Positions 1-64,000 of a DNA stretch of 64,000 nt are shown one piece after another. Origin of the DNA: Pedobacter deserti (GTDB taxonomy: Bacteria; Bacteroidota; Bacteroidia; Sphingobacteriales; Sphingobacteriaceae); the NCBI RefSeq assembly GCF_024436415.1, contig NZ_JAFMZQ010000001.1:1612001-1676000 (forward strand). The letters run 5' to 3'. The notes under the pieces are model-generated. The model made no database searches and was not told where the DNA came from. It saw only the letters and a program-made list of their open reading frames with translations. Both the position numbers and the translations under genes were made by a program. How positions within the stretch are numbered: position 1 is the first letter of the stretch; each line of letters opens with the position of its first letter.

Positions 1-996
1 TATAACATCCCTGTTGGTGCGCACATTGCCATTGATGAAGGTGATATGGTACAGCCCGGACAGATTTTGGTGAAGATACCTCGGGCAACTGGAAAAACAC
101 GGGATATTACAGGTGGTTTGCCACGTGTAACCGAACTTTTCGAAGCCCGTAATCCTTCAAACCCTGCTGTAGTAACAGAGATCGACGGTGTAGTAAGCCT
201 TGGTGGTGTGAAGCGGGGTAACCGTGAAATCACGATCGAGTCTAAGGATGGCGAGATCAAGAAGTATCTTGTTCCGCTTTCAAAACATATCCTGGTTCAG
301 GACAATGACTTTGTGAAAGCAGGTATGCCATTGTCGGACGGTTCGATTTCTCCTGCAGATATTCTTGCAATTAAGGGCCCTGCGGCAGTTCAGGAATATC
401 TTGTAAACGGTATTCAGGAAGTTTACCGCTTACAGGGTGTAAAAATCAACGACAAGCATTTTGAGGTGATTGTTCACCAGATGATGCAGAAGGTACATAT
501 CGAGGATCCGGGAGATACAAGCTTCCTGGAAAACAACTCGGTAGACCGTTGGGATTTTATGAATGAGAATGACGCTATATATGACAAGAAGGTTGTTGTT
601 GACGCAGGTGATTCAACTACGGTAAAACCAGGTCAGATCTTGTCTCTACGGAAGTTAAGAGATGAAAACTCTCAACTGAAGCGTAAAGACTTGAAGCAGA
701 TTGAAGTGCGCGATGCAAGGTCTGCAACCGCAAGCTCTATGCTTCAGGGTATCACGAGGGCATCCTTAGGTACCAAATCGTTTATTTCAGCAGCATCTTT
801 CCAGGAAACTACTAAAGTACTGAATGAGGCAGCCATTGCTGGTAAGCGCGATGAGATGCTTGGCTTAAAGGAGAACGTGATCGTTGGTCACCTTATACCA
901 TCAGGTACTGGTGTACGCGGCTACGAGAGAATAATCGTAGGTTCTCAGGAAGAATACGACAAGTTGCTCGCTTCAAAACAGGAAGAAGAGGCTTAA
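1..996 (+). CDS. rpoC: DNA-directed RNA polymerase subunit beta' (C-terminal part)
   Basis: The reading frame is open from base 1, so the 5' end lies outside the window and only about the last 331 residues are visible. They show the classic end of beta': the [20 protein letters not shown] stretch, followed by [21 protein letters not shown] and an IPSGTG motif near the C terminus. Beta' forms the catalytic core and clamp of RNA polymerase. A strong terminator follows 15 bp after the stop, so this is probably the end of an rpoBC transcript. The identification is secure. Confidence 0.97.
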
Positions 997-1011
997 GCCA
1001 AATTAATATTG

Positions 1012-1050
1012 AAGGCCTCCCTTGCTTTAAGAGTTTGGGGGGCTTTTTTT
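1012..1050 (+). terminator. Rho-independent terminator after rpoC
   Basis: Stem GCCTCCC (1015-1021) pairs with GGGGGGC (1037-1043) with one G-U pair, and flanking AA/TT pairs extend it. A run of seven T follows (1044-1050). It lies directly after the rpoC stop. Confidence 0.85.
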
Positions 1051-1092
1051 ATGTATTGTAATATATGGGTGTTTTAATTCAGCCCAATTGTC

Positions 1093-1100
1093 TAAGTTTG
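1093..1100 (+). promoter_or_regulatory. Candidate -7 box (TAAGTTTG) of the DUF3467 gene
   Basis: TAAGTTTG matches the Bacteroidetes -7 consensus TAnnTTTG and ends only 4 bp before the ATG at 1105. No good TTG -33 element is seen at the usual distance. If real, transcription would start at or very near the start codon. Confidence 0.5.
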
Positions 1101-1104
1101 CGAT

Positions 1105-1419
1105 ATGGAAGAACAAAATCCCGAAAATCAGTTGAATATTGAACTGTCCGAAGAGGTAGCTGAAGGTATCTTTTCCAACCTAGCTATTATTACACATTCC
1201 AATACTGAATTTGTCCTTGATTTTATCAGGGTGATGCCAGGAGTGCCAAAAGCCCGGGTTAAGTCGAGAATAATTTTAACACCGGAGCATGCCAAGCGTC
1301 TCCTCTCGGCAATGGAAGATAATATTAAGAAGTTTGAGGCCATAAACGGCCGCATAAAGGCCTCTGAAGAGCAAACAGGTTTCCCGTTAAACTTCAGCGG
1401 TCCGACAGCGCAAGCCTAA
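1105..1419 (+). CDS. DUF3467 domain protein
   Basis: A 104-residue soluble protein with no signal peptide. The core (IELSEEVAEGIFSNLAII, then a segment on evasion of steric or regulatory function unknown, then SRIILTPEHAKRLLSAMEDNI) matches the DUF3467 family as I recall it, and in Bacteroidetes this family often sits directly after rpoC. The biochemical role is unknown. It stands after the rpoC terminator with its own candidate promoter box, so it is probably expressed separately. Its stop overlaps the end of the convergent miaA by 4 bp. Confidence 0.85.
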   Translation: MEEQNPENQLNIELSEEVAEGIFSNLAIITHSNTEFVLDFIRVMPGVPKARVKSRIILTPEHAKRLLSAMEDNIKKFEAINGRIKASEEQTGFPLNFSGPTAQA

Positions 1420-2324
1420 CGCAGCCTTGTGTTGAGCATGTCGATGATGAGATCGGTTTGATGGGGATTAAACCAAATGATCTCCTGATCCTTTCTGAAC
1501 CAGGTCAGTTGCCGTTTTGCGAAGCGCCTGGTATTTTGTTTGATCTTGTCAACCGCATCCTCGAATGACATCTGGTGGTCTAGATAGTCAAATAGCTCGG
1601 TATAACCTACAGTGTTCAAAGCGTTGTATCCTCTATAATGCGCCAGGTTTCTAACTTCTTCGAGCAGGCCGGCAGAGATCATCAGATCCACTCTTTTATT
1701 GATTCGCTCATAGAGTTTATTACGGTCCATATCGAGACCAATTTTTACAATATTGAAGGGTCTGGACTTTTTCGTATTCGTTTGAAATGAGGAGAGTTTT
1801 TTGCCTGTTGATAAAAAGAATTCCAGCCCCCTGATGATGCGCTGTGGGTTTGACTGATCAACTTTCTGATGATACTCCGGATCGCAAACCCTCAGTTTCT
1901 CCCTGATTCCTTCAAGTCCAAGGTCGGCTAGCTCCTGATTTAGTTGAGCTCTGATTTCCAAATCTGTCGCCGGAAGATCATCTAAGCCCCGTGTAACCGA
2001 ATCAATATAGAGGCCAGACCCGCCCACCATAATCAAAATATCTTTGGTAAGAAATAAGCGCTCCATAAGCGCCAGTGCCGATACTTCAAAATCGCCAGTA
2101 CTGAACAGCTCTGTAATGCTATGAGAATTGATAAAATGATGAGGTGCTGCAGCTAGCTCTTCGTTTGATGGCTTCGCCGTACCGATACTCATTTCCCGGT
2201 AAAACTGCCGGGAATCTGCAGAAACAATTTCGGTGGCGTAAAAATTTGCGAGTTGAATGGCCAGTGCAGTTTTACCAATTGCGGTAGGCCCTACAACGAC
2301 AACAAGTGTTTTTTTAGTGTCCAT
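1416..2324 (-). CDS. miaA: tRNA dimethylallyltransferase
   Basis: MiaA transfers a dimethylallyl group to A37 of tRNAs that read UNN codons. The protein starts MDTKKTLVVVVGPTAIGKTA with the P-loop GPTAIGKT, followed by the SADSRQFY substrate motif and the late KQNTRRFAKRQLTWFRK motif. The chosen start at 2324 gives 302 residues, normal for the family; the frame is open further upstream but that part overlaps the preceding gene and has no family similarity. It lies 7 bp downstream of the pRiA4b ORF-3-like gene, so the two are probably co-transcribed. Confidence 0.95.
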   Translation of the reverse strand: MDTKKTLVVVVGPTAIGKTALAIQLANFYATEIVSADSRQFYREMSIGTAKPSNEELAAAPHHFINSHSITELFSTGDFEVSALALMERLFLTKDILIMVGGSGLYIDSVTRGLDDLPATDLEIRAQLNQELADLGLEGIREKLRVCDPEYHQKVDQSNPQRIIRGLEFFLSTGKKLSSFQTNTKKSRPFNIVKIGLDMDRNKLYERINKRVDLMISAGLLEEVRNLAHYRGYNALNTVGYTELFDYLDHQMSFEDAVDKIKQNTRRFAKRQLTWFRKDQEIIWFNPHQTDLIIDMLNTRLR

Positions 2325-2331
2325 AGGAGGA

Positions 2332-2982
2332 CTAATAATCGTCCTCCCCGCTGTTGTTGTAGTCCTCTTCTTCGTAATTTTCATTATCTGAAAACTCGTC
2401 GTCTTCAGCTTCGTCGCTTTCGTCAGATTTATCTTCAGTATTGATCCCTCTTCCGTCCATCGCTTCGAGTTCCTCAGTATCTTCCGGGATGAAATCCATC
2501 TCATTCAGGAAATCAAAATCCGAAGAGGTTGTGCTGGCAGACATCGCAACTGTACCAAGATTGTTCTTATCAATGATCTTCGGTGCTTCACCTGTGCTCT
2601 TGATAAGCACCGGATATTCAATATTCGGGTCAGTCTCCAGTATGATTTTAATGAGTTCTACATGAAAGTCGAAAGGCCTGTCAAAATCGTAGATATAATA
2701 GAACTTTTGATGCGGGTCCTCAATGAAATTACTCAGTTTTGATTTCTCCATTGATGCCACTCCACGATCGATTTTCCGCTGGCTGGGCATAAAGGCAATC
2801 TCGTCACCCTTGATCCAATTGTCTGTACTCACAAAAAAGGAAGATGATTTTTCGGCAGCATATCCAGTAGATCTGTGGATTGCCCGGTGAAGATCCTCAA
2901 ATGTTTGATTTGATTTAATATCTATTTCCCGTACTACTTCATCGAAATCTTCGAAACTAACTCTGAATCTGTAAATTGCCAT
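2332..2982 (-). CDS. Plasmid pRiA4b ORF-3-like (IS1096 passenger TnpR-like) family protein
   Basis: A 216-residue soluble protein. The first 135 or so residues (MAIYRFRVSFEDFDEVVREI, a central FYYIYDFDRPFDFHVEL and later PNIEYPVLIKSTGEAP) resemble the pRiA4b ORF-3-like fold. The family was named from mobile elements but is common as a stand-alone chromosomal protein in Bacteroidetes, and no transposase or terminal repeat is seen here. The last 50 residues are very acidic (runs of D and E with S and N) and look disordered. The function is unknown. It is just upstream of miaA on the same strand. Confidence 0.7.
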   Translation of the reverse strand: MAIYRFRVSFEDFDEVVREIDIKSNQTFEDLHRAIHRSTGYAAEKSSSFFVSTDNWIKGDEIAFMPSQRKIDRGVASMEKSKLSNFIEDPHQKFYYIYDFDRPFDFHVELIKIILETDPNIEYPVLIKSTGEAPKIIDKNNLGTVAMSASTTSSDFDFLNEMDFIPEDTEELEAMDGRGINTEDKSDESDEAEDDEFSDNENYEEEDYNNSGEDDY

Positions 2983-3027
2983 TTGTGGTTGTTTTCAAGC
3001 TGTAAAATTAAAATAAAATTATACTTT

Positions 3028-4446
3028 CTACAATTTGTTGGTGCGAGATACTGGTACCAAGCCTATTTTTTTGCCCTCCTGCAGCATGAATTGCAATGCA
3101 TCCTCGTAAGTATTTGTGATGTCGCCCTCAAGAATTGCTTCCCTGATTGCTTTCTTTATGATTCCCACTTCCCTGCCTTCCTTAAGTCCGAACACCTGCA
3201 TGATGTCATTGCCCGTTATGGGCGGTTGCCAATTACGAATTTTGTCTCTTTCTTCGACGTCTACCAGCTTTTGCTTAACGAGTTCGAAATTCTTGCGATA
3301 CTTCTTGATCTTATATTCATTCTTTGTGGTGATATCAGCGTTGCAAAGCTTCATCAGACTCTCAATATCTTCACCTGCATCAAACAGAAGTCGCCTTACA
3401 GCTGAGTCGGTAACCACCTCTTGCGCCAGGACAATGGGCCGGAGATGTAATTGAACAAGTTTTTGAACGAACTTCATCTTTTCATTAAGAGGAAGCTTCA
3501 ACTGTGCAAATATGTGCGGGACCATTCGCGCACCTTTGTCTTCATGCCCGTGGAAAGTCCAGCCCTGGCCCTTCTCGAACCGCTTAGTGGCGGGCTTTGC
3601 GATGTCATGAAGAATTGCAGCCCAGCGCAGCCATAAATCGTCTGTAGTGGCGGCTATATTGTCCAGAACCTGCAGTGTGTGATAAAAGTTATCTTTGTGA
3701 CCTTTATTATCAATGATATCTACTCCATGCAAGTTCGCCATTTGCGGGAATATAATGTGCAGCAGGCCGGAGTTGAAGAGATGCTTAAAGCCAACAGACG
3801 GTTTTGCGGAGAGAATAATTTTATTCAGCTCGTCGGTGATTCGTTCTTTTGACACGATCGTTATCCGTTCTTTATGGAGCTTGATTGCGTCCAGGGCAGT
3901 CTGATCAATTGTGAAGCCTAACTGGCTGGCGAATCGGATAGCACGGAGCATACGCAGCGGATCGTCGGAAAACGTGATTTCAGGATCCTGAGGCGTTCGG
4001 ATCAGCTTGCTTTTTAAATCCGAAATTCCATTGAATGGGTCGACGAGCTTACCGAAATTGTCTCCGTTAAGCGCGAATGCAAGCGCGTTTATTGTAAAAT
4101 CACGTCGTAACTGATCGTCTTCAATGGAACCATTCTCAACAATGGGCTTGCGTGAATCAGTGCGATACGACTCTTTTCTTGCCCCAACGAATTCTATGTC
4201 AAGGTCGTTAAATCTTAGCATTGCCGTACCAAAGTTTTTAAACACGGATACACGTGTATTTAATTCAATGCCAACAAGCTCCGCAAATTCAATTCCATTT
4301 CCCAAGACAACCACATCAATATCCTTCGACGGTCTTTTCAGGAATATATCGCGGACGTAGCCTCCAACTACGTATGCCTCAATAGACTTACGATCTGCTA
4401 TTGATGCGAGTATTTTAAAGACCGGATTCTCTAGATGATATTTCAT
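3028..4446 (-). CDS. cca: CCA tRNA nucleotidyltransferase with HD domain
   Basis: Adds or repairs the 3'-CCA end of tRNAs. The N-terminal nucleotidyltransferase head shows YVVGGYVRD followed by a DIDVVVLG metal-binding segment, then the [10 protein letters not shown] and [17 protein letters not shown] motifs of class II enzymes. A C-terminal HD domain ([13 protein letters not shown], and HGHEDKGA) suggests extra phosphohydrolase activity, as in bacterial CCA-HD proteins. I choose the ATG at 4446 (472 residues); a TTG seven codons upstream is the alternative. It is probably part of the minus-strand run from dapD to miaA. A poly(A) polymerase role is the main alternative. Confidence 0.92.
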
Positions 4447-4470
4447 GACGAGGAGCAAAAGTAGCAAAAC

Positions 4471-5037
4471 TTACCTTCTGATAAAGGAAAATTGCCCTCC
4501 GGCGCCCAATTTTACTATGGTAGAAGGCTTTTTATGAACACTCAATTCCTGCTCCCGGTCTACGACATGATCAACGGCCGATTTGATCTGCTCATCTATC
4601 TCGTTAAAAAAAGCAGGAGTAGGCAACCCGGCTAAATTCGCTGATGTAGAGACGATAGGTTTTCGAAATCTTTGTATGAGCTGGGTGCAAAAGTCGTGTT
4701 TCACAATCCGGATTCCGACGCTTCCATCTTTGTTTATCACGTTTTCGGCTAAGTTTCTTGCTCCTGAAAATATTACCGTGAGCGGTCTTTCAGCGTATTC
4801 TATCAAATCGTATGCAACCTCAGGTACCTCAGAAACATAGCTTTGTAATTTGTTGACTGTATCTAGTAAAATGATAAAACTTTTGTCCTCAGGGCGTCCC
4901 TTTATCTTATTGATTTTTGCAACAGCTTCAGCATTCGTTGCATCGCAACCAATTCCCCAAACCGTATCAGTGGGATACAGGAGTACGCCTCCACTTTTCA
5001 ATACATTTAAAGCTATTTCAATTTCAGATTTTAACAT
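4471..5037 (-). CDS. tsaC: L-threonylcarbamoyladenylate synthase (Sua5/YrdC/TsaC type)
   Basis: Makes threonylcarbamoyl-AMP from threonine, bicarbonate and ATP, the first step of t6A37 formation in ANN-decoding tRNAs. Visible motifs are GGVLLYPTDTVWGIGCDA, KIKGRPEDKSFIILL, a DGSVGIRIVKH stretch and PIVSTSANLAG. At 188 residues it is a bare YrdC domain without the Sua5 C-terminal domain. The start at 5037 overlaps the end of the upstream glycosyltransferase gene by 14 bp, which argues for co-transcription. It lies next to cca and near miaA. Confidence 0.92.
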   Translation of the reverse strand: MLKSEIEIALNVLKSGGVLLYPTDTVWGIGCDATNAEAVAKINKIKGRPEDKSFIILLDTVNKLQSYVSEVPEVAYDLIEYAERPLTVIFSGARNLAENVINKDGSVGIRIVKHDFCTQLIQRFRKPIVSTSANLAGLPTPAFFNEIDEQIKSAVDHVVDREQELSVHKKPSTIVKLGAGGQFSFIRR

Positions 5038-6172
5038 GGCTCTGGTGTTTGTATTTGGCCGCCGCAATGGCATAGATATTCATCAGATCGTTAGCTATTA
5101 TTTGATTGTTAAATCGCTGGGCGAAATCCAAACCTTTCGATGACATCTCTTTACGGAGTTCAGCTGAACGCAATACGTTGTTTATTGCCGACGAGAGTGC
5201 TTTCTCGTCCCGGGGGTCGACATAGATACTGTTTGGTCCGCCTGCTTCTTCCAGGCAGGATCCTTTTGCTGCGATAACAGGTATGCCAGAGAACAGTGCT
5301 TCGATAATTGGAATTCCAAACCCTTCGTACAGGGAGGGATACACAAATAATTCAGCAAGCTGGTAAATGGAGGGAAGATCTGCAAACGACACATCCTGAA
5401 GAAATAGCACGCTGTCTTGCAAACCCAAAAGTTCTATTTCTTTAAGCACATCCTTATAGTAAACTGTTTGCCTGCCTATCACAACGAGTTTGATCGGCGG
5501 TTCTACCAAGGGCAATGCCTTTATCAAGATTTTTAAATTTTTTCGCTCTTCTATGGTGCCTACACAAAGGATAAACTGCTTGGGTAAACGATACTTCCTA
5601 AGGGCATTTTGCTTTGATTCATCCGTGGCAACCCTCTTGAAAGAGTCGTCGCAACTTTGGTAAACCACGTCAATTTTTTCGGGTCGTACATTAAAGTGGC
5701 TGACTATATCCCGCTTCGTACATTCACTAATTGCTACAATACGGTCGGCGTTACGACAGGCATACCGACATTTCCATGTATATATCCATCGGTCGACGGT
5801 ATTGAAGTACTGCGGGAATTTCAGGAATATAAGGTCGTGGATGGTAACAACCGATGCAATCCCCACTTTGTTCAGTCCGATTGGCAGCTCGTGGCTCAGT
5901 CCGTGGAACACGGATACCCCCTCCGAAACAAGATTTTTTTTAATGTGAAGTAAGCGCCACATTGGCCCTGCGGATGGCGGGTTGACCACCGTGAGCCCGT
6001 CAGCGTTTAGGAAGCGAGCGATTTGCGGATGATCTTTAATTTTGGGGGTATACAGGAAGTACTGGTTTTGAGGGAAATGCTCAATCAAACCTGAGATTAA
6101 CGAGCGACTGTAGTTTCCTAGTCCGGTTAAATTATTTGCCGCCCTTTTCCCATCAAAACCAATACTTATCAT
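5024..6172 (-). CDS. Glycosyltransferase family 4 (GT-B fold)
   Basis: A 382-residue soluble enzyme. It begins with a glycine-rich MISIGFDGKRAANNLTGLGN, has an FILCVGTIEERKNLKILIKA hinge segment and the retaining GT-B signature YPSLYEGFGIPIIEAL, with the paired glutamates that bind the nucleotide-sugar. It probably transfers a hexose during polysaccharide or glycolipid synthesis, but acceptor and donor cannot be read from the sequence. It sits between dapD (stop 1 bp away) and tsaC (14 bp overlap), an odd place for an envelope enzyme, and no other polysaccharide genes are adjacent. Confidence 0.85.
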   Translation of the reverse strand: MISIGFDGKRAANNLTGLGNYSRSLISGLIEHFPQNQYFLYTPKIKDHPQIARFLNADGLTVVNPPSAGPMWRLLHIKKNLVSEGVSVFHGLSHELPIGLNKVGIASVVTIHDLIFLKFPQYFNTVDRWIYTWKCRYACRNADRIVAISECTKRDIVSHFNVRPEKIDVVYQSCDDSFKRVATDESKQNALRKYRLPKQFILCVGTIEERKNLKILIKALPLVEPPIKLVVIGRQTVYYKDVLKEIELLGLQDSVLFLQDVSFADLPSIYQLAELFVYPSLYEGFGIPIIEALFSGIPVIAAKGSCLEEAGGPNSIYVDPRDEKALSSAINNVLRSAELRKEMSSKGLDFAQRFNNQIIANDLMNIYAIAAAKYKHQSHVKI

Positions 6173-6173
6173 G

Positions 6174-6992
6174 TTATACCGCTACGTTGTTTTCTCTTAA
6201 CGCATCGTTAAGCGACGTCTTTTTGTCGGTCGATTCCTTACGCTGCCCTATAATAAGTGCGCAAGGTACCTGATATTCGCCGGCAGGGAACTTTTTTGAG
6301 TACGATCCAGGTATAACTACCGATCGGGCCGGTACAACTCCTTTGTATTCCACGGGTTCAGCGCCGGTCACGTCGATGATCTTTGTAGACGCTGTTAGCA
6401 CTACATTTGCCCCCAACACAGCTTCCTTTTCAACTTTAACACCTTCAACAACAATGGCTCTCGACCCAAGGAAACAATTGTCTTCTATAATTACGGGTGC
6501 TGCCTGTACCGGCTCCAGAACGCCGCCAATGCCAACCCCGCCACTCAAGTGAACGTGTTTGCCGATTTGTGCGCAGGAGCCCACGGTAGCCCAGGTATCC
6601 ACCATGGTACCTTCGTCTACATAGGCACCGATGTTAACGTATGACGGCATCATAATTACGCCTTTAGACAAGTAAGCGCCGTATCTTGCGCTCGCTCCAG
6701 GAACCACGCGTACACCAAGTTCCTTGTAATTGGTTTTAAGTTTCATCTTATCGTGGAAAACGAAGGGTCCGACTTCGGTAACCTTCATTTCTCTGATAGG
6801 GAAGTAAAGGATTACCGCTTTCTTAATCCATTCGTTTATTCCCCATGAATTCAAAACGGGTTCGGCAACACGCAGTTCGCCTTGATCTAACTGCATAATG
6901 ACGGTTTCGATCGCTTCACAATATTCGTTATACTCTAGTAAAGTTCTGTCTTCCCATGCCGCTTCAACCAACTTTTTTAAATCTGCTATCAT
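6174..6992 (-). CDS. dapD: 2,3,4,5-tetrahydropyridine-2,6-dicarboxylate N-succinyltransferase
   Basis: Catalyses the succinyl-CoA-dependent step of lysine and diaminopimelate synthesis, needed for peptidoglycan. The protein shows left-handed beta-helix hexapeptide repeats (GVIMMPSYVNIGAYVDEGTM, then VGSCAQIGKHVHLSGGVGIG). With the ATG at 6992 it has 272 residues, the usual size; the longer frame upstream runs through the divergent promoter region and is not expected to be coding. It heads the minus-strand run and faces the S4-domain gene across a 67-bp divergent spacer. Confidence 0.96.
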   Translation of the reverse strand: MIADLKKLVEAAWEDRTLLEYNEYCEAIETVIMQLDQGELRVAEPVLNSWGINEWIKKAVILYFPIREMKVTEVGPFVFHDKMKLKTNYKELGVRVVPGASARYGAYLSKGVIMMPSYVNIGAYVDEGTMVDTWATVGSCAQIGKHVHLSGGVGIGGVLEPVQAAPVIIEDNCFLGSRAIVVEGVKVEKEAVLGANVVLTASTKIIDVTGAEPVEYKGVVPARSVVIPGSYSKKFPAGEYQVPCALIIGQRKESTDKKTSLNDALRENNVAV

Positions 6993-7044
6993 TTCTAAGA
7001 TTGTTTTTTTGACAAAATAAACGAATTTTATGTAGAGCACATCG

Positions 7045-7052
7045 TATTTTTG
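7045..7052 (+). promoter_or_regulatory. Candidate -7 box (TATTTTTG) of the S4-domain gene
   Basis: TATTTTTG fits TAnnTTTG and ends 7 bp before the ATG at 7060. No clear TTG -33 element is present, so this is a candidate only. A leaderless or nearly leaderless mRNA would result. Confidence 0.45.
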
Positions 7053-7059
7053 ATTTTTT

Positions 7060-7467
7060 ATGGCTGAGCAGGAAAAACTACGGATTGATAAATATTTATG
7101 GGCGATCAGACTTTTTAAAACAAGAAGTCTGGCCACAGAAGCCTGCAAAGCGGGTAGAATAAAGCTAAAGGGACAGAACGTGAAGCCATCCGCAATTGTA
7201 AAGATCGGCGATGTTTATCAGGTTTCAAAGGGTATCGAACGAAAGGTTATAGAGGTGGTTGATTTACTTTACAATCGTGCGGAATCTAAGATCGCTTTAA
7301 CTAAATATAAAGATATAACGCCGGTAGAGGAAACACATGCGTTTAAGTCAGTGTTTCATCCGCCCGCGCTGCGCCGCGACCGTGGTTCCGGTCGACCTAC
7401 AAAAAAAGACCGCCGCGAGACCGACGATCTTATTCAGGGAATGTTCGAAGAAGGCGATTCTGAATGA
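7060..7467 (+). CDS. RNA-binding S4 domain protein, Hsp15/HslR-like
   Basis: A 135-residue basic protein. Residues 6-65 form an S4 RNA-binding domain (LRIDKYLWAIRLFKTRSLAT, then KAGRIKLKGQNVKPSAIVKI), followed by a basic tail. E. coli Hsp15 of this family binds 50S subunits carrying a stalled nascent chain and helps recycle them; the same role here is inference. The gene diverges from dapD, and its last 34 bp overlap the end of the convergent EcsC-family gene. Confidence 0.85.
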   Translation: MAEQEKLRIDKYLWAIRLFKTRSLATEACKAGRIKLKGQNVKPSAIVKIGDVYQVSKGIERKVIEVVDLLYNRAESKIALTKYKDITPVEETHAFKSVFHPPALRRDRGSGRPTKKDRRETDDLIQGMFEEGDSE

Positions 7468-8186
7468 TGTGCATTGCCAAGTAATCTCATCCGGTAAGCC
7501 TGCATAGCAGTTTTGCCTAGCTTTTTCACCAGTTTGAAGTTCGCTATTGCACCTACCGCCGCACCCACAACGGGAAGGAGCTGCGCCAATTTGGCTATAT
7601 CTATGTAGTCACGATATTCTTGCTGAAAGGTTTTCCAGTCGAAATTATCCGCATCAGGAATATCAAGAATTCTTTCGTCCCATTTTTGCATCTTCTGGTA
7701 AATATTCTGTGTACCTTTTGTGCTGGAAAATGCAAGTTGAAATATGTGTAATATGTACAAGCGTTCGCGGAAATCAGATATGTCAAATCCGTAAAGTGTG
7801 GCTATTTCGAATAAGAGTTTAATTTTGATGCCGATGAGTATCGGAAAGTCGGCCATACTCGTTACGAAACCACCAGCACCGGTGAGCCCACCTTCAGCAG
7901 CGCTGCCTTTTGCATAACTATCGATCCTGTCTTTAATAAGTGCTTCGCGGTGTATCAGACTGGTTGTACCGTACGGTGGGGCTGCCGACAGGTGTGTGGC
8001 GCCGAACAAAACGGTTTTGACCAATCCCTTTATTGCGGCGGTAACGGCGTTGTGCACCTTCTCGGGTATGTAGTTGTTTATCTTTTTCTGGACGCGTGCA
8101 GCCAAATGATCGAATGCTGAAGGGGGACTGGATAGCTGCCGTTGCCATAAATCCAGTTCCATCCTGATCTTGTCGAGATATTCCAT
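7434..8186 (-). CDS. EcsC family protein
   Basis: A 250-residue protein matching the EcsC family by the central segment AEGGLTGAGGFVTSMADFPI, followed by a hydrophobic stretch and a C-terminal LLPVVGAAVGAIANFKLVKK. It has a few hydrophobic helices and may associate with the membrane. In Bacillus, EcsC accompanies an ABC transporter, but here no transporter is adjacent, so the role is unknown. It follows the OmpH-like lipoprotein gene on the same strand, separated by a perfect hairpin. Its 3' end overlaps the convergent S4-domain gene by 34 bp. Confidence 0.8.
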   Translation of the reverse strand: MEYLDKIRMELDLWQRQLSSPPSAFDHLAARVQKKINNYIPEKVHNAVTAAIKGLVKTVLFGATHLSAAPPYGTTSLIHREALIKDRIDSYAKGSAAEGGLTGAGGFVTSMADFPILIGIKIKLLFEIATLYGFDISDFRERLYILHIFQLAFSSTKGTQNIYQKMQKWDERILDIPDADNFDWKTFQQEYRDYIDIAKLAQLLPVVGAAVGAIANFKLVKKLGKTAMQAYRMRLLGNAHHSESPSSNIP

Positions 8187-8230
8187 CGTCAGCGTTCAAG
8201 CAAAATTTGTTCCTCAATAATCCTGTAAAC

Positions 8231-8264
8231 AACGAAGCCGGCATGGGTAGATGCCGGCTTCGTT
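8231..8264 (-). terminator. Strong hairpin after the OmpH-like lipoprotein gene
   Basis: A perfect 14-bp stem, AACGAAGCCGGCAT (8231-8244), pairs with 8251-8264 around a 6-nt loop. On the minus strand it lies 17 bp past the stop of the OmpH-like gene and is followed by a T-rich GTTTAC rather than a long T run. It is probably a terminator or attenuator before the EcsC gene. Confidence 0.75.
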
Positions 8265-8281
8265 ATAAAGAGAATGTCAGA

Positions 8282-8863
8282 TTACTTTTTATATCCGTCA
8301 TTTAATCCTTTGATCACTTCGTTGGTCACGTCGAGGCTTTCATCTGCGAACAAAATAGCGCTGTTTCCCTTGGAATAGGTAAGTACCATTTTATATCCTT
8401 TTTTTCTGGCGTACTCTTTCAGGTAATCCGCAATTTTGTCGTAAAGCTTTTCGTTTTCTGCTGCCTGCTCCCTTTGTAAAGCCTGACCAGCGTTTTGCTG
8501 ATAAGCCCCAAGTTCCTGCTCTTTGCGTTTGAGACGTTCTTCAGTTGCCGCGCGTTGATCTGCAGCCATGGTGTTTGCCTGCTGCTGATACTGTGCTACT
8601 TCACGCTGAAATGCCTGTCCCTTTGCTGCCATGTCGCCCTGGGCTGCCTTAGCCTTGGTTTCAAGCTTCAGTTTCATGTCTTTGAAGTACTGATATTTTG
8701 CTAGTAGCGTGTCAGAATTTACGTAAACAATTTGCTGAGACACTTCCGTTTTTGCGTCAACTGGTTTCGAGGAAGCTTCCTTTTGCTCCTTACTTCCGCA
8801 TGCCGCTACCACTGAAACTATTGCGACGGCGGCAAGACTACTAATTCGATTTGTAATTTTCAT
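8282..8863 (-). CDS. OmpH/Skp-like periplasmic protein with lipobox
   Basis: A 193-residue protein with an N-terminal signal (ISSLAAVAIVSVVAAC) ending in a VAAC lipobox, so it is predicted to be a lipoprotein. The rest is OmpH-like: IVYVNSDTLLAKYQYFKDMK, a long Q/A/E/K-rich coiled coil (about residues 60-140), and a C-terminal KKGYKMVLTYSKGNSAILFA. Skp proteins chaperone outer-membrane proteins through the periplasm; most are soluble, and lipid anchoring is notable. This is a third OmpH paralogue, distant from the two beside bamA. It is divergent from gyrB. Confidence 0.85.
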   Translation of the reverse strand: MKITNRISSLAAVAIVSVVAACGSKEQKEASSKPVDAKTEVSQQIVYVNSDTLLAKYQYFKDMKLKLETKAKAAQGDMAAKGQAFQREVAQYQQQANTMAADQRAATEERLKRKEQELGAYQQNAGQALQREQAAENEKLYDKIADYLKEYARKKGYKMVLTYSKGNSAILFADESLDVTNEVIKGLNDGYKK

Positions 8864-8911
8864 TATTCGTTAAATTAATCAACTCATTTCTCCCATGAGG
8901 CATAAGTGGAG

Positions 8912-8919
8912 CAAATATA
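8912..8919 (-). promoter_or_regulatory. Candidate -7 box of the OmpH-like lipoprotein gene
   Basis: CAAATATA on the plus strand reads TATATTTG on the minus strand and fits TAnnTTTG, 48 bp upstream of the start at 8863. No matching TTG element was found. Confidence 0.4.
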
Positions 8920-8990
8920 AAATTTCAAATCTAGTATCCTAATAAAGTGCGGTTTTTTGATTTATACGTCGCGCTTTTTAGCTTAAATAG

Positions 8991-11015
<2,025 letters not shown>

Positions 11016-11036
11016 TTTTCCATGTTATTTTTTAAG

Positions 11037-11061
11037 AAAGCCGCTTCGTGCGGCTTTTTTT
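11037..11061 (+). terminator. Rho-independent terminator after gyrB
   Basis: AAAGCCGC (11037-11044) pairs with GCGGCTTT (11050-11057) around a TTCGT loop, and a T run continues to 11060. It lies 21 bp after the gyrB stop. Confidence 0.93.
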
Positions 11062-11127
11062 ATAATATGGCAGCAAACTAAAGCGCTCGCTGATTGTTTT
11101 TATAGTATGCTATTTAAGAATCTTGCT

Positions 11128-11739
11128 ATGAAGACTATTGCTTTATCATTTATCGTATCAATATTTATTTTCGCGTTAAGTTCCTGCGATAATGCGGGAG
11201 GCAGAGAAGACCGCTTAGCTGATTCTACAAGCCTTGGTGACCGTGCAGATGCCGCAGCTAACGCTGACAGTCTGCCTGATGAGGTTAATGAAACGAGTGA
11301 AGCAGGTGTGAACGATGATTCTGCTGTTTTTATGAAGCGAGCGGCTCTGGGAGGGAAAATGGAGGTTATTTTAGGAAAGGTGGCGATGGAGAGGGGAAAT
11401 GATGAAAGGGTTAAAGAGTTTGGGGCGAAAATGGTGGCAGACCACACTTTAGCGAATAGTGACCTGATGAAGCTGGCTGAAAAGGCATCTATTTTATTGC
11501 CCTCTGACTTCCCTGCTGAGGAAAAGGCGCATATGGACAAACTATTGGCGATGAAGGGTGCTTCCTTTGATAAACACTATATGGAGATGATGGTGAAAGA
11601 CCATAGTAAAACGTTGGACTTGTTTAGGTCGGCCGCAAGAGCCCGGGAAAACTCGGTACGGAATTACGCAGAAAAAGTTTTGCCTGTATTGCGAGAGCAT
11701 CACAAGCTGGCCACAGAGATTTATCAGAGTTTAAAATAG
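11128..11739 (+). CDS. DUF4142 domain lipoprotein
   Basis: A 203-residue predicted lipoprotein. The signal MKTIALSFIVSIFIFALSSC ends in an LSSC lipobox, followed by a D/A/S-rich linker and then a four-helix DUF4142 domain (about residues 65-200): FMKRAALGGKMEVILGKVAM, FGAKMVADHTLANSDLM, YMEMMVKDHSKTLDLF, LREHHKLATEI. The paired His-containing helices resemble ferritin-like bundles, but the function is unknown. I choose the ATG at 11128 because the signal peptide starts there; upstream in-frame sequence passes through the gyrB terminator. Its 3' end overlaps the convergent retropepsin-like gene by 9 bp. Confidence 0.85.
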   Translation: MKTIALSFIVSIFIFALSSCDNAGGREDRLADSTSLGDRADAAANADSLPDEVNETSEAGVNDDSAVFMKRAALGGKMEVILGKVAMERGNDERVKEFGAKMVADHTLANSDLMKLAEKASILLPSDFPAEEKAHMDKLLAMKGASFDKHYMEMMVKDHSKTLDLFRSAARARENSVRNYAEKVLPVLREHHKLATEIYQSLK

Positions 11740-12177
11740 CTCATTATCGAATGCGATATGGCTTAAGTAGAGTTTAAGCTTCCGGAAGTTGACCACGGCT
11801 TGGTGCCGGTACAAGATATCGCTGCCTATTATTGCTGCAATCGGGTTATGTCCTAAGCTCTCATACGCGATGTTTACTGAGCTTAGGTCTAGCGCCACAG
11901 CAGTGTAGTCGCTGATAACCAGGCGGCCTATTCTGAACTGAGGTATGACTGCGGTGACGGTATCAGAGGTTGTAAAAAGGGTGGTTGCCTGCGTGGTGCT
12001 GACATAGTTCATGTCTGATAAATGCGACTCAATAAAAGCTTTATCAAAGACCGATCTGGATGCACCTGTGTCAACTACAGCTGTGAATTGCTTTTTGAAA
12101 ACGGTAATTTTAACAAGAAGATGAAAGCCGCTATCTTCCAATTCGATAATATTTAATGGAACCGTAATGGTACCCAT
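11731..12177 (-). CDS. Small retropepsin-like aspartic protease
   Basis: A 148-residue protein with no signal peptide or membrane segment. The aspartic-protease motif FTAVVDTGASRSVFD (residues about 33-47) and a later IAAIIGSDILYRH (the usual hydrophobic-hydrophobic-Gly turn) fit a single-domain retropepsin fold that would act as a homodimer in the cytoplasm. The substrate is unknown. Its ATG directly abuts the stop of mdh, so it is very probably translated from the mdh mRNA. Activity is inferred from the DTGA motif only. Confidence 0.75.
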   Translation of the reverse strand: MGTITVPLNIIELEDSGFHLLVKITVFKKQFTAVVDTGASRSVFDKAFIESHLSDMNYVSTTQATTLFTTSDTVTAVIPQFRIGRLVISDYTAVALDLSSVNIAYESLGHNPIAAIIGSDILYRHQAVVNFRKLKLYLSHIAFDNELF

Positions 12178-13116
12178 TTAGATCAGTTTCATATCAGATA
12201 GAACATTATTCATATTTCGGACCGCCTGAGCGCTTCTATTAAACAAAGCGGTTTCCTGCTCGTTTAAATTGTAGTCTATGATCTTCTCCCAGCCATTCCT
12301 TCCAATGATGACAGGAACGCCAAGGCAGATGTCCGATTGTCCATATTCACCCTCGAGTGAAACACAGCAGGTAAACAGCTTTTTCTCGTCTCTTACGATA
12401 CTTTCAACCAATGCAGCGCCGGCTGCTCCGGGAGCATACCATGCTGAAGTTCCTATAAGCGCTGTAAGCGTAGCTCCGCCGACCATGGTATCAGCTGCAA
12501 CCTTCTCCAGGGTTTCCTGGTCCAGTAACTCCGTAACATGCATGCTTTGGTAGGTCGCATACCGGATAAGCGGGATCATTGTTGTGTCTCCATGGCCGCC
12601 GATTACAAATCCCTGGAGGTCGTTCGGACTGCATCCTAACGCCTTACTTAGGTAATATTTAAAGCGGGCACTGTCCAGGGCGCCTCCCATACCAATGATC
12701 CTCTGCTTAGGCAATCCTAACGATTTAAGCGCGAGATAGGTCATCGTGTCCATAGGATTGCTGATCACAATGATGATGGCGTCGGGAGAATATTTTAGTA
12801 TGTTCTCCGCTACACTTTTCACAATACCGGCATTTATTCCGATGAGTTCCTCACGGCTCATCCCGGGCTTACGGGGAAGTCCGGAAGTAATAACTGCCAC
12901 CGATGAGCCCGCAGTCATGCTATAATCTCCGGTGACGCCGGTTATTTTGGTGTCAAAGCCCAACAAAGCAGCCGTCTGCATCATGTCTATCGCTTTACCC
13001 TCGGCCAAACCGTCTTTTATATCTATCAAAACAAGTTCTTCTGCCAGTTCTTTTCTAGTGATGTTGTCGGCACATGTTGCGCCTACAGCTCCTGCACCTA
13101 CGACCGTTATTTTCAT
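12178..13116 (-). CDS. mdh: Malate dehydrogenase (LDH-like type)
   Basis: Oxidises malate to oxaloacetate with NAD in the citric acid cycle. The 312-residue protein has an N-terminal Rossmann glycine motif (VVGAGAVGATCAD), VLIDIKDGLAEGKAIDM, the substrate-loop arginines in SGLPRKPGMSREEL (MDH-type rather than LDH-type), VISNPMDTMTYLA and the catalytic GFVIGGHGDTTMIPL histidine. Length and motifs are complete. It is divergent from the lipocalin gene and followed without a gap by a retropepsin-like gene. Confidence 0.96.
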   Translation of the reverse strand: MKITVVGAGAVGATCADNITRKELAEELVLIDIKDGLAEGKAIDMMQTAALLGFDTKITGVTGDYSMTAGSSVAVITSGLPRKPGMSREELIGINAGIVKSVAENILKYSPDAIIIVISNPMDTMTYLALKSLGLPKQRIIGMGGALDSARFKYYLSKALGCSPNDLQGFVIGGHGDTTMIPLIRYATYQSMHVTELLDQETLEKVAADTMVGGATLTALIGTSAWYAPGAAGAALVESIVRDEKKLFTCCVSLEGEYGQSDICLGVPVIIGRNGWEKIIDYNLNEQETALFNRSAQAVRNMNNVLSDMKLI

Positions 13117-13200
13117 GGTGTTTGAATTTTTTGGGTTGCTTAATATTTCGCTAAACTATGGATTTACCATAACAAAAGCTATTGAAAACTTTATTCTTTA

Positions 13201-13232
13201 TTGCTGGTTTTATCATAAAGAATTTACATTTG
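13201..13232 (+). promoter_or_regulatory. Candidate promoter of the lipocalin gene
   Basis: TTG at 13201-13203 and TACATTTG (TAnnTTTG) at 13225-13232 with a 21-bp spacer. The -7 box is 32 bp before the ATG at 13265. It lies in the spacer divergent to mdh. Confidence 0.6.
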
Positions 13233-13264
13233 CTTAATTGCATCAGCAAAATTACAAAGCCTTT

Positions 13265-13714
13265 ATGGATAACACACCTGTACAGAAAGTCGATATTTTG
13301 ATGTATGCCGGAAAATGGTATACGCTATATTCGATACCAACTTTAATGAGCAGGAACTGGAGGCAGACTACGGAAACCTATGTGATCCACCCGGATGGAT
13401 ACTATGCTGTATTTAATACCTATAAAGTGCCCGGTAGCGACGATCAGAAATATTTTCGCTCTAAGTTGTACGTGGTTCGCGGCAGTGGCAATGCTCATTT
13501 TAAGCTTCAGGCTGTTTGGCCATTCAAGCTGGATTACTGGGTTATTGAACTGGCGGAAGATTACTCTTATGCGGTGGTGGGGCATCCTGAGTATAAACAT
13601 CTTTCTATCATGTCACGCAGGCCCGGAATTGATGAGGTGCTATTACAGGAGATTGTCGACAGGTGCAGCCGGAAAGGATACGATACAGGTAAGCTGGTGG
13701 ATCAGCAGCATTAA
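13265..13714 (+). CDS. Lipocalin family protein
   Basis: A 149-residue protein without a signal peptide. The lipocalin motif GKWYTLYSIPT (residues about 14-24) is followed by TETYVIHPDGYYAVFNTYK, YWVIELAEDYSYAVVGHPEY and SIMSRRPGIDEVLL, the pattern of bacterial Blc-type lipocalins, which bind small hydrophobic ligands. Most Blc proteins are outer-membrane lipoproteins; here no lipobox is seen, so it is predicted to be cytoplasmic. The ATG at 13265 is preferred; an in-frame TTG at 13238 adds nine residues but no signal. Ligand unknown. Confidence 0.8.
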   Translation: MDNTPVQKVDILMYAGKWYTLYSIPTLMSRNWRQTTETYVIHPDGYYAVFNTYKVPGSDDQKYFRSKLYVVRGSGNAHFKLQAVWPFKLDYWVIELAEDYSYAVVGHPEYKHLSIMSRRPGIDEVLLQEIVDRCSRKGYDTGKLVDQQH

Positions 13715-13753
13715 TTAGTTTTCAACCGCCCGGTTTACGCGTTAAAAAATCAG

Positions 13754-13761
13754 TATTTTTG
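13754..13761 (+). promoter_or_regulatory. Candidate -7 box (TATTTTTG) just before dnaE
   Basis: TATTTTTG fits TAnnTTTG and ends 3 bp before the ATG at 13765. Transcription would begin at the start codon or just inside it, so a leaderless mRNA is possible. A -33 TTG was not identified with confidence. Confidence 0.45.
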
Positions 13762-13764
13762 GGT

Positions 13765-16700
13765 ATGTATTTGATTTTTGATACGGAAACGACAGGTTTG
13801 CCCAGGAACTGGAACGCGCCGATTACTGATACTGATAACTGGCCGAGGTGTATACAGATTGCCTGGCAGCTGCATGATGATTTTGGAGCGCTCATTGAGA
13901 ATCAGGATTTTCTTGTTAAGCCGGACGGATTTAATATTCCGTACGATGCTGAGCGTATCCATGGTATATGTACAGAACTCGCTCAAGAGCAGGGTGCTGA
14001 TTTAAAAGAGGTACTCATCAAATTTAATGAGTCACTTTCCAAAGCAAGTTTCGTGGTTGGTCAAAATATTGGTTTTGATATAAATATCATGGGCTGTGAG
14101 TTTTTCAGGCTGGGCATGGAGAGTCCGCTTTCACAGTTGCCGGTTCTCGATACCTGTACGGAATCTACAGCTGAATTAATTAAGCTGCCAGGAGGGCGCG
14201 GGGGAAAGTTCAAACTACCCAATCTTACTGAACTTCATCAGTACCTTTTTGGTGAGCCGTTTGCTGAAGCGCACAATGCCACTGCAGATGTTGAGGCAAC
14301 TTCGAGATGTTTTCTTCAATTAATCGCAATAGGGGCGTTCAAGCCCGAAGAACTAAGAAAGGACGTTGAATATCTGAGGAGGTTTAAAGAGCAAAATCCT
14401 GGACTAATTAACTGTGTGGGCCTCAAGCACGTGAATCTTAAAGCGGCTTCTGAAGATATCAGGAAGCGTTTAGGGAGATCGGCTGATGGTGTTTCCAGGC
14501 AAGTAGACAAAGAAGCTCAAGAGAGACTTAAAACGGCTGTTTTTGCTCACCTCCATAATCATACACAGTTTTCTGTGTTGCAGTCTACAACCAATATCCC
14601 CGCCTTAATAAAAGCTGCAGCTGCCATGAAGATGCCGGCAGTAGCTATGACAGACCATGCGAATATGATGGGTGCTTTTCATTTCGTAAGTCAGGTACTG
14701 AACCACAACAAAGCTGCTGAGGCCAAAAATGCTGCCGCTGTAGATAACGGCGAGCCTGCGACTGAAACGATTATAAAGCCGATAGTTGGCTGCGAATTTT
14801 TCGTATGCGACGATCATACCGATAAGAAGAGGAAGGATGACGGGTACCAGGTTGTCTTTTTAGCAAAAAACAAAAATGGCTACCATAATCTGGCCAAGAT
14901 GTCCTCAATCGCCTACACAAAGGGATTCTATTATGTTCCTCGAATCGATCGACATATTATTGAGCAGTATAAAGAAGACATTATTGTCCTTTCCGGTAGT
15001 CTTTATGGTGAAGTATCGAGTAAGTTGCTGAATATAGGAGAGAGGCAGGCGGAGGAGTCATTGTTGTGGTGGAAGTCTGTGTTTGGAGAAGACTTCTATA
15101 TAGAGATCATGCGTCATAATCAGGATGACGAAAATATTGTGAACGCATCACTGATATCGCTGGCTAGAAAGCATGAAATTAAATTGATTGCTACCAACAA
15201 CACCTACTATATCAGTAAAAAGGACGCCAATGCACACGATATTCTTTTGTGTGTTAAAGATGGAGAGAAGCAGGCAACTCAGATAGGCAGGGGACGGGGG
15301 TTCCGTTACGGGCTACCTAATCAGGAATATTATTTCAAGTCTTCAGATGAAATGAAGGTGCTCTTTTCTGACCTTCCTGAAGCTATAACAAATATTCAGG
15401 AGGTAATTGATAAGATAGAGACATACAAGCTGGCCCGCGAGGTGTTGTTACCTAAGTTCGATATCCCACAGGAATTTGTAGTTGCAGAAGATGATACAGA
15501 TGGTGGTAAGAGGGGTGAAAATAAGTATCTCAAACATCTGACCTATGAAGGTGCCAGGCGCAGATATGGAGAACTTTCTCCAGACATCATAGAAAGACTG
15601 GATTTCGAGTTGCATACCATTGAGAAGACGGGGTATCCGGGCTATTTTCTGATTGTTCAGGATTTTATCGCTGAGGCAAGGAAGCTTGATGTTTCGGTAG
15701 GGCCGGGGCGGGGTTCTGCCGCAGGATCTGTAGTTGCCTATTGTCTCGGGATTACAAACATAGATCCGATCAAGTACGATCTTCTTTTTGAGCGTTTCCT
15801 CAACCCCGACCGGGTGTCAATGCCGGATATTGATATTGACTTCGACGACGAGGGCCGCGGAAGGGTAATGGATTATGTGATTAGGAAATATGGAGCTAAT
15901 CAGGTTGCCCAGATCATTACTTACGGAACTATGGCTGCGAAGTCGTCTATCCGGGATACAGCCAGGGTACTTGATCTACCCTTATATGAGGCTGACAAAA
16001 TTGCGAAGCTGATACCGAACATGAAGTTGGCGAAGATCTTCAGTTTGGAGGAAAAAGCTTTGAAGGAGGCATTGCGTGCAGACGAATATGAGAAGGTTTC
16101 GGAGCTTAAGAGTATGGCCTCCGCTAAAAATCTGAGCGCCGAGACTATTCTTCAGGCTCAGGTATTGGAAGGCTCGCTCCGGAATACGGGGATACATGCC
16201 TGCGGTGTTATCATAACGCCAGATGATATTACCAATTTTGTACCGGTGGCAACTGCCAAGGACTCGGACCTGTATGTGACGCAGTTTGATAACTCGGTAG
16301 TAGAAAGTGCCGGCCTCCTGAAAATGGACTTTTTAGGGCTTAAAACGCTTACCCTCATTAAGGACACCGTTAAGCTTGTGAAACAGGGCCAGGGGATAGA
16401 GCTTGACCCGGATAGGTTCCCTATTGATGATGTAAAAACATATGAGTTGTTTCAACGCGGAGAAACCATAGGCATATTTCAATATGAAAGCAGTGGAATG
16501 CAGAAATACATGAAGGAGCTAAAGCCCACGGTGTTTGGCGACCTGATCGCTATGAATGCGCTCTACAGACCAGGGCCGCTTGAATACATACCGAGTTTTG
16601 TAAGACGTAAGAATGGTGAGGAAGAGATTAAGTATGATCTTGAAGCTTGTGAAGAATACCTAAAGGAAACTTACGGAATTACGGTCTACCAGGAACAGGT

Positions 16701-18192
16701 TATGCTTTTGTCGCAAAAGCTCGCGGGTTTTACAAAAGGTGAAGCAGACGTGTTACGGAAAGCGATGGGTAAAAAGCAAAAGGATGTCCTTGATAAAATG
16801 AAACCCAAGTTCATTTCACAAGCGGCAGAGAAGGGGCATGACGCTGTGATCCTTGAGAAAATTTGGAAAGACTGGGAAGCCTTCGCCTCCTATGCGTTTA
16901 ATAAGTCGCACTCCACATGTTATGCCTGGATTGCCTACCAGACTGCCTACTTGAAGGCACACTACCCCGCCGAGTACATGGCGGCAGTGCTATCAAACAA
17001 CATGACCGACATAAAGCAGGTAGCATTCTTCATGGAGGAATGCAAACAAATGGGAGTATCTGTGTTGGGCCCTGACGTGAATGAATCGGATATTAAATTT
17101 TCAGTGAATGCAAATGGCCAGGTCCGGTTCGGGTTATCGGGGATAAAAGGTGTAGGTGAAAAGGCGGTAGAAAGTATCATAGAAGAGCGTGTTGCTCATG
17201 GCCCGTATAAGAGCGTTTATGATTTCGCTAAACGATCCAACACGCGTACTGTCAATAAAAAAGCCTATGAAAGCTTTGTTTATAGTGGTGCGTTAGACGG
17301 CTTCGGATATCATCGTGCGCAGTACTTCTTTGTCGGTGTCAACGACAAGATGAACGGCATTGAAAAGATGATCAAATATGCCAATGACTTCCAAAACAAC
17401 GAGTCTTCGTCTCAATCGTCGCTTTTTGGAGGTTCCGTAGCGAATCTTATTCTGGAACCTTCTCTACCTGTAGCGCCGGAATGGAGTTTAATTGACCGTC
17501 TGAAATATGAAAAGGATTCGATTGGGATCTTTTTGAGTGGACACCCCCTTGATAATTACAGGCTCGAACTTAATGAGTTTTGCCAGCACAAAGTTAAGCA
17601 TCTGGCGCTGGTCAGTAAAATAAGATCCGGCGACAGCAACGAAGAACTTGTTGCAGAATTTGATTCGATCAAGAATCGGGAACTTGTAGTGGGTGGACTT
17701 GTCGTGGCCTCTTCACAGCGGATGACAAAGACTGGTAAACCTTTTGGTACAATCGTGTTTGAGGATTACGACGACACGTGCGAACTTGCTCTTTTTGGAG
17801 ACGATTTTATCAAGTTCAAGCAATTTCTTACAGAGGGGTATTTTCTTCAGATACGGGGTAGGGTCGCTGAGCGGTTTAGAAAGGAGGGCGACTGGGAATT
17901 CAAGATTACCGCTATAAATCTGCTGTCAGAAATAAGAGACAAGCTCGCGAAATGTGTGACTATTCAGGTGCCTCTTGAGCGGGTTACAGACGACTTCATG
18001 CGTCAGATAAACGACATTTTAGAAATTAATAGGGCAGAAACCGAACACCAGAGTTGTCAGCTGTTATTTGATATATACGACAGTGAGCAAAGTGTAAATA
18101 TTAAAATGCCATCTAAAACAATGAAAATAAATCCAAATAACCGGCTCCTAGAACAATTGATTCAACTCGATGTTAATCCTAAGTTGAACTAA
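13765..18192 (+). CDS. dnaE: DNA polymerase III alpha subunit fused to an N-terminal DEDDh exonuclease
   Basis: Replicative polymerase of 1475 residues, about 300 longer than an ordinary DnaE. Residues 1-190 form a DnaQ-like exonuclease: Exo I FDTETTG, Exo II NIGFDINI, Exo III HNATADVEA (DEDDh type). A PHP domain starts near residue 260 (HLHNHTQFSVLQS, AMTDHANM). The C-family polymerase follows with GPGRGSAAGSVVAYCL, the catalytic PDIDIDFDDEGRG, then a tandem HhH region (GLSGIKGVGEKA) and an OB fold. Several PHP metal ligands are replaced (see findings). Proofreading is therefore probably in cis through the N-terminal domain. The ATG at 13765 is chosen over an upstream TTG at 13759. Confidence 0.95.
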   Translation: MYLIFDTETTGLPRNWNAPITDTDNWPRCIQIAWQLHDDFGALIENQDFLVKPDGFNIPYDAERIHGICTELAQEQGADLKEVLIKFNESLSKASFVVGQNIGFDINIMGCEFFRLGMESPLSQLPVLDTCTESTAELIKLPGGRGGKFKLPNLTELHQYLFGEPFAEAHNATADVEATSRCFLQLIAIGAFKPEELRKDVEYLRRFKEQNPGLINCVGLKHVNLKAASEDIRKRLGRSADGVSRQVDKEAQERLKTAVFAHLHNHTQFSVLQSTTNIPALIKAAAAMKMPAVAMTDHANMMGAFHFVSQVLNHNKAAEAKNAAAVDNGEPATETIIKPIVGCEFFVCDDHTDKKRKDDGYQVVFLAKNKNGYHNLAKMSSIAYTKGFYYVPRIDRHIIEQYKEDIIVLSGSLYGEVSSKLLNIGERQAEESLLWWKSVFGEDFYIEIMRHNQDDENIVNASLISLARKHEIKLIATNNTYYISKKDANAHDILLCVKDGEKQATQIGRGRGFRYGLPNQEYYFKSSDEMKVLFSDLPEAITNIQEVIDKIETYKLAREVLLPKFDIPQEFVVAEDDTDGGKRGENKYLKHLTYEGARRRYGELSPDIIERLDFELHTIEKTGYPGYFLIVQDFIAEARKLDVSVGPGRGSAAGSVVAYCLGITNIDPIKYDLLFERFLNPDRVSMPDIDIDFDDEGRGRVMDYVIRKYGANQVAQIITYGTMAAKSSIRDTARVLDLPLYEADKIAKLIPNMKLAKIFSLEEKALKEALRADEYEKVSELKSMASAKNLSAETILQAQVLEGSLRNTGIHACGVIITPDDITNFVPVATAKDSDLYVTQFDNSVVESAGLLKMDFLGLKTLTLIKDTVKLVKQGQGIELDPDRFPIDDVKTYELFQRGETIGIFQYESSGMQKYMKELKPTVFGDLIAMNALYRPGPLEYIPSFVRRKNGEEEIKYDLEACEEYLKETYGITVYQEQVMLLSQKLAGFTKGEADVLRKAMGKKQKDVLDKMKPKFISQAAEKGHDAVILEKIWKDWEAFASYAFNKSHSTCYAWIAYQTAYLKAHYPAEYMAAVLSNNMTDIKQVAFFMEECKQMGVSVLGPDVNESDIKFSVNANGQVRFGLSGIKGVGEKAVESIIEERVAHGPYKSVYDFAKRSNTRTVNKKAYESFVYSGALDGFGYHRAQYFFVGVNDKMNGIEKMIKYANDFQNNESSSQSSLFGGSVANLILEPSLPVAPEWSLIDRLKYEKDSIGIFLSGHPLDNYRLELNEFCQHKVKHLALVSKIRSGDSNEELVAEFDSIKNRELVVGGLVVASSQRMTKTGKPFGTIVFEDYDDTCELALFGDDFIKFKQFLTEGYFLQIRGRVAERFRKEGDWEFKITAINLLSEIRDKLAKCVTIQVPLERVTDDFMRQINDILEINRAETEHQSCQLLFDIYDSEQSVNIKMPSKTMKINPNNRLLEQLIQLDVNPKLN

Positions 18193-18213
18193 TGTCATAT
18201 TGGCACTGCCAGG

Positions 18214-18243
18214 TTGATGGCATTACAATTGATAATATATTTG
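18214..18243 (+). promoter_or_regulatory. Promoter of the thioredoxin gene
   Basis: TTG at 18214-18216, a 19-bp spacer and TATATTTG at 18236-18243 give a near-ideal Bacteroidetes sigma-A promoter. The -7 box is 19 bp before the ATG at 18263. The -33 region overlaps a weak stem-loop after the dnaE stop. Confidence 0.75.
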
Positions 18244-18262
18244 TAAATAAAAATTTGAAATT

Positions 18263-18580
18263 ATGGCTTTGGAAATTACGGATGCAAACTTCGAGGAAGT
18301 TGTATTAAAATCAGATAAACCCGTTTTAGTTGATTTTTGGGCAGAATGGTGTGGTCCATGTCGCATGGTGGGCCCGTCAGTCGATGAAATATCTAAGGAG
18401 TATGAAGGGAAAGCAATAGTAGGAAAGGTAAACGTCGATAATAATCCACAGATATCTACTCAGTTTGGTATCAGAAATATCCCGGCTCTACTGTATTTTA
18501 AGAACGGTGAGGTTGTCGATAAGCAGGTTGGAGCTGTTCCTAAGTCTGTGCTGTCTCAAAAGCTTGATAAGCAGTTGTAG
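18263..18580 (+). CDS. trxA: Thioredoxin
   Basis: A 105-residue cytoplasmic thioredoxin. The active site is [11 protein letters not shown], the cis-proline segment is RNIPALLYF, and the C terminus is normal, with no signal peptide. It reduces protein disulfides and supplies electrons to enzymes such as peroxiredoxins (a Bcp-type one is encoded at 23074-23535). It has its own good promoter and terminator, so it is monocistronic. Confidence 0.97.
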
Positions 18581-18601
18581 TCGACAAAAAAATATGTAAG
18601 G

Positions 18602-18633
18602 AAAGCGTTCATGATTCAATGGACGCTTTTTTT
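18602..18633 (+). terminator. Terminator after trxA
   Basis: AAAGCGTTC (18602-18610) pairs with GGACGCTTT (18621-18629), with one wobble, followed by TTTT. It ends about 12 bp before the start of the DUF58 gene. Confidence 0.88.
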
Positions 18634-18644
18634 ATATTTACTAT

Positions 18645-19559
18645 ATGCAAATCATCAATGAACAGGAGGACGGTTTTTCGAATCTAGACTTACTCGCTCA
18701 GCAGGTCGTTGAGGGTTTTATCACAGGTTTACATCAAAGTCCATTCCACGGCTTTTCCGTTGAGTTTTCCGAGCACCGCTTATATAACGCTGGGGAAAGT
18801 GTGAAAAGCATTGACTGGAAACTTTATGCAAAAACGGAAAAGCTTTTCAGTAAGCGGTATGAAGAAGAAACAAACCTTCGGTGTCAGTTTGTTTTGGACG
18901 TTTCTTCGTCCATGTATTTTCCGAACGGTCTCAATAACAAGCTCCGCTTTTCGATATTGGCAATTGCAGCATTAATTAAATTGTTAAGACGCCAAAGAGA
19001 TGCATTTGGCTTAAGCATTTTTACAGATCACCTTTTAGTAAGTACAGACACTAAATCAACATTATCTCATCAGAGGTATCTCTTCGCTGAGCTTGAGCGG
19101 GTTTTCAAAGAGAGGGTGCAGAATCGGAAGACAGATTTGACTCAAATACTTCATCAGATAGCAGAGTTGGTTCACAAGCGATCATTGATCGTACTATTTA
19201 GTGATATGCTTCAATCATACAACGCTGAGGCTGAGATCGATCGGATGTTTACTGCGCTGCAACATCTGAAGTTTAACAAGCATGAAGTGATAATATTTAA
19301 TGTGTCAGACAAACAGAAGGAGATTGACTTTAATTTTGGGAACCACCGTTATGAGTTTATCGACTTAGAAACTGGTGGCCGCATAACTACCTTCACAACT
19401 GACATCAAGCGTCAATACGCTTCAAGAATACGCGACTATTATAAGGCTCTTCAACTAAAGTGCGCTCGTTATAAAATAGATCTGATTGATGTGGATATAC
19501 AGCAAAATGTTGATCAGGTTTTAGAGAAGTATTTAATCAAGAGAAAAAGAATGGGTTAA
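18645..19559 (+). CDS. DUF58 domain protein (vWA-like)
   Basis: A 304-residue soluble protein. The DUF58 signature is SPFHGFSVEFSEHRLYNAGE followed by SIDWKLYAKTEKLFSKRYEE, and a von Willebrand A-like region carries the MIDAS motif DVSSSM with an LIVLFSDML strand later. DUF58 proteins usually sit beside a MoxR AAA ATPase and vWA/BatA genes; none is adjacent here, so it may act with partners elsewhere. It starts 12 bp after the trx terminator, so it either has a promoter I cannot see or depends on readthrough. Function not established. Confidence 0.87.
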   Translation: MQIINEQEDGFSNLDLLAQQVVEGFITGLHQSPFHGFSVEFSEHRLYNAGESVKSIDWKLYAKTEKLFSKRYEEETNLRCQFVLDVSSSMYFPNGLNNKLRFSILAIAALIKLLRRQRDAFGLSIFTDHLLVSTDTKSTLSHQRYLFAELERVFKERVQNRKTDLTQILHQIAELVHKRSLIVLFSDMLQSYNAEAEIDRMFTALQHLKFNKHEVIIFNVSDKQKEIDFNFGNHRYEFIDLETGGRITTFTTDIKRQYASRIRDYYKALQLKCARYKIDLIDVDIQQNVDQVLEKYLIKRKRMG

Positions 19560-19566
19560 ACGAACT

Positions 19567-20028
19567 TTAGTTGCGGCCCGGTCTTGAAGTTCGGTATCTC
19601 GATAAAATCTCCCGTTTAAATGCCTCCTGAGCCCGATAGAACTTGCCGACGGTTTTAATAGGCAGGTTTGATTTTAATTTGAAGTAATATTTCTTGTCTA
19701 GATTGAGCTCTTTTTGTCTCATGGTAAAATCGTTGAGAATCAACGCTTGCACTTCATTGTCATTCAGTTGTTCAATTTCGTCAATCTTTCTAAAACTGAT
19801 CATCCTTTGCGTACGCTCCTTGCGCAGAAGTTCCTGCTCGTTTTGCCACTGATTATAAATAGGCCAGAAAATCTTCGCATCACTTGGAGACAAGTCTAAT
19901 TTTTCTGTTAGATAAGCGATTTTATACCGTTCAATCTCAACAAGGCGCGATTCCCGGGTACCTTGAGCGTACAAACCAAGAGGTATCGATAGAAAAATAA
20001 CTGCGATTAAATTCTTCATTCTGTTCAT
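19567..20028 (-). CDS. Exported protein of the ECF-sigma locus (sensor-like)
   Basis: A 153-residue protein with a signal peptide (MKNLIAVIFLSIPLGLYAQG). The mature part is helical and basic, with the phrase YKIAYLTEKLDLSPSDAKIF and a following WPIYNQW, which I recall from Bacteroidetes proteins often annotated as sensor of ECF-type sigma factor and loosely like Spy/CpxP. It is the last gene after the sigma factor and the putative anti-sigma gene. Start choice: the ATG at 20028 abuts the preceding stop; a second Met lies three residues in. A direct sensor role is inference. Confidence 0.65.
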   Translation of the reverse strand: MNRMKNLIAVIFLSIPLGLYAQGTRESRLVEIERYKIAYLTEKLDLSPSDAKIFWPIYNQWQNEQELLRKERTQRMISFRKIDEIEQLNDNEVQALILNDFTMRQKELNLDKKYYFKLKSNLPIKTVGKFYRAQEAFKREILSRYRTSRPGRN

Positions 20029-20559
20029 TTATAGATTGCTTGCCAAGTCGCTTTGTGAGTAATTATCAAGAATATACTTTTCGAGTGCCTGATCTTCCGC
20101 CGACGCTATAGGATCGCCCTGATTTAATGACTCAATGTGTTCAATTATAACTTGCTCGTCGATGTCAAACAAAACCTGTTCGCTAACAATATCATTGAAA
20201 CGCTCCTCTTGAGCGCTTTGAGACTGACTCAACCATTTATTTCCTGCCATATACCCGGCAGCCAGCAAAATAACAAAACACGCCACCGACGCATATTTAA
20301 TGAAGCCGGAAGGCCACAATCTGGTGATTTTAGCTGGTTCTCCAACCTTCGCAGACGTTTTAGAAATAATCTCTGCGGCTAATTGCTCAAAGTAATTCGA
20401 CGGCACAATAAAGCCGCTATTTGTACTTGGGGGAAACTTTTCTAAAAAAATTCTGGCTCGTACTTGATCGTCCAGTTCTTCAAAGTAGTCTGAAGGAATC
20501 GTGAACCCAGTATCCTTCAAGCCCTTCATCCATTCCAAGTGTTCTAAATTCTCTTCCAT
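20029..20559 (-). CDS. Putative anti-sigma factor, single membrane segment
   Basis: A 176-residue protein. The N-terminal half contains a repeated motif, GFTIPSDYFEELDDQV and GFIVPSNYFEQLAAEI, followed by one transmembrane segment (ASVACFVILLAAGYMAG, about residues 92-110) and an acidic C-terminal domain. The topology is that of an anti-sigma factor, and it lies directly between the ECF sigma gene and an exported-protein gene. No zinc-binding HxxxCxxC motif is seen, so it is not a ZAS-type anti-sigma. Its stop directly precedes the next gene. Confidence 0.6.
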   Translation of the reverse strand: MEENLEHLEWMKGLKDTGFTIPSDYFEELDDQVRARIFLEKFPPSTNSGFIVPSNYFEQLAAEIISKTSAKVGEPAKITRLWPSGFIKYASVACFVILLAAGYMAGNKWLSQSQSAQEERFNDIVSEQVLFDIDEQVIIEHIESLNQGDPIASAEDQALEKYILDNYSQSDLASNL

Positions 20560-20592
20560 TGAATTATATTGATGGAATAATTGGCAAAAGGT

Positions 20593-21153
20593 TTAAAACC
20601 GAATGTCCTCATTTAGCATAAAGGCCTCAATTTTTTTAACGGCGATATGAAAGGATGCCTTAAGTGCACCAACACTCGTTCCTGTAATTTCAGAAATCTC
20701 TTCATATTTAAGTTCATCGAAATACTTCATGTTAAAAATCAGGCGTTGTTTTTCGGGAAGTGTAAGTAACGCCTTCTGCAACTTTAGCTGGAGTTTGTCG
20801 CCGTCAAAATACGGTGAAGCTAAAAGCGTTCTCTCCAGTTCGCCTGACACCTCGTCCAATGAGGTGTTGTTTTGCTGCTTCTTTTTGTTTAAAAAGGTGA
20901 TTGACTCATTCGTTGCAATCCTGTACAGCCAGGTGTACAGTTGCGAATCGCTGCGAAAATTGGCAAGGTTTTTCCAAACTTTAACAAAGACATCCTGTAC
21001 CAGGTCGTCGGTGTCGTCATGATCAATGACCAGCCGTCTGATATGCCAATATAGTTTTTGTTTGTATTTCTGGATAAGCAGATTGAATGCTTCGTCTCTC
21101 GTCTCCGGTGAGGAGAATTTCTTTAAGATCTCAGCGTCTTCAACCTGCTTCAT
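20593..21153 (-). CDS. ECF-type RNA polymerase sigma factor
   Basis: A 186-residue sigma factor with region 2 (FNLLIQKYKQKLYWHIRRLV, DTDDLVQDVFVKVWKNLANF, LYTWLYRIATNESI) and region 4 (LQKALLTLPEKQRLIFNMKY, with the HTH YEEISEITGTSVGALKASFH). Regions 1 and 3 are absent, as in group IV sigma factors. The gene starts 32 bp downstream of the transketolase C-subunit gene and leads into the putative anti-sigma and exported genes. Transcription from an upstream tkt promoter seems likely. The target regulon is unknown. Confidence 0.92.
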   Translation of the reverse strand: MKQVEDAEILKKFSSPETRDEAFNLLIQKYKQKLYWHIRRLVIDHDDTDDLVQDVFVKVWKNLANFRSDSQLYTWLYRIATNESITFLNKKKQQNNTSLDEVSGELERTLLASPYFDGDKLQLKLQKALLTLPEKQRLIFNMKYFDELKYEEISEITGTSVGALKASFHIAVKKIEAFMLNEDIRF

Positions 21154-21185
21154 TATGTCTGTTGCTGTTTCCGAAATTGGCTTTT

Positions 21186-22145
21186 CTACTTGCCTGCGCG
21201 CTTCATTACTTTTTGTGTTGCTGCAACTATATCGGCGCTATCCAGTCCGTACTTTGTCATCAACTGATCCGGGGTTCCACTTTCTCCAAAGCTATCGTTA
21301 ACAGCAACAAATTCTTGAGGCGTTGGTAGTTCGGTTACCAATAGTCTCGAAATGCTCTCTCCCAGGCCGCCATACTTATTATGCTCTTCACAGGTAACGA
21401 CGCATCCTGTCTTTTTAACCGACTTCAGAATGGCCTCTTCATCAAGTGGTTTTATTGTATGGATGTTAATGATTTCTGCATCGATTCCCAATTCAGCTAA
21501 TTTTTCGCCCGCTTCAATTGCTTTCCAGACCATATGTCCTGTAGCTACAATAGTTACATCTTTACCCTCATTCACCATCCATGCTTTTCCGATCTCGAAC
21601 TTCTGGTCCGGATCTGTAAACACAGGTATTACTGGTCTTCCAAACCGCAAATACACTGGTCCATGGTGTTCAGCAATGGCGATAGTAGCAGCCTTAGTCT
21701 GGTTGTAATCGCAAGGGTTAATCACGGTCATGCCTGGGAGCATTTTCATCAGGCCTATGTCTTCAAGAATCTGGTGGGTTGCACCATCCTCTCCTAACGT
21801 AAGGCCGGCATGAGAGGCACATATCTTGACATTTTTATCAGAATAAGCAACCGACTGACGAATTTGATCATAAACCCTTCCGGTTGAGAAGTTGGCGAAC
21901 GTTCCGGTAAACGGTATTTTACCGCCGATGGTAAGTCCTGCAGCGATTCCTATCATGTTCGCTTCAGCAATTCCCACCTGGAAAAAGCGTTCGGGAAATT
22001 CTTTAATAAACGCGTCCATTTTTAACGATCCGACGAGGTCAGCGCATAAGGCGACAACTTCTGGATTCTTTTTGCCGGCCTCCAACAGTCCTGCGCCAAA
22101 TCCGGAGCGCGTATCTTTCTTCTCCGTGTATGTATATTTCTTCAT
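21186..22145 (-). CDS. Transketolase, C-terminal subunit
   Basis: The pyrimidine-binding and C-terminal half of a split transketolase (319 residues). It has SGFGAGLLEAGKKNPEVVAL, the VGIAEANMIGIAAGL cofactor-activating glutamate segment, ASHAGLTLGEDGATHQ, and a C-terminal domain beginning at GKDVTIVATGHMVWKAIEAG. The ATG at 22145 is one base after the stop of the N-terminal subunit gene, so the two are translationally linked. Transketolase moves two-carbon units in the pentose phosphate pathway. Alternatives such as DXS are excluded by the split layout. Confidence 0.93.
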   Translation of the reverse strand: MKKYTYTEKKDTRSGFGAGLLEAGKKNPEVVALCADLVGSLKMDAFIKEFPERFFQVGIAEANMIGIAAGLTIGGKIPFTGTFANFSTGRVYDQIRQSVAYSDKNVKICASHAGLTLGEDGATHQILEDIGLMKMLPGMTVINPCDYNQTKAATIAIAEHHGPVYLRFGRPVIPVFTDPDQKFEIGKAWMVNEGKDVTIVATGHMVWKAIEAGEKLAELGIDAEIINIHTIKPLDEEAILKSVKKTGCVVTCEEHNKYGGLGESISRLLVTELPTPQEFVAVNDSFGESGTPDQLMTKYGLDSADIVAATQKVMKRAGK

Positions 22146-22146
22146 C

Positions 22147-22992
22147 TTAGTAATCAGTTTGAGTACTGGTAAGTTGCGCAAGCGCTGTCGTTAATTGCTC
22201 GTCATTCGGCGCTACGCCGTGCCACTTGTGTGACCCCATCATAAAGTCAACACCATAACCCATTTGGGTGCTCATTAAGTTCAATATTGGCTTACCTTTT
22301 CCGGTAAGCGATTTGGCGTAATGGAGGGCCTTTACAATGCTATCCATATCATTCCCGTCGGAGTCTATCACATGCCAGCCGAAGGCTTCAAATTTAGCAC
22401 GTAAATTTTCTAAGGAAAGGACTTTTTCTGTTGGACCATCGATCTGCTGGCCATTGTAATCAACAGTAGATATCAAATTATCTACTTTATTAAACGGCGC
22501 ATACATGATGGCCTCCCAGTTTTGACCCTCTTGCAGTTCTCCGTCACCATGCAGTGAAAATACAATGGATGAGTCTTTATTGAGCTTTTTAGCTAAAGCC
22601 GCACCTATGGCCACAGACATACCTTGTCCCAATGAGCCCGAAGCTACACGCACTCCGGGCAGTCCTTCATGCGTTGTAGGATGTCCTTGTAGTCGCGAAT
22701 CAAGCTTTCTGAAAGTAGCCAGCTCACTAAGCGCAAAATATCCCGATCTTGCTAAGACACTATAAAAAACAGGTGATATGTGTCCGTTAGACAGGAAAAA
22801 CAAGTCTTCGTTTTTTCCATCCATCTGAAAATCCGATGAGTGATTCATCACCTCAAAATAAAGAGCCGTCATAAAATCTGCACAGCCAAGTGACCCCCCA
22901 GGGTGTCCTGACTGGCAGGCATGGACCATCCTTACAATGTCCCTTCGAACCTGAGAAGCGATGTCCGTTAATTCATTAATTGTATGTTTCAT
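22147..22992 (-). CDS. Transketolase, N-terminal (thiamine diphosphate-binding) subunit
   Basis: A 281-residue protein with the TPP-binding core: CQSGHPGGSLGCADFMTALY, FFLSNGHISPVFYSVLA, GSLGQGMSVAIGAA, and the metal-binding VFSLHGDGELQEGQNWEA followed later by DYNGQQIDGPTE. It is followed one base later by the C-terminal subunit gene. The split form has intact ends on both sides and is common in Bacteroidetes and other phyla, so it is not a frameshift. A -7 box at 23020-23027 precedes it. Confidence 0.93.
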   Translation of the reverse strand: MKHTINELTDIASQVRRDIVRMVHACQSGHPGGSLGCADFMTALYFEVMNHSSDFQMDGKNEDLFFLSNGHISPVFYSVLARSGYFALSELATFRKLDSRLQGHPTTHEGLPGVRVASGSLGQGMSVAIGAALAKKLNKDSSIVFSLHGDGELQEGQNWEAIMYAPFNKVDNLISTVDYNGQQIDGPTEKVLSLENLRAKFEAFGWHVIDSDGNDMDSIVKALHYAKSLTGKGKPILNLMSTQMGYGVDFMMGSHKWHGVAPNDEQLTTALAQLTSTQTDY

Positions 22993-23019
22993 TTATTTGG
23001 GGGTTATATAAAATAATAG

Positions 23020-23027
23020 CAAACTTA
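23020..23027 (-). promoter_or_regulatory. Candidate -7 box of the transketolase operon
   Basis: CAAACTTA reads TAAGTTTG on the minus strand, 27 bp upstream of the start at 22992. No clear -33 TTG was seen. It lies in the 81-bp gap after bcp. Confidence 0.45.
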
Positions 23028-23073
23028 TGTAAAACTAGGGTACTAACCATAGCGAACGAAAAAAAATGAAATT

Positions 23074-23535
23074 TCAACTAAGCAGGCTAAGCACCTGGCC
23101 CGAAGAATTCTTTGTGTCAACTTTTGTTATGATATGTAAGATATATCCTTCTTCGTCAATAACAAATGTTGTTCTGTTTGTACCCATATAAATCTTACCA
23201 TACATATTTTTCTCTCCCCATACACCATATAGCTCAACGAGCTTTTTGTCCGGATCGGCAAGCAGGGGAAAAGGTAAATTGTGTTTTGTAACAAACTTCT
23301 GGTGGGATTTCTCATCATCAATGCTTACACCCAATACAACTATCCCTTTCCCGATCAAACTTTCATAGTTGTCTCTGAAATTACATGCTTCCGCTGTGCA
23401 GCCAGGCGTATCATCCTTCGGATAAAAATAGAGGATAACTATCTTTCCTTTAAACTGGCTTAGGGAAACCATATTACCGTTCTGGTCCTTCTCAATGAAG
23501 TCCGGGGCCTTTTGACCTGCTTTTAGTTGTGTCAT
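23074..23535 (-). CDS. bcp: Thioredoxin-dependent thiol peroxidase (Bcp/PrxQ)
   Basis: A 153-residue peroxiredoxin. The peroxidatic cysteine lies in FYPKDDTPGCTAEACNFRD, and the second cysteine in AEAC five residues on is typical of Bcp/PrxQ. It reduces hydroperoxides with electrons from thioredoxin. It has no signal peptide. It starts 4 bp after the stop of the M23 peptidase gene, so it probably shares that operon. Confidence 0.94.
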   Translation of the reverse strand: MTQLKAGQKAPDFIEKDQNGNMVSLSQFKGKIVILYFYPKDDTPGCTAEACNFRDNYESLIGKGIVVLGVSIDDEKSHQKFVTKHNLPFPLLADPDKKLVELYGVWGEKNMYGKIYMGTNRTTFVIDEEGYILHIITKVDTKNSSGQVLSLLS

Positions 23536-23539
23536 GCTG

Positions 23540-25261
23540 CTATTTGTAAAAGGTTACATTATACGTTTTGGCGTTGTTTTTCATATCTGTAACAACAAGC
23601 TTAAAGGTATGTTTACCAGATAACGTAAGATCATCAAAGGTGTGCCAGAGCGTTGCGGTCTTAGCGTCAAATTCCATAAGTACCCATTTGTCGTCTATAT
23701 AGCCGTTGAAGCTTTTAAGACCCGATAGGTCATCCCTTATTTTAAACGTTACCTTACTCACGTTTCCCATCCGTTTTCCTTCTGATATATTGAGCGGGGT
23801 GATGGTTGGGGCTATTGTGTCGACAGAAATATAATAATTACCAAAAGTTCGTGGCGTTGCTTTAACGTAACCGTCTTCAAATGATCCGCCCTGTGATATT
23901 CCGGATGCGTTAAGGATCACAGCCTTTTCCTGATAAGGGATCAAAGTGCTGTCAGCTTTTATCCAAAGCTCAAACCCCGTGTGCAATGGAACTTTGTTGT
24001 TATGAATCTGATAGGATGATGAGTATACATTATATGACTGGCGCGGCAACTTTTTGGCAGAGAAATAGACATCGTTATAAAGCGTTCCCTTGGTCAAAAT
24101 CACCCTCACATCATCCTTAATGTATTCATTTCTATCGGTGAATTTAAAGATTGTATCTGCCTTAACCTCCGGCGTTTTAATGACCGCTTGGTTGTCCGAC
24201 TGAACGTTAAACGTTAAGGTGCTCTTATTTCCGCGGCCATCTATTACCGTGTATTTCATCCGGTGAAGTTTGCCGTCATTAAATGTTACGCGGCCATAAT
24301 TTAGAATATTACTGTAAATTTTAAGCGGGTTGCCAGGATCAACAAAACTCTTTTGAATCGATATCTTGGTTTTAAGGTAATGCGGATAATCGATATGAGC
24401 ATTGATGGCTCTGCTGTTAACGAACTCAAAGCGTTCCATAGAGGAACTGTATATCACCGTTCCATCAAGTTCAAGTTGAATCGCGTACACGCCATTCAGG
24501 CCAGAAGCGCCGGTATGGCGATCGTTTGTGACGATTCCGAACCCTACCTCACCGCCCAGGCGCAGGGTAGTTACGTGATGTATCCGGTAGTTTCCAGCTG
24601 AACCAGTAAGCCGAAAGTACTGTTTTGGAGTCAATTCATTAAAAACCTTATGATTCAATCGATACACATATAATGAATGTATCACGGGGGGAACGTTGTC
24701 CGGTATCTCTATGCCAAATAGTTGAGGATTTATAGTTGCCTCCGTTTTAGAATCTCTTATCTCAAAATGGAGGTGCGGTCCGGCCGATCCACCGGTATTC
24801 CCCGAATAAGCGATCACCTGTCCCTTTCGTACTGGTAAGAGCGAGTTATCAACAAGTTCATCTACCTCAAATGACTTTTTATAGTATTGAATGCGTTTTA
24901 CCTGATCGGCTATCTCCGGGCCAAATCGCTGGAGATGCGCGTATACAGAAGTGAATCCATTGGGGTGGTTAACGTATAAGGCAAGTCCAAAGCCTCCATT
25001 CTGCACTCTAAGGCGCGATACGAAGCCATCAGCCACAGCAAAAACCGGATAGCCCTCGCGTTGATTGGTGCGGAAATCAAGTCCGGAATGAAAGTGATTA
25101 GACCGCAATTCACCAAAAGAGCCGGAAAGCGCTGGAGGTTTGATGTCCAGGGGCTGACGGAAGTCAACCAACGGATATTTGTTGTTACTCCATACTGGTT
25201 GACTATACGCGAATATTGGCACAATTGCCCAGATTATAAGAACTGATAAAATTCTGATCAT
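23540..25261 (-). CDS. Exported M23-family metallopeptidase
   Basis: A 573-residue protein. The signal peptide is IRILSVLIIWAIVPIFAYSQ. The M23 domain follows (about residues 40-200), with FHSGLDFRTNQREGYPVFAV, VYAHLQRF and GGSAGPHLHFEIRDS, which supply the zinc ligands and catalytic histidine of a lysostaphin-type endopeptidase. The large C-terminal part (about 370 residues) is beta-rich and unassigned, ending LVVTDMKNNAKTYNVTFYK. It probably cuts peptidoglycan cross-links. The ATG at 25261 is chosen as it starts the signal; it overlaps no gene and follows the FAH stop by 1 bp. Confidence 0.88.
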   Translation of the reverse strand: MIRILSVLIIWAIVPIFAYSQPVWSNNKYPLVDFRQPLDIKPPALSGSFGELRSNHFHSGLDFRTNQREGYPVFAVADGFVSRLRVQNGGFGLALYVNHPNGFTSVYAHLQRFGPEIADQVKRIQYYKKSFEVDELVDNSLLPVRKGQVIAYSGNTGGSAGPHLHFEIRDSKTEATINPQLFGIEIPDNVPPVIHSLYVYRLNHKVFNELTPKQYFRLTGSAGNYRIHHVTTLRLGGEVGFGIVTNDRHTGASGLNGVYAIQLELDGTVIYSSSMERFEFVNSRAINAHIDYPHYLKTKISIQKSFVDPGNPLKIYSNILNYGRVTFNDGKLHRMKYTVIDGRGNKSTLTFNVQSDNQAVIKTPEVKADTIFKFTDRNEYIKDDVRVILTKGTLYNDVYFSAKKLPRQSYNVYSSSYQIHNNKVPLHTGFELWIKADSTLIPYQEKAVILNASGISQGGSFEDGYVKATPRTFGNYYISVDTIAPTITPLNISEGKRMGNVSKVTFKIRDDLSGLKSFNGYIDDKWVLMEFDAKTATLWHTFDDLTLSGKHTFKLVVTDMKNNAKTYNVTFYK

Positions 25262-25262
25262 A

Positions 25263-25874
25263 CTACCTGATGTCAAATTTTAATAGCTCTTGTCCGCATA
25301 GCCAAGCCTGTAACTTATCGCCCGGGACTATGCGACCTACGCCTTCTGGCGTACCGGTGAAAATTAGGTCCCCTTTTTTTAATGTAATATATTTTGATAT
25401 GAATGATATGATGTTATCAAATGAGAAGATCATATCGCGCGTGTTGCCAAGCTGTTTCGTTTCCCCGTTTACGTCCAGTCGAAAATCAAGATTGTAGATG
25501 TCTTGGAAGTCTGACTTTGGTAAAAAATTGCTGATTGCCGCGGAATGATCAAATGCCTTGGCCAATTCCCATGGCAACCCTTTTTCCTTATGTTTTGCCT
25601 GGATATCCCTCGCGGTGAAATCAATCCCGAGTCCTATTTCTTCGTAATAGTTTGATGCGAACTTTTCGGAAATATGTTTACCTTCTTTACATATTTTTAA
25701 TATTACCTCAAGTTCGTAATGGATATCGGACGAGAAATCGGGGATATAAAAAGGTTTTCCATCCCTTAAAAGGGCAGTATCAGGTTTTAAAAAAATTACA
25801 GGTGTTTCAGGTACCGGATTGCTTAATTCTTTCGCATGTGCCGCGTAGTTCCTTCCTATAGCAATTATCTTCAT
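25263..25874 (-). CDS. Fumarylacetoacetate hydrolase family protein
   Basis: A 203-residue enzyme of the FAH fold: IAIGRNYAAHAKELSNPVPE, FLKPDTALLR, metal ligands in IHYELEVILKI (ExE) and GIDFTARDIQ (D), with FTGTPEGVG near the end. FAHD1-type members act as acylpyruvate hydrolase or oxaloacetate decarboxylase; the exact substrate cannot be told. It heads an operon with the M23 peptidase and bcp. Confidence 0.88.
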   Translation of the reverse strand: MKIIAIGRNYAAHAKELSNPVPETPVIFLKPDTALLRDGKPFYIPDFSSDIHYELEVILKICKEGKHISEKFASNYYEEIGLGIDFTARDIQAKHKEKGLPWELAKAFDHSAAISNFLPKSDFQDIYNLDFRLDVNGETKQLGNTRDMIFSFDNIISFISKYITLKKGDLIFTGTPEGVGRIVPGDKLQAWLCGQELLKFDIR

Positions 25875-25903
25875 ATTCTATAAAGAGCATCCAATCAGTG
25901 TGC

Positions 25904-26422
25904 TTACAAAACAGATATCCGTTTCACTATTGTTTCAGCTCCTGCCGAAATTCTCAAAAAGTATACACCAGGGTTTAATCGATTTGGAATAGCGTAGTTT
26001 TTAGTCTGCTCGCCCTCTCTTAGTCGTTCGTTAGCCAAAGTCACCACTTCATTGCCAAGCATATCAAGTATCCTGACGGAAAAATTCGCTTCCTGGTCAA
26101 GACGAATAATGAGATTAACCTTGTCATTTACCGGGTTGGGATAAATTTTAAGAACAGTTAGGTTTTTTTCAGTCCTCTGGGGGACGTAATCCAAGCCTCT
26201 TAGGTTGGAGAAACCATCGTAAGGTATTTTCCCTAAATAATACTTAGCCCTATAATTCGGAAGATCTACTTTAATTTGTGGTACTTTATTGATTTTCTTC
26301 GCACGCATACTGTTTAAGGCGCTGTCAGCCTTTTGAGCAAAACTCTGGTTCATGCCGAGTTGACCTACAAATAGTAAGCATATGAAATGCATTATAAGCG
26401 CTATTTGGTTGTTTTTGCTCAT
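25904..26422 (-). CDS. Small T9SS type A sorting-domain protein
   Basis: A 172-residue exported protein. The signal is MHFICLLFVGQLGMNQSFAQ. Only about 65 residues (KADSALNSMRAKKINKVPQ and so on) separate it from a type A sorting domain of about 75 residues with LKIYPNPVNDKVNLII, a VRILDMLGNEV strand, LNPGVYFLRI and a C-terminal VKRISVL. The sorting domain directs export across the outer membrane by the type IX system. The short passenger is of unknown function. The ATG at 26422 begins the signal; upstream in-frame sequence is the promoter region. Confidence 0.85.
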   Translation of the reverse strand: MSKNNQIALIMHFICLLFVGQLGMNQSFAQKADSALNSMRAKKINKVPQIKVDLPNYRAKYYLGKIPYDGFSNLRGLDYVPQRTEKNLTVLKIYPNPVNDKVNLIIRLDQEANFSVRILDMLGNEVVTLANERLREGEQTKNYAIPNRLNPGVYFLRISAGAETIVKRISVL

Positions 26423-26434
26423 GTTTGGTGCGTC

Positions 26435-26466
26435 CAAAAATATAAATAAAAAAACAAAATCTTCAA
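26435..26466 (-). promoter_or_regulatory. Candidate promoter of the T9SS-cargo gene
   Basis: On the minus strand TTG (26466-26464) and TATTTTTG (26442-26435) with a 21-bp spacer. The -7 box is 12 bp upstream of the start at 26422. Confidence 0.55.
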
Positions 26467-26560
26467 TCGTTTTGTTCGGCAGAAGAACATTTAACAATAT
26501 TTAACACATAATGGCGTTAGGCTCATTTTAATAAAAATGAGGTGAGGTTAGAATTTGTTG

Positions 26561-26568
26561 TAATTTTG
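26561..26568 (+). promoter_or_regulatory. Candidate -7 box of the kup gene
   Basis: TAATTTTG fits TAnnTTTG, 20 bp before the GTG start at 26589. A -33 TTG is not seen at the usual distance. Confidence 0.4.
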
Positions 26569-26588
26569 TCGCCTAAATTCATGCAAAA

Positions 26589-28541
26589 GTGTCAAGTCAA
26601 AAGCATTTAAATGCGCTAACCGCCGGCGGGTTGCTGGTAAGCTTAGGAATCGTTTATGGAGATATCGGTACATCTCCGCTCTATACACTCAAGGCGATTT
26701 TCAAATCAGTAATAGACAGTGGTCAAATCATTGATACGGAATTAGTGCTTGGAGCGCTTTCCTGTATCATTTGGACGCTCACCTTACAAACAACCGTCAA
26801 ATACGTATTGATAACGCTTCGAGCTGACAACAAAGGTGAGGGCGGTATATTTTCGCTTTATTCCTTAGTTCGAAAGAATGCAAAATGGCTGGTAGTGCCC
26901 GCTGTCGTAGGCGGTTGTGCTTTGTTAGCAGATGGGATTATAACTCCAAGCATAACAGTTACTTCGGCGATCGAAGGTTTGCAGCTAAAGTTTCCTGAGG
27001 TTCAGGTCATCCCAATCGTTCTCGCAATTATCACGGTTCTTTTCATCATACAGCAATTTGGGACTAACCTGGTTGGTAAGCTGTTTGGTCCTGTTATGTT
27101 ATTTTGGTTCAGTGTATTAGGCTTGCTCGGATTCTTGTTTGTTATTCAGGATATATCTATTCTACGCGCACTGAACCCTTATTATGCCGTCAAACTTATT
27201 TCTGTAAGCCCCACTGCATTATTAATATTAGGAGGCGTATTTTTATGTACTACCGGGGCAGAAGCCCTATATTCTGACATGGGCCATTGCGGTCGCAAGA
27301 ATATCCGTATTAGCTGGATTTTCGTTAAAGCGATGCTTATCCTTAACTATCTCGGACAGGGAGTTTGGGTTTTGCATCATGGGGGCTTCAACAGTGATAT
27401 TAATCCGTTTTTTGAGATCGTTCCCCAAGGCTACCTGCTATTCATGGTGGCTTTGGCTACCTGCGCCGCGGTGATAGCGAGCCAGGCTATGATCACCGGA
27501 TCCTTTACATTGATATCAGAAGCGGTCAGGCTTAATCTCTGGCCCAAGGTCAGGATAAACTATCCAAGTAATCAAAAAGGGCAGATCTATGTGCCCTCTA
27601 TCAATTGGATTTTGTGGGTAGGCTGTATATGTATCGTGCTGGTTTTCCGAAGCTCCACAAATATGGAAGCAGCGTACGGATTGGCAATAAATATCACGTT
27701 TTTGGCCACTACAATTTTAGTCGCCGCTTATATGAAACGAAAAAAAGTACCAACCTATGCTATTGTCGCCTTTCTCGTTACCTATGGCTTAATTGAAGTT
27801 ACTTTTTTGGTCGGTAATCTTGCAAAGTTCCTGCACGGCGGCTGGGTTACTGTGATGATAGGGATGGCGCTCTTTACGGTAATGTGGAGTTGGTATATCG
27901 CAAGAAAAATAAAAAACCGTTTTGTTAAATACGTCGAAATCGAAGACTATTACCAAATCATAAGTGAGCTAAGTTCCGACATTTCAGTACCGAAATATTC
28001 TTCTCAGCTTGTTTATCTAACCAGTGCCAACTTTAAAACGGAGATTGAATCAAAGATTATCTATTCTATCATTCAGAAAGAACCCAAGCGAGCGGACATT
28101 TACTGGCTCGTACACGTAGATGTAGTTGACGAACCGTTTACTAGAGAATACAAGGTGGAGTTTTTAATCCCGGGAAAGCTGATTCGTATAGACTTTAAAT
28201 TAGGGTTCCGGGTTGAGCAGAGGGTCAACCTCCTATACCGAAAGGTTGTAGAAGAGCTTGTTAAAAATGGTGAAGTCGACATTACAAGTCAGTATACTTC
28301 TTTGAACAGGCATAAAATTGCGGGTGATTTCAGATTTGTACTATTGGAGAAGCACCTTTCCAAGTTTTCTAATCTATCTTTCTATGAACGCACGGTGATG
28401 GATTATTATTTTATTTTGAAGAGGTTAAGCCTTTCAGAAGAAAGAAGTTTTGGTCTTGATTCCAGTTATGTCGATGTAGAAAAGGTACCGTTGATCTTCG
28501 TAACGCCTGATGACATCGAACTGAATAGATTGCCGGCATAA
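26589..28541 (+). CDS. kup: KUP-family potassium transporter
   Basis: A 650-residue membrane protein. It opens with the Kup signature AGGLLVSLGIVYGDIGTSPLY and KGEGGIFSLYSLVRK. About 12 transmembrane segments follow to residue 440, then a cytoplasmic C-terminal domain of about 200 residues. Takes up K+, usually with H+. The start is GTG at 26589: a stop codon lies in frame just upstream (26574) and there is no early ATG. The gene ends at a strong terminator. Confidence 0.93.
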   Translation: MSSQKHLNALTAGGLLVSLGIVYGDIGTSPLYTLKAIFKSVIDSGQIIDTELVLGALSCIIWTLTLQTTVKYVLITLRADNKGEGGIFSLYSLVRKNAKWLVVPAVVGGCALLADGIITPSITVTSAIEGLQLKFPEVQVIPIVLAIITVLFIIQQFGTNLVGKLFGPVMLFWFSVLGLLGFLFVIQDISILRALNPYYAVKLISVSPTALLILGGVFLCTTGAEALYSDMGHCGRKNIRISWIFVKAMLILNYLGQGVWVLHHGGFNSDINPFFEIVPQGYLLFMVALATCAAVIASQAMITGSFTLISEAVRLNLWPKVRINYPSNQKGQIYVPSINWILWVGCICIVLVFRSSTNMEAAYGLAINITFLATTILVAAYMKRKKVPTYAIVAFLVTYGLIEVTFLVGNLAKFLHGGWVTVMIGMALFTVMWSWYIARKIKNRFVKYVEIEDYYQIISELSSDISVPKYSSQLVYLTSANFKTEIESKIIYSIIQKEPKRADIYWLVHVDVVDEPFTREYKVEFLIPGKLIRIDFKLGFRVEQRVNLLYRKVVEELVKNGEVDITSQYTSLNRHKIAGDFRFVLLEKHLSKFSNLSFYERTVMDYYFILKRLSLSEERSFGLDSSYVDVEKVPLIFVTPDDIELNRLPA

Positions 28542-28544
28542 AAA

Positions 28545-28565
28545 AAGGCTCCGGGCGGAGCCTTA
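28545..28565 (+). terminator. Terminator after kup
   Basis: AAGGCTCC (28545-28552) pairs with GGAGCCTT (28557-28564) around a GGGC loop. Only a short T tract follows on either strand, so it may work in either direction. Confidence 0.8.
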
Positions 28566-28610
28566 TTGAAGGTACTCAAACCAACAATTATAGGGATAAT
28601 TAGGAGGGGT

Positions 28611-28702
28611 AATTCAACAATGCCTTTGAGTATTGTTGAATTTTAAATCTAATGTAGAGATATATTCTCAGAATGTAGAATATATTTGAAAATAAATTCA
28701 AA
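28611..28702. repeat. Three AT-rich inverted repeats between convergent kup and APC permease genes
   Basis: AATTCAACAAT (28611-28621) pairs with ATTGTTGAATT (28632-28642) around a 10-nt loop. ATATATTCT (28660-28668) pairs with AGAATATAT (28677-28685). TTTGAA (28685-28690) pairs with TTCAAA (28697-28702). Together with the kup terminator they fill the 196-bp gene-free gap. A role as bidirectional transcription end is likely. Confidence 0.6.
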
Positions 28703-28737
28703 CGTTATTAATCTTTGGTGCTTTTGGGGAATTTCCT

Positions 28738-30681
28738 CTACGTTTCTGCACGTCGTAATTTACTATGCTTATACCCGTAGAGAAAATATACGACAAGACC
28801 TACGACCAGCCATACTCCGAACCCAATCCAATTGGAAATACCTAATTCGGACATCATATAAAGGCAACTGAGTAATCCTAGTACTGGGATTAAAGACAAT
28901 TGCTCCTTAATGCAATAATATAATACGATCAGGCAGATGCTCAAAAATATCCAGGTAGGTATTTTATGTTTAAACAAAGTCCAGCCGTATTCATATTTTT
29001 TTTCATAACTCAGCGCGGAACCAGCCACAAATTTTTCGTACTGATCTAAGGATTGGGCACTTAGATAAGCTTCAAGATCCGTGATAGGGGTTGAAGAGGC
29101 AGCCGTCTTATTGCTAATTTCCCTCCCTAATAGCTCTAGTTCGCTTCCATCTAGAGAAGTGATCAACGTAGTAGGATCCTTTATTTTTGGTGTGTTGAAT
29201 AAAAAGGAAGATGCCTCAGCCTTAAAGAACATCCCGGCCGAAATTATGGCAGCTATGAACCCAATAGGGGCTATATATCTCGAGTTGATATAGGGCGTCC
29301 TGAATTTCCCACGCTGTACATCAGTCCGGTTTTGCAAAACCAGCACCCCGGCACAAACTAGAACGAATGCGAATAATGTCCCGATTGAACACAGATCTGT
29401 AACCGTCGTTAAGTTTAAGAACAAGGAGGGTACTGCAACAACAAAGCCAACTACGATAGTTGAAAATGAAGGGGTTTTATAGATGGGGTGCAGCCTGGAG
29501 AAAGATTTCGGAAGAAGGCCGTCTCTGCTCATGCTCATCCATATTCTTGGTTGCCCCATTTGGAAAACAAGCAATACGCTGGCCATAGCAAATATCGCAC
29601 TCACGGCGATAACTCCGCTTAATAAACGTAAATCTATTTGTTCAAAAACAAAGGCGAGCGGATCCCCTACGGCCAAACGGTCATACCGGACAATGCCTGT
29701 CAACACCAGGGCAATAGCAATATAAATCACCGTGCAGATCACGATAGCCCACATCATACCTCTTGGAAGGTCGCGTTGTGGATTTTTACATTCCTCTGCG
29801 GTAGTAGAAATTGCATCAAATCCGATGTAGGCGAAGAAAACCGCAGACACCCCTTTCAAGACACCCGATATGCCGTTGGGAGCAAAGGGATTCCAATTGT
29901 CTACATCAACATAAAAAATGCCGACTGCCAGCACGAGCAATATGACGGCTAACTTTACAACCACCATTGCGTTACTAGCGTTCCTGGACTCGCGCATGCC
30001 ACGGTACACCAGCCACGTAATAAATATAATGATACCAAGGGCTGGCAAGTCAGCCACAAAATGGAACCCCGAAATTTGTGGTGCAGTTAACCAGGCATTA
30101 TTTGCAAGTCGCGTAGCTTCGTCCAGATCTGCATAGCTTTTCCCTGCCTTAAGCAAGCTCTCAGTTTGCAGATGCCCGTTAAAAGCAGTGAGATAATCCA
30201 TTGTCATCCAGTCTGGCAGATTTATTCCGTCAATCCCGAGAAAAGGTATTCGTAAGGAGGATAGAAGTCCAGTAAAATAATCGGACCATGAAATAGCAAC
30301 GGTAATGTTTCCGACCGCATACTCCATAATTAATGACCAACCGATGATCCAGGCGACAATTTCACCAAAAGCCACGTACGAATACGTATACGCGCTGCCC
30401 GATACAGGTACCATCGATGCAAACTCCGCATATGCAAACGCAGCAAAACTGCAAGCGACTGCCGTAAAAATAAAAAGGAAAATCACCGCCGGGCCGCCGT
30501 CTGCACTTGCCTTCCCAATAGTACTGAATATGCCCGCCCCAATTATCGCTGCGATACCGAAAGAAGTTAGGTCTCTAACAGTAAGCGTTCGGTGTAAGGC
30601 TGTGCCTTGATCGTCATGACGGTCAGCCGCACCTTCGAGAATTTCAGCTACAGTCTTTTTTCTAAACAGTTTTTTAAGCAT
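28738..30681 (-). CDS. APC-superfamily amino acid permease (cationic amino acid transporter-like)
   Basis: A 647-residue membrane protein with about 12-14 transmembrane segments. It starts LHRTLTVRDLTSFGIAAIIG, and the conserved GAGIFSTIG in TM1 and FAYAEFASMVPVSGSAYTYS in TM3 place it in the CAT-like branch; GFDAISTTAEECKNPQRDLP is also present. A long extra stretch (about residues 500-580) of unclear fold precedes the last membrane segments. The substrate is an amino acid, not resolved further. It is the last gene of the engB-ubiA-M3 peptidase run (gap of 8 bp after the peptidase). Confidence 0.9.
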   Translation of the reverse strand: MLKKLFRKKTVAEILEGAADRHDDQGTALHRTLTVRDLTSFGIAAIIGAGIFSTIGKASADGGPAVIFLFIFTAVACSFAAFAYAEFASMVPVSGSAYTYSYVAFGEIVAWIIGWSLIMEYAVGNITVAISWSDYFTGLLSSLRIPFLGIDGINLPDWMTMDYLTAFNGHLQTESLLKAGKSYADLDEATRLANNAWLTAPQISGFHFVADLPALGIIIFITWLVYRGMRESRNASNAMVVVKLAVILLVLAVGIFYVDVDNWNPFAPNGISGVLKGVSAVFFAYIGFDAISTTAEECKNPQRDLPRGMMWAIVICTVIYIAIALVLTGIVRYDRLAVGDPLAFVFEQIDLRLLSGVIAVSAIFAMASVLLVFQMGQPRIWMSMSRDGLLPKSFSRLHPIYKTPSFSTIVVGFVVAVPSLFLNLTTVTDLCSIGTLFAFVLVCAGVLVLQNRTDVQRGKFRTPYINSRYIAPIGFIAAIISAGMFFKAEASSFLFNTPKIKDPTTLITSLDGSELELLGREISNKTAASSTPITDLEAYLSAQSLDQYEKFVAGSALSYEKKYEYGWTLFKHKIPTWIFLSICLIVLYYCIKEQLSLIPVLGLLSCLYMMSELGISNWIGFGVWLVVGLVVYFLYGYKHSKLRRAET

Positions 30682-30689
30682 GTATCTTA

Positions 30690-32402
30690 TTAGTCTAGCT
30701 TGTCAAGTTCTACTTTAATAAAGGTCGCCAATTCGGTAATGTATGATAGGCTGAAATCAAAAGGTATCCCTGCAGTTTTGTATATATCGCCAATTGGCTC
30801 GCTGTAACCAAGAGATAAGGCTTGTAAATATTGCTTCAGCGCAGTATCTGGGTTTTCTTTATAGTTTTTCCACACAGCAATCGCACCTAATTGCGCAATC
30901 GCATACTCTATGTAATAAAACGGAACCTCAAAGAGGTGTAATTGCTTTTGCCATAAATTTCCAAGTTCAGATTCAAGTCTACTCCAATCCGCGAATCCGC
31001 CTCCAAAGCGCATATAGATCTGCTTAAATGCTTCTTCCCGATCGGTTGCATTGTGACCTGGGTTGGTATATATCCAGTGCTGAAACTGGTCGATTACAGC
31101 GACCCAAGGCAAAGTTTTGAGTACATCAGTAAGTTGCTCGCGCTTGGCACGCTGCAATTCCTCCTCATTCTCAAAGTAGATATCCCATTTGTCCATAGAC
31201 AAGAGTTCCATACTCATGGATGCTAATTCAGCTACTTCTGCGGGGCAGTGTTTAAAGTCATTAAGCTCCAGATCCGCCGTGAGAAAGGTGTGCACAGCGT
31301 GTCCGCCTTCGTGAACCATCGTTGTCAGATCGCGTAACGCATTTGCTGAGTTCATGAATATAAACGGGGCACCGGTTTCAGCCAGCGGATAATTATACCC
31401 TCCCGGTGCTTTACCTTTTCGACTATCCACGTCAAATAAATTATTCGCTTTCATGACAGTTAACATTCGTCCTAGTTGCGGGTCGATGGCATTGAAGCAC
31501 TTGATTGTTTTGTCGATCAGATCCGAGCCATCTCTGAAGGGTTTTAAGGCTGGTTTTCCGGAGGTGTTTACATCCAAATCCCATGGTCTCAATTTATTGA
31601 TCCCTAGACGTTCGGCACGTTTTTCGGCCTGACTCCGCAATATAGGAACGATCTCCTTCTCTATCGCTTCATGAAACTGATAACAGTCCTGAGGGCTATA
31701 GTCGAAGCGGCCAAGAGCTTGGAACATATAATCTCTATAATTTTCAAGGCCAGCGTTAAGCGCAACTCTATGCCGCGTCGCCACCAACTCATCAAAAAGG
31801 ATATTGAGCTCGTCCCTGTCGACCAGCCGGCGCTGTTGTATCGCTCTCCACGCGTGTTCGCGTACGGCTCGGTCGGTGTCTTTTATAAAGTTCGAAGCCT
31901 GTTCAAGCGTATATTCGTGATCATTGATAACTACACTCATCTTACCTGTCACCGATTGATATTTTTGTTGGGTAACCTGAAGTTTGGTCAGCAAATCGAC
32001 GTTTTCATCCCGGTATATTTCTATCGACTTCCTTATTCCGCGGATATATACAAAGTATTTGGCTTGGTCTAATTCATCTATGAAGGGACTATCGTTAAAT
32101 TTACGGTTAAGCTGGTTTGCTATCGGAGATACCTTTGGCTCAATCTGGGTCGCAAAGTATTGAAAATCTTTAACAAGCTCTTCGTCGGTCGTATCGCAGG
32201 TCATCCTTATATATCTCCATGCAAAATCCTCCTCAAGTGCTGCTTCGAGCTCGCTCTTATCCTGAAGCCATTTTACGAGCTGTTGAACATTATCAATATT
32301 CCGGGTTAAAAGTTCGTTGAAGATCGGCTCCAGGCTATCCCATGTCATAGTAAGATCATCGGGAACATAATTTCTTTTCTTTTTAGTCAGAGTCAAGTCC
32401 AT
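30690..32402 (-). CDS. M3-family oligoendopeptidase
   Basis: A 570-residue soluble metallopeptidase. The zinc motif is MVHEGGHAVHTFLTA (HExxH) and the downstream glutamate is in CPAEVAELASMSMELLS. The N-terminal half is alpha-helical, as in the PepF/thimet fold. It cleaves small peptides in the cytoplasm; with an amino acid permease just downstream, a role in peptide recycling is inference. It lies 8 bp downstream of the UbiA-like gene. Confidence 0.9.
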   Translation of the reverse strand: MDLTLTKKKRNYVPDDLTMTWDSLEPIFNELLTRNIDNVQQLVKWLQDKSELEAALEEDFAWRYIRMTCDTTDEELVKDFQYFATQIEPKVSPIANQLNRKFNDSPFIDELDQAKYFVYIRGIRKSIEIYRDENVDLLTKLQVTQQKYQSVTGKMSVVINDHEYTLEQASNFIKDTDRAVREHAWRAIQQRRLVDRDELNILFDELVATRHRVALNAGLENYRDYMFQALGRFDYSPQDCYQFHEAIEKEIVPILRSQAEKRAERLGINKLRPWDLDVNTSGKPALKPFRDGSDLIDKTIKCFNAIDPQLGRMLTVMKANNLFDVDSRKGKAPGGYNYPLAETGAPFIFMNSANALRDLTTMVHEGGHAVHTFLTADLELNDFKHCPAEVAELASMSMELLSMDKWDIYFENEEELQRAKREQLTDVLKTLPWVAVIDQFQHWIYTNPGHNATDREEAFKQIYMRFGGGFADWSRLESELGNLWQKQLHLFEVPFYYIEYAIAQLGAIAVWKNYKENPDTALKQYLQALSLGYSEPIGDIYKTAGIPFDFSLSYITELATFIKVELDKLD

Positions 32403-32410
32403 TGTAAATA

Positions 32411-33271
32411 TTAATGAGTTGTTCTAATGAAAATGTCAACAAGGAAGCAAATGGCAAAAATAACGGATGCATAGCCGTTAGTAGTTGCGAATGCCTTGTT
32501 AACCTTACTTATATCTGAGGGTTTTACCAAACTGTGCTGATAGATCAGCATGAAACAGAAGAAAGCAACACCTACATAGTAAAAATAACCAAATGCTATA
32601 AAAAACACAGGAATAATAACACACGCTGCCGATAACATATGCAGCGCTATTGATAATCTTAATGCGCCTTTTCTTCCGAGGACCACAGGAATTGATCGTA
32701 ATCCTTCACCGCGGTCAAACTCCTCGTCCTGAAGTGCATAAATGATGTCAAAACCACTCACCCAGAATAGCACGGCAAAGGCATAAAGAACAGGCACGAC
32801 TTCAAAAAAGCCTGTCACAGCAACAAAAGCACCCACGGGAGCCAACGCTAGACCCGCCCCCAAAACAAGATGACAAAACACCGTAAATCGTTTTGTGAAG
32901 CTGTAAAACAGTACAACAAACAGCGCTATCGGTGACAAGTACAGGCACAAGGGGTTAATAAGTGCGGTAGTTCCCACAAATAAAACAGCGTTAATGATTA
33001 CGAACAACAGCGCCTCGTTGGCCGAGACCTTGCCCGCCGGGATGTCGCGCATAGCTGTCCGGGGATTTTTAGCATCAATATATCTGTCGAGATAGCGGTT
33101 AAATGCCATAGCCGAATTTCTCGCAAAAACCATACAGAACAGTACCTTCAATAGCAGATCCCATTCGAATGACGTCTGTACAGTGGTGACTCCAAGAAAA
33201 AAGCCGATCAATGCAAATGGCAGTGCAAAAACAGAATGGGCAAAGAGCACCAGGGAAAAGTATTTTTTCAT
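32411..33271 (-). CDS. UbiA-family prenyltransferase (4-hydroxybenzoate/MqnP-like)
   Basis: A 286-residue integral membrane protein with about eight hydrophobic segments. Both aspartate-rich motifs are present: NRYLDRYIDAKNPRTAMRD and FDIIYALQDEEFDRGEGLRS, which bind Mg-diphosphate. The first motif is like 4-hydroxybenzoate and MqnP-type enzymes rather than MenA. It prenylates an aromatic quinone precursor; ubiE/menG, which methylates the product, lies 0.7 kb away on the other strand. The ATG overlaps the end of engB by 4 bp (ATGA). Confidence 0.85.
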   Translation of the reverse strand: MKKYFSLVLFAHSVFALPFALIGFFLGVTTVQTSFEWDLLLKVLFCMVFARNSAMAFNRYLDRYIDAKNPRTAMRDIPAGKVSANEALLFVIINAVLFVGTTALINPLCLYLSPIALFVVLFYSFTKRFTVFCHLVLGAGLALAPVGAFVAVTGFFEVVPVLYAFAVLFWVSGFDIIYALQDEEFDRGEGLRSIPVVLGRKGALRLSIALHMLSAACVIIPVFFIAFGYFYYVGVAFFCFMLIYQHSLVKPSDISKVNKAFATTNGYASVIFAICFLVDIFIRTTH

Positions 33272-33906
33272 GGCAGTGGTTCCTTTTTCGCGCTACTCGG
33301 TTGTGGCATAACAAAATCCAGGTTGACTGCTGAAACAAATTCTAGTATATTTTCCCTGCCCAGCCCGGTTTCGGAAGAAGTTATGAAGTAAGATGGGATC
33401 ACTTCGAACCATTCACTAAGGGCCTTTTTAAAGAGAGATACATGTTTGTCTGTCTTCGATGCAGACTGTTTATCGGCTTTAGTGAATATCAGAGAGAAGG
33501 GTATCTGGATTTCTCCCAGCCAGTAACAAAATTCAAGATCAATCTTTTGCGGCTCAAGGCGGCTGTCGATTAAAACAAAAACGCATTGCAGGCTTTCACG
33601 CTTGGTGATGTAATGGCGAATAAATTTTTCCCATTGTTCCCTGCTGCTTTTTGATGCTTTCGCATAACCATATCCCGGCAGATCGACGATATACCAATCC
33701 TGGTTGACCAAAAAATGATTAATCAGTTGTGTCTTCCCGGGTTTCTGGGAGGTTTTAGCTAACCCGTTTTGTTTTAAGAGCGTATTGATCAACGATGATT
33801 TTCCTACGTTTGATCTGCCAATAAAAGCATATTCAGGGAGGTTAGGTGGGGGCAAGGCTGAAACCTTCGTGTTACTGCAAACGAATGCTGCCGATTTTAT
33901 AATCAT
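33268..33906 (-). CDS. engB: Ribosome biogenesis GTPase EngB/YsxC
   Basis: A 212-residue TRAFAC GTPase: G1 FIGRSNVGKSSLINTLL, G2 KPGKTQLINHF, G3 IVDLPGYGYA, G4 LIFTKADKQ, and a C-terminal TSSETGLGRENI. It acts in 50S subunit assembly. The ATG at 33906 is chosen (MIIKSAAFVCSN); the longer frame upstream enters the divergent promoter. It is the first gene of the engB-ubiA-M3 peptidase-permease run and shares the ATGA overlap with the ubiA-like gene. Confidence 0.94.
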   Translation of the reverse strand: MIIKSAAFVCSNTKVSALPPPNLPEYAFIGRSNVGKSSLINTLLKQNGLAKTSQKPGKTQLINHFLVNQDWYIVDLPGYGYAKASKSSREQWEKFIRHYITKRESLQCVFVLIDSRLEPQKIDLEFCYWLGEIQIPFSLIFTKADKQSASKTDKHVSLFKKALSEWFEVIPSYFITSSETGLGRENILEFVSAVNLDFVMPQPSSAKKEPLP

Positions 33907-33940
33907 ATACAAAGGTAGAAAATTAGTTTTCAACAATACT

Positions 33941-33948
33941 TATCTTTG
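33941..33948 (+). promoter_or_regulatory. Candidate -7 box (TATCTTTG) of ubiE
   Basis: TATCTTTG fits TAnnTTTG and ends 8 bp before the ATG at 33957. It lies in the short spacer divergent to engB. No clear -33 TTG is found. Confidence 0.45.
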
Positions 33949-33956
33949 CCTCATAC

Positions 33957-34688
33957 ATGAACGAAAACATTACACCGTACCAATCAGACACCGTTGCTAA
34001 AAAGGAGCAGGTGGCGACAATGTTTAATAATATATCCAGGACATATGATTTTTTAAATCACTTCATGTCTTTAGGTATCGATATAATATGGCGTAGACAG
34101 GCAATAAATACGTTAAAGGCATCTCGTCCGCGGGTCATTTTAGATGTAGCTACCGGCACTGGTGATTTAGCTTTTCAAGCAATAAAGACCTTGCATCCGG
34201 AAAAGATAATTGGTGTCGACATTTCGGAAGGTATGCTCAATATTGCACGCAGCAAAATAAATGCCCGCGGTATGGCGCACGTCTTCTCCGTGCAGACCGG
34301 GGACTCTGAAAGTTTAGGCTTCGAGGATAACCACTTTGATGCGGTTACTGTTGCATTTGGTGTCAGGAACTATGAAAATCTGCAAAAAGGGCTGTTAGAC
34401 ATGTATAGAGTACTTAAACCCGGCGGAAAAATTGTTATTCTGGAATTTTCCAAGCCCCGGATATTTCCTGTAAAACAGCTTTATAATCTTTATTTTAAAT
34501 GTATTACACCATCGCTGGGGCGGATTTTTTCCAACGACTCAAGAGCATATTCATATCTTCCTGAGTCTGTTTCAGCTTTCCCCGATGGGTCTGACTTTAC
34601 AGCACTGTTAGAAAAAGTAGGGTTCATGCAAACAGAAGAAAGGCGGCTCACCTTCGGTATCAGTGCCATCTATACTGGTATTAAATGA
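33957..34688 (+). CDS. ubiE: Demethylmenaquinone methyltransferase (UbiE/MenG)
   Basis: A 243-residue SAM-dependent C-methyltransferase. Motifs: EQVATMFNNISRTYDFLNHF at the N terminus, ILDVATGTGDLAFQA (SAM-binding glycine motif), FDAVTVAFGVRNYENLQKGL and RVLKPGGKIVILEFSKP. It performs the last methylation of menaquinone synthesis. Its stop overlaps the start of porT by 4 bp (ATGA), a coupling conserved in Bacteroidetes. Confidence 0.94.
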   Translation: MNENITPYQSDTVAKKEQVATMFNNISRTYDFLNHFMSLGIDIIWRRQAINTLKASRPRVILDVATGTGDLAFQAIKTLHPEKIIGVDISEGMLNIARSKINARGMAHVFSVQTGDSESLGFEDNHFDAVTVAFGVRNYENLQKGLLDMYRVLKPGGKIVILEFSKPRIFPVKQLYNLYFKCITPSLGRIFSNDSRAYSYLPESVSAFPDGSDFTALLEKVGFMQTEERRLTFGISAIYTGIK

Positions 34689-35416
34689 AGTTAGCGTATG
34701 TACCCCTTTTTTTATTAATCTTCATCAGCCCCTGCGCCTTGGGGCAGAACTGGGGAGGCGGTGTGGATGACACAGATATCCATTTTGGGTTCACATTCCA
34801 GTATATTTCATCCGAGTACAAAATATCTAAAAAAAGTGATTGGCGATCTGTGTACGAGGACAACATCGGACAAGGAGTACAACCTGGTGAGCTCAGGGCG
34901 TTATATTCAGAAAGTACCCCCGGTTTCGGTATCGGTTTTGTGGTGAACAAACGCGTAAACAGTCATTCAGATCTGCGATTCACGCCAGTGTTGGCATTTA
35001 GTGATAAGCTATTGCGATATCAGTACGTGAATGCTGACCAGAACCAGGAAAAGAAAGTCAACGGAACGCTGGTAGAGCTGCCCTTAAGTTTTAAGCTTAA
35101 GTCCGACAGGCGGACAAACTTCAGGGCCTACATGCTTGGTGGTGTAAAGTTTACTGCAGACATATCGTCCAGAAAGAAAACGAACAATAGTCTGGTTACC
35201 GATCCGGCAGAGAAATTCATAAATTCCAAACGGGGCTATTTTTCCTATGAGACCGGGGTGGGCTTCGATCTTTATTTTGAGTATTTTAAGATGTCACCAG
35301 AAATAAAATTATCATACTCGGCTGGCGATGTCTTACAACATGAAAATCATCGTTTTGCTTCTCCAATTGATAAACTGAATTTGAGAAATCTGACCTTCAG
35401 TTTGTTTTTTGAATAG
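34685..35416 (+). CDS. porT: PorT-family protein
   Basis: A 243-residue exported protein. The signal is MKLAYVPLFLLIFISPCALG, then an outer-membrane beta-barrel-like sequence with alternating hydrophobic residues (FGFTFQYISSEYKI, GFGIGFVVNKRVNSHSDLRF, SYETGVGFDLYFEYFKM, ending TFSLFFE). PorT (also called SprT) is a component needed for type IX secretion and gliding. The gene directly follows ubiE with a 4-bp overlap, as seen in other Bacteroidetes. A T9SS cargo-like gene lies at 25904-26422. A loosely related outer-membrane protein is the alternative. Confidence 0.82.
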   Translation: MKLAYVPLFLLIFISPCALGQNWGGGVDDTDIHFGFTFQYISSEYKISKKSDWRSVYEDNIGQGVQPGELRALYSESTPGFGIGFVVNKRVNSHSDLRFTPVLAFSDKLLRYQYVNADQNQEKKVNGTLVELPLSFKLKSDRRTNFRAYMLGGVKFTADISSRKKTNNSLVTDPAEKFINSKRGYFSYETGVGFDLYFEYFKMSPEIKLSYSAGDVLQHENHRFASPIDKLNLRNLTFSLFFE

Positions 35417-35442
35417 CGCAGGTTCAAAAATTTTTAGCTTTG
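35405..35442 (+). promoter_or_regulatory. Candidate promoter of the SDR gene
   Basis: A T run ending in TTG (35405-35411) and TAGCTTTG (35435-35442), with a 23-bp spacer, lie 17 bp before the ATG at 35460. The spacing is at the upper limit. Confidence 0.35.
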
Positions 35443-35459
35443 TCTCTAAATTATTCATC

Positions 35460-36218
35460 ATGTCAAAAATTGCATTAATAACGGGCGCCACCTCCGGCAT
35501 TGGCGCGGCATGCGCAGATTTGCTTGCGGCAAATAGTTATCACCTGATATTAGTGGGTCGGCGCGCAAATAAGCTAGATGAAGCCGCTCTTAAACTAACA
35601 AAGCGGTACGAGGTAGAGGTTAAGAAGGTTGTGGCAGATGTAAGAAATCTGGAAGAAATCTCCGCTTGTTTTGAGGCACTTCCATCCGGATGGAAAAAAA
35701 TAGATATTCTGATCAATAACGCCGGCTTGAGCCAGGGTTTAGATCCCATCCACCAAGGAGACATTGCCGACTGGAATACCATGATTGATACTAATGTAAA
35801 AGGACTTTTATACGTTACCAGGCTCGTTTCACCATGGATGGTAGCGCAAAAAAAAGGTCATATCGTCAACATAGGGTCAATTGCCGGGCACGAAGTTTAT
35901 CCCAATGGTAACGTTTACTGTGCAACGAAAGCTGCTGTCGATGCACTTAACAAAGGAATGCGTATAGACTTATTGCCCTATGGCATCAAAGTTACCGCAA
36001 TCAGTCCGGGAATGGTGGAGACTGAATTTTCCAAAGTTCGTTTCAAGGGTGATGAAGGTCGGGCAAGGAAGGTGTACGAAGGCTTGGATCCGCTCACCGC
36101 GGGCGATGTAGCAGAAGCGGTTTGGTTTGCAGTTAGCAGGCCAGCTCACGTAAATATTAATGAAATGCTTATTATGCCTGCAGCCCAGGCTAGCGCAACT
36201 ATAGTTGATAGACGATAA
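35460..36218 (+). CDS. Short-chain dehydrogenase/reductase, YdfG-like
   Basis: A 252-residue SDR enzyme. The cofactor motif is ITGATSGIGAACADLL, then INNAGLSQG, and the active site has NIGSIAGHEVYPNGNVYCAT with the YxxxK lysine (YCATK). A basic GRRANK segment after the second strand suggests NADP preference. The likely activity is 3-hydroxy acid or aldehyde reduction, as in YdfG, but the substrate is not determined. The ATG at 35460 is chosen; the upstream frame overlaps porT. The YqeY gene follows after 10 bp. Confidence 0.9.
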   Translation: MSKIALITGATSGIGAACADLLAANSYHLILVGRRANKLDEAALKLTKRYEVEVKKVVADVRNLEEISACFEALPSGWKKIDILINNAGLSQGLDPIHQGDIADWNTMIDTNVKGLLYVTRLVSPWMVAQKKGHIVNIGSIAGHEVYPNGNVYCATKAAVDALNKGMRIDLLPYGIKVTAISPGMVETEFSKVRFKGDEGRARKVYEGLDPLTAGDVAEAVWFAVSRPAHVNINEMLIMPAAQASATIVDRR

Positions 36219-36228
36219 ATACGATAAT

Positions 36229-36675
36229 ATGATAGGGAAAAATATAGATCAGGAAATAAAAAATGCCATGCTGGCTAAAGATCAGGCGAGGTTACGAGGA
36301 TTGAGAGCAATTAAAGCAGCTTTTTTGCTTGCTAAAACAGAAAAAGGATCTACAGACGAGATTTCAGAAGAAGGCGAACTGAAAATTTTGCAGAAGTTGG
36401 TTAAACAGCGCAGGGAGTCAGCCGATATTTATAAGCAGCAGGGCAGAGAGGATTTGAGTGCCATCGAAGAAGAAGAAATCGCCGTTATAAGTGACTTCAT
36501 GCCTAGCCAGTTGGATGCAGAGGCTGTCAGAAAAGTCATCTCCAGGCTTATCGAAACTTCCGGTGCTTCCTCTATGAAAGACATGGGGAGGATTATGGGT
36601 CTTGCTAATAAGGAGCTCGCGGGAAAGGCGGATGGGAAGCTTATTGCCGAAATAGTAAAACAAGAATTGGCATAA
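36229..36675 (+). CDS. GatB/YqeY domain protein
   Basis: A 148-residue helical protein of the YqeY family: DQEIKNAMLAKDQARLRGLR, ISEEGELKILQKLVKQRRES, EIAVISDFMPSQLDAE and a C-terminal MGRIMGLANKELAGKADG. It resembles the tail domain of GatB that contacts tRNA, but stand-alone YqeY proteins have no settled function. It follows the SDR gene by 10 bp, so probably shares its transcript. Confidence 0.9.
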   Translation: MIGKNIDQEIKNAMLAKDQARLRGLRAIKAAFLLAKTEKGSTDEISEEGELKILQKLVKQRRESADIYKQQGREDLSAIEEEEIAVISDFMPSQLDAEAVRKVISRLIETSGASSMKDMGRIMGLANKELAGKADGKLIAEIVKQELA

Positions 36676-36781
36676 ATTGTGTGTTTTTGCTGGAGTCTAT
36701 TCTTAAAATAAGTGTTCGAAATTGCATTAAATTGATTCCAGCGCACTAACTTAGTAGCGTACTATCTACATTGGTCAAAAT

Positions 36782-37546
36782 ATGAAATACGAAGTAATAG
36801 AAAGTGACGGGTTCAAATATATAGAGGCTGGGAAGGGAGAAACCCTAGTATTACTTCATGGCTTGATGGGCGAATTAAGTAACTGGGAAGATGTGATCGA
36901 TCGTTTTAAAGATCGCTATCACATTCTTGTTCCCATATTACCTATATATGAATTGCCAATCCTCACGTTGGGGGTGAAGAGCCTTTCCAAATTTTTGCAC
37001 AGGTTTATTAAATATAAAAGGTTACCGCAGGTAGTTCTTATTGGAAATTCCTTGGGCGGTCATGTGGGGCTTGTTTTTACTGTTGCGCATCAGGAGCATG
37101 TTAAAGCTTTGGTTTTGACAGGAAGTTCTGGTTTGTATGAAAATGCATTCGGAGGTTCTTTTCCAAGGCGCGAGAGTTACGATTATGTCAGAGAGAAAGT
37201 TGAGTTTACTTTTTATGACCCCGCTACAGCTACAAAGGAACTTGTTGATGAGGTTTTCAGAAGCATAAATGAGCGGTCAAGGGTAATACGCATACTAACC
37301 TTGGCTAAATCCGCAATCCGACACAACATGGCTAAAGAACTTCACAGAATTACAATACCTGTATCCCTGATTTGGGGCAGGCAGGATAAAGTAACGCCTC
37401 CCGAAGTAGCGGAGGAATTCCATCAACTCTTGCCTAATTCTGAACTTAATTGGGTAGATTTATGTGGACATGCACCCATGATGGAGCGACCTGCAGAGTT
37501 TAATATGTATTTGGAGAAATTTCTAACCCGAGTATTACTAAAATAA
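36782..37546 (+). CDS. Alpha/beta hydrolase
   Basis: A 254-residue soluble hydrolase: oxyanion segment LVLLHGLMGELSNWED, nucleophile elbow VLIGNSLGGHVGLVF (Ser), the acid in SLIWGRQDKVTPP and the histidine in LCGHAPMMERPAEF. It resembles meta-cleavage-product hydrolases and esterases, but the substrate is unknown. Its stop overlaps the CBS gene start by 1 bp (TAATG), so it is coupled to the downstream CBS-nadK genes. Confidence 0.88.
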   Translation: MKYEVIESDGFKYIEAGKGETLVLLHGLMGELSNWEDVIDRFKDRYHILVPILPIYELPILTLGVKSLSKFLHRFIKYKRLPQVVLIGNSLGGHVGLVFTVAHQEHVKALVLTGSSGLYENAFGGSFPRRESYDYVREKVEFTFYDPATATKELVDEVFRSINERSRVIRILTLAKSAIRHNMAKELHRITIPVSLIWGRQDKVTPPEVAEEFHQLLPNSELNWVDLCGHAPMMERPAEFNMYLEKFLTRVLLK

Positions 37547-38208
37547 TGTTTGCGTCTGAACTCATATCTAACACCATTCCGCCGCTTCGGACGTCCGATT
37601 CAGTTCAGAAGTCTCTGGAACGGATGACAGAGTTCAAATTATCCCATCTGCCTATAGTAAACGAAACACAGTTTCTCGGATTACTTGCCGAAGAAGAACT
37701 TATCGAAATAGCTGATCCAGACACCGCCATTGGTGCATTACCGTTGTCAATTCTCAATCCATTTGTGTTTGAGGACGCCCACATGTACGATATCATAAGG
37801 CTGTTTAATCAGCTTCATCTCTCTGTAGTTCCAGTTCTCGATTATAAGAAAAACTACCTGGGTTTAATTTCGGGTAATAATATACTGGAATACATCTCAA
37901 ACCTATACGCCGTAAAGGAGCAGGGAGGGATTATTGTTCTCGAGATCAGTAATAGAAACAATTCTTTGGCGCACATGGCCCAGATTGTTGAGGCAGATAA
38001 CGCGCAGATACTGTCCTCATACGTACAATCGTTTCCTGAATCCACAAAGCTAGAGGTTACATTGAAGATTAACCGGACCGATCTTTCTGCAATCATAGCC
38101 TCATTCGAACGCTTCAATTATCAGGTAAATGCTGTGTTTAACACAACAACATCGGATAATGGTACCGCTGATAGGTATAATTCTTTGATGAATTATCTAA
38201 ATGTCTAA
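37546..38208 (+). CDS. CBS-domain protein with C-terminal ACT-like region
   Basis: A 220-residue soluble protein. Two CBS domains fill residues 1-125 (RTSDSVQKSLERMTEFKLSH with LPIVNETQFLGLLAEEEL, then LHLSVVPVLDYKKNYLGLIS). The rest (IIVLEISNRNNSLAHMAQIV and later LEVTLKINRTDLSAI) looks like an ACT domain. The protein may sense an adenine nucleotide and an amino acid; this is inference. It starts within the hydrolase stop and is followed 26 bp later by nadK, as in many Bacteroidetes. Confidence 0.88.
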   Translation: MFASELISNTIPPLRTSDSVQKSLERMTEFKLSHLPIVNETQFLGLLAEEELIEIADPDTAIGALPLSILNPFVFEDAHMYDIIRLFNQLHLSVVPVLDYKKNYLGLISGNNILEYISNLYAVKEQGGIIVLEISNRNNSLAHMAQIVEADNAQILSSYVQSFPESTKLEVTLKINRTDLSAIIASFERFNYQVNAVFNTTTSDNGTADRYNSLMNYLNV

Positions 38209-38234
38209 GTGTCATAAATAATGGATATTTTTTA

Positions 38235-39116
38235 ATGAGGATAGCAATCTATGGCAGAGAATTTAATAACAGCGTGCTTCCGTATGTTCAGGAGGTGTTT
38301 GACGTATTAAACGCCCATGAGATCCAGACACTTATTTACCACCCTTATTTAGTGTTTGTTCGAAACAAGGTGAAGCTGCCAGATAACATTTTAATTTTTA
38401 GAAACCATCAGGAACTATTAGGACAGGCCGACGTTTTTTTAAGTCTGGGGGGCGATGGTACTTTGTTAGATACGCTGTCCCTTGTCCGTGATTCAGGCAT
38501 ACCTGTAATAGGAATAAATTTTGGCCGCCTCGGGTTTTTAGCCAGTATAAACAAAAATGACATACGCGCCGCCATTGCGGCGTTGCAAAGGCAGGAATAT
38601 GCGCTCGACCAACGCACATTGCTTAGGCTCGAGTCTAGCGAAAAACTGTTTGCTGAGGAGAACTTTGCGTTGAATGACGTTACGATTCATAGGAGAGATA
38701 ATTCAGCCATGATGATTATCCATGCCTATATGAACAATGAGTTTGTAAATTCATACTGGGCAGACGGTCTCATTGTGGCTACCCCCACGGGCTCTACAGC
38801 CTACTCTTTAAGTTGTGGCGGACCCATCATTTATCCGAACTCTCAAAATTTAGTTATTACACCGATAGCTCCCCATAACCTCAACGTCAGACCATTAATA
38901 ATTCCAGATGACGTATCTTTAACTTTCGAGATTGAGGCGAGGAGCGCTAAATTCCTTGTATCCTGCGATTCCAGGACTGTTACAGTAGACAAATCCGCAA
39001 AAATTGTTCTGAGCAGGGCAAAATTCAATATAAATCTTATTAGGCTAAATACTGAAAGCTACTTAACTACCTTAAGAAATAAATTACTATGGGGTATTGA
39101 TACCCGAAATTACTAA
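38235..39116 (+). CDS. nadK: NAD kinase
   Basis: A 293-residue enzyme that phosphorylates NAD to NADP. Key motifs: LSLGGDGTLLDTLSLVRDSG (GGDG), VIGINFGRLGFLA, and the NE/D-type segment EENFALNDVTIHRR, then ATPTGSTAYSLSCGGP. Length and motifs are normal. It lies in the conserved CBS-nadK-DUF6089-uppS-bamA run, and the next gene starts 1 bp after its stop. Confidence 0.96.
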   Translation: MRIAIYGREFNNSVLPYVQEVFDVLNAHEIQTLIYHPYLVFVRNKVKLPDNILIFRNHQELLGQADVFLSLGGDGTLLDTLSLVRDSGIPVIGINFGRLGFLASINKNDIRAAIAALQRQEYALDQRTLLRLESSEKLFAEENFALNDVTIHRRDNSAMMIIHAYMNNEFVNSYWADGLIVATPTGSTAYSLSCGGPIIYPNSQNLVITPIAPHNLNVRPLIIPDDVSLTFEIEARSAKFLVSCDSRTVTVDKSAKIVLSRAKFNINLIRLNTESYLTTLRNKLLWGIDTRNY

Positions 39117-39117
39117 G

Positions 39118-39936
39118 ATGGGAAAGCCAGCGTGGACAGTCACCATAATATTACTCTTTCTCAACCTCGGCCTTAAAGCACAGGTACTTGAAGTAGGCGC
39201 TGGGATTGGTGGTTCCGGGTATGTAGGCGATCTGAACGTCAATAGGCTACTCAAAATCAGCGGGATATCGGCAGGAGGGTATGTTAAGATGAATTTTGAT
39301 GCCCACTGGTCTCTAAGCGCAAACTATACCTATGGAAAGATACGTGCAAACGACCTTAAATCTGATGAGCCTGAATTTAGACAACGAGGGCTTAACTTTA
39401 CTACAGCACTCAATGAGGCAAGTCTACAGGTTGATTTTAATTTTTTCGACTACTTTGCAGGGGGCGGGAGAAGAAAATTTACACCATATCTTTTCGTGGG
39501 GGCGGGTGGTATCTTGTTTAATCCCAAGGCCAATTATTCAAAGTACGACCTTTACGATGTGGTATTGAGACATTACAGGACGGAGGGTCAAAATGTAGTA
39601 TACCGCAATTACGCGTTCACTGTACCTTATGGCGCAGGCCTGAAATTTCAACTTAAGGAAAACTGGGGACTATTTACCCAGATTGGATACAGGACGGCTT
39701 TTACAGATTACATAGACGATGTAAGCAAAACCTATCCCGGAGAAAACTACTGGGAGGTTGCCGGTTTTAAGCCTGAACGCATTAATGAAGCCAAATCCCT
39801 GTCGAACCCCTCCCTGCAAAACTTTGAAAGTCTGCAATATACTCAACGAGGCGATTTTAGAAAAAGAGATACATATATGTTTGTTGGTATTGGCATATCT
39901 TATACCTTTGTGTCCCAAAAATGCTATACATTTTAA
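39118..39936 (+). CDS. DUF6089 family outer-membrane protein
   Basis: A 272-residue exported protein. The signal peptide is WTVTIILLFLNLGLKAQ, followed by an outer-membrane barrel pattern of alternating hydrophobic residues (LEVGAGIGGSGYVGDLN, WSLSANYTYGKIRA, FTPYLFVGAGGILFNP, ending GIGISYTFVSQKCYTF). The family is Bacteroidetes-specific as I recall it, sited between nadK and uppS; function unknown. The ATG at 39118 starts the signal; the frame is open a further seven codons into nadK. Confidence 0.85.
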   Translation: MGKPAWTVTIILLFLNLGLKAQVLEVGAGIGGSGYVGDLNVNRLLKISGISAGGYVKMNFDAHWSLSANYTYGKIRANDLKSDEPEFRQRGLNFTTALNEASLQVDFNFFDYFAGGGRRKFTPYLFVGAGGILFNPKANYSKYDLYDVVLRHYRTEGQNVVYRNYAFTVPYGAGLKFQLKENWGLFTQIGYRTAFTDYIDDVSKTYPGENYWEVAGFKPERINEAKSLSNPSLQNFESLQYTQRGDFRKRDTYMFVGIGISYTFVSQKCYTF

Positions 39937-39955
39937 GTATATCGAAGAATAATTG

Positions 39956-40696
39956 ATGGGTTTCAGAGAACAGATTGATCTAACAAAGTTACCAGAGCAT
40001 ATTGCAATCATTATGGATGGCAATGGTCGCTGGGCAAAAAATCAAGGAAAGATAAGGCATTTCGGACATGAAAGCGGTGTCCTGTCAGTTAAAGACATTG
40101 TTGAAGGCTGCGCTGACATCGGAATCAAGTACGTTACAGTCTACGCTTTTTCTACCGAAAACTGGAACAGACCTATCGAAGAAGTAAATGCACTGATGGA
40201 ATTACTCATTTCCACAATCAATCAGGAGACGCCTACGTTGACAAAAAACGACATAAAGCTTAATGCTATAGGTGATATTGCTTCATTGCCTCAAAAATGT
40301 ATAGAGGATCTCGCCAGTGCTATGGAAAAAACGTCCTCTAATAAAAGATGCACGCTGACTCTGGCGCTTAGTTACAGTGCAAAATGGGAAATCATTAATG
40401 CCGCAAAAAAACTGGCCGAGAAAGCTGTTCGTGGCGAGTTAAAAGTTGAGGATATCAATGAACATCACTTCTCGGCTATGTTGACCACAGTGGACATGCC
40501 GGATCCTGAACTAATGATCAGGACCAGTGGAGAACACAGGGTAAGTAACTTTCTACTCTGGCAGATGGCATATACCGAGCTTTATTTTACAGATAAGCTT
40601 TGGCCAGACTTCAGACGCGAAGATTTGTTTGAAGCCATCGTCGATTATCAAAAACGTGAGCGACGCTTCGGTAAAACTAGTGAACAAGTCAACTAA
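39956..40696 (+). CDS. uppS: Isoprenyl transferase (undecaprenyl diphosphate synthase)
   Basis: A 246-residue cis-prenyltransferase: IAIIMDGNGRWAKNQGKIR (catalytic D), HFGHESGVLSVKDI, VYAFSTENWNRP, and PDPELMIRTSGEHRVSNFLL with the diphosphate-binding arginine. It makes the lipid carrier for peptidoglycan and other wall polymers. The start is the ATG at 39956 (a TTG just upstream is in frame). It lies 63 bp before bamA. Confidence 0.95.
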   Translation: MGFREQIDLTKLPEHIAIIMDGNGRWAKNQGKIRHFGHESGVLSVKDIVEGCADIGIKYVTVYAFSTENWNRPIEEVNALMELLISTINQETPTLTKNDIKLNAIGDIASLPQKCIEDLASAMEKTSSNKRCTLTLALSYSAKWEIINAAKKLAEKAVRGELKVEDINEHHFSAMLTTVDMPDPELMIRTSGEHRVSNFLLWQMAYTELYFTDKLWPDFRREDLFEAIVDYQKRERRFGKTSEQVN

Positions 40697-40759
40697 TTTT
40701 ACTTTTAACACTTTTTAACATGTGTTTAAATTAACTTAGCATCGATTTTAAGAATCTAA

Positions 40760-43312
40760 ATGAAAAAAATAATATACCAGCTTACAGTACTGTTGTTGCT
40801 GAGTTTGCCAGCATTGGCGCAGATAACACGGCCGCAAATAAACCCGACATTACCATCTCTTAAAGTTAAAGGTACTGATCTAGACTATTTTAATCCTAGG
40901 GAGTATATTATCGGAGGCATTACACTTGCCGGCACGGAACACCTGGATAAGGACGTGATTATAGCACTTACCAAGCTATCAAAAGGGGATAGAGTTCTTT
41001 TACCCGGAGATGCCACTGCCAACGCAATCAAGAATCTTTGGGCTCAGGGGTTGTTCGAAGACATACAGCTAGATATTGAACGGATCGTTGAGGATACCGT
41101 ATATTTTGATATCAAAGTCGTCGAGCGCCCGCGTCTCGGAGGGTTCGAAATAGAAGGCGTAAGTAAATCCCAGAAAACGGATATTCTCGAGAAGCTGGGA
41201 GATAAGAGCGGTAAGTCAATTATCAACGAGAATCTATACAACACCACAACGGCTGTTATTAATAAATATCTTTCTGAGAAAGGGTATTTCTTTACCTCGG
41301 TTGACTATGCTACCAAGCCAGATCCGAGCATAGACAATGGGATGATACTCCAGGTAACTATTGACAGAGGCAGAAAGATGAAGGTTAAGCAAATCAACTT
41401 TACGGGAAATAAGGATTTTTCAGATGCCAGATTGAGAAAGTTCCTGAAGAAGACCAAGCAACAAGCCTTTTACAAACTATTTGGTTCCGGAAAGTTCAGT
41501 AAAGAGAAATATGAAGAGGACAAATTGAAGCTTATCGCTGAGATGCATAAACGGGGTTACCGTGATGCGGCTTTATTAAAAGACAGCATCTATCCATATA
41601 ATGAGAAGTCGGTCGGAATCAACATCGATCTTTTTGAGGGACCTAAGTATTATTTCGGCAATATCACATGGGTGGGGAATGCAAAGTATACAACCGAAAT
41701 GCTCGAGAAAGCTCTGGGAATTGAGAAAGGCGAACTTTTCAGTGAGGAGAAGCTTGAAACCAAATTGCGCGGAAGCGCAAACGGGGACGATGTTTCGAGT
41801 ATTTACCTGAATGATGGCTATCTGACTTTTAGCGCGGAGCCAGTTCAGACACGGATATATAATGATACCGTTGATATCGAAATGCGCATCTATGAGGGTC
41901 CGCAGTATACAAACAACCGTATTACAGTTAAGGGAAACACGATTACAAATGATCGAGTTGTGCTTAGAGAGATCAGAACAAAACCAGGCGAGAAGTTTTC
42001 AAAAGATCTTTTGATCCGTACTGTACGTGAGATCGGCCAGCTAGGTAATTTTGATGAGAGTAAAACTGTACCGACTCCGCGACCAAATCCTGCTGACGGA
42101 ACTGTCGATATTGAGTACACTGTAGAGGAGAAACCTTCAGACCAGATCGAACTTTCAGGTGGTTTCGGCGGGGGTAATATAATTGGAACGCTTGGGTTAA
42201 CATTCAATAATTTTTCGTTGAAGAACCTGTTTAACCTGGACGCGTATAAGCCGCTACCAAAAGGCGACGGGCAAAGGTTGAGTCTCCGTGGGCAGACGAA
42301 TGGTAAATATTACCAGTCATACAGTTTTTCGTTTTCCGAGCCATGGCTTGGTGGTAAAAAGCCAATCAGCTTTGGTATAAGTGCTTTTACTTCCTTACAA
42401 TCGAATGGTTTTCGCAATAGACAGAGTCCAGAGTATTCTAAGATCCGTTTAAACGGTGTAACGGTTAGTTTAGGAAGAAGATTAAATTTCCCGGACAATT
42501 ATTTCCAACTCACTCACGCGATAAATGCACAACAATATATTCTGAATAACTACCCAGGCTATCTGTTTAGAAATGGAACATCTTTCAATTTCAACCTTAC
42601 TCAGGAACTTAGCAGGGATTCCAGAAATTCGCCGATATTTCCTACTGAAGGTTCAATATTCAGATTTTCTATACAAGCCACTCCACCATATTCGTTGTTA
42701 AATAATGTTAACTATGCAACAGCTTCCGATAAAGAGCGTTATAAGTTTACTGAATATCATAAGTGGAAGTTTGAAACCCAATGGTTTCAGCGCTTAGCGG
42801 GTAAGTTTGTAGTGAAGGCTCAGGCCCAGTTCGGCTTTCTTGGTTCTTACAACCAGGCTGTTGGACAGTCGCCGTTTGAGCGGTTTAAGTTAGGGGGAGA
42901 CGGAATGCAGGGATTTGATTTCTTACAAGGGTCTGAACTAATCGCAATGCGCGGTTATGCTAACAACTCTGTGATACCGGTAGGATCTAATCCTACGGTC
43001 GCGCAGCAGTCCGGCAGTCCGATATTTACCAAATATGTCATGGAGCTTCGGTATCCTGTCATCGCCAGTCAGCAGGCTACAGCGTTCCTTGTCGGCTTTG
43101 CAGAGGGAGGTAACACGTGGGATAAGTTTGGCGACTTCAACCCTTTCAACATTCGTCGTTCGGTAGGTTTGGGTGCAAAAATATTTTTACCGATATTCGG
43201 CATGCTGGGAATCGATTATGGATATGGGTTTGATAAGATTCCCGGTATTCCTGACGCCAACAAGGGTCAGTTCCATTTTAGTATAGCGCAACAATTAGGA
43301 GGATTTAATTAA
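40760..43312 (+). CDS. bamA: Outer-membrane protein assembly factor BamA
   Basis: An 850-residue Omp85 protein. The signal is MKKIIYQLTVLLLLSLPALA, then tandem POTRA domains to about residue 455 (IIGGITLAGTEHLDKDVIIA, GGFEIEGVSKSQKTDILEKL, YFGNITWVGNAKYTTEMLEK, and so on) and a C-terminal barrel (GGGNIIGTLGLTFNNFSLKN, YSFSFSEPWLGG, KFKLGGDGMQG-like FKLGGDGMQGFDF). It inserts beta-barrel proteins into the outer membrane. It is followed by two OmpH (Skp) chaperone genes, the classic gene order. The only doubt is the exact number of POTRA domains. Confidence 0.95.
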   Translation: MKKIIYQLTVLLLLSLPALAQITRPQINPTLPSLKVKGTDLDYFNPREYIIGGITLAGTEHLDKDVIIALTKLSKGDRVLLPGDATANAIKNLWAQGLFEDIQLDIERIVEDTVYFDIKVVERPRLGGFEIEGVSKSQKTDILEKLGDKSGKSIINENLYNTTTAVINKYLSEKGYFFTSVDYATKPDPSIDNGMILQVTIDRGRKMKVKQINFTGNKDFSDARLRKFLKKTKQQAFYKLFGSGKFSKEKYEEDKLKLIAEMHKRGYRDAALLKDSIYPYNEKSVGINIDLFEGPKYYFGNITWVGNAKYTTEMLEKALGIEKGELFSEEKLETKLRGSANGDDVSSIYLNDGYLTFSAEPVQTRIYNDTVDIEMRIYEGPQYTNNRITVKGNTITNDRVVLREIRTKPGEKFSKDLLIRTVREIGQLGNFDESKTVPTPRPNPADGTVDIEYTVEEKPSDQIELSGGFGGGNIIGTLGLTFNNFSLKNLFNLDAYKPLPKGDGQRLSLRGQTNGKYYQSYSFSFSEPWLGGKKPISFGISAFTSLQSNGFRNRQSPEYSKIRLNGVTVSLGRRLNFPDNYFQLTHAINAQQYILNNYPGYLFRNGTSFNFNLTQELSRDSRNSPIFPTEGSIFRFSIQATPPYSLLNNVNYATASDKERYKFTEYHKWKFETQWFQRLAGKFVVKAQAQFGFLGSYNQAVGQSPFERFKLGGDGMQGFDFLQGSELIAMRGYANNSVIPVGSNPTVAQQSGSPIFTKYVMELRYPVIASQQATAFLVGFAEGGNTWDKFGDFNPFNIRRSVGLGAKIFLPIFGMLGIDYGYGFDKIPGIPDANKGQFHFSIAQQLGGFN

Positions 43313-43325
43313 CAGGAGAAAAGTG

Positions 43326-43865
43326 ATGAAGAGGATTTTATTTGCGGCGTTGCTGCTTTTTTCAGGGTTTGGTGCATTTGCACAGAAGTTTGCTTATGTA
43401 GATACCGAGTATATCTTAAAACATTTACCGGAGTACAAGTCTTCACAAAACCAACTTAGCGTAATGTCAGAACAATGGCAAAAGCAGCTTGACCAGCAGT
43501 TTGTAGCGATCGATAAGATGTACAAAGCCTATCAGGCGGACCAGGTTCTTCTTACAGAAGATATGCGTAAAAGAAGAGAGAACGAGATCATAGAAAAGGA
43601 AAAGGAAGCTAAAGACTTGCAGCGTAAATTTTTCGGGCCTGAAGGGGATCTTTTCCAGGCCCGCGTAAAGCTATTAAACCCTATTCAGGAAAAAGTGTCG
43701 AAGGCAGTAGGGGAGGTAGCGAAAGCAAAGCTTCTTGACTTTATCTTTGACAAGAGCAGTGAAGCAACGATGATGATCTATGCGAGCAGTAGCTATGACG
43801 TAAGCAATGATGTAATAGTAAGATTAGGCTATAAGCCAGGTTCTCTGGTAGGTAACACACAGTAA
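43326..43865 (+). CDS. OmpH/Skp-family periplasmic chaperone (first of two)
   Basis: A 179-residue exported protein: signal MKRILFAALLLFSGFGAFAQ, a FAYVDTEYILKHLPEYKSSQ strand typical of OmpH, a long coiled coil (residues about 45-130, rich in K, E, Q), and LIFDKSSEATMMIYASSS late. Skp holds unfolded outer-membrane proteins for BamA. A good Shine-Dalgarno-like AGGAGA at 43314-43319 precedes the ATG at 43326 (a GTG is directly upstream). It starts 13 bp after bamA and is followed by a second copy. Confidence 0.92.
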   Translation: MKRILFAALLLFSGFGAFAQKFAYVDTEYILKHLPEYKSSQNQLSVMSEQWQKQLDQQFVAIDKMYKAYQADQVLLTEDMRKRRENEIIEKEKEAKDLQRKFFGPEGDLFQARVKLLNPIQEKVSKAVGEVAKAKLLDFIFDKSSEATMMIYASSSYDVSNDVIVRLGYKPGSLVGNTQ

Positions 43866-43888
43866 AAATTAAGAAAACAAAAAGAGAG

Positions 43889-44452
43889 ATGAGAAAATTA
43901 ATGACCGCATTGATGGTAACTGCAGGATTATTTGTAGCCGGCAGTGCTAATGCACAACAAAAGTTCGCACATTTAAATTCAGCATTGGTGATTGATGGAA
44001 TGGCCGAGGTTAAGGCAGCCAGAACTACGCTTGAGGCTTTCCAAAAGGAGAAAACTGCCGTGATTGAAAAAATGTATACCGAGTATCAGACTAAATTGAA
44101 AGCAGCACAAGACAAGCAGAAGACACTAAGCGAGGCAAACAAAGAGGTTGTGGGCAAGGAGCTACAGACGATGGGCACAGAGCTGCAGGACCTTGAAAAG
44201 AGAATCGAAGATGCTAGGACGAAGGCACAACAGGAACTTGAACAGAAGAACACAGAATTGTTTAACCCGATTCAGGTAAAGGTAGACAACGCCATTAAAG
44301 CTGTCTCTAAGGAGAAAGGTTATGCATATGTGTTTGACACTACAAATCCGGCTTTGGTTTATTTCGACGGAGGTGACGATATCACACCTTTAGTAAAAAC
44401 AAAACTGGGCGTAGCTCCAACGGCAGCAAATACAACTGCACCAAAAAAATAA
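43889..44452 (+). CDS. OmpH/Skp-family periplasmic chaperone (second of two)
   Basis: A 187-residue exported protein: signal MRKLMTALMVTAGLFVAGSA, FAHLNSALVIDGMAEVKAAR, a coiled coil (about residues 50-135), and KEKGYAYVFDTTNPALVYFD. The tail is a short Ala/Thr-rich stretch. It is 24 bp after the first OmpH and divergent enough in sequence to be a specialised paralogue. Purine-rich GAGAGATGAG surrounds the ATG. Transcription probably ends at the hairpin at 44479-44505. Confidence 0.92.
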   Translation: MRKLMTALMVTAGLFVAGSANAQQKFAHLNSALVIDGMAEVKAARTTLEAFQKEKTAVIEKMYTEYQTKLKAAQDKQKTLSEANKEVVGKELQTMGTELQDLEKRIEDARTKAQQELEQKNTELFNPIQVKVDNAIKAVSKEKGYAYVFDTTNPALVYFDGGDDITPLVKTKLGVAPTAANTTAPKK

Positions 44453-44478
44453 GGTTAACTATAAAAACGTTAAATTGC

Positions 44479-44505
44479 AGGGCTGACTTTTTCAGCCCTT
44501 TTTTT
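44479..44505 (+). terminator. Terminator between ompH and murI
   Basis: AGGGCTGA (44479-44486) pairs with TCAGCCCT (44492-44499) around a CTTTT loop, followed by TTTTTT to 44505. The murI ATG begins at the next base, 44506. Confidence 0.9.
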
Positions 44506-45345
44506 ATGAAAATTGACGAAGCACCTATAGGAGTATTTGATTCTGGTTATGGCGGGCTTACCGTACTCAAATCGATTATGGGGAAGTTGCCGAAATATGA
44601 TTATCTTTATCTGGGAGACAATGCGAGATCGCCTTATGGCGATCATTCATTTGAAACAGTCTTTCAGTATACCCTCGAATGTGTCGAGTGGTTCTTTAAC
44701 CAGGGCTGTCAATTGGTTATTCTCGCATGCAATACCGCTTCAGCTAAAGCATTACGGACGATTCAGCAACGTGTGCTTCCATTTAAATACCCAGGACGCC
44801 GGGTTCTTGGGGTCATCAGACCAACAGCGGAAGTTATCGGGACCTATACGGCTTCAGGGAAAATCGGTGTATTAGGAACCAGAGGAACAATCAATTCGCA
44901 ATCTTACCTGTTGGAAGTCCGTAAATTTTATCCCCACATCGAAGTATACCAACAAAGTTGTCCGATGTGGGTGCCGCTGGTGGAGAACAACGAACACCTG
45001 GAGCCTGGAGCAGATTACTTTGTGCAGAAGTACATAGATCTCATCTTCGAACAGGACAACAAGATCGACTGTTTATTATTGGCCTGTACTCACTACCCCT
45101 TGCTTGTGCCTAAAATTAAACAGTATATACCAGTTGGGGTTGAGCTTATTGGTCAGGGTGAGATTGTGGCAGACAGCCTTTGCGACTACCTGCGCAGGCA
45201 CCCGGAGATTGCCAATCGCTTAAGTACAAACGGCGAGGTTAATTTTAGGACCACTGGTGATTCAGCAGCTTTCGATAGACAGGCTTCAATATTCTTTGAG
45301 TCGACAGTCAAGTCCAGCCATCTGTCATTAGCTAAAGTGCTTTAG
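44506..45345 (+). CDS. murI: Glutamate racemase
   Basis: A 279-residue enzyme that makes D-glutamate for peptidoglycan. Motifs: IGVFDSGYGGLTVLKSI (catalytic Asp/Ser), LYLGDNARSPYGDHS, VILACNTASAKALR (first catalytic Cys) and CLLLACTHYPLLVPKI (second Cys and His). Length is normal. Its start abuts the T run of the preceding terminator, so its expression must come from readthrough or a promoter hidden inside the ompH gene. Confidence 0.95.
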   Translation: MKIDEAPIGVFDSGYGGLTVLKSIMGKLPKYDYLYLGDNARSPYGDHSFETVFQYTLECVEWFFNQGCQLVILACNTASAKALRTIQQRVLPFKYPGRRVLGVIRPTAEVIGTYTASGKIGVLGTRGTINSQSYLLEVRKFYPHIEVYQQSCPMWVPLVENNEHLEPGADYFVQKYIDLIFEQDNKIDCLLLACTHYPLLVPKIKQYIPVGVELIGQGEIVADSLCDYLRRHPEIANRLSTNGEVNFRTTGDSAAFDRQASIFFESTVKSSHLSLAKVL

Positions 45346-45378
45346 GATGGTTACAACCAAGCATCAAGTCTAGTACCG

Positions 45379-45404
45379 GTATGATCTTCATGTGAATATC
45401 ATAC
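45379..45404. repeat. 26-bp near-perfect palindrome upstream of the purF-like gene
   Basis: Two 12-bp arms, GTATGATCTTCA (45379-45390) and TGAATATCATAC (45393-45404), differ at one position and flank a TG centre. The site is about 45 bp before the candidate -7 box and 72 bp before the start of the purF-like gene. It could be an operator, a terminator stem without T run for murI, or chance. Confidence 0.5.
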
Positions 45405-45449
45405 TTCGTGACGTTCAATTTCCTTCTAGGTTTTTATTATTATTAGCGG

Positions 45450-45457
45450 TAAATTTG
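45450..45457 (+). promoter_or_regulatory. Candidate -7 box of the purF-like gene
   Basis: TAAATTTG fits TAnnTTTG, 19 bp before the ATG at 45477. No exact -33 TTG is seen. It lies downstream of the palindrome at 45379-45404. Confidence 0.5.
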
Positions 45458-45476
45458 CGGCTCAATAAACCACCGA

Positions 45477-47378
45477 ATGAGTGATTCAATAAAACATGAA
45501 TGCGGAATTGCCTTTATCCGCCTTTTAAAACCGCTCTCATACTACCAGCAAAAATACGGAACAGCGCTTTATGGCTTAAACAAGCTATATCTGCTCATGG
45601 AGAAGCAACACAATCGCGGGCAGGATGGTGCCGGTATTGCTACCATTAAGCTAGATATGAAGCCAGGTAGCCGCTATATCAGCCGTTACCGGTCTATGGC
45701 GCAAAATGCCGTAGCCGATATTTTTGGGTACGTTCAAAACAAGTTTGTGCCTATTCAAAATGAGGCACCGGAGTTGATGGCTGACGCGGAGTGGCTAAAA
45801 GCTAACGTAAGTTTTGTTGGAGAAGTTTTATTAGGTCACCTGCGGTATGGTACGCATGGTAAAAACAGTATAGAGAATTGTCATCCCTTTCTTCGCCAGA
45901 ACAACTGGATGACCAGAAATCTTGTCATTGCCGGTAACTTCAACATGACCAATGTGGATGAACTGTTGGAGCAGCTATACGAATTGGGTCAGCATCCAAA
46001 GGAAAAGGCAGATACGGTCACTGTATTAGAAAAGATCGGCCACTTTCTCGACGATGAAAATCAAGAGCTTTTTGATTCTTACAAGAAGGAAGGCTTGACT
46101 AACGTTGAAATAACACAAAAGATTTCAGAGCATCTGGACATCGCAAACATATTACGCCGTTCGGCGAAGAACTGGGATGGCGGCTACGCCATAAGTGGTA
46201 TAGTAGGAAACGGCGATGCCTTTGTATTACGTGACCCTTCCGGCATCAGACCGGCGTTCTATTACCACGACGACGAGATTGTTATCGCGGCATCTGAACG
46301 CCCGGCAATCCAGACCGCCTTCAATATTCCGTTTAAATCCGTCAAAGAAATACAACCAGGCCATGCGCTTATCGTTAAAAAGAGCGGTAAAGTAACACAG
46401 GAGGTTTTCAGGGAACCTCAGGAAAAGCGCGCCTGTTCATTTGAGCGGATATATTTTTCAAGAGGCAGCGACGCAGAGATTTACCGGGAAAGAAAGCATC
46501 TGGGTGCGCTTTTGTGTGGGCAGATTCTGGATGCCGTGCAAAGCGATCTGAAAAATACGGTATTTTCTTTCATCCCTAATACTGCTGAGGTTTCATTTTA
46601 CGGTATGGTAGAGGGGCTTTATGCCCATATCCGTCGGATTCAAAAAGAGGCTTTGTTGCATCGTAAGGATAAGCTTACAGACGCAGAACTCGATGAATTG
46701 CTGTCCATGACTCCCCGCGTCGAAAAACTGGCCATAAAGGATGTGAAATTGAGGACATTTATTACTCAGGACGCAGATCGGCAGGACATGGTCGCGCATG
46801 TTTATGATACGACTTACGGTGTAATTAAGAATCACACAGACACGTTGGTTGCAATAGACGACTCTATTGTTCGCGGTACCACCTTAAAGCAAAGCATCAT
46901 CAAAATTATCGACCGCTTGCATCCAAAGAAGATCATTATTGTTTCCTCGGCTCCTCAAATCCGCTATCCGGATTGTTATGGGATTGACATGTCGAAAATG
47001 GGACAGTTTGTTGCTTTCGAAGCAGCAATACAATTGTTAAATGAACGGGGACTAAGCCATATCATTGAGGATGTTTATCAAAAATGTAAAGCCTCCCTGC
47101 TTCTTCCAAAAGAGGAAATTGTCAACCACGTTAAAGAGATCTATGAGTCCTTTACTCAAGAAGAGATTTCTGCTCAAATCACTAAAATCATAACCCCTGA
47201 CAATATAGACGCTGAAGTTCAGGTTATCTACCAGACTCTTGAAAATCTGCATGTGGCTTGTCCGGCACACTCCGGCGACTGGTATTTTTCAGGGAATTAT
47301 CCAACCCCAGGCGGAAATAAAGTGGTAAATAAAGCTTTTGTCAACTGGAAAGAAGGAAATAACCAGCGGGCGTATTAA
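45477..47378 (+). CDS. Long amidophosphoribosyltransferase-like protein (PurF-like)
   Basis: A 633-residue protein, about 130 longer than ordinary PurF. The N-terminal glutaminase has Cys9 after a short leader (KHECGIAFIRLLKP), then KQHNRGQDGAGIATI and GHLRYGTHGKNSIENCHPFL, but the usual HNGN segment reads AGNFNMTN. The phosphoribosyltransferase half has DTLVAIDDSIVRGTTLKQSI, the PRPP loop. The extra length lies mainly in a long insertion between the halves and a C-terminal extension. It may be a second PurF-type enzyme or a specialised paralogue; a shorter PurF is not in this window. The ORF is intact and follows a palindrome and -7 box. Confidence 0.8.
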   Translation: MSDSIKHECGIAFIRLLKPLSYYQQKYGTALYGLNKLYLLMEKQHNRGQDGAGIATIKLDMKPGSRYISRYRSMAQNAVADIFGYVQNKFVPIQNEAPELMADAEWLKANVSFVGEVLLGHLRYGTHGKNSIENCHPFLRQNNWMTRNLVIAGNFNMTNVDELLEQLYELGQHPKEKADTVTVLEKIGHFLDDENQELFDSYKKEGLTNVEITQKISEHLDIANILRRSAKNWDGGYAISGIVGNGDAFVLRDPSGIRPAFYYHDDEIVIAASERPAIQTAFNIPFKSVKEIQPGHALIVKKSGKVTQEVFREPQEKRACSFERIYFSRGSDAEIYRERKHLGALLCGQILDAVQSDLKNTVFSFIPNTAEVSFYGMVEGLYAHIRRIQKEALLHRKDKLTDAELDELLSMTPRVEKLAIKDVKLRTFITQDADRQDMVAHVYDTTYGVIKNHTDTLVAIDDSIVRGTTLKQSIIKIIDRLHPKKIIIVSSAPQIRYPDCYGIDMSKMGQFVAFEAAIQLLNERGLSHIIEDVYQKCKASLLLPKEEIVNHVKEIYESFTQEEISAQITKIITPDNIDAEVQVIYQTLENLHVACPAHSGDWYFSGNYPTPGGNKVVNKAFVNWKEGNNQRAY

Positions 47379-47388
47379 GACGGTCAAT

Positions 47389-47417
47389 GGGTAAGGAAGC
47401 GAGGTGTTTTCTTACCC
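47389..47417. terminator. Hairpin between convergent purF-like and lysE-like genes
   Basis: GGGTAAGGAA (47389-47398) pairs with the TTTTCTTACCC side ending at 47417, with one wobble. No long T run follows on either strand. It overlaps the last codons of the lysE-like gene. Confidence 0.4.
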
Positions 47418-48032
47418 CCTGATTACTACCTGGAAGAAAAGGCGTAAAGCAAAGATAAGAATAACGCTCCCGGCTATACGGTTCAAAAGCTGAATGGTAT
47501 GAGGTTCGATTTTATGTCTTAGTCGCGCAGCATAATATGTTTTCACACAGTCAACCAGCAATTGTGTAGCCATCGCTACTGCAAAAAAGAGTATTTTTTC
47601 GTTGAAGTCGTAATGGAGTTGCATCGATATTATTCCGCCCACCATAATCCAGAACATCAGTGTGGTAGGGGATAAAAGGCACATGAAAAAGCCCTTCAGC
47701 AAGTAGCCACGTTTCCTAATCCTTGTCACTTCGCTTAAGCTGTAATTAACCTCCACCTTTTTGATCAGATAATACAATCCTATCGCAAACAGGAAAAGGC
47801 CGCCAATGATCGATACATATTGATTATAAGCAGCATTATAGTCAACAAACTGGGTGCTGAAAATGGTCAGAGAGATAAAGATAATATCGCTCAAAACCAC
47901 ACCTACGGCAAGCGAGAAACCGGCCTTAAAACCCTTTTCAATGCTCGTTTTGATCATAGAGAAGAATACGGGGCCAGTTAAAAACGAAAATAATATTCCA
48001 GCGCCTACTCCATGTAATATTGCCTCAAACAT
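47412..48032 (-). CDS. LysE-family exporter
   Basis: A 206-residue membrane protein with about six transmembrane segments. It opens with FEAILHGVGAGILFSFLTGP, then VFFSMIKTSIEKGFKAGFSLAVGVVLSD, the LysE signature, and GFFMCLLSPTTLMFWIMVGG. These proteins export amino acids such as lysine, threonine or homoserine; the substrate is not resolved. The gene is convergent with the purF-like gene. Confidence 0.88.
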   Translation of the reverse strand: MFEAILHGVGAGILFSFLTGPVFFSMIKTSIEKGFKAGFSLAVGVVLSDIIFISLTIFSTQFVDYNAAYNQYVSIIGGLFLFAIGLYYLIKKVEVNYSLSEVTRIRKRGYLLKGFFMCLLSPTTLMFWIMVGGIISMQLHYDFNEKILFFAVAMATQLLVDCVKTYYAARLRHKIEPHTIQLLNRIAGSVILIFALRLFFQVVIRG

Positions 48033-48152
48033 TCAGCTCCTTTATAATTAATGTGCTAATATGCGATTTATAACTCGTCTGTCGTGTTATTATTACACTT
48101 TATGTTCTGGTTTTTTTTACTAAGTTTAGCCTTTTAAATAACCAATCTAAAC

Positions 48153-49589
48153 ATGAGTGCAGAAAATTTACAAACAAAGTGGGGCCAGTTTATTCCTTTG
48201 GTCACGGTTTTCTTTTTTTGGGGCTTCGTTGCAGCTAGTAACGATATCCTGATACCCGTATTTCAGAAAGCTTTTGATCTAACCCAAAGTCAAAGCCAAT
48301 GGGTTTCCCTGGCCTTTTATATCGCTTATACAGTAGGTTCATTAATCTATGCCGGAATATCTATACTTATTAAAAAAGATATCGTTAACACCATCGGTTA
48401 CAAAAACTCATTAGCCCTCGGGCTGGTAATATCTGCAGTAGGAACACTCCTGTTTTATCCGGCCGCGAATACGGGTTCATTCCCTTTGATGCTCTCAGGA
48501 CTATTTATCGTGGCCCTCGGTTTTTCGCTTCAGCAGACCGTCGCTAACCCATTGGCTATTGCACTGGGACCTATCTCTACCGGTTCTCAACGTCTAACGC
48601 TTGCCGGCGGTATCAACAACTTTGGTACTACGATAGGTCCGCTAATTGTAAGCTTCGCAATTTTCGGGGCCAGCACAAATGCTACGAGCTCAATCAGTAT
48701 CGAAAGCGTAAAAGTACCTTACCTTATACTGGGCGCCGCCTTTATAGCGGTTGCTATCTTCTTAAAATTGTCACCGCTTCCCGATCGTCCGCCACTTGTA
48801 GAAAGCACCATCGAAGACGCATCGTCAATCAAAGGATCTGCGCTTAAATACCCACAGTTGGTGCTTGGGATGATCGCGATCTTTGTATACGTGGGCGTCG
48901 AAGTCTCTACCGCTAGTAATCTTCCTGCCTATATGGAGCGGGAACTTGGTTTCGAGATAAGTGACATTGCACCGTATATTTCACTCTATTGGGCCAGTAT
49001 GATGATTGGTAGATGGACAGGTGCAGTAGAGGCGTTTACCGACAAGGTCAATATACAAAAAGTACTTCGTTTCGTAGCTCCATATCTGGCATTTTGCATC
49101 TTCCTTGGAGTCAACGCCATCGCAAATCATGATCTGGCACCTTTTTATATCTACGCTGCGATAATCCTTATACTGATCATCGCCGATACAGCCAGTAAAG
49201 GAAGTCCCGCAAGGATGCTCTTAATATTCTCATTTGTAGGGATCGCGGCCCTGTTGATAGGTATGTTTACCACGGGTATGGTCAGCGTCTACGCAATTAC
49301 GAGTGTTGGTTTATTTTGCAGTACCCTTTGGCCATGTATATTTACGCTGGCGGTAAGCGGCTTAGGTAAACACACCAGCCAGGGAAGCAGCTTCCTGATC
49401 ATGATGATCATGGGTGGAGGTATCGTAAGTTACATACAAGGATACGTATCCGAGTTTACAGGGTTGCAGTACAGCTATATAGTTGGTATACTCTGTTTCG
49501 CATACCTGGCGTTTTACGCATGGAAAGTCAGTGGTATTTTGCGTAGCCAGGGTATCAGCTTTGACAAGAAAGTTTCAGGCGGACATTAA
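48153..49589 (+). CDS. Sugar MFS transporter (FucP/GluP-like)
   Basis: A 478-residue membrane protein of 12 segments. It starts IPLVTVFFFWGFVAASNDIL, and ALGFSLQQTVANPLAIALGP plus the LTLAGGINNFGTTIGPLIV segment are typical of the FHS (fucose/glucose/galactose:H+ symporter) family. The substrate is likely a hexose or L-fucose, not resolved. It is monocistronic, with a strong terminator. Confidence 0.9.
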   Translation: MSAENLQTKWGQFIPLVTVFFFWGFVAASNDILIPVFQKAFDLTQSQSQWVSLAFYIAYTVGSLIYAGISILIKKDIVNTIGYKNSLALGLVISAVGTLLFYPAANTGSFPLMLSGLFIVALGFSLQQTVANPLAIALGPISTGSQRLTLAGGINNFGTTIGPLIVSFAIFGASTNATSSISIESVKVPYLILGAAFIAVAIFLKLSPLPDRPPLVESTIEDASSIKGSALKYPQLVLGMIAIFVYVGVEVSTASNLPAYMERELGFEISDIAPYISLYWASMMIGRWTGAVEAFTDKVNIQKVLRFVAPYLAFCIFLGVNAIANHDLAPFYIYAAIILILIIADTASKGSPARMLLIFSFVGIAALLIGMFTTGMVSVYAITSVGLFCSTLWPCIFTLAVSGLGKHTSQGSSFLIMMIMGGGIVSYIQGYVSEFTGLQYSYIVGILCFAYLAFYAWKVSGILRSQGISFDKKVSGGH

Positions 49590-49608
49590 TTTTTTAATCA
49601 TATATATT

Positions 49609-49640
49609 AGCCCCGGGATATCTCGTTCCGGGGCTTTTTA
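49609..49640 (+). terminator. Terminator after the MFS transporter gene
   Basis: AGCCCCGG (49609-49616) pairs with CCGGGGCT (49628-49635), followed by TTTT. The deaminase gene starts 9 bp further on. Confidence 0.92.
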
Positions 49641-49648
49641 ATTATAAA

Positions 49649-50104
49649 ATGACAGAAAAACCCAGTTTCAATCATATTTTTATGAACCTGGCCTCCGAGC
49701 TGGCCTTACGTTCACATTGCGTACGTGCCCATGTAGGTGCCGTTTTGGCCAAGGATACCAGAATCATATCGATCGGTTATAACGGGCCCCCTGCCGGTAC
49801 GCACAATTGCGATGAAGAGTGGCCTAAAACAGGCTGCGCGCGTGATTCCAGAGGCAGTTGCTCGCTGGCCCTTCATGCCGAGGAGAATGCCATTTTGTAT
49901 GCGGTTAAAAACGGTTCAAAAATATCAGGCTCAACTTTATATACCACACTGTCGCCCTGCATCGCCTGTGCCAGGTTAATTTTATCCTCCGGGATAAAAA
50001 CCGTGTTTTATCGGGATTCCTATGCAGAATATAAAGGGCTCCCAAGCGATGAAGGCGTGGATTTTTTAGAGCGGTTCGGCGTCGAGGTCATTAAATTTTC
50101 TTAA
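49649..50104 (+). CDS. dCMP deaminase-like protein (ComEB type)
   Basis: A 151-residue zinc deaminase: [20 protein letters not shown], the catalytic [13 protein letters not shown] (HAE), and the metal ligands in [18 protein letters not shown] (PCxxC). It probably converts dCMP to dUMP for thymidylate synthesis. Cysteines in [14 protein letters not shown] may form a second zinc site, as in other dCMP deaminases. It is 8 bp upstream of the guaA ATG, though that gene has its own candidate promoter box. Confidence 0.9.
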
Positions 50105-50109
50105 CTTTG
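50102..50109 (+). promoter_or_regulatory. Candidate -7 box (TAACTTTG) of guaA
   Basis: TAACTTTG fits TAnnTTTG, begins in the stop codon of the deaminase gene and ends 3 bp before the guaA ATG at 50113. A leaderless mRNA would result. No strong -33 TTG was identified. Confidence 0.4.
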
Positions 50110-50112
50110 GCC

Positions 50113-51642
50113 ATGCTAGAAAAAATCATCATTCTCGATTTTGGTTCCCAATATACACAGTTAATAGCCAGGAGAGTACGCGAGTTAAATGTTTATTGCG
50201 AAATTCATCCATTCAACAATGTTCCAGAGATAGGTGCCGATGTTAAAGGTGTCATCCTGTCCGGTAGCCCATATTCGGTAAGACAGAAAGATGCACCTCA
50301 GATCAGTCTGGAAATGTTCCATAAAAAGTTTCCGGTATTGGCCGTTTGTTACGGTGCGCAATACATCGCTCAGCATTCCGGAGGCGAGGTTCAGCCTTCA
50401 TCAACCAGGGAATATGGTCGTGCACATTTAAACTATGTTGCATCAGAAAACAAACTCTTCAGGAATATCCCTGCAGAGTCGCAGGTTTGGATGTCTCACG
50501 GCGACACCATCACCAAGGTGCCTGATAACTTTGAGCTGATCGCCAGCACAAGCAGTGTAAGAGTTGCAGCATACCAGGTCAAAGATTCCGATACCTATGC
50601 CATACAGTTCCACCCTGAAGTTACACATAGTACAGATGGAAAGCAGCTTCTGCAAAATTTCCTTGTCGACATCTGCGGATGTAAGCAGGAGTGGACAGCA
50701 GATGCATTCGTGGAAACAACCATTGCATCACTTCGTCAGAAACTGGGCGATGATAGGGTAGTGCTCGCATTGTCCGGGGGGGTAGACTCCAGTGTGGCGG
50801 CTATCCTGTTGCACAAAGCGATCGGTAAAAACCTGCATTGTATTTTCGTCGACAACGGTTTGCTCCGTAAGGGCGAATATGAAGCGGTTTTAGAGCAATA
50901 CAAGCATCTTGGATTGAACATTAAAGGTGTCGATGCGAAAGAGCGTTTCTTGGGGCAGCTTGCCGGCGTTTCAGATCCCGAATTAAAGCGCAAGGCTATC
51001 GGCCGGGTATTCATCGAGGTATTTGATGACGAGGCTCACCTTGTTAAAGACGTGATTTGGCTGGCGCAGGGAACCATCTATCCGGATGTAATTGAGTCGG
51101 TCTCTGTTAAAGGTCCGTCTGCAACGATCAAGTCGCATCACAACGTCGGTGGCTTACCTGATTTCATGAAACTCAAGGTGGTAGAACCCCTAAATACACT
51201 CTTCAAAGACGAAGTCAGAAGAGTAGGACGTTCGTTAGGATTGGAAGACTTTATCATTGGACGTCATCCTTTCCCTGGTCCGGGCCTGGCCATTAGAATA
51301 TTGGGCGAAGTAACAGCTGAGAAAGTAGCCATTCTGCAAGAGGCTGACGCCATTTACATCAATAATCTGAAAGAAGCCGGACTATATGACAAAGTTTGGC
51401 AGGCGGGGGCCATCTTCCTGCCGGTTCAATCCGTGGGTGTGATGGGCGACGAGCGTACTTACGAAAATGTCATTTGCCTGCGTGCCGTCGAGTCTGTAGA
51501 TGGCATGACGGCCGACTGGTGCCATCTTCCTTATAACGTACTCGCAAAGATCTCTAATGAGATTATTAATAAGGTAAAGGGAATCAATCGCGTAGTGTAT
51601 GACATCAGTTCAAAGCCACCTGCTACTATTGAGTGGGAATAG
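50113..51642 (+). CDS. guaA: GMP synthase (glutamine-hydrolysing)
   Basis: A 509-residue enzyme that converts XMP to GMP. The N-terminal class I glutaminase has [19 protein letters not shown] (Cys) and [17 protein letters not shown] (His and Glu). The ATP-pyrophosphatase domain has [20 protein letters not shown], and the C-terminal dimerisation domain has [18 protein letters not shown]. The start is the ATG at 50113. Its 3' end overlaps the next reading frame by 44 bp. Confidence 0.97.
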
Positions 51643-52831
51643 ATATCAGTTTCTTGTCTTATTGTGCCTCTTAATATCTGCGTGTTCACCAAAAGTTCAG
51701 CAGGCAGAAAATAAACCGGCACAGGTTGGCGCGCAAAAAAAGGTAATTGAAGCCAAACCAGTAGAGAAATTTACGCAGGCAAAGATCGCCTTGCTGGTAC
51801 CTTTCAGGCTTGAATCTGTGAATCTTCGGACGGCTACCAAAGCAGATGTCGATAGATCTGCCATGGCTATCGACTTTTACCAGGGATTCAAACTTGGGGT
51901 CGACTCAGCCGCCTCGTCAGGGCTTAATTTCACGCTGAATGTACATGACACGGGCGACAGTCAGGCCCAGCTTGAACGCATAATCACCACGGGTCAGTTA
52001 AGGTCTGCGAATCTGATCGTCGGACCGGTGTTTCCCGATGGGCTTAGGCATCTAAAGAACTACAGCGTAGACAGGGGCATTCCTATCGTCAATCCGCTGG
52101 CGGCAACGCACCCGGCAGAGTTCAACAACCCTAACCTGATTTCAATTGTGAACAACATAAATCAGCATGCAGCCAAAATCGTCAATTATATCGTTAAGCG
52201 GTATGATCCGGCAAATACGGTTGTGGTATTGATTAGCCGGAAGGATCCTGACGACGAGATTATGGCTACGCCGCTTAGGATGCTTTTCCTATCAAAAGGT
52301 AGTAAGTTTTCTTTTCAGGAGTACGCTTCGGTATTCACCATGGAAACCAAGCTTATCAAGCAAAAAAAATATGTCGTTATTGTCAGTTCTTCAGCACGCG
52401 ACTTCGTTGCTCCAACAATCGACAAGCTGGTAAAAATGAAAAATGTCGGGCTCAACGTCGACTTGTACGGGCATCCCGATTGGGTTAAACAGAATTATAC
52501 TGTCGATAAGCTCCAGCTCCTGCGCACGGCTGTTACTTCATCTTACCGGGTCAACTACACCGATCCGAGGGTTAACCAGTTTGTGAAGAAGTATCGTGCC
52601 CTTTACCAGTTTGAGCCAGATGAATTCGCTTTTAAAGGTTTTGACATCGGGTTCTATTTTGGGAAGATGCTGTCTAAATACGGCACCGACTATGCAAAAC
52701 ATTTGTCTGCGGAAAAATATACCGGACTGCACAACCGGTTCGTATTTGACTTTGATGAAGCACTCGGATATATGAATACAAGCCTGATGCTTTTACGGTA
52801 TCAGAACTACCAGTTAAGCGAGCTTGAATGA
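51599..52831 (+). CDS. Periplasmic-binding-protein-like lipoprotein (LpoA-like)
   Basis: A protein of up to 410 residues with a signal ([15 protein letters not shown]) ending in an ISAC lipobox, so it is predicted to be membrane-anchored. The rest is a type I periplasmic-binding fold: [68 protein letters not shown]. LpoA-type proteins of this fold activate penicillin-binding proteins; this function is inference. The ATG at 51599 overlaps guaA by 44 bp; a TTG at 51629 gives a shorter, more typical signal. The gene overlaps the next by 4 bp. Confidence 0.75.
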
Positions 52832-53997
52832 AAATCCATCACCAGCTACGGGCATTTCAGCAGATTTTAGAACGCTACAAGGGCGACATCCCTTTGCATC
52901 GCTTTCTCTTTGGTTATTACAAGCAAAATAAGCAAATGGGCTCTTCCGACAGACGTTGGGCCACACGCTATATTTACAGCTATTTTAGATTGGGTAATGC
53001 CATGGCCACACGAAGTCAAAATCTAAGGCTGGCTGTCGCCGATTTTCTGTGCAATGACACACCCAGTCTGATCGTTGAAAGCGAGCTGCCTTTTTACGTC
53101 GACCAAATGAAGTCTGCTCTCCATGATAAGCTCAATCTGCTCACTGAAACCTTCCCGGATTTCAATCTGCAAGACGTCTTCCGCTTTCAGGAACACTTAA
53201 GTGCCGGTGTGGATCGTGCGGCTTTTGCGGCGTCGCATTTTATACAGCCTGATCTTTTCATACGCGTTAAACGTAGCTACATGCCACAGGTGCTCAACGA
53301 ACTATTAGCACACGAGGTGCCCTTCCGGGAGCTATCTGAAACGACAGTGGCTTTGCCAAATGGTACCAAGCTAGAGCAGATATTGACGGATCAGACGCTC
53401 TTCGAGGTGCAGGATCTATCTTCTCAGGAAACGGGCAAATATTTCGAACCTGGCAAGTGGGAATACTGGTGGGACTGCTGTGCGGCATCGGGGGGCAAAT
53501 CGCTTCTTCTGCACGATTCAGAACCTACCGTTCAATTACTGGTAAGCGACCTGCGTTCCAGTAGTCTTGACAACCTGGAAGAACGCTTTCGCGCCGCAGG
53601 TATCAAAACGTATCAGAAAAAGGTACTTGATCTCCTGCAAAATAACGAGCAGGTTCTTCATCATTACGAATTTGACGGCATCATCCTGGATGCGCCGTGT
53701 TCAGGCTCCGGAACATGGGGGCGTACACCCGAAATGCTCCATTACTTCGATGCCAATAAGATCGAGGCATTTGCAGCGCTGCAAAGGGCGATCGCGACCA
53801 ACGTTTGTAAATACCTCAAACCGGGCGCCCCGTTGATTTATATCACGTGTTCTGCATTCATGCAGGAAAATGAAACTTCAGTAAAGTGGCTCACTGAAAA
53901 CCTTCCGCTTTCCCTTGAAAAGGCAGAAGTCATTAAAGGCTATGACCACAAAGCCGATACCATGTTTGTTGCCCGACTGATCAAAACCGAGGCATAG
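52828..53997 (+). CDS. rRNA cytosine-C5 methyltransferase, RsmB-like
   Basis: A 389-residue SAM-dependent RNA methyltransferase of the NOL1/NOP2/Sun family. WWDCCAASGGKSLLLHDSEP is the SAM motif, ILDAPCSGSGTWGRTPEM carries one catalytic cysteine, and LIYITCSAFMQENETSVKWL the other (TCS). The N-terminal region is helical but does not clearly match NusB. It methylates a cytosine in rRNA or tRNA; the site is not resolved. It overlaps the upstream lipoprotein gene by 4 bp (ATGA) and ends 1 bp before the convergent marC-like gene. Confidence 0.85.
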   Translation: MKIHHQLRAFQQILERYKGDIPLHRFLFGYYKQNKQMGSSDRRWATRYIYSYFRLGNAMATRSQNLRLAVADFLCNDTPSLIVESELPFYVDQMKSALHDKLNLLTETFPDFNLQDVFRFQEHLSAGVDRAAFAASHFIQPDLFIRVKRSYMPQVLNELLAHEVPFRELSETTVALPNGTKLEQILTDQTLFEVQDLSSQETGKYFEPGKWEYWWDCCAASGGKSLLLHDSEPTVQLLVSDLRSSSLDNLEERFRAAGIKTYQKKVLDLLQNNEQVLHHYEFDGIILDAPCSGSGTWGRTPEMLHYFDANKIEAFAALQRAIATNVCKYLKPGAPLIYITCSAFMQENETSVKWLTENLPLSLEKAEVIKGYDHKADTMFVARLIKTEA

Positions 53998-54567
53998 TTA
54001 CAGGCCGGTGTTATTCCTGAACAGTTTGATCGCTATGGCAAGCAGTATGATGCCAAAGGCCTTTCTGAGTACGTTCAAACCAGATTTTCCAAGCAGCCGC
54101 TCAATACGGTTTGTATTTTTAAGAACAAAATACACAAAAAGCATATTTACTACAATTCCGACAATGATGTTTTGAGTCGCATACTCTGTCTTAAGTGAAA
54201 GCAGGGTAGTCATGGTTCCTGCCCCGGCAATTAAAGGGAAGGCCAGCGGAACGATAGATACTGTTTCAGGTGCGTCGCCTTCCTTGAAGATGGTAAGACC
54301 TAATACCATTTCCATCGCAATAAAGAAGATGACAAATGAACCGGCAATCGCAAATGAAGCCACGTCGAGCCCAATCACTTTAAGTAACGATTCGCCCGCA
54401 AACAAGAAGATGATCATTAATATCGTTGCCACTATGGCCGCCTTCTCAGACTGTATATGCCCCGCTTTTTTCCTAAGTTCAATAACCACAGGGATGGAGC
54501 CCAATATATCAATGATAGCAAAGAGGATCATTGAAGTAGATAATATCTGACTAAAACTAAAATTCAT
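53998..54567 (-). CDS. MarC-family integral membrane protein
   Basis: A 189-residue protein with six predicted transmembrane segments: ILSTSMILFAIIDILGSIPV (MarC signature), SFAIAGSFVIFFIAMEMVLG and FPLIAGAGTMTTLLS, ending VLRKAFGIILLAIAIKLF. The family was once tied to multiple antibiotic resistance, but the role is unsettled. It is convergent with the RsmB-like gene, with no gap. Confidence 0.9.
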   Translation of the reverse strand: MNFSFSQILSTSMILFAIIDILGSIPVVIELRKKAGHIQSEKAAIVATILMIIFLFAGESLLKVIGLDVASFAIAGSFVIFFIAMEMVLGLTIFKEGDAPETVSIVPLAFPLIAGAGTMTTLLSLKTEYATQNIIVGIVVNMLFVYFVLKNTNRIERLLGKSGLNVLRKAFGIILLAIAIKLFRNNTGL

Positions 54568-54620
54568 ATGTCGGCATATAGTGAGTAAATATAACCATTT
54601 AGGATATTGTATTGCAGATA

Positions 54621-54660
54621 AAAAAAGCCGCTTTTCAAATTGAAAAACGGCTTTAATTTT
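54621..54660 (-). terminator. Terminator after the APC permease gene (and bidirectional hairpin)
   Basis: AAAGCCG (54624-54630) pairs with CGGCTTT (54648-54654), and inner TTTTCAA pairs with TTGAAAA. On the minus strand a run of T follows, so it ends the permease transcript; T-rich sequence follows on the plus strand too. Confidence 0.85.
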
Positions 54661-54677
54661 TTCACCCTTATCCCCGA

Positions 54678-56192
54678 TTAATCCAGTTTCGGCGCAGGTG
54701 GGTCTTTAGGTATTACCGTTTTACCTGTATTATTTAGCACAGAGTGCTTGCGGCTGTAACCAAAATAAATCACAAAGCCCAGAGCAAGCCATCCGAAAAG
54801 TCTTAACCAGTTGGTCCACCCAAGGCCAAATATCATTGCACCACACACCAGAACGCCTAGTATAGGAATTACGGGTACCCATGGCGTCTTAAACTGGCGT
54901 GGCAAATCAGGATCAGTTTTCCTTAAAATGATCACCGCTACGCATACCAGCATAAACGCAAACAAGGTACCAATGCTCGTCATATCGCCAACTACATCGC
55001 CTGGTACAAAAGCAGCGAAAAGCCCCACCAGGATCAATATAAAGAGGTTTGCTTTGTACGGGGTTTTATATTTACTGTGAAGGTCGCTGAATATCTTTGG
55101 CAGCAAACCATCACGGCTCATTGAATAAAATACCCGGCTCTGCCCAAGAAGCATAACAAGGATAACTGAAGAAAACCCGGCAAGTATCGCTACTGTTACC
55201 AGTTGCGCAAGCCAGCCGTAACCGGTCATGTATTCGCTTATCGCCGCTACTACGGATGCTTCACCACCTTTTGTTCTAAAGAACTCGACTGGTGCGATCC
55301 CTGTAAGGACATGAGCAAACAGGATATAAAGCAATGTACATACAGCAAGAGAGCCCAAGATACCTATCGGCATAGCAGTCTTTGGATTCTTTGTCTCCTG
55401 AGCAGCAGTACTCACCGCGTCAAAACCGATAAAGGCGAAGAACACTGTTCCTGCCGCTCCAAGAATACCCATGATGCCGCCAAAAGAGTGACTGATACCG
55501 GCACTGTCAACGTACTCACCAGCAGGCGGGATATAAGGCGTATGATTTGCCGCATTCACAAAACCCCAGCCTAAAACGATGATCAATATCACGATGCTCA
55601 CCTTGGTAATCACGATCAGCCCGTTTACGAAGGCAGATTCCGATGTTCCTTTAATCAGCAGGAAGCTCAGCAATGTAACGATAAATAGTGCAGGGAGGTT
55701 CATGATACCTGATGTGCCGTCAACAGAGGTCTGCAATGGGGAATGGCACCATTCGTAAGGTATAGGCGCAACATGCAACACCTCCACCAGCAGTTTATTT
55801 AGGTATTCGCTCCAGGCAATACCTACAGTAGCTGCCCCAACAGCGTACTCAAGAACAAGGTCCCAGCCAATTACCCAAGCCATAACCTCACCCATGGTGG
55901 CGTAAGTGTAGGTATAGGCACTTCCCGAAATCGGGATAGATGAAGACAGTTCCGCATAGCACAAACCAGCAAGCGCACAGCCTATTGCAGCGATAACAAA
56001 ACCAATCGTAACTGAAGGACCCGCGTTTTGTGCCGCAGCGGCCGCGGTGCGTACAAATAAGCCGGCACCAATAATCGCCCCAATACCCAAGGCCACCAAA
56101 GCACCCGCACTTAAGGTACGTTTCAAACCCTTGCTCGTTTCGTCTGCTTCCGCAAGCAGCAGATGCATGGGTTTTTTCTTAAATAAACTCAT
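54678..56192 (-). CDS. APC-superfamily amino acid permease
   Basis: A 504-residue membrane protein with about 12 segments: LKRTLSAGALVALGIGAIIG, GAGLFVRTAAAAAQNAGPSV, LCYAELSSSIPISGSAYTYT and GFDAVSTAAQETKNPKTAMP. The same family as the permease at 28738-30681, but without its long insertion. Substrate unknown. It is preceded by the hppA gene on the same strand, separated by a terminator, and by a candidate -7 box at 56230-56237. Confidence 0.92.
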   Translation of the reverse strand: MSLFKKKPMHLLLAEADETSKGLKRTLSAGALVALGIGAIIGAGLFVRTAAAAAQNAGPSVTIGFVIAAIGCALAGLCYAELSSSIPISGSAYTYTYATMGEVMAWVIGWDLVLEYAVGAATVGIAWSEYLNKLLVEVLHVAPIPYEWCHSPLQTSVDGTSGIMNLPALFIVTLLSFLLIKGTSESAFVNGLIVITKVSIVILIIVLGWGFVNAANHTPYIPPAGEYVDSAGISHSFGGIMGILGAAGTVFFAFIGFDAVSTAAQETKNPKTAMPIGILGSLAVCTLLYILFAHVLTGIAPVEFFRTKGGEASVVAAISEYMTGYGWLAQLVTVAILAGFSSVILVMLLGQSRVFYSMSRDGLLPKIFSDLHSKYKTPYKANLFILILVGLFAAFVPGDVVGDMTSIGTLFAFMLVCVAVIILRKTDPDLPRQFKTPWVPVIPILGVLVCGAMIFGLGWTNWLRLFGWLALGFVIYFGYSRKHSVLNNTGKTVIPKDPPAPKLD

Positions 56193-56229
56193 ATTTTAGG
56201 TTTGTCTAGTTTGTTAATGAATAAAGTTT

Positions 56230-56237
56230 CAAACGTA
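56230..56237 (-). promoter_or_regulatory. Candidate -7 box of the APC permease gene
   Basis: CAAACGTA reads TACGTTTG on the minus strand, 37 bp upstream of the start at 56192. No matching -33 element was found, and it is 20 bp past the hppA terminator. Confidence 0.4.
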
Positions 56238-56257
56238 AATAAAATCTGTTTAAAAAT

Positions 56258-56286
56258 AAAGGGGATTTTGTCTCAAAACCCCCTTT
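56258..56286 (-). terminator. Terminator after hppA
   Basis: AAAGGGG (56258-56264) pairs with CCCCTTT (56280-56286), with TTTTG/CAAAA pairs inside and a TCT loop. On the minus strand A/T-rich sequence with T runs follows. Confidence 0.8.
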
Positions 56287-56303
56287 GTTTTCTTAAACTA
56301 TCG

Positions 56304-58595
56304 CTATTGAGCGTCCGTTTCGTCCGGCAACGAAGCTTGTACAGCTCTTTCTAACGAATCCATTTGTTTTCCTACCTGTTTTTGCATCGAATGCATGCTT
56401 TTTTCAAGTTGCATCACTGGAGCTTGCATAGATAGCCGCTCACTCGCAGATACAGCAATATAAGGTGCTATAACCAGGGAGACAATCGACATAAGTTTGA
56501 TCAGGATATTCATTGAAGGTCCAGAAGTATCTTTAAAAGGATCACCAACAGTGTCGCCCGTTACGGAAGCTTTATGTGGCTCAGATTTTTTGAAATGCAT
56601 CTCCCCATTAATTTCAACACCCTTTTCGAACGATTTTTTTGCGTTATCCCATGCACCACCAGCATTGCTCTGGAAGATTCCCATCAATACGCCCGATACG
56701 GTAACTCCGGCTAAAAGTCCGCCAAGGATTTCTGCCGAACTTACTTCCGGGAATACACCTTTGAAACCGAATCCCACGATAATCGGAACCAGGATCGCGA
56801 TAGCGCCCGGCAGCATCATCTCACGGATAGAAGCATTAGTCGATATGGCGACACATTTTTCATATTCCGGTTTAGCTTTGTACTCCATAATACCCGGGAT
56901 ATCACGAAACTGTCTGCGAACCTCCCTAACCATATCCATAGCGGCTTTACCTACGGCTGCAATGCATAAGGCGGAGAATATAAACGGTATCATAGCGCCG
57001 ACAAACAAGCCCGCCAGCACCGGTGCTTTATAAATATCGATGGCCGATATCCCCGCAACACCGACAAAAGCGGCAAACAATGCCAGTGATGTAAGTGCTG
57101 CCGAGGCGATTGCAAAGCCCTTTCCTGTTGCAGCAGTGGTATTGCCAACCGCATCCAGATTATCGGTGCGCTCGCGCACCTCAGGGGGAAGTTGGCTCAT
57201 CTCTGCAATTCCGCCTGCGTTATCGGCAATCGGTCCGAACGCATCAATCGCCAACTGCATAGCCGTAGTGGCCATCATACCAGCGGCTGCAATAGCCACT
57301 CCGTAAAGTCCGGCGAAAGCATAGGAAAGAATTATTCCCCCCGCAAGCACCAGGATAGGGGCCACGGTAGATTTCATACCCACAGACAAGCCTCCGATAA
57401 TATTCGTAGCATGCCCGGTGCCCGACTGCTGAATGATAGAATTTACAGGTCCTTTACCCATTGCGGTGTAATATTCCGTGATAATACTCATCAGCGTGCC
57501 TACAACCAAACCGACGATAATGGAATAAAACACATCCAGACTTGAAAAATCCACACCTCGTAAGTGAAGCTGTTCAGGTAACATCCCTTTCACAACAAAA
57601 AACGAAGCAATAGCCGTAATCACTATAGAACCCCAGTTGCCTAGGTTCAATGCATTCTGAACATTGGATTCCTCACCCTTGATGCGGACGAACCATGTAC
57701 CTATGATCGAAAAGATAATGCCGAGCCCGCAGATAACCATTGGCAATAAAACGGGCGACATGCCATTGTAATCGTCAGTTACCTGAATTTCCTGTCCCAA
57801 AACCATCGTCGCCAGTATAGTTGCCACATAAGATCCGAAGAGGTCGGCACCCATACCTGCCACGTCACCTACGTTATCACCCACATTGTCAGCAATGGTT
57901 GCAGGGTTTCTCACATCGTCTTCCGGGATACCAGCTTCCACCTTACCCACCAGATCGGCACCCACATCAGCGGCTTTGGTGTATATACCACCACCCACAC
58001 GGGCAAACAAGGCTATCGACTCTGCGCCAAGTGAAAAGCCGGTCAGCACCTCAATAGCGGTCTTCATTTGCGTGCTGTTTGCTTCAACAACGCCGAAAAT
58101 GTTCAGGAATACAATAAACAGACCGCCCAAACCAAAAATAGCCAGTCCTGCTACACCAAGTCCCATTACAGCACCGCCGGTAAACGATACCTTCAAGGCC
58201 TGCTTTAAACTTGTACGGGCAGCTTGCGTGGTTCGTACATTCGCTTTGGTCGCAGCCTTCATGCCGATGTAGCCAGCCGTAGCTGAAAAAACAGCACCGA
58301 TAATAAAGGCAATGGAAATAATCCAGCTAGAGTGGAGTTCTACTCCGTTTATCTCATGCACTGTGCCCGAATAGGCCAGGAGAGCAGCCGTAACAAGTAC
58401 AAAAATGCTCAGGACACGCCATTCCGCTTTCAGAAAAGCCATTGCGCCGTCGGCGATGTAGCCGGCCAGTTCCTGCATGTTTTTGTCGCCCGCATCCTGC
58501 TTGTTTACCCAGGCACTTTTAACCGCCATCACCACAATACCCGCAAGCCCCAGTACAGGGATGAGATAAATTAAATTCTGTTGTAAAAACTCCAT
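56304..58595 (-). CDS. hppA: Membrane-bound ion-translocating pyrophosphatase
   Basis: A 763-residue protein with about 16 transmembrane segments. It uses PPi hydrolysis to pump H+ or Na+. Visible motifs: the substrate-binding [40 protein letters not shown] in TM5, [20 protein letters not shown], and [17 protein letters not shown] near the end. [12 protein letters not shown] with Ala marks a K+-dependent type. Glu192 in GAES and the Gly in DLFGS bear on ion choice (see findings). A charged tail of about 40 residues follows the last membrane segment. It is monocistronic, with promoter and terminator. Confidence 0.95.
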
Positions 58596-58700
58596 AAATG
58601 TTCTCGTTTAAATTTCTGATAGGTCTTTAGATATTTGGTTGTTTTAGCCCTACCCTCTATTCAAAAGAAAATCAATCGAATACGGGGTGGTGGGCTATTG

Positions 58701-58730
58701 CAAAAATAGCGGTGTTTGCGTAATTACCAA
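58701..58730 (-). promoter_or_regulatory. Promoter of hppA
   Basis: On the minus strand TTG (58730-58728), a 19-bp spacer and TATTTTTG (58708-58701), an ideal match. It implies a 5' leader of about 100 nt before the start at 58595. The remaining spacer up to 58885 (290 bp in all) holds no gene that I can see. Confidence 0.7.
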
Positions 58731-58885
58731 ATTTTTGAGGCTGCGACCGCAAATATTTATTTCGGCGGTCCAATCCGTCCGATTTATGCTAAAAATGATT
58801 CACATACAGCGCATTGAACTTAACTGACTTTTAAATATATTAGCCCAGAAAATATTCAATAAAGGTAGTTTTAGCAAACAAACAT

Positions 58886-60301
58886 ATGGAAGCACAGTCG
58901 CACGACGGCACGTTTAAAAGAGAACTTGGGTTACTCGACGGAACCATGCTTGTAGTCGGATCAATGATAGGGTCGGGCATCTTTATTGTCAGTGCGGATA
59001 TCGCACGCAATGTAGGTTCGGCGGGCTGGCTGATACTCGTATGGGTTCTCACAGCGGTTATTACCATGATCGCCGCAGTCAGTTATGGTGAGCTAAGTGC
59101 AATGTTTCCAAAAGCCGGTGGACAATACATCTACCTAAAAGAAGCTTACAACAAACTCATAGCCTTCTTGTATGGTTGGAGTCTCTTTGCTGTCATACAA
59201 ACCGGAACCATTGCAGCTGTCGGCGTCGCATTTTCAAAGTTTGCCGCATACCTCTACGAACCTTTCAGCGATGAAAATATACTCTGGACAGCAGGCTCCT
59301 TCCAGCTCAATGCCGCCCAGATCGTATCTATCATCACCATTGTGCTGCTTACTTATTTGAACAGCAGGGGAGTTAAAAACAGTAAGATGCTGCAGACTAT
59401 CCTCACCATCATTAAGATATTATCACTATTTGGTCTCATTGTTTTTGGATTCAGCCTGGCAGCAAGTTCCGAAGTATGGAATGCCAACTGGGCCGACGCC
59501 TGGCAGCCACGTGCTTTCGACACCAGCTCCCTGAGTTGGGCAGATGTGAGCGGTACCCTCCTTGTGTCAGGTATTGCTGCAGCCATGGTAGGTTCCCTCT
59601 TTTCCAGCGATGCCTGGAACGGAGTTACTTTTATTGCCGGAGAAATCAAAAATCCCCAGCGCAACGTCGGATTAAGCCTCTTTCTTGGAACTTTTATCGT
59701 CAGTGTGATTTATATCCTGGCCAACCTGATGTATATCTCCGTTCTTCCCCTGAACGAAATAGCCACAGCAAAATCTGACCGGGTTGCAGTAGTGGCCGCT
59801 CAGTCAATTTTCGGGCCTGCAGGAACCATCATTATTGCCCTCATGATTATGATATCCACCTTTGCGTGCAACAACGGACTTATTATGGCAGGGGCTAGGG
59901 TATATTATACTATGGCCAAAGACGGGTTGTTTTTCAAACAGGCAGCACGTCTAAATTCAGCAGATGTACCCGGACGCGCACTGTGGGTACAAAGTGTTTG
60001 GGCCTCCGTACTATGTCTCACCGGGAAATACGGTGCATTGCTCGATTTTGTGGTGATTATCGTGCTCATCTTTTATATTCTGACTATATATGGGATTTTT
60101 ATCTTAAGGCGGAAAATGCCAGAGGCCGAGCGGCCCTATAAAGCGTTTGGCTATCCCTTTTTTCCTGCCTTCTATATCATCACCGCATCCGCACTATGCA
60201 TTGCCCTGCTGATATTTAAGACAAGCACATGCGGATGGGGTGTTGTGATTATGTTAATCGGAATTCCGGTCTATTATTTAACCGGCCCCAAGACTAGTTA
60301 A
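58886..60301 (+). CDS. APC-superfamily amino acid permease (LAT-like)
   Basis: A 471-residue membrane protein with about 12 segments: KRELGLLDGTMLVVGSMIGS, GSGIFIVSADIARNVGSAGW, VSYGELSAMFPKAGGQYIYL and LFSSDAWNGVTFIAGEIKNP. This is the L-type amino acid transporter branch, distinct from the two CAT-like permeases in the window. The start ATG at 58886 has no good -7 box; the sequence TAGTTTTA at 58867-58874 is near-consensus. Its end overlaps the convergent lipoprotein gene by 8 bp. Confidence 0.9.
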   Translation: MEAQSHDGTFKRELGLLDGTMLVVGSMIGSGIFIVSADIARNVGSAGWLILVWVLTAVITMIAAVSYGELSAMFPKAGGQYIYLKEAYNKLIAFLYGWSLFAVIQTGTIAAVGVAFSKFAAYLYEPFSDENILWTAGSFQLNAAQIVSIITIVLLTYLNSRGVKNSKMLQTILTIIKILSLFGLIVFGFSLAASSEVWNANWADAWQPRAFDTSSLSWADVSGTLLVSGIAAAMVGSLFSSDAWNGVTFIAGEIKNPQRNVGLSLFLGTFIVSVIYILANLMYISVLPLNEIATAKSDRVAVVAAQSIFGPAGTIIIALMIMISTFACNNGLIMAGARVYYTMAKDGLFFKQAARLNSADVPGRALWVQSVWASVLCLTGKYGALLDFVVIIVLIFYILTIYGIFILRRKMPEAERPYKAFGYPFFPAFYIITASALCIALLIFKTSTCGWGVVIMLIGIPVYYLTGPKTS

Positions 60302-61082
60302 ATTCTGAGATATCGACAACCCTGTCCTGGCCAGGCTTGAAGAAATACACGCTGGTATTGCCTTGTTGCTGCCAGGTATAGTTCTGCTGCACCTCCCTGA
60401 TAATATTGTTGGCCTGTTCAGGTCTATAAGGCACGTTTAACGTTTCATTCGCAACATAATTCACCTGATATAACGAGTTAGGCGTTAAAAAAACCAGTGT
60501 CGTCCGGTCAGGAGAGTGTGTAAGAAATTCACCTTGTATGCGCTCTTCTGGATTTTGTCTTTTAAGCACATATACTTTCGCATTTACATTGGCTACAAAG
60601 AAGTCATTGTTCACTACGTAACCATTGCGGCCAATCTGGTTAATTCCCTTTGTAACATCTTTGTCGCGCTTGCCGTTTGAAGCCCTGTAAAGGCTGGCCA
60701 CATCAAGCTTGCCGTCGTTAAAGGCAACGATAAAAAAGGGTGCGGTAAGTCCCGAGTTATCCGCCACCTGCACCAGCATCGCCGTTTTTTGTGTATTGAT
60801 AAACTCTGCAAAGCCAAATTTTTCAGCAATAGCCCCAGTATCTGATTCGCCCATCTGGATTCTAACAAGTGTATCCCTAAACTTAACCGTATACACTGGT
60901 TTGCCGTCCGAGCCGGCATCTTCCCCCTTATAAGGATATATTTTCAGAACACTATCAGGAGCGCTGCTGTTAAATTTCTCATTTACTGTCAGCGGCCGGG
61001 CCACATAAGTAGCGCTGGTGTCACTTTTACCACAGCTATACAAAATAGCCGATAAACCGATCAGGTACAATACTCTCTTCAT
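60294..61082 (-). CDS. Hypothetical lipoprotein
   Basis: A 262-residue predicted lipoprotein. The signal MKRVLYLIGLSAILYSC ends in an LYSC lipobox followed by GKSDTS. The mature part is mainly beta, for example VYTVKFRDTLVRIQMGESD, AMLVQVADNSGLTAPFFIVA, and TLVFLTPNSLYQVNYVANET. I do not recognise the family. It lies on the minus strand after the tandem kinase genes, but a stem-loop at 61180-61209 separates it from them, so co-transcription is uncertain. Confidence 0.7.
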   Translation of the reverse strand: MKRVLYLIGLSAILYSCGKSDTSATYVARPLTVNEKFNSSAPDSVLKIYPYKGEDAGSDGKPVYTVKFRDTLVRIQMGESDTGAIAEKFGFAEFINTQKTAMLVQVADNSGLTAPFFIVAFNDGKLDVASLYRASNGKRDKDVTKGINQIGRNGYVVNNDFFVANVNAKVYVLKRQNPEERIQGEFLTHSPDRTTLVFLTPNSLYQVNYVANETLNVPYRPEQANNIIREVQQNYTWQQQGNTSVYFFKPGQDRVVDISEFN

Positions 61083-61179
61083 CAGAATAACTGTTTTAAT
61101 GGTGTTTTAATTGGTTAGTTTTTCTGTAAAAATAGAATTTGCCCCGAATTGTGCCTAAGAAAATCTGAAATAAAAGAGA

Positions 61180-61209
61180 AACAGGGATAAGCTAAAAGCT
61201 ATCCCTGTT
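61180..61209 (-). terminator. Stem-loop after the downstream kinase gene
   Basis: AACAGGGATA (61180-61189) pairs with TATCCCTGTT (61200-61209), with GCT/AGC inside. On the minus strand T-rich sequence follows. A second small stem, GGTTGA (61219-61224) with TCAACC (61236-61241), lies just upstream on the minus strand. The rest of the 224-bp gap holds no gene. Confidence 0.75.
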
Positions 61210-61306
61210 ATTAAAGATGGTTGACCCACCACAGATCAACCTAAACCAAACAAACCGAATATATAACGTGAGGCACTATAAAAAGTTTTAAAAAAACTAA
61301 AAAAAA

Positions 61307-62851
61307 TTATGGAACCTCTTTCAGGTCGGCTTTATTAAGCCAGCCTTTTGTAACCTCGCCATCATTATTCGTGTGGGTTACATAAATAAAACCATTCTGT
61401 TCATCTACTACGCTAAACTTATTCATGGTCCATAAACCGAACACCCCGCGCTTAGACGCATCCGTTTGAGGGGCATCGTAAAAGAACAGGGTGCCTTTGG
61501 GCAGCTGATAACGAACACCTTCACTAACCAGTACAATGTCTTTGTTTTTTGACGTGTTTTCTTTTGGAATTGCAGACTGCTGCTCCGTTGGCTGCTCGGC
61601 ACCCATTTGCGCCTCATAGATTTGTTTAAGACTGTCTACATCCGTGCTGCCCTGTAGCGCTGCCGTATCTGTAATGATAGGCTTAATGGTATTTACCGTG
61701 TCTTCCGGTATCGTTTCCGCGACAAGCGATGTCGTATCTGGCGTATTGCTCAGACTATCTGTATAGTATGCAAGCTGCCGCTGATTAATATCGTTCAGAT
61801 AGATAGAATAAGCCGCAAATAACGTGAGCGCAACCAGCGCTAATACCATCACGTAGAATATTGGCTTGGAAACCCTCACCGCCTCTGGCGAGGCCTCCTC
61901 AGGTTCGGGTAAAGCCATGCCAGGGGTCTCCATAGGTGGTGCGACAAGCTCTCTGTGATGAATCAGCGCATTTTGAAGCGCCATGCCGTCTGCATACCTT
62001 TTTTCAGGAAGCTTTTCCAGGCACTTCCTGATCAGATTAAGAAGCCGGGCCGGCACGTTCATCTCCTCAGCTTTTGTTTCAGCCGACCAGCCCTCGGGGA
62101 TGTTCTGCCGCCGCAGGTCCAGCAGGTCGGGCACCGGCTTTTCCATATGGGAAAGCATCACTGCATTCCGGTGTGTCTCACTGTTGTTGATCTGTGGGAA
62201 GGGTACTGAGCCTGCAAGCAGTTCATACAGAATTACACCATAACTATACACATCCGTCTGAAAGAACATTTCTCCATCATGCTGTTCGGGCGCCATAAAC
62301 TCAACCGCACCGGCATAGCGTATGCTACTCCGCCGCTGCTCGTCCGACATGATCGACAAGCCAAAGTCAAATAAAATATAATTGCCCGTTGCCGTGTTGA
62401 ACTTCACGTTATTGCTCTTGATATCGCCATGTTTAACACCCACTTTATGGCAATGTGCTAAAGCGCTGGCCAGGTGCTCGGCCACCTTAATCGTTTCCCT
62501 TATTGTAAATACGGGCTCATGAGGAGGTTTCAGCAGATCACCGAGATCTGGCCCCTCTATATAGTCCATTTCTATGAACGGGAAGGAGCCACTTTCGGTG
62601 AGCCCGTAATTCATGATCTTAACTACGTTCGGGTTCGGAACCTCATTTACCTTCTTTAGCTTTTCCACCTCATTTTTAAACGTGCGGTAGTTCCTGTCCG
62701 ACATGTCCTCCGATAGGATCGGCGTAGGCAATATCTTTACGGCAGTAATGATTTCGCCCAACCGCTTACCCTTATACACAGAACCTTGTCCGCCCGTACG
62801 CAGCGCACCCAGGTTTTCAAGCCCCTCTGCTATGGTAAATACTTTGCTCAT
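61307..62851 (-). CDS. Membrane-anchored serine/threonine protein kinase with extracytoplasmic SH3-like end
   Basis: A 514-residue protein. The kinase domain (about 10-300) has the glycine loop LRTGGQGSVYKGKR, AVKIL lysine, catalytic KHGDIKSNNVKF (HGD in place of HRD), FDFGLSI and FMAPEQHDGEM. One transmembrane segment (about 332-352, FYVMVLALVALTLFAAYSIY) follows, then a T/S/E-rich region and an SH3b-like end (VRYQLPKGTLFFYDAPQT, VTKGWLNKADL). The catalytic residues are complete, so it is probably active. It is the downstream partner of a closely related kinase gene 17 bp away. Confidence 0.9.
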   Translation of the reverse strand: MSKVFTIAEGLENLGALRTGGQGSVYKGKRLGEIITAVKILPTPILSEDMSDRNYRTFKNEVEKLKKVNEVPNPNVVKIMNYGLTESGSFPFIEMDYIEGPDLGDLLKPPHEPVFTIRETIKVAEHLASALAHCHKVGVKHGDIKSNNVKFNTATGNYILFDFGLSIMSDEQRRSSIRYAGAVEFMAPEQHDGEMFFQTDVYSYGVILYELLAGSVPFPQINNSETHRNAVMLSHMEKPVPDLLDLRRQNIPEGWSAETKAEEMNVPARLLNLIRKCLEKLPEKRYADGMALQNALIHHRELVAPPMETPGMALPEPEEASPEAVRVSKPIFYVMVLALVALTLFAAYSIYLNDINQRQLAYYTDSLSNTPDTTSLVAETIPEDTVNTIKPIITDTAALQGSTDVDSLKQIYEAQMGAEQPTEQQSAIPKENTSKNKDIVLVSEGVRYQLPKGTLFFYDAPQTDASKRGVFGLWTMNKFSVVDEQNGFIYVTHTNNDGEVTKGWLNKADLKEVP

Positions 62852-62868
62852 AGTTTGAATATTATTTT

Positions 62869-64000
62869 CTAAAAATAAGGTACATCATCAACTAATCCAT
62901 CTTTTGTCCGCCTATTTTTCTTCGGATCCTTACGCTTTTTATTCACAGGTGGCGGCTGCACAGCCGTATTCCGCACTGTATCACTTTTAGGCGCGGCTGC
63001 CGTATCAGCCAATTGCTGTGCCTGGGTGCTGGTGTCAGGCAGAACTCCATTTTGGGGCAAGTCAGCCCGATCGTCGAACAATGCAGCCACACCTAAAAAG
63101 CTTAACATGACAAGTATTAAGGCCGTTGCGGCTATCCACCATTTTGCTTTATCCAACCTTTCATACCGTTTCACCGTAGCCAAAAGCTTTTCATTCTGCT
63201 CCTTGTAAGCGTCAAGCATGATGGCCGCATCCTCATTCCGATCGGCAGCTTCCATATAGCTGCAAATAGTCTCATAAAGTTCCGCGCCATTGGCGAACCG
63301 GTTCTCCGGGCGCTTTTCCAGGCATTTGTAAATGACCTGCAGCAACCAGGGTGGAACCCGCATTTCGTGACTTCGCTTGTCGTCCGACCAGCTTTCAGGC
63401 AAGCGCGCCTCTCTCAAAGCCAGCAGATCCGGTATCTCTTTTTCTATATGCGCAAGCATCACCATGTTGCGCGAGGTATCGTGACTGTTAATCAGCGGGA
63501 AGGGTACAGTACCAGCAAGCAGCTCATATAAAATAATACCATAGCTGTAAACATCGCTTTGGAAAAGCATTTCGCCTTCATGTTGCTCAGGAGCCATAAA
63601 TTCGACGGCTCCAGCGTTCCGCAAACTCGTTCTGCGCTGCTCGTCCGACATCACGGCCAGACCAAAATCCAGCAGTACATAGTTGCCTGTGCTCGCGTTA
63701 AACTTCACGTTATTGCTCTTTATATCACCGTGCTTCACGCCCACACGGTGACAATGCGCCAGCGCAGCGGCCAACTGCTGGGCAAGCTTCAAGCTTTCCC
63801 TGATGCTGAACACAGGCTGATGCGGCGGTTTAAGTAATTCCTCCAGCTCGGGGCCCTCGATATACTCCATCTCTATAAAAGGGAGGGCACCGCTCTCGGT
63901 GAGGCCCGAGCTCAGGATTTTCACGACATTCGGACTTGGGTTTTCGTTAACCTTCTTAAGCTTTTCCACCTCATTCTGGAAATCCCGGAAATGTTTGTCC
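62869..64000 (-). CDS. Serine/threonine protein kinase, N terminus outside window
   Basis: The frame stays open to base 64000, so about 50-60 N-terminal residues (glycine loop and lysine) lie beyond the edge; 377 residues are visible. The kinase core matches its neighbour closely: KHGDIKSNNVKF, DFGLAVMSDEQRR, FMAPEQHEGEM. A transmembrane segment (AKWWIAATALILVMLSFLGV) is followed by a short external tail rich in P and K (PPPVNKKRKDPKKNRRTKDG). It lacks the SH3-like end of the other kinase. The two genes are 17 bp apart on the same strand and look like a tandem duplication that diverged outside the kinase domain. Confidence 0.9.
   Translation of the reverse strand, partial: DKHFRDFQNEVEKLKKVNENPSPNVVKILSSGLTESGALPFIEMEYIEGPELEELLKPPHQPVFSIRESLKLAQQLAAALAHCHRVGVKHGDIKSNNVKFNASTGNYVLLDFGLAVMSDEQRRTSLRNAGAVEFMAPEQHEGEMLFQSDVYSYGIILYELLAGTVPFPLINSHDTSRNMVMLAHIEKEIPDLLALREARLPESWSDDKRSHEMRVPPWLLQVIYKCLEKRPENRFANGAELYETICSYMEAADRNEDAAIMLDAYKEQNEKLLATVKRYERLDKAKWWIAATALILVMLSFLGVAALFDDRADLPQNGVLPDTSTQAQQLADTAAAPKSDTVRNTAVQPPPVNKKRKDPKKNRRTKDGLVDDVPYF

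Follow-up and report, generated by a model that had tools for sequence, protein, structure and literature searches.

A replicative polymerase has to fit into the replisome, and for this reason such enzymes are usually regarded as difficult to transfer. The gene at positions 13765..18192 of the DNA analysed here (64,000 nucleotides of the Pedobacter deserti genome, hereafter the window) raises the question of how such an enzyme proofreads when the metal site of its PHP domain appears decayed, and how it came by the exonuclease that lies ahead of that domain. We consider it very likely that the gene encodes the replicative DnaE1, which would proofread in cis by a DEDDh exonuclease, keeps a structural PHP domain minus five ligands, and combines a Flavobacteriaceae-type part (residues 1 to ~1110) with a native tail. 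Native refers here to Sphingobacteriaceae (f1), the family of P. deserti; other families are denoted by codes (f4, f5, f24, f33, etc.). All features described lie on the forward (+) strand.

Results

Gene architecture and the N-terminal exonuclease

The open reading frame, dnaE1 (DNA polymerase III alpha subunit with N-terminal exonuclease, 1475 aa), runs from an ATG at 13765 to 18192, stop codon included, with no internal stops. An alternative TTG start lies 6 bases upstream; all 15 aligned fused relatives begin at the Met matching the ATG. The protein scores 1235 bits against NF004226 (DNA polymerase III subunit alpha; cut-off 1002), and its Pfam domains come in the order RNase_T, PHP, DNA_pol3_alpha, finger, HHH_6 (residues 1097-1186) and OB (1310-1387), that is, the DnaE1-type order of PHP, polymerase core, (HhH)2, OB and C-terminal part, with the extreme C-terminal domain giving no model match in the Pfam and NF searches. 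The polymerase core (Pfam DNA_pol3_alpha plus finger; 15523..16836, residues 587-1024) is of Flavobacteriaceae type in the trees presented below. After the (HhH)2, QSSLF (17413..17427, residues 1217-1221) is, judged by its letters, a putative clamp-binding motif of the QxxLF form quoted from PMC3919608.

The initial annotation had described a complete exonuclease at residues 1-190 ahead of the PHP domain, and this description holds. The DEDDh 3'-5' exonuclease domain (13765..14334, residues 1-190) matches Pfam RNase_T at residues 3-181 well above chance (44.1 bits, E 4e-11), carries the full catalytic set (D6, E8, D105, H170, D175), and its AlphaFold model resembles E. coli epsilon (1j53, TM 0.81 by target). 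The equivalents of these five residues are kept in 145/145 aligned fused exonuclease domains, although 80 of the 145 were retrieved by patterns that contain some catalytic residues. Since the genome gave just three RNase_T matches (in a 467-aa ORF, a 321-aa ORF and dnaE1), the dnaE1 exonuclease is the best candidate proofreader there; the second DnaE of the genome is a 1106-aa ORF with a very different PHP start. A linker follows (14335..14538, residues 191-258, from the alignment of fused proteins) with helices at 201-210, 225-236 and 249-257 and a motif near GLKHVNLK that is common to the aligned fused proteins of f1, f4 and f6; linkers differ between groups of fused DnaE1.

This is the arrangement of the fused Bacteroidetes DnaE1 of Timinskas et al. 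2013 (PMC3919608), with the same join of exonuclease to PHP N-terminus through a ~60-residue linker: in our protein, RNase_T lies at 3-181, the linker at ~191-258, and PHP begins at 262. PolC of Gram-positive bacteria is likewise a polymerase with an internal DEDDh-type exonuclease, but there the exonuclease sits inside the PHP domain and the OB domain is N-terminal, whereas here the exonuclease lies ahead of PHP and the OB domain is C-terminal. The PolC insertion and the Bacteroidetes fusion are taken as unrelated events (PMC3919608), and our protein scores 250.7 bits against the PolC model NF001688, for which the cut-off is 873.

A degenerate PHP metal site

The alignment to PHP-active Thermus DnaE that the initial annotation proposed upholds its degenerate PHP site (14539..15429, residues 259-555; Pfam match 262-451). 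With ligands scored against Thermus aquaticus DnaE and numbered as in M. tuberculosis DnaE1, the nine reference residues, HHDHEHCDH, read HHQHEQSNY, that is, 5/9 are changed relative to the set seen in PHP-exonuclease proofreaders (HHDHEH[C/H]DH). At least four changes had been claimed from the motifs (VLQS for LLDG, Ser for the Cys of SGC, and TNNTYY for TNDxHY), and all of these are recovered, as Q273 for D23 (14581..14583; Q in 59/65 fused proteins), S412 for C158 (14998..15000), and N479 and Y481 for D226 and H228 (15199..15207); a fifth, Q362 for H107 (14848..14850; Q in 61/65), had been overlooked. The retained ligands are H264 and H266 (H14 and H16; 14554..14562), H298 (H48; 14656..14658) and E344 (E73, the Glu of GCEFF; 14794..14796), again as first described, except that the His of MRHNQ (H451), listed with them, is not one of the nine, though it is invariant in 48 aligned fused proteins. 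Judged from these residues, the PHP domain should be a retained structural part of the polymerase, expected to be without exonuclease activity. In the E. coli alpha-epsilon complex, a dead PHP domain is kept as structure and a DEDDh exonuclease proofreads; that exonuclease is a separate subunit, whereas in P. deserti it is covalently linked and would do the job of epsilon in cis. The E. coli PHP domain has 5/9 ligands altered (PMC5636811).

Co-distribution of fusion and PHP loss

Joint presence of the fusion and ligand loss in Bacteroidetes had been predicted, and our survey found it to be strict: in the 169 DnaE1 proteins read (L006, a copy of the window, excluded), the PHP site is intact in 0/65 fused vs. 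94/104 unfused proteins. Within Sphingobacteriaceae, 46/46 fused rows are changed and 19/19 unfused rows intact, and the unfused relatives in f24 keep all nine ligands (6/6). Similarly, 79 of 80 named loci extend to the PHP domain, and 79/79 are changed (L271, at a contig end, was excluded from this count, and L095 of G280, whose match begins at residue 436 with PHP cut, from the ligand survey). A single unfused protein of the 104, L115, has the fused-type PHP pattern, and its exonuclease is encoded by the adjacent ORF. Like the architecture and the ligand loss itself, this co-distribution is established from the sequences. According to PMC3919608, the fusion is found only in Bacteroidetes and the PHP metal site varies across the phylum; its available text gives no cross-tabulation of fusion and PHP loss within the phylum, whereas the link is strict in our sample.

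The same PHP changes in homologues without the fusion had been named as grounds for refutation, and one lineage supplies such a case: unfused Chlorobi-like DnaE1 (f16, f18, f29) have one to five changed ligands in 8/8 cases, so that PHP loss needs no cis exonuclease, although their substitutions differ from those of fused DnaE1. Moreover, a single clade unites the fused exonucleases (94/87, not starred; 95/90 in a second tree), and another the fused PHP domains (100/98), and hence the correlation has few independent origins, perhaps just one in addition to the f33 case described next. That the cis exonuclease replaced PHP proofreading is therefore partly supported: replacement is the best reading of the strict co-distribution, with the few origins and the Chlorobi-like losses limiting what it says about cause and order. 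Both the fusion and the compensation are already published (PMC3919608, PMC12926913); the latter states that in most bacteria with DnaE1 only, either PHP or DnaQ is the one candidate proofreader, and that where PHP is inactive a DnaQ, intrinsic or separate, makes up for it.

In f33, PHP loss tracks the presence of a standalone relative of the exonuclease: 6/7 readable carriers are decayed, and 43/43 non-carriers have all nine ligands (G419, with a 32% match within a 498-aa frame, scored as a non-carrier). The correlation gives a Fisher p of 4e-7, which ignores relatedness; the independent pairs number only 2-3, too few for a sign test, and g96 and g187, the f33 genera concerned, as one clade are not rejected (p-AU 0.27). 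Neither chimeras nor this standalone exonuclease appear in the available text of PMC12926913. Elsewhere, standalone relatives were found at E 1e-8 in 1/29 and 8/80 genomes, in an exonuclease-only search that left out ten listed genomes. We considered these as trans proofreaders and discarded the idea: three f5 copies have FDTT or FDTS for FDTE beside an intact PHP site, and the two f5 copies shown in full are also without the final His; the short copies of G024 and G403 lack the tail and fall outside the rule (G403, a genome 76% complete, has an intact PHP). A phage or plasmid donor of the exonuclease was likewise rejected, as all 154 phage and 10 plasmid records are distant (<60% identity; the best rows among the matches listed, 35-39%), and the copies placed in a tree, three from phages and four from plasmids, fall outside the fused clade.

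A probable chimera of Flavobacteriaceae-type front and native tail

The trees conflict along the gene, and dnaE1 seems, from its sequence, to be a chimera of a Flavobacteriaceae-type part (residues 1 to ~1110) and a native Sphingobacteriaceae part (~1115-1475). RpoB trees hold Sphingobacteriaceae together (SH-aLRT 100 and 99). For DnaE residues 259-1110, a tree that holds the P. deserti protein with the unfused members of its family is 475 log units worse (p-AU 2e-66), and the protein's N-terminal part is nested in Flavobacteriaceae, near Flavobacterium. For residues 1115-1475, it is the grouping with Flavobacteriaceae that is penalised (29 log units, p-AU 0.014), and the protein is placed with unfused f1 at 100/98. 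Sliding identity puts the inferred junction at residues 1094-1125 (17044..17139; best estimate 1114-1117), junctions having been picked after viewing the identity profiles; the native part (17140..18189) holds most of HhH, the clamp-binding motif, OB and the C-terminal region. Across nine 45-residue intervals spanning 1110-1394, identity to unfused f1 is 42-69% vs. 21-54% to Flavobacterium, and Flavobacterium and unfused f1 share only 19-57%, below the former; in the last interval (1440-1475), our protein is nearer Flavobacterium (37% vs. 30%). Tree signal is weaker in the C-terminal part than in the N-terminal one: a single clade of all fused proteins is rejected neither for residues 1240-1475 alone (p-AU 0.18) nor for 1115-1236 alone (p-AU 0.096). 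The fused Sphingobacteriaceae N-terminal parts as one clade are not rejected either (p-AU 0.16), and one or several transfers both fit.

The junction varies between Sphingobacteriaceae genera, lying at ~1085-1132 in g1, ~1139-1166 in g204 (4/5 genomes read) and ~1202-1242 in g194, g207 and g2; neither g206 nor the remaining g204 genome, G471, has a junction, and their tail is Flavobacteriaceae-type to the end. In f24, a family of another class, a sliding identity mosaic points to a chimera of its own with a junction at ~849; for residues 560-845 of the fused f24 proteins, native placement is rejected (p-AU 0.03), whereas a grouping with the remaining fused proteins is neither supported nor rejected (p-AU 0.56). 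The polymerase-core tree had first suggested that fusion happened independently in f24 and in the window's class (one fused clade rejected, p-AU 8e-6), an idea we dropped given that the exonuclease and PHP trees unite the fused proteins and that the f24 gene is a mosaic. Nevertheless, given the differing linkers and the unstarred exonuclease clade (94/87), closely related exonucleases may have been fused separately.

In f5, the polymerase core groups with fused proteins and PHP with unfused ones, perhaps a reverse exchange.

Discussion

How the PHP site was lost admits two other accounts. PHP may have decayed first under relaxed selection, the exonuclease being fused later to restore fidelity, that is, as a repair and not a cause. 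The 8/8 changed Chlorobi-like proteins agree with this order, as does the report that canonical DnaQ is not found in Chlorobi and a few other bacteria (PMC12926913), and none of the 65 fused proteins keeps an intact PHP site as an intermediate between the two states, so that either order would fit. We nonetheless regard decay first as rather unlikely, because relatives without the fusion or the exonuclease keep all nine ligands (f24 6/6, f1 19/19, f33 43/43), and the one unfused protein of 104 with the fused-type pattern, L115, has its exonuclease adjoining as an ORF. It is more doubtful still that H264, H266, H298 and E344 allow PHP to bind metal, with some nuclease function or a structural metal role persisting beside the DEDDh exonuclease. 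H16, E73 and H14 are kept in 65/65, 64/65 and 62/65 fused proteins, and the D226N change leaves the metal content of M. tuberculosis DnaE1 unaltered; however, D23N or D226N alone abolishes its PHP exonuclease (PMC5636811), the equivalents of both are among the five lost ligands, and His 48 is kept in just 22/65.

The mixed ancestry along dnaE1 would also be accounted for without transfer, by an ancestral duplication with differential loss of fused and unfused copies and with gene conversion within the genome producing the likeness of the tails; in most models, native and fused copies must in any case co-exist for some time. This account is improbable in our view: it requires many parallel losses, the N-terminal part nests within Flavobacteriaceae near Flavobacterium, and among the matches listed no Sphingobacteriaceae genome combines a fused DnaE1 with an unfused one (second matches are 32-36% identical). 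Least probable of all is that fast evolution or a poor alignment of the C-terminal part simulates the shift in a gene that is Flavobacteriaceae-type throughout. Among the groups that were compared, identity does drop in this part; the fused clade is not rejected by residues 1240-1475 taken alone, and the last interval favours Flavobacterium. Against this stand the nine intervals of 1110-1394, all closer to unfused f1, the 100/98 grouping of residues 1115-1475, and the Flavobacteriaceae-type tails of g206 and G471, which act as a built-in control.

Hence, we favor the chimera, with a Flavobacteriaceae-type front joined to the native Sphingobacteriaceae tail, the direction of transfer being one that we infer. 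Since the front comprises exonuclease, PHP and polymerase core, its gain would replace PHP proofreading by DEDDh proofreading at a single stroke; the native tail may have been kept owing to contacts with the host's own clamp and tau. Where the available text of PMC3919608 mentions gene transfer, it is for DnaE2 and phages only, whereas dnaE1 looks mosaic here. No report of dnaE transfer or mosaicism was found in the literature searched, most subscription papers being outside its reach, which suggests that the chimeric nature of dnaE1, as opposed to the published fusion, is new.

More broadly, we think it reasonably probable that the Bacteroidota front part (DEDDh exonuclease, dead PHP, and some or all of the polymerase core) is an exchangeable proofreading cassette that arose by one fusion and, through recombination within an essential gene, reached other orders and classes, the junctions varying (~849 in f24; in Sphingobacteriaceae ~1085-1132, 1139-1166 and 1202-1242) and the tail remaining native in most cases, and that the same exonuclease subfamily, as a standalone protein, took over from PHP in g96 and g187 of f33. 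The f33 exonuclease is thus a candidate for proofreading in some bacteria whose PHP is dead and in which no DnaQ is recognised. A replicative polymerase apparently had its proofreading and catalytic portion exchanged across orders, while the tail expected to meet the clamp and clamp loader stayed native. Each such swap would exchange one proofreading chemistry for another, and this gives matched relatives within one family, PHP- vs. DEDDh-proofreading, for comparing mutation rate and spectrum.

Results

The dnaE1 open reading frame of Pedobacter deserti (13765-18192, + strand) encodes 1475 aa with, in order, the Pfam domains RNase_T (residues 3-181), PHP (262-451), DNA_pol3_alpha, finger, HHH_6 and OB; the protein scores above the NCBIfam cut-off of NF004226 (DNA polymerase III subunit alpha) and under those for PolC and for the error-prone polymerase. 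Alignment to Thermus DnaE placed the nine PHP ligands, whose order is HHDHEH[C/H]DH (PMC12926913), at residues reading HHQHEQSNY (i.e., five of nine changed). The initial annotation had counted at least four changes, and those four stand, while the fifth (H to Q362) had been overlooked; the His of MRHNQ that it listed as a ligand is not among the nine. According to the available text of PMC5636811, D23N or D226N, each alone, abolishes PHP exonuclease activity of M. tuberculosis DnaE1; our protein has Q and N at these essential positions (M. tuberculosis numbering here and below). An AlphaFold2 model of residues 1-558, built from 48 fused sequences (mean pLDDT 88.7, pTM 0.81; <50 in the loop with Q273, residues 270-274), matched by Foldseek the DnaE of Thermus, E. 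coli and M. tuberculosis in its PHP part and DnaQ domains in its exonuclease part, among them 1j53 (E. coli epsilon) with a TM of 0.81 when normalised to the target length, a predicted structural fit that carries no information on activity.

Two polymerases of the DnaE family were found in the genome, dnaE1 and one of a 1106-aa open frame, whose length and changed start of the PHP domain lead us to regard it as the error-prone DnaE2. RNase_T matched dnaE1 and open frames of 467 and 321 aa, and no dedicated epsilon subunit was recognisable among the latter two (assembly 95.3% complete); hence, the fused domain is the best candidate proofreader of this genome.

A phylum-wide sample of 395 evenly spread genomes gave a match in at least 392, and DnaE1 was examined in 169 genomes (the window's included), hand-picked to span families and rich in Flavobacteriaceae. 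None of the 65 DnaE1 proteins with an N-terminal DEDDh exonuclease (fused) kept all nine PHP ligands, and all 65 kept the five DEDDh residues, vs. an intact PHP site in 94 of the 104 unfused proteins, which bears out the joint fusion and ligand loss that the initial annotation had proposed to survey. The substitutes are conserved among the 65: D23 is replaced by Q in 59, H107 by Q in 61 and D226 by N in 58, and in every protein H228 has become Y or F and C158 has become N, S or G. The PHP site was also changed in 79/79 loci reaching this domain in a second set (the best 80 of 328 confirmed loci, partly overlapping the survey genomes).

The ten non-intact unfused proteins comprise L115 (Flavobacteriaceae), that of G109 (family f33, of another class), whose genome has a standalone exonuclease, and eight of families f16, f18 and f29 (L059, L061-L065, L093 and L094), each with one to five ligands changed (a single one, HHSHEHCDH, in 3/3 f29 proteins). 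DnaE matches of several of these eight are interrupted near residue 830-844, possibly by the insert of 28 residues described for Chlorobi DnaE in the available text of PMC1887533; from this break we infer that the eight proteins are Chlorobi-like. In L115 (genome G198), an exonuclease ORF of 204 aa (5270-5884, minus strand) lies just upstream of the rest of DnaE (1272 aa, 1498-5316, minus strand), overlapping it by 47 bases in a different frame, and PHP is decayed despite the split, which may be natural, a frameshift or a sequencing error. Separately, DnaE open frames of ~1605-1626 aa in L088 (G309), L090 (G183), L091 (G179) and L060 (G030) have ~400 additional residues between matched pieces near residue 1001 or 1048, possibly inteins.

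Among 54 f33 genomes, a standalone relative, 43-49% identical in its main piece to the fused exonuclease, was found in genera g96 (3 genomes) and g187 (4) and in one g177 genome. PHP sites were examined in 50 of these (all but G400, G410, G413 and G160, the last of which has no relative and an intact PHP site in the phylum-wide survey): they were intact in 43/43 genomes without the relative and in G403 (g177) with it, and decayed in 4/4 g187 (QHDNDRSDH) and in 2/2 g96 genomes examined (NHE[SN]R[HA]GNH). Fisher's test gives p 4e-7, but kinship leaves only 2-3 independent pairs. The copies of g96 and g187 share a clade (98/97) and have a longer tail than those of G403 and G024. The G024 (f18) copy is short (L179, 1516-2082; 189 aa, 44% identical), was not found in six other f18 genomes searched and may be mobile. 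In family f5, genomes whose PHP site is intact carry standalone relatives (L180, 1501-2085; L181; L182) in which letters of the catalytic motif are replaced (FDTT or FDTS); these are possible pseudo-enzymes.

The dnaE1 of our organism appears to be a chimera. RpoB unites fused and unfused genera of Sphingobacteriaceae (support 100; 99 in a second tree), whereas forcing the family together in the DnaE polymerase core costs 235 log units (p-AU 5e-41), because identity switches partner along the gene. In every 60-residue window of residues 259-1118 our genus is nearer to Flavobacterium (59-94%) than to unfused Sphingobacteriaceae (32-77%), and in every window from 1099 to the end the reverse holds (61 vs. 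45% in favor of the latter at 1139-1198; 51 vs. 28% at 1339-1398). The margin shrinks to a single point in the final window, and in a finer, separately aligned scan the final window (1440-1475) was reversed (30 vs. 37%). Trees, from which Sphingobacterium and Parapedobacter were omitted because their junction sits elsewhere, agreed: for residues 259-1110 our genus with unfused Sphingobacteriaceae was rejected (475 log units, p-AU 2e-66), and for 1115-1475 this clade had support 100/98 and grouping with Flavobacteriaceae was rejected (29 log units, p-AU 0.014). All fused proteins as one clade gave p-AU 0.18 for 1240-1475 alone and 0.096 for 1115-1236 alone, short C-terminal pieces having lower power.

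The estimated junction is genus-specific: about residues 1085-1132 in our genus, 1139-1166 in g204 (4/5 genomes) and 1202-1242, around the clamp-binding motif (1217-1221), in g194 (with Parapedobacter), g207 and g2 (with Sphingobacterium), with none in g206 (4/4 examined) and G471, which are Flavobacteriaceae-type to the end. Of 121 Sphingobacteriaceae genomes, 119 had a match; match start and open-frame length assigned 53 of them to the fused and 62 to the unfused type, the other 4 matches being too short for a call, and every genus was uniform where classifiable. RpoB rejects the fused genera as one clade (p-AU 2e-8), requiring at least three changes of state; in DnaE 1-1080 they fall at two places inside Flavobacteriaceae, one clade not being rejected (p-AU 0.16). 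A motif search found a thioredoxin-like ORF 31-162 bases 3' of dnaE in 18/20 fused and 621-913 bases 3' in 3/6 unfused loci of the family, and near dnaE in 6/14 Flavobacteriaceae loci, which is weakly consistent with replacement in place.

A second chimera occurs in f24, a family of another class in which some genera are fused and others unfused. The exonuclease domains of the fused f24 proteins group with other fused ones (94/87), and once the ligands and three flanking residues on each side are removed, all 26 fused PHP domains, f24 included, form one clade (100/98), f24 fused with f24 unfused being rejected (p-AU 4e-9). Residues 860-1190 of these proteins, in contrast, are of the native type that f24 shares with neighbouring f22 and f43 (grouping with other fused proteins rejected by 248 log units), residues 560-845 are neither native (p-AU 0.03) nor clearly in the fused set, and the junction is at residue 849 (838-863) in 7/7 fused proteins tested. 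Elsewhere, fused L134 and L135 (f8; g14, g27) may represent a further mosaic, since their residues 860-1190 are placed with unfused proteins of the class (support 88), and L136, L137 and L138 (f5) combine a polymerase core grouping with fused proteins and an intact PHP domain grouping with unfused ones, as might result if the N-terminal part had been exchanged in the reverse direction.

Discussion

The observation that started this analysis is known, since the available text of PMC3919608 reports the exonuclease-DnaE fusion and that of PMC12926913 the rule of either PHP or DnaQ. In the literature on dnaE transfer and mosaicism, as far as it was accessible, we found no report of a mosaic dnaE1 with a native tail, of genus-specific junctions or of the f33 standalone exonuclease.

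The initial annotation suggested that the cis exonuclease replaced PHP proofreading, a claim favored by the strict co-distribution but weakened by the few origins and by loss without the exonuclease. Both the exonuclease tree and the PHP tree point to one origin for the fused module, and thus 65/65 is not 65 independent events. PHP changes without fusion, which the annotation had set against its own reading, do occur in the eight Chlorobi-like proteins, by different substitutions, and not in most unfused ones; as judged from sequence, this group shows that PHP loss is possible without this exonuclease, and the available text of PMC12926913 lists Chlorobi as lacking a canonical DnaQ. In family f33 the takeover seems to have happened a second time, independently and in trans. 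Based on co-distribution rather than activity, our best reading is that the DEDDh exonuclease took over proofreading, whereupon the PHP domain would have been free to decay.
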